20,578 bases of DNA. It comes from a virus. Location of the stretch: the IMG/VR virus record IMGVR_UViG_3300043773_001154, positions 1-20,578 of that record; one strand, 5' to 3'. Below the pieces are notes generated by a model. The model saw nothing but the letters and a program-made list of their open reading frames with translations, searched no databases and was not told the origin of the DNA. This document shows positions 1-20,578 of this stretch, piece after piece (position 1 is the first letter of the stretch; each line of letters opens with the position of its first letter). A program made the translations under genes and the position numbers.

Positions 1-672
1 CCCATCAATAGGGGTGAACGTCACAATCATCTTGGCGTTGCGCGTAGCCAGACGGAACCTCAACGTAGCCAGAAGCTCAGGGCCAATTAGGTACTCGTCG
101 CACCATGTACCAATGTTAATCCACTTAGCCTCCCGGCTACCCAACTCCGCACCCTCAAGGATGGTGTCGTTATTTAAGAACTGGGAGTAGGTCTTGAAGA
201 TGATGTGGCTCTTGCTCCCCGGCAGGATGAGGCTCGACTTGCTAAAGCCATTCTTTCGCGTGTAGGAGACATTCTCCTCAGTACCAAGAGTTTTGCGCTT
301 AAGCTCCTCGGGAAGCGCGTCGTATATCGCGGACTGCTGCTGTCTGATGGAAACGTCAGCATTTTGGGCGAAGCACATTATAACGGACCCCTCGTTCTCA
401 ATCGCCGCCTTCACCACCGCATGAGCAGCCCAACTCGTTTTGGACGAACGATTTCCGCCGCTAACAAGAATCTCATTCTTCTTAGCCAGTAGTTCTTCCG
501 CCTCCATCCAATTCGCTAGCTTAAAGCCATACCGATAGGGATCACGCTCAGCGTTCTCAATAGCCTCATGGTAGACACCCCACAGTTGAACCAACTGCTT
601 GGGGTCCATCCGCGCCATCTCCTCCATCGTAGGAGGCGTCAGTATTGGGTGCTGCTTCCAGACTAGGGACAT
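1..672 (-). CDS. terL: Terminase large subunit, N-terminal 224 residues (3' end outside window)
   Basis: DNA-packaging motor ATPase that drives genome translocation into the procapsid at the portal vertex. The visible part is the ATPase domain. The Walker A-type loop SGGNRSSKTS lies at residues 71-80, the Walker B stretch INIGTWCDEYL at about 186-196 with D192-E193 as Mg-binding and catalytic acids, and MIVTFTP at 215-221 fits the coupling motif. The nuclease domain would lie beyond the left edge. The start is the ATG at 672-670. It has no Shine-Dalgarno sequence and overlaps the stop of the upstream mini-gene by 10 bases, so translational coupling is likely. It lies downstream of the TerS-like gene in the usual order. 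Its identity is secure from the motifs; the subfamily, and so the packaging mode, cannot be judged from this part. Confidence 0.93.
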   Translation of the reverse strand, partial: MSLVWKQHPILTPPTMEEMARMDPKQLVQLWGVYHEAIENAERDPYRYGFKLANWMEAEELLAKKNEILVSGGNRSSKTSWAAHAVVKAAIENEGSVIMCFAQNADVSIRQQQSAIYDALPEELKRKTLGTEENVSYTRKNGFSKSSLILPGSKSHIIFKTYSQFLNNDTILEGAELGSREAKWINIGTWCDEYLIGPELLATLRFRLATRNAKMIVTFTPIDG

Positions 673-828
673 ACAGACTTGTGCTTTGTTCTAAAAGACA
701 GCCGAAACCACCAGAAGCCTATGCCAAACCACCAATAGCTAGAGCGATCATAAACCTCTCGCTTAAGAAGCGTGATGCCCAAGTAGGGGCTATCGGCTTT
801 ACAGAACTCAATTTTGACTAGGGACATA
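661..828. repeat. 13-bp direct repeat flanking the 54-aa mini-gene
   Basis: GACTAGGGACATA occurs at 661-673 and again at 816-828. On the minus strand each copy carries the start ATGTCCCTAGTC: the upstream copy starts the 54-aa gene and the downstream copy starts TerL. The TAG within the TerL copy is, in another frame, the stop of the mini-gene. The mini-gene is therefore bracketed by a duplicated start region. Confidence 0.85.
663..827 (-). CDS. 54-aa aromatic-rich, possibly membrane-associated protein between TerS and TerL
   Basis: This short reading frame (54 codons plus stop) exactly fills the gap between the TerS-like and TerL genes. It begins 8 bases after the TerS stop, has a Shine-Dalgarno-like AAGGTGG just upstream of its ATG, and ends inside the TerL start. 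The middle holds an aromatic hydrophobic stretch (SYWWFGIGFWWFRLSF, about residues 29-44) and the C-terminus is basic. It could be a small membrane protein, perhaps lysis-related because lysis genes often neighbour terminase, or a packaging accessory. I recognise no family. It begins MSLV, as TerL does, because both starts lie in copies of the same 13-bp repeat. Position, spacing and ribosome site support coding; the function is unknown. Confidence 0.6.
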   Translation of the reverse strand: MSLVKIEFCKADSPYLGITLLKREVYDRSSYWWFGIGFWWFRLSFRTKHKSVCP

Positions 829-835
829 TACCACC

Positions 836-1435
836 TTAACCCTGATCTCGGGACTCCACCACTCCATCGTCCCCTCCTTCGTCATCGTCGCCGTCCACTT
901 CAATGACGGACTCCACTCGCTCAACAGGGGTCGTGAGTATTGCAATGGTGTCATTCCGTAAAGCCGCCCTAGCCTCCTCAATAGCCTTCATAGCGTCAGC
1001 AAGCGACGGCTTCCCCGTCCTATGCTCCACCACCACCTTCTGCTCCCCAAGAGCCTGCAAACCCTTGTCCACGCTAATGCCATAGCTTAGCGTTAAGTCT
1101 TTAAGCGGCGTCTTCATCAACGCCTCATCATCCTCCATCAACATCTCCGTCTTCTTCGCCACCAACGCCCTCATCCTCTCCGCCATCTCAAAGCCATCTA
1201 ACGCAAGCTCCTTGCGCCTTACCTCCAAAGCACGCTCATGCCGCGCCCTCAAAGCCGATAGTGCCACAAACCCTATACCCGTAGTAGACATCACCTTCGC
1301 ATACGTCTCCCCATTAGCCAGCATATCCAAGGCTAACGCTGCCTCCTTAGGCTTACGCTTCTCAATATAGCGGTGGTTGAGGTTGGCTTGCGCCTCCCCT
1401 ACACTCTCCACAATAGCCTTAGATTTCCTCCCCAT
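836..1435 (-). CDS. terS: Putative terminase small subunit
   Basis: Probable DNA-recognition subunit of the packaging terminase, which binds the packaging site and hands DNA to TerL. The 199-residue protein has a basic N-terminus and a helix-turn-helix-like segment at about residues 30-63 (ALDMLANGETYAKVMSTTGI). A long helical, oligomerisation-type region follows at about 60-105, and the C-terminus is very acidic (DGDDDEGGDD). This layout (HTH, helical core, acidic tail) and the place just upstream of TerL are typical of small terminases, whose sequences are otherwise poorly conserved. The ATG at 1435 is the first start after a long noncoding region and has no clear Shine-Dalgarno site. The call rests on context and architecture, not on a diagnostic motif. 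Confidence 0.68.
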   Translation of the reverse strand: MGRKSKAIVESVGEAQANLNHRYIEKRKPKEAALALDMLANGETYAKVMSTTGIGFVALSALRARHERALEVRRKELALDGFEMAERMRALVAKKTEMLMEDDEALMKTPLKDLTLSYGISVDKGLQALGEQKVVVEHRTGKPSLADAMKAIEEARAALRNDTIAILTTPVERVESVIEVDGDDDEGGDDGVVESRDQG

Positions 1436-1479
1436 GCAAATGTTCTACAGGTGGCATTAGGTAGTGGTCAAGACCTATT

Positions 1480-1579
1480 TGCAAATTTTTTAAAATCCAA
1501 CCATCCCTAAGTGAGACATTCTGTCACACCTTATCTACACACCACTCTGCGGGGGGTAGCCATGTGCAAATTTTTTTAA
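1480..1579. repeat. Repeated TGCAAAT-T-tract element
   Basis: TGCAAATTTTTTAA (1480-1493) recurs as TGCAAATTTTTTTAA (1565-1579). A third TGCAAAT overlaps the TerS start (1435-1441). On the minus strand these read as A-tract plus ATTTGCA upstream of terS, so they could be curved-DNA or regulator sites for the packaging operon. No experimental role is known to me. Confidence 0.5.
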
Positions 1580-1814
1580 GTTGGCTTGTTGACCAATTCC
1601 AAGTTCACACACTAACACACACGCGACCCCCTCCCCCCCCTATTGCAAAGCAATAGCATTGCATTGGTAGGACACTAGGTTGTGCAAACGGAATGCCTCG
1701 CAAACGCCTGTCTCGCGCAAGTGTGCTGCATGGCAAGGTGCTGGCAACGGACAGCCGAGGCGATTGCTGGCAATAGGGTCGCGTTGCAACGGTTTTGCCT
1801 AGGGGGAGAGGATG

Positions 1815-1845
1815 CATTCCACGGCGTGTGTCATTCCACGGCGTG
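1815..1845. repeat. Two 14-bp direct repeats, each with a near-palindromic core
   Basis: CATTCCACGGCGTG is present at 1815-1828 and 1832-1845, a 17-bp period. The core CCACG-G-CGTGG is a perfect inverted repeat around a central G in the second copy and one base short of that in the first. Tandem dyads at under two helical turns resemble operator pairs. They lie about 200 bases before the plus-strand lysis genes. Confidence 0.6.
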
Positions 1846-1996
1846 GCGGTGTCTGTCTGTCTGCTCCACGCGATCCGGCAGCAATCGGGTGGATTGCTTC
1901 CTTCTCTGTTAGCTGACGGGGTGGCTTCCTGTCCCTCTCTCTCTCTCTTAACTAATAGGGGACGGTTCCGGTGCGCGGGCTTCGCGATTTCGAGTG

Positions 1997-2024
1997 TTGA
2001 CACGCTACGGGCTAGGGCTAGGCT
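1997..2024 (+). promoter_or_regulatory. Weak sigma70-like promoter candidate for the lysis-side operon
   Basis: A perfect TTGACA lies at 1997-2002. At a 16-base spacing the -10 position reads TAGGCT (2019-2024), only a partial match to TATAAT, in a stretch of repeated GGGCTA units. It lies 18-45 bases before the transglycosylase ATG, so the position is right, but the poor -10 keeps this tentative. An activator-dependent or phage-specific promoter is equally possible. Confidence 0.3.
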
Positions 2025-2041
2025 TAGGAAAACATAAACAA

Positions 2042-2416
2042 ATGACTGCTTCCCTCGCTCTTCTCTTTTCCGCAATTGTAGCCGTTGAAAGTGGCGGCAA
2101 CCCTAACGCCGTAGGGGATAACGGGAGGGCAGTGGGTCCGGCGCAGATTTGGGAAATTACGGTGCGCGACGTAAACCGGATAGCCGGAACGCGGTATAAC
2201 CTAGCCGATAGGCGCGACTTAACAAAGGCGGCGGATATGTTCCGGATTTATACGGATTTTTACGGTGCGCGGTACGGCTACCCTATTACGGACGAAACCC
2301 GCGCGAGGATTTGGAACGGCGGACCTAATGGACCGCGAAACAAACGCGCTACTGAGCGTTACTGGCAAAAGGTGCGGAAAGCGCACTCCACAATTTCCGC
2401 CTCGGTTGGGCGGTGA
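2042..2416 (+). CDS. Lytic transglycosylase-like cell-wall hydrolase (endolysin candidate)
   Basis: Probable peptidoglycan-cleaving enzyme of the lytic transglycosylase (SLT/lysozyme-like) fold. The 124-residue protein has the catalytic-Glu motif AVESGGNPNAVGDNG (E16), the following VGPAQI segment (31-36) and the WNGGPNG motif at 91-97, all usual in this fold. The N-terminal hydrophobic stretch is the first helix of the domain, not a clear signal peptide, so export would need a holin or similar. I use the ATG at 2042, preceded by AAACATAAACAA. An in-frame GTG at 1994 adds 16 codons rich in Gly-Leu pairs that do not look like protein and would overlap the promoter candidate. It is first in a run of plus-strand genes ending at the 3714 terminator. 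Release of progeny is the likely role; a virion-associated hydrolase is the alternative. Confidence 0.85.
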   Translation: MTASLALLFSAIVAVESGGNPNAVGDNGRAVGPAQIWEITVRDVNRIAGTRYNLADRRDLTKAADMFRIYTDFYGARYGYPITDETRARIWNGGPNGPRNKRATERYWQKVRKAHSTISASVGR

Positions 2417-2444
2417 AACCAAAACCCAAAAAAACACAAAAAAA

Positions 2445-2675
2445 ATGAGCCGACAGATATTCGAAATCGCGTCAGAAATCCGCCGCAATTGGCAACCCGT
2501 GCACGTTGCGGCCCGTCCGTACTTGGAGGCAATGGACCATTTGAACACCGTTCGAGATTCGTTTTATTATGATGATGCCCGGACCATTATTCTCTATTTC
2601 CTAAATAATGCAGGGACGTGGCGCGGTGACGTAGCGCGGCGCGTAAAGGCCGAGTTGCGGGAGGCGGTCAAATGA
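2445..2675 (+). CDS. Conserved phage hypothetical protein (76 aa)
   Basis: A 76-residue soluble protein. The stretch VAARPYLEAMDHL near the middle, YFLNNAGTWRG (51-61) and the basic, helical C-terminus resemble a small family common in tailed phages, with PYLxAM and TWRGxxAR signatures, that has no assigned function. The match is from memory, without a search. The start is the ATG at 2445, set in a long A-rich leader. The frame is open upstream to 2265, but that part lies over the end of the transglycosylase gene and is not supported. The stop overlaps the next start (ATGA at 2672), and the Shine-Dalgarno site for that next gene (GGGAGG) lies in this gene's last codons, so the two are probably coupled. 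Confidence 0.8.
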   Translation: MSRQIFEIASEIRRNWQPVHVAARPYLEAMDHLNTVRDSFYYDDARTIILYFLNNAGTWRGDVARRVKAELREAVK

Positions 2676-3364
2676 AACTCCTTTCCGTAGGAAGTGACGC
2701 TAAGACAAGCAAAGGGGAAGCGTATGGTTGGCGGACGGCTATTCTCTACCTAGCCCCGGCTAAAGTGGCGGGACGGGGCAACCTTTGCCCCAACGCTTCG
2801 TCGGGATGCCTTGCAGCTTGCCTTTATACGGCGGGACGCGGGGCATTCTCGAATGTCCAAAACTCGCGGATCAGTAAGGCGCGTTTCTTCTTCGATGATC
2901 CGGCGGGCTTCCGTTCGCAACTTCTCGCAGAAATCACAGCTTTCATTGCCGATTGCGGGAGTGACGGAGTCACGCCTTGCGTTCGTTTAAACGGCACTTC
3001 TGACATCCCATGGGAGGGCTTGCAAATCATGCAACGTTTCCCCGACGTTCGGTTTTATGACTACACTAAGAACGTGCGCCGTGCGTTGCGCTTCGCCGCT
3101 GGAGAACTCCCGCCAAACTATCATCTGACATTCAGCCGTTCGGAATGCAATGAGCGGGACGCGTTAAGCGTCTTAGAAGCGGGAGGGAATGTCGCCGCCG
3201 TTTTTTCCGGCGACTTACCGCACACTTGGCACGGCTCTCCGGTTGTCAATGGCGACATGAGCGACCTTCGGTTTTTGGACCCTAAGCGTTGCGTAGTGGG
3301 GTTGAAGGCTAAAGGTGCGGCCAAGCGCGACGTTTCGGGATTTGTTCTGTCCGTGAACCCATGA
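2672..3364 (+). CDS. GP88-family protein of unknown function
   Basis: This 230-residue protein matches what I know of the phage/plasmid GP88 family (Pfam Gene product 88). The N-terminal part carries a cysteine signature, NLCPNASSGCLAACLYTAGRG (C39, C46, C50), which could bind metal or an Fe-S cluster. Conserved-looking segments follow: VRLNGTSDI (104-112), FYDYTKN (128-134), HLTFSRSE (151-158) and DMSDLRFLD (195-203). The alternating strand-helix pattern with a Cys triad is reminiscent of a TIM-barrel or radical-SAM-like enzyme, but that is speculation; the family has no established activity. The start is the ATG at 2672, with GGGAGG about 9 bases upstream and a 4-base ATGA overlap with the preceding gene. 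It also overlaps the next gene by ATGA (3361), so it belongs to one transcript. Confidence 0.85.
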   Translation: MKLLSVGSDAKTSKGEAYGWRTAILYLAPAKVAGRGNLCPNASSGCLAACLYTAGRGAFSNVQNSRISKARFFFDDPAGFRSQLLAEITAFIADCGSDGVTPCVRLNGTSDIPWEGLQIMQRFPDVRFYDYTKNVRRALRFAAGELPPNYHLTFSRSECNERDALSVLEAGGNVAAVFSGDLPHTWHGSPVVNGDMSDLRFLDPKRCVVGLKAKGAAKRDVSGFVLSVNP

Positions 3365-3618
3365 AACTACCCTCCATTCACCCGAACGGGACAACCCCGG
3401 AGCGACTCTTTGAAACTTACAAAGCCGCGCACGTTGCCGCGGAGAATGCGATTCAAGCCTTGCGAGAAGTAGAGTTTCACGCTCGAGACTATTATCCGCA
3501 AGGCCCGGAAGCATTTGAGGAAGCTCGGGAGATGATGCGTTCGCAATTGCGCGACCTCTACCGCGTTTCAGAAGAGCTAGCCGCCGTTGCTTATTACGCA
3601 TACGACTTCCGCAAATGA
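3361..3618 (+). CDS. Conserved small helical phage protein (85 aa)
   Basis: An 85-residue mostly helical protein. It opens with IHPNGTTPERLFETY and carries ARDYYPQGPEAFEEA in the middle. This HPNGT...RDYYPQG layout occurs in many tailed-phage hypothetical proteins of this size, often near GP88-like genes, and no function is established. There are no membrane segments, cysteines or catalytic motifs. It starts at the ATGA overlap with the GP88 gene and ends at another ATGA overlap with the 31-aa ORF, so it is probably translated by re-initiation; no Shine-Dalgarno site is seen. Confidence 0.8.
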   Translation: MKLPSIHPNGTTPERLFETYKAAHVAAENAIQALREVEFHARDYYPQGPEAFEEAREMMRSQLRDLYRVSEELAAVAYYAYDFRK

Positions 3619-3710
3619 GCCCCGACGTAATACTAGCCGTTATCCGGTGGTTATCCGGACTAGGGGACAAAGCCCAGCCTAGGCGGCCGAAACGAAGGCG
3701 CAGGAGATAA
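3615..3710 (+). CDS. 31-aa micro-ORF with hydrophobic head and arginine-rich tail
   Basis: A 31-codon frame that starts at the ATGA overlap with the preceding gene and stops four bases before the terminator hairpin. It opens with a short hydrophobic/amphipathic segment (VILAVIRWLSGLG) and ends in a very basic run (RPKRRRRR). The head is too short for a standard transmembrane helix. An amphipathic membrane-active peptide, such as a lysis helper in a cassette that already has a transglycosylase, would fit, but an RNA- or DNA-binding peptide or chance are also possible. The tight overlap and the end just before the terminator are the only support for coding. Confidence 0.45.
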   Translation: MSPDVILAVIRWLSGLGDKAQPRRPKRRRRR

Positions 3711-3713
3711 AGC

Positions 3714-3741
3714 AAGCCCCGGAGCGATCCGGGGCTTTTTT
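3714..3741 (+). terminator. Strong intrinsic terminator
   Basis: A perfect 10-bp stem (AAGCCCCGGA at 3714-3723 with TCCGGGGCTT at 3728-3737) closes on a GCGA (GNRA-type) tetraloop, and the T run extends to 3741. It directly follows the 31-aa ORF and ends the 2042-3710 operon. It separates that operon from the replication genes. Confidence 0.92.
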
Positions 3742-4077
3742 ATGCCCTACGGACTCAGTAGGACATCAGCCGATTAGGGCATGGGCACAGTCAACTTGCG
3801 ATAAAATCGATAGGGCTGAATGCGTTCTGTTGCAAAGCAAATGCATGGAGAAATCTGGAGCCGACCGACCCGGCCGTTTTTCAAGCGGCTCATGCGCGTT
3901 GCCGTAGGTCAATGAAATTTCACAATTACGCCTATATAGGCATAAGGCACTTTTCTGCAAAAACTTTTCGTTTTGAAACCAGATGCCAAATTTTGGAATT
4001 TAGCCCTATATAGGCATAAGGAATTTTTTGGGGATTGTTTTTCGGTTTAGGCTGTGCATGAGTCTGCGGCGAAACAT
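3742..4077. other. Noncoding control region, candidate replication origin
   Basis: No gene is evident. The left part has an 8-bp inverted repeat (ATGCCCTA 3742-3749 with TAGGGCAT 3775-3782), the element TTGCAAAGCAA (3830-3840, also present at 1643-1653) and GAGCCG/CGGCTC arms (3858-3863, 3886-3891). The right part, from about 3910, is AT-rich. It holds two 17-bp repeats with a CCTATATAGG core (3931-3947, 4005-4021), a dyad AAAAC-TTTTC-GTTTT (3960-3974) and CCAAA-T-TTTGG (3986-3996). It lies between an upstream terminator and the first replication-side gene. This suits an early promoter with operators or an origin with iterons; the sequence alone does not separate these. Confidence 0.65.
3930..4021. 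repeat. Two 17-bp iteron-like repeats with a palindromic core
   Basis: CCTATATAGGCATAAGG occurs at 3931-3947 and 4005-4021, 74 bp apart (about seven helical turns). The core CCTATATAGG is a perfect palindrome; in the first copy it extends to 12 bp (GCCTATATAGGC, 3930-3941). The TATATA could serve as a -10 element, but no good -35 lies 17 bases upstream of either copy. Confidence 0.75.
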
Positions 4078-4482
4078 ATGTCATCACAAATATCCTCCTG
4101 CGTCAGATTCATGGAACGTATGCGCGAGCGCGTTGAACAGATGGAGCGCGACGAAGCGAAGCTAAACGCTTCAGCAGACAAACGAATCCGAGCCCCCATT
4201 TTCACGCGAACCCGTATCAGTAGCGGCTTCGGCAAGGGCATGATGAGGCGCGACAAATGGCGCGAAGGAATGCCGCGCATCACGCAGGAGGCTTGTGCTG
4301 TAGTCCATGAATACGCACTAGCTCGCGCCGCAAGTGAGGGCTACGTCGGGCGCAAGAGCTACGGCGAGCGAGCAGGCATCAGCACCGCGACCCTCAACCG
4401 TTGCGCCAATGAAATGATTTCGGGCAAGATTTTTCTTGACCCTGTGGATGGTATTTGGAAAGTGAAACACGTTCAGGGCTAA
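4078..4482 (+). CDS. Putative DNA-binding protein, first gene of the replication block
   Basis: A 134-residue protein starting at the ATG at 4078 in an A-rich context (GAAACATATG). An in-frame GTG at 4054 adds 8 codons and is possible but less likely. The N-terminal third is charged and helical (MERMRERVEQMERDEAKLNA), probably a short coiled coil. The C-terminal part (about 87-130) reads like a winged helix-turn-helix: GRKSYGERAGISTATLNRCA followed by a hydrophobic strand pair ending in GIWKVKH. As first gene after the repeat-bearing region it could be the regulator or initiator that binds the iterons; this is inference from position. I do not recognise a named family. Confidence 0.65.
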   Translation: MSSQISSCVRFMERMRERVEQMERDEAKLNASADKRIRAPIFTRTRISSGFGKGMMRRDKWREGMPRITQEACAVVHEYALARAASEGYVGRKSYGERAGISTATLNRCANEMISGKIFLDPVDGIWKVKHVQG

Positions 4483-4580
4483 CAGGGAAAGACCGCCGTC
4501 CTATCGGACAAGCACACGGGTGCAAGTGGCTCCCATGCGGGGGCTTAGGTGGTTGTCCTGTTGCCAACAAAGAAAGAAAC
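4483..4580 (+). promoter_or_regulatory. Structured leader with GCTCCC/GGGGGC hairpin
   Basis: A 98-base gap with several small stems: GTCC-TATC-GGAC, GCAC-ACGG-GTGC, and a 6-bp stem GCTCCC (4529-4534) / GGGGGC (4539-4544) around ATGC with one U-G pair. Then TTAGGTGG...CCTGTTG follows. A related hairpin with a similar right flank recurs at 6611-6625 ahead of another small gene. It may be a structured RNA leader or processing site. Confidence 0.4.
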
Positions 4581-4778
4581 ATGAGCCTTAACATCGAAGA
4601 CGCTCGCACTATTGTGTTCGAGCTTTCTGAGTACGCAGTGAATCGTTATTGTTTCGTGAATCAAGATGATTACGAAACGATCATGCGCCGCCGCCGGGAA
4701 CTTCTTCAGTTCCTCGACCATCAGCACGAGTTGCTGCATGGTCGCCGCGATCCACTTCTTGACGATCCACACCCATGA
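4581..4778 (+). CDS. Small hypothetical protein (65 aa)
   Basis: A 65-residue acidic and helical protein with no recognised family. The start is the ATG at 4581 after a purine-rich AAAGAAAGAAAC leader. The frame is open upstream but lies in the structured gap. Residues 26-50 are charged (NQDDYETIMRRRRELLQFL), then HQHELLHGRRD, His/Arg-rich near the C-terminus. The stop overlaps the next start by four bases (ATGA at 4775), which supports translation and coupling. It could be a small partner of the downstream winged-helix protein. Confidence 0.62.
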   Translation: MSLNIEDARTIVFELSEYAVNRYCFVNQDDYETIMRRRRELLQFLDHQHELLHGRRDPLLDDPHP

Positions 4779-5029
4779 ACGGCCTCTGGATTCACTCAGA
4801 CATCCTTGAGCGGCAAGACCTATCTCACGCCGAGCGGATGGTATTAGCTTTCATCGCGTCATTCCCAGAAGGCTACTTCGGGAGTGATGGCTATATTGCA
4901 GAGTCTTTGCATATGAACAAGAGAACTGTGGAGCGTGTGGTGTCTTCGCTCTACCGTTCTAATTCCCTAGAAAGAAGGGGAAATTCGCGTTTCTGCGTGT
5001 TAAAAGTACGCAAGAACGCGAGCATATGA
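4775..5029 (+). CDS. Winged helix-turn-helix protein (HTH_36-like)
   Basis: An 84-residue protein that is almost entirely a winged-helix domain. LSHAERMVLAFIASFPEG is the first helix, FGSDGYIAESLHMNKRTVER is the turn and recognition helix, and VVSSLYRSNSLERRG is the last helix and start of the wing. This pattern matches the HTH_36/replication-protein-O N-terminal type, common in phage initiators and regulators. Full-length initiators are much longer, so here it is a stand-alone DNA-binding module, perhaps the origin- or operator-binding factor. ATGA overlap with the preceding gene; 74 noncoding bases follow, without a clear promoter. Confidence 0.78.
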   Translation: MNGLWIHSDILERQDLSHAERMVLAFIASFPEGYFGSDGYIAESLHMNKRTVERVVSSLYRSNSLERRGNSRFCVLKVRKNASI

Positions 5030-5103
5030 TACAGAGATGTAATCAGAATAGGGATAGACCACCAAATAGCTTCATTTTTGTCAGCAACCATAACTAAACG
5101 CAA

Positions 5104-5655
5104 ATGAATAACATCCTGTCAGTTAATCCCGGTGAGTATGTCAAGGGTGCCGTCGTTGCCGATGTGAGCAACGCCAAGGCCATCCAAACCAAGAGCGGAA
5201 AAACGATCTTCAAAGCCACCCTTCGGGATGGTCAGAACGTAGTTGATGCCACCTCTTTCAGCAAAACCTTCGAACACGTCGATGGTAAGCGGGTGCAGTT
5301 TTCTGGCCCCGGCATTAAGCGAGGCGACGACTATAACGGCAAAGCCAACGTAGTCATTGGCGATAAGGTCGTTTTTAAGGCCGTAGGAGAACCGACCCCT
5401 ACCGAGACTGCCCCTCAGCCGGAAGAACCCCGTAAAAGCGATTCTAGGCCCATTCCTGCGCCTTCTAGGGTAGAGGGTGTGACGGTGGGAATGGCTATTA
5501 ATAAGGCAGTTGACACCTTAAACGCTCAGGAACTGGGTGTAACTGAGGAAGCCGTATGGCGTATTGCCTCACGCCTCATCCGTGTGGCGACACGTCTTCA
5601 GGCTGGGGACTTGCACGCTTCTGAAGAGCCAACCAGCGAGGAGGTTCCGTTCTAA
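5104..5655 (+). CDS. Single-stranded DNA-binding-like protein with acidic C-terminal tip
   Basis: A 183-residue protein. Residues 1-95 are strand-rich, with basic and aromatic residues as in an OB fold (KSGKTIFKATLRDGQNVVDA, GKRVQFSGPGIKRG). A Pro/Glu-rich linker follows (about 96-122), then a helical segment (about 125-167). The last residues, SEEPTSEEVPF, reproduce the SSB acidic tip (in E. coli SSB the end is DDDIPF), which recruits host or phage replication and repair proteins. I therefore read it as the phage SSB analogue, although classical SSB lacks the helical segment. Start ATG at 5104 in an A-rich context. The codons for the tip contain GAGGAGG (5638-5644), the Shine-Dalgarno site for the next ORF, whose start overlaps this stop as TAATG. 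Confidence 0.72.
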   Translation: MNNILSVNPGEYVKGAVVADVSNAKAIQTKSGKTIFKATLRDGQNVVDATSFSKTFEHVDGKRVQFSGPGIKRGDDYNGKANVVIGDKVVFKAVGEPTPTETAPQPEEPRKSDSRPIPAPSRVEGVTVGMAINKAVDTLNAQELGVTEEAVWRIASRLIRVATRLQAGDLHASEEPTSEEVPF

Positions 5656-5759
5656 TGAACGACGATGACTATTGCTTCTGGAGCGTGGTGGCTGGTGCGA
5701 TTGTCGGAGCAATCTTCACCGTTGGCATCATCCTCCTAATCGTAGATTTACTATTCTAA
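5655..5759 (+). CDS. 34-aa single-pass membrane microprotein
   Basis: A 34-codon frame with a strong Shine-Dalgarno site (GAGGAGG, 5638-5644) about 10 bases before its ATG. It is linked by TAATG overlaps to both neighbours (5653-5657 and 5757-5761). The N-terminus is acidic (MNDDDYCFW) and residues 10-33 form one long hydrophobic helix (VVAGAIVGAIFTVGIILLIV). The acidic head followed by one transmembrane span fits a small inner-membrane protein. Its place between an SSB-like gene and an exonuclease gene is unusual; it could tether or regulate replication or nuclease proteins, or act against the host. No family is recognised. Confidence 0.68.
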   Translation: MNDDDYCFWSVVAGAIVGAIFTVGIILLIVDLLF

Positions 5760-6586
5760 TGCACGCCTACACCCTAGCGGGAGAACCCCGCCACTACCAA
5801 GAAACCAAAAAGGGGGCCAAGAATCCGACACGTCCGACCACCATCAAGGACATCCGGGAACAGAAGCTGTTGCCGTCGGTAACAGACATCTGCAAGATGT
5901 TGTCTGCGCCGGGGCTAGAGGAATACAAGATTGGTCAGGTCATCCAAGCCTGTTTCGAGGACACGCCGTCAGCCCATGAAGACATCTCTGGCTACAAGCG
6001 GCGCATCCAAGAGAAGGCAGGAGCCGATGCGGCTGGTGCTGCCGACCTCGGCACGCTCATTCACAACAGCCTAGAAACCTATCTTGCCGACCACGACAAC
6101 TGGGATGGCACGGTGAAGGTAGCTATGCCCGATGGTCGCGAAATCCCTATCCGTGAGTTTGTCCTGCCAGCCGTGATCGAGGTGGATAAGTTGGGTGTTG
6201 CCGAGAAGGTGTGCGAGTCTGTCGTCGTCAATCCTGAGCTTGGCTACGCCGGAACGGTTGACCTTCATGGCAATCGTACCGCCGACCAATCTGGAAACAA
6301 GCAGCTTGTGGTGGTGGATTTCAAGAGCAAGCGCACCAAGCCGGGAGTTGCGGTTGAGCCAATCGAAACGCATCCGATTCAGATCGCAGCTTATGTTGGT
6401 GCATTGACCCCTCCATGGTCGATGTACTTTAACGCCGAGGGGTACAACATCTACATCTCGACCACCGAGATTGGGCGCGTCGATGTAGTCCACTACACCA
6501 CAGATACGATTAGCAGGAGCCAGCGAATCTTTGAGCATTTGCTTGCTCTTTGGCGTTGGCGTTACTTCGATCCACGTCAGGTCTAA
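5759..6586 (+). CDS. RecB-like PD-(D/E)XK exonuclease
   Basis: A 275-residue nuclease of the PD-(D/E)XK superfamily, RecB/Cas4-like branch. In order: LGTLIHNSLETYL (97-109, motif with H102), ELGYAGTVDL (160-169, D168 as first metal-binding acid), LVVVDFKSK (183-191, D187 and K189 of the catalytic DxK) and QIAAYVGAL (208-216, the QxxxY motif of RecB-type nucleases). It would process DNA ends for recombination-dependent replication or repair, and the upstream SSB-like protein fits that role. I use the ATG at 5759, which overlaps the microprotein stop; an upstream in-frame extension lies over the microprotein and is not supported. The full motif set makes this a confident call, but polarity and substrate cannot be predicted. 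Confidence 0.9.
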   Translation: MHAYTLAGEPRHYQETKKGAKNPTRPTTIKDIREQKLLPSVTDICKMLSAPGLEEYKIGQVIQACFEDTPSAHEDISGYKRRIQEKAGADAAGAADLGTLIHNSLETYLADHDNWDGTVKVAMPDGREIPIREFVLPAVIEVDKLGVAEKVCESVVVNPELGYAGTVDLHGNRTADQSGNKQLVVVDFKSKRTKPGVAVEPIETHPIQIAAYVGALTPPWSMYFNAEGYNIYISTTEIGRVDVVHYTTDTISRSQRIFEHLLALWRWRYFDPRQV

Positions 6587-6697
6587 CTTTCCTGCTACTA
6601 CTGAAGCACGGCTCCATGCCGGGGCGTAGAAGTGATTCTACCTAGGTAGCCTGTGGGATCGGGGGGAGCGCATCCGCACAACGCTCGCCATAAAAAC
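6587..6697 (+). promoter_or_regulatory. Structured leader with paired hairpins
   Basis: A 111-base gap. It carries GCTCC (6611-6615)/GGGGC (6621-6625) around ATGCC, then a 6-bp stem GTAGAA (6626-6631)/TTCTAC (6636-6641) closed by a GTGA (GNRA) tetraloop, then CTAGGTAGCCTGTGG. The first hairpin and the right flank resemble the 4529-4562 region (GGGGC, TAGGT, CCTGT). A GAGCG...CGCTC pair follows. No T run follows any stem, so it is not an intrinsic terminator. Confidence 0.45.
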
Positions 6698-7096
6698 ATG
6701 AAGATAGAACAACTGAATGAGACCCGTTGGAAGTACGATTTTCCGAGCCACTATCGGAAGGTCATCGCCGAGCTTGAGGCGGAGAACGCCGAGCTTCGTT
6801 CTAAGTTAAACGATCCCGCAGCGGTGCTCATCGCTGGCGGGCATAACCTCACGCATGAACAGGTTGCCACGCTATTGGGTGAGCGGTTCGTGTCAGATAT
6901 GAATCACCTGCGGGAGCACAACCAACTGCTGCGCCGAGACCGGGAACGTATGGACTGGCTATCGGAGGAGGCGTTTAGCATACATATGCTGCTGGAATCT
7001 GGTGGCGTCGAGGTGTCGTGCAGGGACGGACGCTATGATGGTGAGACGCTGCGCGAAGCTGTTGACGAGGCTCGCAGGGAAGGAGGCGTGTCATGA
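6698..7096 (+). CDS. Coiled-coil small phage protein, RLDWL family member 1 (132 aa)
   Basis: A 132-residue protein. Residues about 20-38 form a coiled coil (VIAELEAENAELRSKL). A central helical segment follows, and the C-terminal third has RRDRERMDWLSEEAF and a Gly-rich beta stretch, closing with ETLREAVDEARREGG. The ERMDWL...LREAVDEA pair is shared with four other small proteins in this window (starts 7329, 7655, 10663, 11199). Similar R-x-DWL proteins are scattered in many phages without a known function. The start is the ATG at 6698 (AAAAACATG); an in-frame GTG at 6653 lies inside the structured leader. The last codons contain GGAAGGAGG (7078-7086), the ribosome site of the next gene. Confidence 0.75.
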   Translation: MKIEQLNETRWKYDFPSHYRKVIAELEAENAELRSKLNDPAAVLIAGGHNLTHEQVATLLGERFVSDMNHLREHNQLLRRDRERMDWLSEEAFSIHMLLESGGVEVSCRDGRYDGETLREAVDEARREGGVS

Positions 7097-7332
7097 GTAT
7101 GTCAGATCATGCATATTCAGCAATGTGCGCATACGAGAGTGCTAGGCGTGCTTCTTATAGCGACAGTCTGGAATTGAAGGCTCATCTTGAGCGTTTATTT
7201 ATCGAAGCGATGATGATCCATCTCAAAGAATGTCATGGCATAGGCGAAAAGAAAATCTCTGAGATGCTTGGTGTTAAGAGATCGTTGGTGAGAAAGTTTT
7301 TGAAGCAGCGCAGGGAAGGAGGTGCGACGTGA
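7093..7332 (+). CDS. Small helix-turn-helix protein (79 aa)
   Basis: A 79-residue helical protein. The C-terminal half reads as a helix-turn-helix: IGEKKISEMLGVKRSLVRKF (about 50-69), with the GVKRSLVR recognition helix, followed by a basic end. This is the minimal HTH of many small regulators or transposon-like binders, so DNA binding is likely. A very strong Shine-Dalgarno site (GGAAGGAGG, spacing 6) precedes the ATG at 7093, which overlaps the previous stop. Its final codons encode RREGGAT because they contain the ribosome site for the next gene. It sits inside a cluster of coiled-coil paralogues but is not one of them. Confidence 0.72.
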   Translation: MSMSDHAYSAMCAYESARRASYSDSLELKAHLERLFIEAMMIHLKECHGIGEKKISEMLGVKRSLVRKFLKQRREGGAT

Positions 7333-7333
7333 G
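7314..7333 (+). promoter_or_regulatory. Embedded strong ribosome-binding-site module, copy 1
   Basis: GGAAGGAGGTGCGACGTGAG at 7314-7333 combines a near-perfect Shine-Dalgarno site, a 6-base spacer, a GTG start and the overlapping TGA stop of the previous gene. It forces the C-terminal codons of the previous gene to read (R/K)EGGAT. An identical copy lies at 7640-7659, and a variant with ATG lies at 7078-7097. Confidence 0.85.
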
Positions 7334-7658
7334 CAACTTCACTCGTGAGTTAGAACTTGAAAACACTGCGCTGAGGCACAGCGAGGAGAATCTAGCGTCA
7401 ACCGTGCGGGGGCTGGAATTTGAGCTAGAGAAAGCGCAGAAGGCGACGGCTATGCTGCGCGGAACAGTCGAAGCACTCGGAGACGCGAATGATCGACTGA
7501 CCATTGAGATCAGCGGGCTGCGGAAGGACAAGGAGCGGCTGTCTTGGCTGGCGGTTTCGGATGTTTGGTTTGACTATCCAGCCACCGAGTCATTTACGCC
7601 AGAAACATTCCGCGCCGCCATCGACGCCGCACGCACCAAGGAAGGAGGTGCGACGTGA
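7329..7658 (+). CDS. Coiled-coil small phage protein, RLDWL family member 2 (109 aa)
   Basis: A 109-residue protein that is coiled coil for its first 70 residues (ELELENTALRHSEENL, then LEFELEKAQKATAMLRGTV). The family core KDKERLSWLAVSDVWFDY comes next, and it ends ETFRAAIDAARTKEGG. GTG start at 7329 with an ideal ribosome site (GGAAGGAGG, spacing 6) and a GTGA overlap with the previous stop. It shares GAGCTAGAGAA at the DNA level with the next gene (in the LEFELEKA/METELEKA region), so the two are probably tandem duplicates. Function unknown; the coiled coil suggests an oligomer or adaptor. Confidence 0.75.
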   Translation: MSNFTRELELENTALRHSEENLASTVRGLEFELEKAQKATAMLRGTVEALGDANDRLTIEISGLRKDKERLSWLAVSDVWFDYPATESFTPETFRAAIDAARTKEGGAT

Positions 7659-7659
7659 G
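7640..7659 (+). promoter_or_regulatory. Embedded strong ribosome-binding-site module, copy 2
   Basis: Identical over 20 bases to 7314-7333, again joining the end of one gene to the GTG start of the next (7655). The perfect identity between two junctions, in genes that are otherwise diverged, suggests recent duplication or recombination through this module. Confidence 0.85.
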
Positions 7660-7963
7660 TGATGCACCAGAAATTATAGATGCTGCCGCAATCTTTCAGC
7701 GATTTCCTGATACTTGGGACACCATTTATCAGTACATCAAAAAGCTAGAACAAGAGAATGATGCTCTGAACGAAGCGGTGGAGAGCCTACGCACTACCCT
7801 GTGGGGTATGGAAACCGAGCTAGAGAAGGCCAACGCTGTGCTGGATCTGCTAAACACCCATTGTATGTCTGCCGAACCAATCATGGGTAGATCAACCTAC
7901 CGATGGACTATCGAGCATGACGAGCCAGATATCCGCGCCGCAATTAGCAAAGCCGTGGCCTAG
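7655..7963 (+). CDS. Coiled-coil small phage protein, RLDWL family member 3 (102 aa)
   Basis: A 102-residue paralogue of the gene before it. It has a coiled coil (YIKKLEQENDALNEAVESL, then METELEKANAVLDLL). The core motif is degenerate: VLDLL stands where RLxWL is expected, and DIRAAISKAVA matches the terminal ETFRAAIDAA of the others. GTG start at 7655 with the same 20-base ribosome-site module as at 7314. Unlike its two predecessors it lacks the KEGGAT ending, because the next gene has no such ribosome site. It is the last member of the tandem cluster and probably the most diverged. Confidence 0.72.
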   Translation: MSDAPEIIDAAAIFQRFPDTWDTIYQYIKKLEQENDALNEAVESLRTTLWGMETELEKANAVLDLLNTHCMSAEPIMGRSTYRWTIEHDEPDIRAAISKAVA

Positions 7964-7965
7964 TC

Positions 7966-8445
7966 ATGGACATCCTCACCGAACGCGGCCAGACCTACGT
8001 TCAGCATGAGAAGCGCGTGATTGAGCGACTGAAGCAAGCCTATGCCAACTCGTTCATCTACCACACGCCAATCAATGCTCCCGCATCACTAGACCTAATC
8101 AGCACACGCCATGGGCGGCTCGTTGCTGTTGCAGAGGTCAAGTGTCGCAACAATAGTGTCGATGACTTTCACAACTACGGCTCGCTCATCCTTACATGGA
8201 CCAAGGTTGAGGCACTTATCAATGTTGCTATTGCGCTGTACGTCCCGGGCCTAGTGATTCTCTACTCAATCCCGGATGACGTAGTGCTTATAGCCAAGGT
8301 TGTTAATCCCGATGGTTCTTTGGTTCGCAGCTTAGACAAAGATCACACGGTTACTCAGAAAAGTTGTAACGGGGGGCAGGCCACACGACTAAACGCCTAC
8401 ATCCCCATTGAAATGTTTGGACCACCTAAACCAGAATACTTCTAA
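7966..8445 (+). CDS. Second PD-(D/E)XK-like nuclease domain protein (159 aa)
   Basis: A 159-residue protein with the core of a PD-(D/E)XK nuclease. The acid in the helix near E15 is followed by APASLDLISTRHGRLVAVAEVKCR (D43; E57 and K59 of ExK), then a helix-strand pair (LTWTKVEALINVAIAL, VPGLVILYSI) completing the fold. The size fits small single-domain enzymes such as Holliday-junction resolvase-like or VRR-NUC-like proteins, and a role in branched-DNA or break processing near the helicase would make sense. It could also be a restriction-type or inactive member. The ATG at 7966 follows the previous stop by 2 bases; no Shine-Dalgarno site is seen. Confidence 0.75.
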   Translation: MDILTERGQTYVQHEKRVIERLKQAYANSFIYHTPINAPASLDLISTRHGRLVAVAEVKCRNNSVDDFHNYGSLILTWTKVEALINVAIALYVPGLVILYSIPDDVVLIAKVVNPDGSLVRSLDKDHTVTQKSCNGGQATRLNAYIPIEMFGPPKPEYF

Positions 8446-8454
8446 AAAAACAGA

Positions 8455-9714
8455 ATGAATCACGAACAGGTATTTATCGGCTCCTGCTTATTGGAACCTA
8501 CCCTCATCGACATCGCTGTAGCTCAAGGGCTAAAGGCGGATGCATTCAGCAGCAATGACCGCAAGACAATATGGCTCCAGCTTCTTGAGAACCGCACCAA
8601 CTCCCGGCTGACCGATATGCAGTCCATCTTCCTTGAGATGGGCAATGCCTGTCCCGCAGAGGAACTGCTTGCCTGTGAAGCCTCCGCGCCTACCCAGACG
8701 CACGGCAAGAAGGCACTGAAAGCCACGTTAGAGGCGGCCATCATCAGCGATCTACGCCCTGCTCTACGGGATGCGCTGTCGATGATTGATGACAAGGAGA
8801 GCTACACCAAGATCAAGGAAGCCATCGAAGGACTACCCAACCACCTCAAGCCAGAGGAACGGACAGAGGTGAGCTTGCCCGAGACTGTGGACGAGGCTAT
8901 GTCGTGGATCGCTGGACAGATTAGCGGAAACACGGCGCATGAGAAGGTGGTGGTTACGGGTCTGCCGCGCTTCGACGACTCAGCCGGGGCCATTGGGATG
9001 CACGAATACGTCATAGTCGGCGCTCGTACCTCAACAGGTAAGTCCTCGTTCATGACCCAGCTTGCCGCGCACAACCTCTACCGTGGTCTCAGGGTAGCCT
9101 ACTTCACGTTGGAGACATCAGCCAAGGCTGTACTCCTCCAGATGGGAGCACAGCGTGCGGGGGTCAATCTTCGTCGCTTGTCGATGGAGTTTACGAATAA
9201 GCAGGAGATGCTGAAGAAGGAAGTGGAGAAGCTGCGCAATATGCCGCTGCTGGTGTACGAGCGAGACCTGTCGCTCGACCAGATTGAGGCTCGCTGCCGT
9301 CTGCTGGCCTCAACGTGGAAGCCGGATCTCGTCATCATCGACTACCTCGGACTCATCAAGGTGAATGCAGACGGTGCTTACGAACGCATGACCAAGCTCT
9401 CAAAGAGCATGATTCCTCTCAAGAAGGCACTCGGCTGCACCCTCATCGTCGCTGCCCAGCTTAACCGTGGCAACGAACGGGAGGATCGCCCACCCAGCCG
9501 CACAGACTTCCGCGACACAGGCTCCATCGAGGAGGACGCCCACCGTGTCTTGGCCCTGCACCGCCCTAGCAAGGACGACTCAGGCCAGCTACAGGGTTAT
9601 GACCGGAGTGAGTATCTCCAAGAACTCTACCAACTCAAGAACCGCGATGGCAGTCTGGCTCAAACTAGATTGACATTCTTCGCACCACACACCAAATTCG
9701 CTGAGAGGACATAA
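8455..9714 (+). CDS. DnaB-type replicative DNA helicase
   Basis: Hexameric 5'-3' replicative helicase of the DnaB superfamily, acting at the phage fork. Residues 1-125 are the N-terminal domain (EQVFIGSCLLEPTLIDIA). The RecA-like C-terminal domain has Walker A GARTSTGKSS (189-198), the H1a acid in TLET (218-221), Walker B DLVIIDYLGL (291-300), the H3 motif VAAQLNR (332-338) and H4 DFRDTGSIEEDAHRVLALHR (351-370), and ends in LKNRDGS...LTFFAP. At 419 residues it is about the usual length. The ATG at 8455 follows an A7 run with no Shine-Dalgarno site. No primase domain is fused and no primase or polymerase gene lies in the window, so the phage probably uses host DnaG and polymerase or encodes them elsewhere. 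Confidence 0.95.
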   Translation: MNHEQVFIGSCLLEPTLIDIAVAQGLKADAFSSNDRKTIWLQLLENRTNSRLTDMQSIFLEMGNACPAEELLACEASAPTQTHGKKALKATLEAAIISDLRPALRDALSMIDDKESYTKIKEAIEGLPNHLKPEERTEVSLPETVDEAMSWIAGQISGNTAHEKVVVTGLPRFDDSAGAIGMHEYVIVGARTSTGKSSFMTQLAAHNLYRGLRVAYFTLETSAKAVLLQMGAQRAGVNLRRLSMEFTNKQEMLKKEVEKLRNMPLLVYERDLSLDQIEARCRLLASTWKPDLVIIDYLGLIKVNADGAYERMTKLSKSMIPLKKALGCTLIVAAQLNRGNEREDRPPSRTDFRDTGSIEEDAHRVLALHRPSKDDSGQLQGYDRSEYLQELYQLKNRDGSLAQTRLTFFAPHTKFAERT

Positions 9715-9716
9715 AC

Positions 9717-9911
9717 ATGAATGAAACTGAACTACTAGCCCTGTACCGTGAAACTGCTGCGTTGCGTCAGCAACTGGCCGATGCTGAGGTCCGAGAGATG
9801 GCACTCAAGGATCAAATCGAGGGAGCCTTAGACTACATCTACCGTCAGGGCGACACTAGTCTAACCCGTGGACAGGTGGATGAAGTCATCTGCCGCCTTA
9901 ACGGCGAATGA
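9717..9911 (+). CDS. Small coiled-coil protein (64 aa)
   Basis: A 64-residue protein, mostly a coiled coil (ALYRETAALRQQLADAEVRE), with an acidic to basic C-terminal part (TRGQVDEVICRLNGE). It starts two bases after the helicase stop in the context ATAAACATG and overlaps the next start by ATGA (9908). The short length and lone coiled coil suggest an oligomeric adaptor; a helicase accessory is possible from position only. It lacks the RLDWL core of the other coiled-coil genes. Confidence 0.65.
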   Translation: MNETELLALYRETAALRQQLADAEVREMALKDQIEGALDYIYRQGDTSLTRGQVDEVICRLNGE

Positions 9912-10216
9912 AACGGACACCTCTCAAGCGGGTGAGCAGCAAGCGCAGCAAGGAGCTAAAGGAATACGCCAAGCTCCGTAAAGCCTACCTTGAGGCTCAT
10001 CCCTACTGCGAGGTGTATCTAGCCGAGAACGGCCTTAAATACGAAGGAAAGCCCATCGACGCGCCCTTGGCGACGGACATCCATCACCGCCGAGGACGCT
10101 GGCATGGCCGACTAAACGAAACAGAACATTGGCTCGCTGTATGTCGCGAGTCACATGAACGAATCCATTACCATCCCCAATGGGCATACGAACGGGGATA
10201 TATGCTTCCACGATGA
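9908..10216 (+). CDS. HNH-fold protein with eroded zinc knuckles
   Basis: A 102-residue protein with the order of a common phage HNH-type family. A basic N-terminus (MKRTPLKRVSSKRSKELKEY) is followed by HPYCEVY, ATDIHHRRGRWHGRLNE (H59-H60, N70), WLAVCRESHERIH (C79, H83, H87) and a C-terminal PQWAYERGYML. The His pair, Asn and final His are kept. Each expected CxxC zinc knuckle has lost its second Cys (C34-E-V-Y, C79-R-E-S), so the structural zinc is probably missing. Roles in this family (NinG- or junction-type endonucleases) are only partly known. ATGA overlap with the preceding gene, and another at the 3' end (10213). DNA cleavage is possible but not assured. Confidence 0.7.
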   Translation: MKRTPLKRVSSKRSKELKEYAKLRKAYLEAHPYCEVYLAENGLKYEGKPIDAPLATDIHHRRGRWHGRLNETEHWLAVCRESHERIHYHPQWAYERGYMLPR

Positions 10217-10413
10217 ATCCTACAAATATCACAGACAACTACCTCCGCATCCTTGCCGCAGGCCAAGACGATGTTCTTTCCTCTCTTGAAACCGGGAATC
10301 CCAAGGACTTCTTCGCCGCCCTTGAACGGCACAAAGCTCTCACCGAGAGCGTCAAAAACGGAGTCGATGCCTATATGCATCTGACCTACGAGAATGACGG
10401 TAGTGGCATTTGA
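10213..10413 (+). CDS. Small hypothetical protein (66 aa)
   Basis: A 66-residue helical protein of no recognised family. Its start is the ATG at 10213 in an ATGA overlap with the HNH gene; an in-frame codon upstream at 10180 lies inside that gene and is rejected. The sequence includes NITDNYLRILAAGQDDVLSS and a helix ending in LTYENDG. It overlaps the next gene by 20 bases in a different frame. Coding is likely from its place in a dense chain of overlaps; the function is unknown. Confidence 0.62.
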   Translation: MNPTNITDNYLRILAAGQDDVLSSLETGNPKDFFAALERHKALTESVKNGVDAYMHLTYENDGSGI

Positions 10414-10660
10414 TAAACTCAGCTACCACGTTCTCTCTGAAACGGTCCATCAGCAACACTATCTGGTGGACCTTTCTGCACATGGGGGAAACGGAGAGTG
10501 TAGCTGCACCGACTTCACCACACGCCGATTCCCTGTGTTCAAGAAGACTGGCAAGATTGTTCAGCACGGCAAGCCAGAGGCCACCCGCTGCAAACACATC
10601 AACGCCTGTCTCACAGAACTAGGTAGCTTGGTAATCGAACGAATGAACGGACGCGCATAA
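10394..10660 (+). CDS. SWIM-type zinc-finger small protein (88 aa)
   Basis: An 88-residue protein with a SWIM-like metal site (CxC...CxH): NGECSCTDFTTRRFP (C36, C38) and ATRCKHINAC (C66, H68, with C72 after). The N-terminal strand region (HYLVDLSAHGG) leads into it. SWIM domains bind zinc and mediate nucleic-acid or protein contacts, so a regulatory or repair-linked DNA-binding role is plausible; no enzymatic domain is attached. I recall similar phage proteins with VDLSAH and CTDF but no function for them. It begins at an ATG overlapping the previous gene by 20 bases and ends two bases before the next start. Confidence 0.75.
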   Translation: MTVVAFDKLSYHVLSETVHQQHYLVDLSAHGGNGECSCTDFTTRRFPVFKKTGKIVQHGKPEATRCKHINACLTELGSLVIERMNGRA

Positions 10661-10662
10661 CC

Positions 10663-10866
10663 ATGGAACCAACAGTAACAATTTCACTTACTCAGTTTGA
10701 AGAACTAACTCGCGACAAGAAGGTCTTGGACTGGCTGGAAGAAAATGCCGACACCATCTTCTACAAGTTCCCCGGCAAACGTGCTGATAGGGACAACTTC
10801 AGATTAGACATCAGAAACGGAACTATGGAAGTTATCAATCGCGATGCCCAAGCCGCCAAAGACTAG
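10663..10866 (+). CDS. RLDWL-family small protein, member 4 (67 aa)
   Basis: A 67-residue protein whose core DKKVLDWLEENADTIFYKFP matches ERLSWLAVSDVWFDYP in the 7329 product; the C-terminal helix is short (INRDAQAAKD). The coiled-coil N-terminus of the other members is replaced by a 15-residue lead (MEPTVTISLTQFEEL). Start ATG at 10663, two bases after the SWIM gene's stop; the end overlaps the HNH gene by 23 bases. It indicates that the family is spread over the replication block and not confined to the 6.7-8.0 kb cluster. Confidence 0.65.
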   Translation: MEPTVTISLTQFEELTRDKKVLDWLEENADTIFYKFPGKRADRDNFRLDIRNGTMEVINRDAQAAKD

Positions 10867-11248
10867 GTGCTCAGGGACATGGACTGAGGCTCGCTATTGG
10901 GGATTCATCCGCTCTGCCCTGCGCCGAGCCTTCACCCGCTACCCCGTCAACTACCACGTTCGCAACGCAGCTAAACGTCCCTACAAGGGGCCGAATAAGC
11001 TACAGAAGAACGAGTTCCAATGCGGTGTGTGCAAGGAGTGGTTCATCCAGAAGGCCACCCAAGTGCATCACCTTGTAGAGTGTGGCTCACTCAAGAGCTA
11101 CTCAGACCTCCCCGGCTTCGTTGAACGTCTATTCTGCGAAGCTGACAATTTACAGGTCGTTTGCAAGAGATGTCATAGTAGAATAACACATACACAAGAT
11201 GCTAAACCTAGACCAGCCCGAAGACCAAAAGCGAGTCGATTGGATTGA
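10844..11248 (+). CDS. HNH endonuclease with intact zinc knuckles
   Basis: A 134-residue HNH nuclease. The zinc knuckle C60-GV-C63 and its partner C107-KR-C110 are both present, with H75-H76 (QVHHLVECG) as first catalytic His and ligand, N102 (DNLQVVC) and the final H111/H116 (CHSRITH). The N-terminal 50 residues are basic and probably contact DNA. Likely roles are homing-type cleavage, repair or packaging-linked nicking; the classical packaging HNH lies beside terminase, which is not the case here. The start overlaps the previous gene by 23 bases. The C-terminal tail is basic (RPARRPKASRLD) and overlaps the next gene by 50 bases. Confidence 0.85.
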   Translation: MPKPPKTRCSGTWTEARYWGFIRSALRRAFTRYPVNYHVRNAAKRPYKGPNKLQKNEFQCGVCKEWFIQKATQVHHLVECGSLKSYSDLPGFVERLFCEADNLQVVCKRCHSRITHTQDAKPRPARRPKASRLD

Positions 11249-11402
11249 GAAGTACGTCATTGCCATCGACTTTTACATCAAGGACGACGAAGACCCGCGC
11301 TTCGTGATTACGTTCGTAGACGATGGGCAAGAGCACATGATTATGTGCGACGGACCAACGCTGCGTGCAGCCTTAGATCGGGCTATGGAAACTACCACAT
11401 GA
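11199..11402 (+). CDS. RLDWL-family small protein, member 5 (67 aa)
   Basis: A 67-residue protein whose core PEDQKRVDWIEKYVIAIDFY and end GPTLRAALDRAMETT match the ERLxWL and ETFRAAIDAA blocks of the 7329 product; the beta-strand middle (RFVITFVDDGQEHMIM) is clearest here. It starts inside the HNH gene, overlapping by 50 bases, and ends with an ATGA overlap with the phosphoesterase gene. The match at both ends supports coding despite the long overlap. Confidence 0.65.
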   Translation: MLNLDQPEDQKRVDWIEKYVIAIDFYIKDDEDPRFVITFVDDGQEHMIMCDGPTLRAALDRAMETTT

Positions 11403-12385
11403 GCACACAAAACCCCATCGGATCAGAAATCGTAGATAAACTGCTTGCGGTGTTCCCTAATCTGCCAAGCCACCAGTTGGCTCGCATGATTTACAAAGAA
11501 AACCCAACCGTCTTCCCCAATCAGGAAGCGGTGCGCAACGCCATCCGCTACCGCCGAGGGGCTATAGGAAAGGCTCATAGAGAAACGGTTAACTTGGAAG
11601 CCCCAACCACTCCTGCACGATCTATCCCCAAGTCTTGCGTTCGTGAGTGGTCCCCCTTCATCATGGATGGGGTGGATAAGGTGGCTATCCTCTCAGACAT
11701 CCATGTTCCCTACCATACCGAGGAGGCCATTGAGTGCGCGGTGAAGCGCGCCAAGAAGCAGGACGTGGACGGCATCATCCTCAACGGCGACACCATCGAC
11801 TGCCATGCTCTGTCCCAGTTCATCCGCGACCCCCGCGCCCGATCCTTTAAGCAAGAGCGGGAGACGACGAACGAGCTACTGGCCTATCTACGGGAACAAT
11901 TTCCCCATCAGCGCATTGTATGGCGCGACGGCAACCATGAGGACCGCTTCAAGGCTTACATGATGCAGAAGGCTCCCGAGGTGTATGACGAGAAGTTCTT
12001 CTCCATCGACAAGCTGCTCAACTTTGAGGATCTCGACATCGAGTACGTCACCGACAAGCGCATCATCATGCTGGGTGGACTAGCCGTGATGCATGGGCAT
12101 GAGTTCCACAAGGGCTTCGCGCCCCCGGTGAACCCTGCTCGCGGAGCCTATCTGAAGGCCAAGCAAAGCGTCATGGTCGGCCACCACCACCGCACCTCAG
12201 AGCACACGGAAACGGCCCTAGACGGGACTATGACCACCACTTGGAGTGTAGGGTGCCTCTCGGACCTACACCCCGCTTATAGCCCATACAACAGCTATAA
12301 CCACGGGTCCGCAATCGTCACCCTAGACGGCAGCTATTACGAGGTGGCTAACTACCGCATCGTCAACGGACGCGCCCTCAATTAG
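11399..12385 (+). CDS. Calcineurin-like metallophosphoesterase
   Basis: A 328-residue protein. Residues 1-60 are a helical N-terminal region with an HTH-like pattern (LPSHQLARMIYKENPTVFPN). The phosphoesterase domain follows with all metal motifs: SDIHVPYH (D100, H102), LNGDTIDCHA (G130-D131-x-x-D134), RDGNHEDRF (G178-N179-H180-E), VMHGHEF (H232) and VGHHHRTSEH (G261-H-H-H). Such enzymes include DNA nucleases (Mre11/SbcD type), RNA-processing and nucleotide-cleaving types; the replication context favours a nucleic-acid substrate. I use the ATG at 11399; an in-frame upstream codon lies inside the preceding gene. It is the last plus-strand gene and its stop interlocks with the stop of the convergent structural gene. 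Confidence 0.92.
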   Translation: MSTQNPIGSEIVDKLLAVFPNLPSHQLARMIYKENPTVFPNQEAVRNAIRYRRGAIGKAHRETVNLEAPTTPARSIPKSCVREWSPFIMDGVDKVAILSDIHVPYHTEEAIECAVKRAKKQDVDGIILNGDTIDCHALSQFIRDPRARSFKQERETTNELLAYLREQFPHQRIVWRDGNHEDRFKAYMMQKAPEVYDEKFFSIDKLLNFEDLDIEYVTDKRIIMLGGLAVMHGHEFHKGFAPPVNPARGAYLKAKQSVMVGHHHRTSEHTETALDGTMTTTWSVGCLSDLHPAYSPYNSYNHGSAIVTLDGSYYEVANYRIVNGRALN

Positions 12386-12391
12386 CGCGTC
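12369..12391. other. Hairpin covering two convergent stop codons
   Basis: GACGCGC (12369-12375) pairs with GCGCGTC (12385-12391) over a 9-base loop that holds the TAG of the phosphoesterase gene (12383-12385) and the TAA of the minus-strand gene (12384-12382). There is no T run on either side, so it is not a standard bidirectional terminator, though it is the only structure between the two convergent operons. Confidence 0.55.
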
Positions 12392-15351
12392 GGCTTAAAC
12401 ATCGGATCAGTCCTCTCATCTTCCATGCGGGAGATGGTGAGGATCGCTTGAAGGGCGGGGCTAATCGTGGCGTTGGTGTTAGAGGCAGCCGCCTTGAACT
12501 TGGGGGCATAGCGCGGATCGATGTACATGGTGTAAGCCATGTTGTACATTCCGTTCTCCATCATCCGCATAAGCTCAGTCGGATTGACGTAGGCCGTAAC
12601 ACCCTTGTTAGGCGTCAGACGATTGCGGACGTTGATACCGCGCTGCACAGGCTCAGTTGCTCCAGACCTAATGTCGGTGAGGGCGTCTACAGCAATCTTG
12701 GTGTACTCGCCGTACAGCCGCTTGAGGTTGTCAAACTCAGCCGCACCCATGATGGCTTGGAATGCCTTGCGCTTCATCTCATTTTCGCCGCCCTTGCTGT
12801 TAAAGAAGTCGGTCAACTTCTTCATATTGACCTGTGGCGTCACGCCCTTGGAAGCAGGGTAGAACTCACGCATCACCGTAGCCGCAGCAGCACGGCGTAG
12901 GTTGTCTAGGTCAGCGGTGCGCCCAGATGCCTGCAAGGCTCCCGTGAAGTCGGTTAGCGTGTCAGGAGCCACCGTAAGCAGCTTTTCAATCCACTTGGCG
13001 TTGTTGCCGGGGTCGGAGGACAGCTTCACGCCCTGATCGTTTAGGAAGACAACCAGAGGGTCTTTCTGCGCGGCAACCAGCGCATCGTTAGCCACGCGCT
13101 CGTCAATCTTGGCGTTGCGACGGGCCTCGAAAACACGGGCGTTATTTGCGCGGCGAGCCTTAGCGGTGGTGCTAAGAAGCTGGTCGCGAACAGCGCGGCC
13201 ATACTCTACGCGCCAAGCAGCCGTATCGGCACCAAGCTCAACGGCTTGATTTAGGAAGGTTTCATACTCCTGCTTACTGACGGCAGGAACCTGAGTGAGT
13301 GCGCCGAGACGAGCCAGAGCACGAACTTGCTTAGCCGTGCCAAGTCCCAGTTCATGCACAGGGAATCCGGTGGCGGATAGCTTGTCCAAGTCTTGAACGA
13401 TCTTTGCCGGATCGAAAGCCTCATGGTTGAGGCGTTGTCCGCCGCCAGCAACTTGAGAGCGACGGAACACCGAATCACGGACGTTATCGAAGAAGCCTCG
13501 CTTGAAGAGGTCGCCAGCCATTGTGGCAGCATTGACCGAAGACGGATTGGCAGGATCAGCGGAAGCCGCAATCATCGAGGCGATAGCGTCCACCTGATCC
13601 ATCACGGGACGACCGCCAAGCTGCTTAGCAGCATCAGGAATCTCATCCAGCAGCAGATTGGTAATCAAATCAGACTGCCCGTTTTCAAGCATCTGATAAA
13701 CCGGAGTGTCAATCGCAGAGAACCGGGAGCTTGCCAGAGCGTTAGCTGCGCGGAGCCTCGGAACGGCGGTTGAGTCAACGCGATTCAAATAGGACTCAGA
13801 AGCGTTAATCAACGCCCGATAAGCGTCTCGGGTGATTCTTTCGGCTTCGGCAGGACTCTTGCCAGAAGCAACAAAGTCGTTGTACACCTTGTTCTTAAAC
13901 TCCTTAAACCCCTCATAAGAAAGCCGTCCCTTTGGTGCTCGCGCATCAAAGAATGCGCCAGCCATGTCCAGCACATCTTGACGGGCCAGCTTCCCTTGAA
14001 CCGCATTGCGGCTGCTCTTAGCTAGATTGGCTACCTCACGCTCAAAGTCGGCTCGCGTCAGCACCGTGTAGTTGCTGTTGATTCCAGCCGTATCGTAAGC
14101 TGCCTCAATAGCACTCTTCACAAAGTCGTCAGACGACCTAGCGAGGTCCATCAACTGAGTACCACGACGAACGCTAGTGACATCATTAATGCTAGTGATC
14201 TTGTTGCCGCCGAAGAACGTATCAGCAGCATTGTTGAACATAGCCCTACGCGCCGTAACCTCCATAGCCTTGAGCTTGGCGTCGGCAATCAGCGCAGGAG
14301 CGGCGGTCTGGTTAGTCCTGCGAGCCTCTTCTGCAATCATGGTTGCGCGATCAGCAGCAGCCTTGGCCGTGCGGTAGTCAGACTGAAGATTCTTCAGCTT
14401 GTCCGTGGTCTGGATCAGGTAGTCCTGCAACCCGCTTGTATTTGGCACATCAGGGAACGCAGCAGGAATGGCATCATCAAGGCTTGCTTCAATATCGCCA
14501 ACAACCTGCAAAGCTCTCCTAGAGTTGCGAGCAAATGCCTCACGCTCTGCGCCAGCCATCTCAGGTAGACCCATACTAAGCGAAGCAGGGCCGGTATAGC
14601 CATTATTGCGGATGACAGCAATGTTGGCCTTAGCTTCATCAGAAAGCTGACCAACACGGCTTGCCGTGCCAGCAGCAACGCCGCCAAGCACAGGTGCGGC
14701 TACGCGCATTGTCGTATCAAGACCACCCGTGGACTTAAAGCCGTCGCTCTTGTACTCCTCCCAATTTTGACCGGAGCTAATGAACCGCGAAAGTTCGCTG
14801 CCAGCAGTTTGCGCGGCTACGTTAAAGGATGGCCGTAAAAACATACCGCCCTTGCCAATGATCGGAACTGAGCCGCCAGCCGCCGCTCCAGCAATCTGAC
14901 GACCAGAATACTTAGTGTCTTCCTTGCTCGCCTGCTCAATGGTCTGTCCAAGGAACTCACTAATCGCGCTGCTCAATCCGCCAACAGCGGCAATAGCCGC
15001 TGCGCCAGCAAGTCCAGTTCCAACAACAGGGGCCGCAAGTGCGCCAGCAGCAACAGGAACTGCAACTCTCGCAACATTGGCCGTTTGGTTGAGCATCGAC
15101 TGGCCGAAGTCAGGCTCATTCATCGCATTGCTAACCATAGCCCCAAGACCAGCCACAGGACCGGGAGCCATACCCGCTCCAGCTAGCCCAGCCATGCTAC
15201 CACGAAGCATCGCATCTCGACCACGGGCTTGCTGCTGAGCGGAAACAGAAGCGTAGTCCTTATTGATACGATCAGCGATTTCTTGATCGTCCATCTCATC
15301 AGGAAACTCGTAACGCTTTCCCGTGCGCGGATCGGTGACAGTTTGAATCAT
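12382..15351 (-). CDS. Large internal virion / DNA-ejection-type protein (989 aa)
   Basis: A 989-residue protein, the last gene of the minus-strand virion operon. It opens with VTDPRTGKRYEFPDEMDDQE, a DP-x-G-x-x-YEFPD lead seen in other phage virion proteins. Then come several Gly/Ala-rich hydrophobic stretches (about 51-76, 93-130, 151-170, 216-236) that could insert into membrane. The rest is long, charged and helical. Size, position after two other Ala-rich proteins and the membrane-prone N-terminus fit the largest ejection protein of podoviruses (T7 gp16 or P22 gp16 type); no transglycosylase motif is visible. The ATG at 15351 has no Shine-Dalgarno site and a hairpin just upstream. The identity as an ejection protein is inference; its being virion structural is likely. 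Confidence 0.72.
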   Translation of the reverse strand: MIQTVTDPRTGKRYEFPDEMDDQEIADRINKDYASVSAQQQARGRDAMLRGSMAGLAGAGMAPGPVAGLGAMVSNAMNEPDFGQSMLNQTANVARVAVPVAAGALAAPVVGTGLAGAAAIAAVGGLSSAISEFLGQTIEQASKEDTKYSGRQIAGAAAGGSVPIIGKGGMFLRPSFNVAAQTAGSELSRFISSGQNWEEYKSDGFKSTGGLDTTMRVAAPVLGGVAAGTASRVGQLSDEAKANIAVIRNNGYTGPASLSMGLPEMAGAEREAFARNSRRALQVVGDIEASLDDAIPAAFPDVPNTSGLQDYLIQTTDKLKNLQSDYRTAKAAADRATMIAEEARRTNQTAAPALIADAKLKAMEVTARRAMFNNAADTFFGGNKITSINDVTSVRRGTQLMDLARSSDDFVKSAIEAAYDTAGINSNYTVLTRADFEREVANLAKSSRNAVQGKLARQDVLDMAGAFFDARAPKGRLSYEGFKEFKNKVYNDFVASGKSPAEAERITRDAYRALINASESYLNRVDSTAVPRLRAANALASSRFSAIDTPVYQMLENGQSDLITNLLLDEIPDAAKQLGGRPVMDQVDAIASMIAASADPANPSSVNAATMAGDLFKRGFFDNVRDSVFRRSQVAGGGQRLNHEAFDPAKIVQDLDKLSATGFPVHELGLGTAKQVRALARLGALTQVPAVSKQEYETFLNQAVELGADTAAWRVEYGRAVRDQLLSTTAKARRANNARVFEARRNAKIDERVANDALVAAQKDPLVVFLNDQGVKLSSDPGNNAKWIEKLLTVAPDTLTDFTGALQASGRTADLDNLRRAAAATVMREFYPASKGVTPQVNMKKLTDFFNSKGGENEMKRKAFQAIMGAAEFDNLKRLYGEYTKIAVDALTDIRSGATEPVQRGINVRNRLTPNKGVTAYVNPTELMRMMENGMYNMAYTMYIDPRYAPKFKAAASNTNATISPALQAILTISRMEDERTDPMFKPTR

Positions 15352-15362
15352 GGTTCTGATTG

Positions 15363-15379
15363 TAGCTGATATTCAGCTA
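15363..15379 (-). promoter_or_regulatory. Leader hairpin before the 989-aa gene
   Basis: TAGCTGA (15363-15369) and TCAGCTA (15373-15379) form a perfect 7-bp stem with a 3-base loop. It lies in the 55-base gap before the gene, 11 bases from the ATG. No T run follows, so RNA processing, mRNA stability or initiation control are more likely than termination. Confidence 0.5.
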
Positions 15380-15406
15380 ACTGACTTAAAATGGGCCAAA
15401 CGAAGG

Positions 15407-16708
15407 CTAGGGGGTGCCAAATCTGGAGCCATCGAAAGTGCGTTCACGGGTTGGAGCGGGAGGCATTGTGCTCTTGCCCAAGAAGAATGGGGCAGCTCGT
15501 TCATTGAAGATCAGCGTCTTATAGAACGGATCATCAGGACTAAACGAGTCATTGATGCGAGCGTTATATTCGTTTAGCGTATCCCTGCTCGCCCTGTTAA
15601 GAATTTTTTGCAGACGCTGCAAGGACTCTGCGGTCATCGTTACGTCTCCGCCAGCCATTCTTTCTGCAAACCTACGGTCAGCATCAGACAAAGCTGTTCC
15701 CGCGCCAAAGTTCTTAATCTGCATCGCGACAGCTTGTCCGATAAGAGAAATATAGGTCTGTGTGTTGGCAACTTCTGGGAACTCAGCAATCCCAAGATCC
15801 TGAGCAAATGCTTTAAGCGCAAGTTCTGCGTTAGCCGTCTTGCCCGTGATGAGATCTTTGTTGCTAAGAAGGTTCTGAAGGGTTTCAGCAGTACTTGAAA
15901 GGCGAGCGATTGGAGCAATTTGATCCCGCTCCGCCCTGAGGGTCTTAAAAATCTCAAGGCGTTCTGCGCCCTTTTGACCAAGGTCGATGTTGGTGGTGGC
16001 GGCACCAGTCTTAGCAATCTTATCAAGAATCTTAGCCCTCTCTTGGGCGTTGGGCGCGCGGCCATTCGTCTGTTCAAAAGCAGCAAACTCAGTCTGCGCC
16101 TGTTGCTCTTGGAAACTCAAGTCCTTCGGCTTTGTCCGTCCAAGGGCAGCGATTTCAGCGTCGGTCTTGCGAAGTCCAGCTTCAGCACCAGCCGTAGCAA
16201 GGAAGTCCTTATAGCCAGCACTAAGAGCTTCTGGCGTGAACACATTTTTGTTAATTGGAGAAGGCAGCTTTCCGCCGCCCTGACGATAGAGTTCTGCGAT
16301 AGTAGAAGCCTGTTGGCGAGTTTGGGCGTCTTTAGCTTCTTTCGCGGCCTCGTTGGTGAATGTCGCATACTGCATTATCCCCGGCGCACCAACAGCATTA
16401 ACGCCAACCCTTGCCCTTTCTGGGTCAAACTCACCCTTCTCATTCGCAAATATTTTAAAGGCTTGCGGGTTGGCTTTATGAACACCTTTTAGAAAATCGA
16501 TCGTCTGCCCAATCCGCTTCTCCTCTTCTTTTTTCTGTTGAAATCCTTGAATTGCTGAAGCAGCAATTTGACCAAGGTTAGAGATGCTTTGAGCCAAAGC
16601 CGCATTGCCCTGTGCAGCAAACTGCTGGGCATTACTCATGCCTTGAAAAAGCGGTGAATAATCAATCCGGCCAAGTCCTGCTTGAATGTTTGATCCGATG
16701 CGTGCCAT
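15407..16708 (-). CDS. Probable internal virion protein (433 aa)
   Basis: A 433-residue helical protein. The N-terminus is Ala/Gln/Ser-rich (SNAQQFAAQGNAALAQSISN) and leads into a charged helix (QQKKEEEKRIGQTIDFLKG). Residues about 270-385 hold a more ordered part: TAETLQNLLSNKDLITGKTA, then QTYISLIGQAVAMQIKNFGA, GTALSDADRRFAERMAGGDV and QRLQKILNRASRDTLNEYNA, a layout I have seen in phage virion proteins of the ejection group. It lies between the SET gene and the 989-aa gene. ATG at 16708, no Shine-Dalgarno site; the leader has a hairpin followed by a T run (16715-16736). It probably forms part of the internal core or trans-envelope channel, by context. Confidence 0.7.
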   Translation of the reverse strand: MARIGSNIQAGLGRIDYSPLFQGMSNAQQFAAQGNAALAQSISNLGQIAASAIQGFQQKKEEEKRIGQTIDFLKGVHKANPQAFKIFANEKGEFDPERARVGVNAVGAPGIMQYATFTNEAAKEAKDAQTRQQASTIAELYRQGGGKLPSPINKNVFTPEALSAGYKDFLATAGAEAGLRKTDAEIAALGRTKPKDLSFQEQQAQTEFAAFEQTNGRAPNAQERAKILDKIAKTGAATTNIDLGQKGAERLEIFKTLRAERDQIAPIARLSSTAETLQNLLSNKDLITGKTANAELALKAFAQDLGIAEFPEVANTQTYISLIGQAVAMQIKNFGAGTALSDADRRFAERMAGGDVTMTAESLQRLQKILNRASRDTLNEYNARINDSFSPDDPFYKTLIFNERAAPFFLGKSTMPPAPTRERTFDGSRFGTP

Positions 16709-16714
16709 AGATAG

Positions 16715-16736
16715 AAAAATGGCCTAAAACGCCATT
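16715..16736 (-). terminator. Hairpin plus T-tract in the leader of the 433-aa gene
   Basis: On the minus strand AATGGC-GTTTTAG-GCCATT forms a 6-bp stem followed by a T run, a weak intrinsic-terminator pattern. It ends only 6 bases before the ATG at 16708. It follows the SET gene, so it could be the terminator of the inserted cassette, an attenuator, or a processing site between the cassette and the ejection genes. Confidence 0.5.
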
Positions 16737-16779
16737 AGGACGCCGTAGACCGGGTTAAAGCCATTCCCTCTATCTTACA

Positions 16780-17169
16780 CTAAGATTTGGCTTTGCCTAG
16801 CTTCTGGGAGCAGAGAACATCGCTCTCTTGGCAGATAAGAAGCTCTTCTCCAGCCGCTATATCCCTAGTGGCTACAATAACAGGTTCGCCATTAAGAATG
16901 GCCTCAGATTCAGCCGCATTGGTTTCAGATTCGTTATCCGAAAAATTCCACCACCTAGCCAAGTCTCCGCAAATTGTTAGCGTCTTTGGTTTAAGACGGC
17001 AAACGTACCCAAAGTGGATTTGGGCTGGGGTAGCCTCGGCCAAATCAACCGATTGGTCTACTTCGGGGTTGAAGTAGTAGACAATCGTGTTCTTAGGAAT
17101 TGGATCTAAAGCAAACAGCCCATTGCCATGCTTAGGGCTTTTCTTGGCCTCAACCCTTACTGTTATCAT
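16780..17169 (-). CDS. Small SET-domain-like protein with altered catalytic motifs
   Basis: A 129-residue protein that is almost entirely a SET domain, the fold of protein lysine methyltransferases. The N-terminal KHGNGLFALDPIPKNTIVYY (14-33) matches the GxGxFA lead, ICGDLARWWNFSDNESETNA (66-85) sits at the NHSCxPN-type motif, and VIVATRDIAAGEELLICQ (97-114) is the AxRDIxxGEEL end. Two key residues differ: NHS reads NFS, and the Tyr expected seven residues after the Gly of GEEL reads Gln (Q114). Methyl transfer may be lost or changed. I use the ATG at 17169 (a TTG at 17175 is also in frame); it overlaps the PAPS-family gene by 20 bases, so the two are coupled. SET proteins are uncommon in phages; the target is unknown. 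Confidence 0.78.
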   Translation of the reverse strand: MITVRVEAKKSPKHGNGLFALDPIPKNTIVYYFNPEVDQSVDLAEATPAQIHFGYVCRLKPKTLTICGDLARWWNFSDNESETNAAESEAILNGEPVIVATRDIAAGEELLICQESDVLCSQKLGKAKS

Positions 17170-17971
17170 CGCCAAAGTAGTCAGCAGCTATACCTTGATA
17201 CGGAATTTGGTCTGAGATGTTGCTGACTTGGCACTGTAGCTTAGGGCAGTAGACTGATTTCTCCTTACTGCGGCGATCAATGCATCTAATGCACACATTG
17301 GCATAATCGCTATTAGTCCATTTGTCGTCCCATTCCTTCCTTGTGGACTGGTTGTACCTGTCCCATTGCTGAGGAATGGAATTGGCCTCCGTGTATGCCC
17401 AAATATCGTCATCCGTCCAATGGCGAAGCGGAAAGGCGAAATCTGGAATGCCGGGAGCATTCTTCTTGATGTCAACGTGCAGCTTAACGCTGCCAGCAAT
17501 CTGGTCTACATCGCTCGACTTGTGACCAACAAACATCACGTCCCAAGGGAAGGCAAAAGAACCCTTAGGTCTATTAAGTACGTCTAAGCCGCAAACCCAC
17601 TTCCTGCCAGCCTCAGGCTCTAAGATGTTCTTAGGCAGATTAAGAATGGCATTGTTTGCACTTCCAACCTGATAGTGGTTGGTAAACGCCATGATTTCCT
17701 TGCCTTCCCACATCGTGATTTGAGAGGGCGGATAGTCATACACTTCAAGACCCCAAGCATTGATTACCGAGTCAGCAAATTGGTACTTCTGGGGCCACCA
17801 AGGATCTCGATAAAAAACAATTTTGGGCTTAAATCCGTGCGAAACAAGAATGTGCAGCAATACCATGCTGTCCTTGCCAAAGGAACACAACATGGCCGGA
17901 TTTTTGTAATTAGCCAAAATCTTGCTAGTTAAAGAAACGCTATCCTTAACTAAGGAGGGAATGTCAGACAT
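17150..17971 (-). CDS. PAPS-reductase/ATP-pyrophosphatase-family protein
   Basis: A 273-residue protein of the PP-loop (N-type ATP pyrophosphatase) superfamily. The PP-loop CSFGKDSMVLLH lies at 29-40, FYRDPWW at 53-59, and FPLRHWTDDDIWAYTEANSI at 180-199 matches the C-terminal part of PAPS reductases and CysD-type enzymes. Five cysteines (C127, C227, C230, C242, C247), four of them in NVCIRC...VYCPKLQC, look like a metal or Fe-S site, unlike the single ECGLH Cys of assimilatory PAPS reductases. Relatives act in sulfur assimilation, tRNA thiolation and DNA phosphorothioation (DndC); which applies here is unknown. I use the ATG at 17971 (a GTG lies just upstream at 17974). It overlaps the SET gene and begins inside a hairpin. 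Bases 17641-17940 are about 44% G+C by hand count (131/300), lower than the neighbouring virion gene. Confidence 0.85.
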   Translation of the reverse strand: MSDIPSLVKDSVSLTSKILANYKNPAMLCSFGKDSMVLLHILVSHGFKPKIVFYRDPWWPQKYQFADSVINAWGLEVYDYPPSQITMWEGKEIMAFTNHYQVGSANNAILNLPKNILEPEAGRKWVCGLDVLNRPKGSFAFPWDVMFVGHKSSDVDQIAGSVKLHVDIKKNAPGIPDFAFPLRHWTDDDIWAYTEANSIPQQWDRYNQSTRKEWDDKWTNSDYANVCIRCIDRRSKEKSVYCPKLQCQVSNISDQIPYQGIAADYFGDDNSKG

Positions 17972-17988
17972 CACTATCTGCTAGTGAT
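17970..17988 (-). promoter_or_regulatory. Hairpin overlapping the start of the PAPS-family gene
   Basis: A perfect 7-bp stem, ATCACTA (17970-17976) with TAGTGAT (17982-17988), and a 5-base loop. On the minus strand its 3' arm contains the GTG at 17974 and the first two bases of the ATG at 17971, so the start would be occluded when folded. TTGACC (18005-18000 on the minus strand) just upstream could be a -35, but no good -10 is present. Confidence 0.6.
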
Positions 17989-18006
17989 TCCTAATATTGC
18001 GGTCAA

Positions 18007-19893
18007 TTAAAAAATCCAAGCGGCTGTAACCATGCCGGCAGCAGTAAGACCAGCACCAGCAAGAGACTTGTTGCCAGCCGACCTCTGAGCGGCGGCACTA
18101 ATGTTTGCCCCTTGGATGCCTGCTTGGTAGTTAGCCAGATTCGTAGCGTTAGAAAGGGCCAGATTGATGCCAGCGTCAGGATTAAAGACGTTACCGCCAG
18201 CACCCTGCTGAGCCATACCAGTCAGATTCTGGCCCATAGCCACAGCGTTAGACGGGCGACCCAAGACAACAGACATCGGGTCAAACGCCGCACCGTACAT
18301 ACCAACAAGGTTTTGCTGGTAGCCCCGATTTGCCGCCAGTTCGTTTTTACGGGCCTCACCAAGAAGGCCAAGGTTGGAAATGCCCCGTTGCTGTTGGTCG
18401 GCTTGGAAAGCGCGGTTTTGAAGGCCGAGATTCGCCATCGTCTCCTGATTGGTGAGGCCAACCTGCGTCTGCGTAGCCTGATTCGCTAGGGCAGTACGCA
18501 TCGCAGCATCCAAGTTAGCTTGTCCAGCGACGTTAGTAGCCTGAGCACCAAATTGTGAGGCTTGGTTAAGGGCATCTAGGTTAGCCATGCCAAACTGATT
18601 TTGGGCAGCTTGGTTAGCCATAGCAAAACGAGCCTGCTGTTCAGCGTTAGCCATAGCAGCAGCGTTCTGAGCAGATGCCCCAAACTGAGCTGCTTGATTA
18701 CGGGCAGCGGCACCAAACTGCGCAGCCTCATTAGCAGACATTGCCCCAAACTGGGAAGCCTGATTGAGAGCCTGTTGGTCGGCCAAAGAAAGCTGTAGGC
18801 CAGCCGCTTGATTAGCCAGAGCAGAACGCAACTGAGCGTCTTGATTAGCCTGTGAGCGGCCAAGATCCTGACCGTACACACCCGTAGCAAATCCACGGCT
18901 GGCGTTAAGGTCGGCTAGATAAGCCTGATTAAGCGCAGCAGACTGCTGAATGTCCTGAGCCTGACGTTGACGAACAGCTTCAGAACGGGCCATTGCTTCA
19001 CCAGCAATAGCCTGATTGCTCATTTCCAGCCCACGCGCCGCAAATGCTTCACGGGTGGCCTGCTGTGCGTTACGAAGCTCTTCCGGCGAAAGCTGACCCG
19101 TAGAAAGGGCCATCTCCGCAGCACGGCGACGGAAGGTTTCGGAAGCAGCCGTAGGAGCCGCACCCATAGCTTGACCATAAAGGCTTTCACCAAGAGCACC
19201 TTGCCCAATAGTTTGCGCGGCAACATCCGCAACACGTTGAGCGCGTGCAGCATCATAACCTTGAGAAGCATAGCCTTGAGCATTGTATCCTTGGGCAGAA
19301 ACGGTTGGGGCTGCGCCAAGCAAGTTTGCTTGGCCTTGGGCAGCAGTATAGCCTTGCGCCGTCATTGTGGGCGCGGTTCCGATAAGAGAGGCTTGAGCCG
19401 GGGTAATGTTTACATCACCAAAAATGCGTGTATTGCTAAGAGCCGTCTCAAGGTCTTTAAAGGAATCTCTCTCTCCACCCATCGCCCGTGCAGCCTCAAG
19501 CTGAGCAAACATTTGGGGATTGGCCTGCATGAGCGCAGACAGATAACCGCCACTCTGGCTCTGGAGGGCGCGGATGTCTGCATCACGCTTAAGCCGATCA
19601 GCCGTTTCCTGCGTAGCACTAAGCTGGGGAGTAATTTGGTTGATGATGTCAACCATTCCAGCCTGACCGGGGGTTCCACGCAGCGTCTGTTCAATCTCTT
19701 GAAGCGTTAGACCAGTAAACTGGGGCCGATACTGCTGTTCCGCCCCGAGCAACTTGTTCATGAAAGCAGGGTCAGACATGGCCGTGATATAGGCCATCGA
19801 CGCCTGTGCCGGATCTACTTGAAACGGATTGGCCGGGGTAGCTGGAGCACCCCTGTTGATGTTTTCAATCGGAATATCAAAGAGTTCGGCCAT
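18007..19893 (-). CDS. Ala/Gln-rich internal virion protein with hendecad repeats (628 aa)
   Basis: A 628-residue protein, the first of the three ejection-type genes. Residues 165-215 hold a short tandem AQGY-type repeat (APTMTAQGYTAAQG, APTVSAQGYNAQGY). Residues 355-497 are thirteen consecutive 11-residue units in one register, for example NQASQFGAMSA, NEAAQFGAAAR and NQAAQFGASAQ. The C-terminal 90 residues are Gly/Ala/Asn-rich with a hydrophobic end (LAGAGLTAAGMVTAAWIF). An 11-residue period is typical of long amphipathic or right-handed coiled-coil helices, and suits a DNA-ejection protein that assembles in the internal core or envelope. The ATG at 19893 lies 18 bases after a promoter-like TGTTATAAT in the gap after the tail protein; no Shine-Dalgarno site. 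Confidence 0.75.
   Translation of the reverse strand: MAELFDIPIENINRGAPATPANPFQVDPAQASMAYITAMSDPAFMNKLLGAEQQYRPQFTGLTLQEIEQTLRGTPGQAGMVDIINQITPQLSATQETADRLKRDADIRALQSQSGGYLSALMQANPQMFAQLEAARAMGGERDSFKDLETALSNTRIFGDVNITPAQASLIGTAPTMTAQGYTAAQGQANLLGAAPTVSAQGYNAQGYASQGYDAARAQRVADVAAQTIGQGALGESLYGQAMGAAPTAASETFRRRAAEMALSTGQLSPEELRNAQQATREAFAARGLEMSNQAIAGEAMARSEAVRQRQAQDIQQSAALNQAYLADLNASRGFATGVYGQDLGRSQANQDAQLRSALANQAAGLQLSLADQQALNQASQFGAMSANEAAQFGAAARNQAAQFGASAQNAAAMANAEQQARFAMANQAAQNQFGMANLDALNQASQFGAQATNVAGQANLDAAMRTALANQATQTQVGLTNQETMANLGLQNRAFQADQQQRGISNLGLLGEARKNELAANRGYQQNLVGMYGAAFDPMSVVLGRPSNAVAMGQNLTGMAQQGAGGNVFNPDAGINLALSNATNLANYQAGIQGANISAAAQRSAGNKSLAGAGLTAAGMVTAAWIF
18403..18831 (-). 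repeat. Thirteen in-register 33-bp (11-codon) repeats
   Basis: Codons 355-497 of the 628-aa gene divide into thirteen 11-residue units without a gap. Units 355-365 (LRSALANQAAG) and 465-475 (MRTALANQATQ) align at the same phase although 110 residues apart. The DNA copies have drifted, so selection acts on the protein period. Confidence 0.85.
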
Positions 19894-19919
19894 TGTTAAA
19901 AGTAGTTAGCAGTAGTTTG

Positions 19920-19928
19920 ATTATAACA
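19920..19928 (-). promoter_or_regulatory. Extended -10 promoter before the ejection-protein operon
   Basis: On the minus strand TGTTATAAT is a perfect extended -10 (TGnTATAAT). It lies in the 42-base gap after the tail protein, with a predicted start about 20 bases before the ATG at 19893. No -35 match lies 17 bases upstream, as is usual for extended -10 promoters. Confidence 0.5.
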
Positions 19929-19935
19929 TCCTATC

Positions 19936-20578
19936 TCAGCTTGCCTCGGTAACAGAGCGGAATGCTTGATAGGCTTCTAGCTTCACCATACGGAGCTTAG
20001 GACGGCCCTTGGTGGGTACGAACTTTAGCTGCATCCCATAGGCGCGGATGTTGCCAATGCGGCCACGGACAGAGCTATCCTCGCCAATAGGCAGGTCTTC
20101 CTCAAGGCTTTCAGCCAATGAGTACATCGGGGCTTCCTTATCGATGTTTTCGGAAATCATGGTGATGTCCGCATCGCTAGGCTCATACTCAGAGCTTTCA
20201 ACGTGAACCTCGTAGGAATTGAAGCTCTTGCGGCCAACGTCGTCAAAGACATACTGGCGGGTAACTACCTCTGACTCAATCGGGTACGGGATAGAGTCGC
20301 CGCCGGGAACCGTGTAAATGTAGTCGAATCCATCCACACGCTCATCAATGGTATGCACGCCACCAAAGCGGTTGACGGCATAGAGCTTGTTGATGCCGCC
20401 AGCCCCAGACACGATGAGGTTGCTAATATCCCAGCCCTCTTGGTCGATGATGTCCAAACTCTCCCAGCCCTGATTCAACAGGTTGTAGACGAGGATGGCA
20501 TTGTTGCGCGGACTGTTATCTAGTGGTACTGCAATCCAATAGCGATTGTCGTGGTAGATCGCTACAGCGTTGTGGGCG
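19936..20578 (-). CDS. Tail protein, probable tail nozzle/tubular protein B-like, C-terminal part
   Basis: The reading frame is open to the right edge, so the 5' end lies outside the window; the last 214 residues are visible. The first visible part, NRYWIAVPLDNSPRNNAILV, followed by YNLLNQGWESLDI, reads like repeated beta-propeller or nozzle strands (a short W/Y-rich strand, a Pro-Leu-Asp turn, then a strand). This is common in podovirus tail-nozzle proteins such as tail tubular protein B. Later segments are beta-rich and acidic. Being directly upstream of three ejection-type genes is the T7-like order (tubular B, then internal virion proteins). A TTG at 20478 could act as a start, but the frame continues through it with the same style of sequence. 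The identity as nozzle is an inference. Confidence 0.6.
   Translation of the reverse strand, partial: AHNAVAIYHDNRYWIAVPLDNSPRNNAILVYNLLNQGWESLDIIDQEGWDISNLIVSGAGGINKLYAVNRFGGVHTIDERVDGFDYIYTVPGGDSIPYPIESEVVTRQYVFDDVGRKSFNSYEVHVESSEYEPSDADITMISENIDKEAPMYSLAESLEEDLPIGEDSSVRGRIGNIRAYGMQLKFVPTKGRPKLRMVKLEAYQAFRSVTEAS

Follow-up and report, generated by a model that had tools for sequence, protein, structure and literature searches.

The region between the lysis genes and the replication operon of this phage (3742–4077) reads best as a promoter with paired operators inside an add-on, exchangeable control block, an interpretation that we hold with somewhat better than even confidence; the block probably serves as a switch of local reach rather than as the replication origin of the phage. 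The DNA analysed, here called the window, comprises the 20,578 bases of a linear virus record (IMGVR_UViG_3300043773_001154). The repeats, the terminator, the presence or absence of the block in relatives and its exchange are seen directly in the sequences compared. As a kind of element, the block is ordinary. Its parts and the surrounding genes are:

1–672 and 836–1435, leftward: two genes facing the rightward genes
2036, rightward: transglycosylase gene
2672, rightward: GP88 gene
3361, rightward: gene after GP88, before the terminator and the control block
3714–3737, plus strand: intrinsic terminator hairpin, 10 bp stem and T tail, also in L003–L007
3745–4067, plus strand: control block, unmatched by BLAST in the L006 record
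3830–3848, plus strand: TTGCAAAGCAAATGCATGG, kept in the replaced block of L005/L007 (16/16 specified letters) and resembled at 1640–1659
3926–3947, no strand: palindromic site 1, TTACGCCTATATAGGCATAAGG, with a 20-bp dyad at 3926–3945; proposed operator
3960–3974, no strand: weak dyad AAAACTTTTCGTTTT between the sites
3973–4001, plus strand: promoter-like TTGAAA-17-GAATTT, top score between the sites; no match in a stricter scan
3986–3996, no strand: weak dyad CCAAATTTTGG between the sites
4000–4021, no strand: palindromic site 2, TTAGCCCTATATAGGCATAAGG, with a 20-bp dyad at 4000–4019; proposed operator
4078–4482, plus strand: gene opening the replication operon; 134-aa product, modelled as winged-helix-like at its C-terminal end
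4581, rightward: gene between 4078 and 4775
4775–5029, plus strand: gene for an 84 aa, HTH_36-like winged-helix protein resembling the N-terminal part of PHROG 270 (E 1e-4)
5104, rightward: gene after 4775
about 5756, rightward: exonuclease gene
8455, rightward: DnaB-like helicase gene

The leftward pair is taken to encode the terminase subunits; the first of these genes has a relative in phage C75C1 (49% identity), where it is annotated merely as hypothetical. The window ORFs 17150–17974 and 16780–17175 have no match in the family records L006, G005, G006 and G007 (the L006 record and the partial L001 record being fragments), and by eye the former looks like a PAPS-reductase-type enzyme and the latter like a SET-domain protein.

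The two sites share the exact 17-mer CCTATATAGGCATAAGG (3931–3947 and 4005–4021), which surrounds CCTATATAGG and recurs at a spacing of 74 bp, just as a preliminary description of this DNA had reported. As 20-mers both are near-perfect palindromes, with 9/10 pairs matching in site 1 and 8/10 in site 2. When the region was simulated 2000 times with a first-order Markov model, 34 runs gave a best palindrome of at least 9/10 pairs, so a lone palindrome is unremarkable, and the real signal is the repetition: an exact repeat of at least 17 was reached in 0/2000 such simulations, the longest being 16, once. That the repeat is a product of chance, or neutral and functionless, would agree with its lineage-specific distribution, the pair not being found in other relatives; however, the simulations and the fact that it adjoins the operon start make this highly improbable. 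The 12-mer GCCTATATAGGC, with up to two mismatches allowed, occurs in the window at these two places only. The further dyads that had been described do lie between the sites, but they are weak, and short dyads resembling them are also present in the replaced block of L005. Similarly, the DNA is indeed AT-rich (G+C of 0.37 over 3900–4060, compared with a window profile of roughly 0.45–0.58), but 60-mers about equally AT-rich are found at seven other places in the window. Small ORFs lie on both strands of the region, the longest of 64 codons; one of 33 codons (3912–4013) covers both palindromes and is possibly, if speculatively, a leader peptide.

The repeat can be extended to 60 nt at 70%, and both copies show an equal geometry, TTCACA-16-CATAAG and TTGGAA-16-CATAAG, which is what one would see if each copy were itself a promoter, the pair a diverged duplication and the palindrome a mere shared spacer. 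Yet the hexamers are weak, the −10 lacks its last T and a scan yields no promoter. Moreover, beyond 22 bp the flanks match poorly (16/30 on the right, 11/30 on the left), and duplication is therefore not demonstrated; we regard such tandem promoters as unlikely. A set of phage RNA polymerase promoters was rejected, there being only two copies, both at one place; a search for the RNA_pol family matched 0/19 records, and since the controls were unmatched too it is uninformative. Because the copies are mutually complementary, a transcript running through both might instead fold into a long hairpin acting at the RNA level, and copy 1 does pair with copy 2 in minimum-energy folds. These folds are, however, only slightly better than those of shuffles (z of −1.5 and −1.8, with 6 and 5 of 100 shuffles as good) and the region has no Rfam match at the gathering threshold, which leaves an RNA element very unlikely.

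The strong terminator that had been reported ahead of the region is borne out as a hairpin with a T tail, and it is predicted to close the upstream lysis/GP88 transcription unit. As the region sits after this terminator and before the replication operon, a promoter is needed within it, and by the same position the earlier characterisation of the region as an early control region holds. Against the promoter reading, a scan of the region found no consensus sigma-70 match, a consensus that may not fit the promoter type of the host, and the best weak candidate, between the sites, is no better than background. The block has no DNA similarity in named phages and plasmids, and a cursory literature search (CCTATATAGG, phage C75C1 and related topics) returned nothing on this element.

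How the block is distributed was followed in viral loci carrying 4078 (20 loci) and 5104 (48 loci), many contigs being common to both. The 17-mer pair is found in L001 and L002 only, each of which shares 335 of 336 bases with the window over 3742–4077. Likewise, GCCTATATAGGC with up to one mismatch is present in these 2 of 19 related records and absent in 17, including eight of 37.7–39.5 kb. The sites are seen in just these three near-identical contigs, one base in 336 apart and too alike to reveal conservation within the lineage, which counts against the operator reading. The start of 4078 was compared across 26 rows, not all of them independent (the window, L003–L022 and five of L037–L042, L039 being left out). 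A terminator plus a gap of at least 300 bp before 4078 occurs in six of them (the window and L003–L007), while in the remaining 20 rows 4078 starts −23 to +31 bp from the upstream ORF and the terminator is absent, the exception being a 6-bp stem inside GP88 in L020/L021. Terminator and control gap therefore come together and are missing together where the genes are coupled, in support of the promoter reading.

In L005–L007 the flanks are conserved and the replication proteins are nearly the same, and the block itself is replaced. Window and L006 are 92.8% identical over 2445–3744 and 91.6% over 4068–4586, with no BLAST match over 3745–4067. The residual likeness between the two blocks is weak (its local score was reached by 0/300 and its global score by 2/300 shuffles), with one clear island, GCAAAGCAANTGCATGG. 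Elements like this island are found in the window at 3827–3846 and 1640–1659, in L005 at 4765 and in the divergent regions of L008, L012, L013, L015 and L017, with 14–16 of 16 letters matched; 14 was reached in none of 20 single-strand simulations. A scan also reported a 59-codon ORF in the gap of L005–L007, taken as spurious because the 3361 homologue ends near 4568 and the terminator lies at about 4667–4689 in these loci. From presence and absence together with the flank comparison, we conclude that the block is an add-on which, as one unit, either diverges or is exchanged, and which is dispensable to most of the family; exchange between conserved flanks is as expected of a regulatory module. 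Most members of this phage family run their lysis and replication genes together, and in a subset the two groups are split by the insertion of a terminator and of a control block that can be swapped.

That 4078 and 4775 encode winged-helix proteins, as had been proposed, is plausible, although better founded for 4775 than for 4078. The 4775 product matches HTH_36 at 5e-5, just below the curated cut-off, its AlphaFold model is a winged helix, and Foldseek relates it to MarR-like folds (E about 0.01), with MepR and T4 MotA among the matches (E about 0.01, TM 0.6). The AlphaFold model of 4078 has a winged-helix-like C-terminal half (pLDDT about 86–92 over residues 61–130, although the five models vary widely, from 41 to 77) with weak Foldseek matches only, the best at E 0.035. 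On these models both proteins may bind DNA, but they are probably not specific to these sites. The 4775 product is 98% identical in L005, L010, L011 and L022 and 96% in L014, and the 4078 product is 95% identical in L005 and 87% in L011. The sites are absent from the records of L006 (the sister of L005), L011 and L014, and CCTATATAGG does not occur in the L010, L014 and L022 loci. As the predicted recognition helices, judged by eye from alignments, are unchanged in relatives that lack the sites, 4078 and 4775 are disfavoured as dedicated binders. A comparison of genes with L006 revealed no small gene for a DNA-binding protein whose presence follows that of the block; gene 7329 differs (34%), but by eye its product resembles a coiled coil. 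The exact palindrome TTANGCCTATATAGGCNTAA was also rejected as a widespread host operator: it matched one contig in genome_contigs (Flavobacterium) and L001/L002 in viral_contigs, and with this single match a host regulon lends a host binder no support.

The same comparisons bear on whether the region is a replication origin, with the palindromes as iterons to which the 4078 or the 4775 protein binds, this protein then loading the DnaB-like helicase encoded at 8455. The AT-rich DNA upstream of replication genes and the resemblance of 4775 to a replication initiation family, PHROG 270, are in keeping with an origin. However, there are two copies 74 bp apart and not three or more closely spaced direct repeats, for which the term iterons was an overstatement; the sites are lacking in 17 of the 19 related records, eight of 37–40 kb among them; and the near-identical proteins of L005 and L011 (98% for 4775, 87–95% for 4078) occur without the sites, so that sites and putative initiators are not conserved together. 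The block is missing in 20 of the 26 rows and replaced in L005–L007, and the DnaA box TTWTNCACA, which not every such origin needs, is absent from both strands of the whole window. When the strand-skew check suggested in the preliminary description was run, the nearest local turn fell at about 1.5–2 kb, with none at the region; this is weak evidence, because the turn may reflect the coding strand only. In G005 the skew minimum lies at 34.0 kb, beyond the gene for the small terminase subunit by 0.6 kb. Since an essential origin should not be an add-on that is exchangeable and dispensable to most of the family, we judge the origin proposed earlier to be quite unlikely, and with the block absent or replaced in relatives, no DnaA box and the skew as it is, a conserved origin was rejected as the main reading.

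The region from which the terminase-side and the lysis-side genes diverge (1436–2035) contains a C-tract of the CCCCC[GT]CCCCCCC type at 1627–1640. Tracts of this type are present in the divergent region of 20/20 loci examined, and in 19/20 this region also has between one and three TTTGCAAATTTTTTAA-like stretches. This candidate origin, packaging or promoter region is a better place than the control block to search for an origin or a packaging signal.

A scan for two copies of CCTATATAGG 45–75 bp apart gave 16 contigs, all viewed as sequence and falling by sequence likeness into about eight kinds. The ORF lists of L084, L080, L079, L085 and L075 were read: the pair lies inside an ORF in L084 and upstream of a leftward ORF, by eye an oxygenase gene, in L075, and no replication gene was recognised in the lists of L079 and L080. 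The gene order of the window recurs in L085/L081 only, a phage that is AT-rich and unrelated, in which a GP88 gene (E 2.8e-20) is followed by a terminator (1393–1436), CCTATATAGG at 1526 and 1592, promoter-like sites and then replication genes, later ORFs being interpreted as those of a helicase, a DNA polymerase and a ribonucleotide reductase. One promoter-like site, TTGAAA-17-TATACT (1555–1583, 10/12 matches), lies between the two copies and another, TTGACA-18-TATATT (1653–1682, 11/12), after both; as the scan found 3 against 2.9 expected from shuffles, these are suggestive only. The GP88 gene occurs in 4 of 14 records searched (L001, L002, L081 and L085; L077 and L083 were left out), and what makes the coincidence with L085 suggestive is that only 265 of 50,697 phage records have GP88 relatives.

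In L129/L130, whose GP88 is 66% identical to that of L085, the palindromes TACTATAGTA and ACTATATAGT lie 63 bp apart at the alignment columns of the L085 sites; the second keeps CTATATAG with the outer pair altered on both sides and the symmetry retained. This symmetry-keeping change and the gene order of L085/L081 count for the operator reading. Among the 20 GP88 relatives of L085 examined (L128–L147, with L127, the L081 contig, left out), CCTATATAGG occurs only in L128, which is L085 itself, and a palindrome pair of this kind only in L129/L130; four named GP88 phages have neither. Palindrome pairs arose by chance in 83–140 of 3000 simulations of L085-type regions, in 30 of 3000 for the window and, among 203 AT-rich background windows, in 7, and the likeness of L129/L130 is thus modest support only. 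The wider idea, that in several aquatic phages unrelated to one another the replication operon opens with an exchangeable terminator-operator-promoter cassette, and that a common putative factor of the host or the phage recognises the CTATATAG-type pairs 63–74 bp apart in these cassettes, is a generalisation we consider quite unlikely.

For the paired-operator promoter that we favour, the evidence consists of repeated palindromes of operator size placed between a terminator and an operon start; from these we infer that there is a promoter, a binder and a looping geometry. Transcription of the lysis/GP88 unit would end at the terminator, and a promoter within 3745–4077 would start it afresh for the replication operon, which begins at 4078. 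With a spacing of 74 bp, close to seven helical turns, the two 20-bp palindromes would form paired sites on one face of the DNA, where a putative dimeric DNA-binding protein occupying both could block, activate or loop the promoter. Such a binder might be a regulator of the host, or else a protein of the phage that does not belong to its conserved replication set. If the sites do bind a regulator, they lend themselves to testing how the timing of replication is set by such phages when their hosts are uncultured.

Among known systems, plasmid iteron origins and lambda ori are alike in placing repeated sites within AT-rich DNA close to replication genes; in contrast, the window has two copies 74 bp apart, no DnaA box and sites that are not conserved together with the replication proteins. 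NrdR boxes, by their consensus, are likewise paired palindromic TATA-centred sites, but the symmetry centre and register differ by eye and no nrd gene was recognised in the window. The arrangement in L085/L081 is similar in its GP88 gene, terminator and two CCTATATAGG 66 bp apart followed by replication genes, whereas it differs in a replication gene set that looks T7-like from the ORFs, in the flanks of the sites and in having promoter-like sites. Finally, lambda-type operators and looping repressor pairs differ from our region, near which no repressor gene was identified and in which no consensus promoter was found, in a window where no lysogeny module was seen; they resemble it in their two near-palindromes of ~20 bp, set whole helical turns apart beside the start of an operon.
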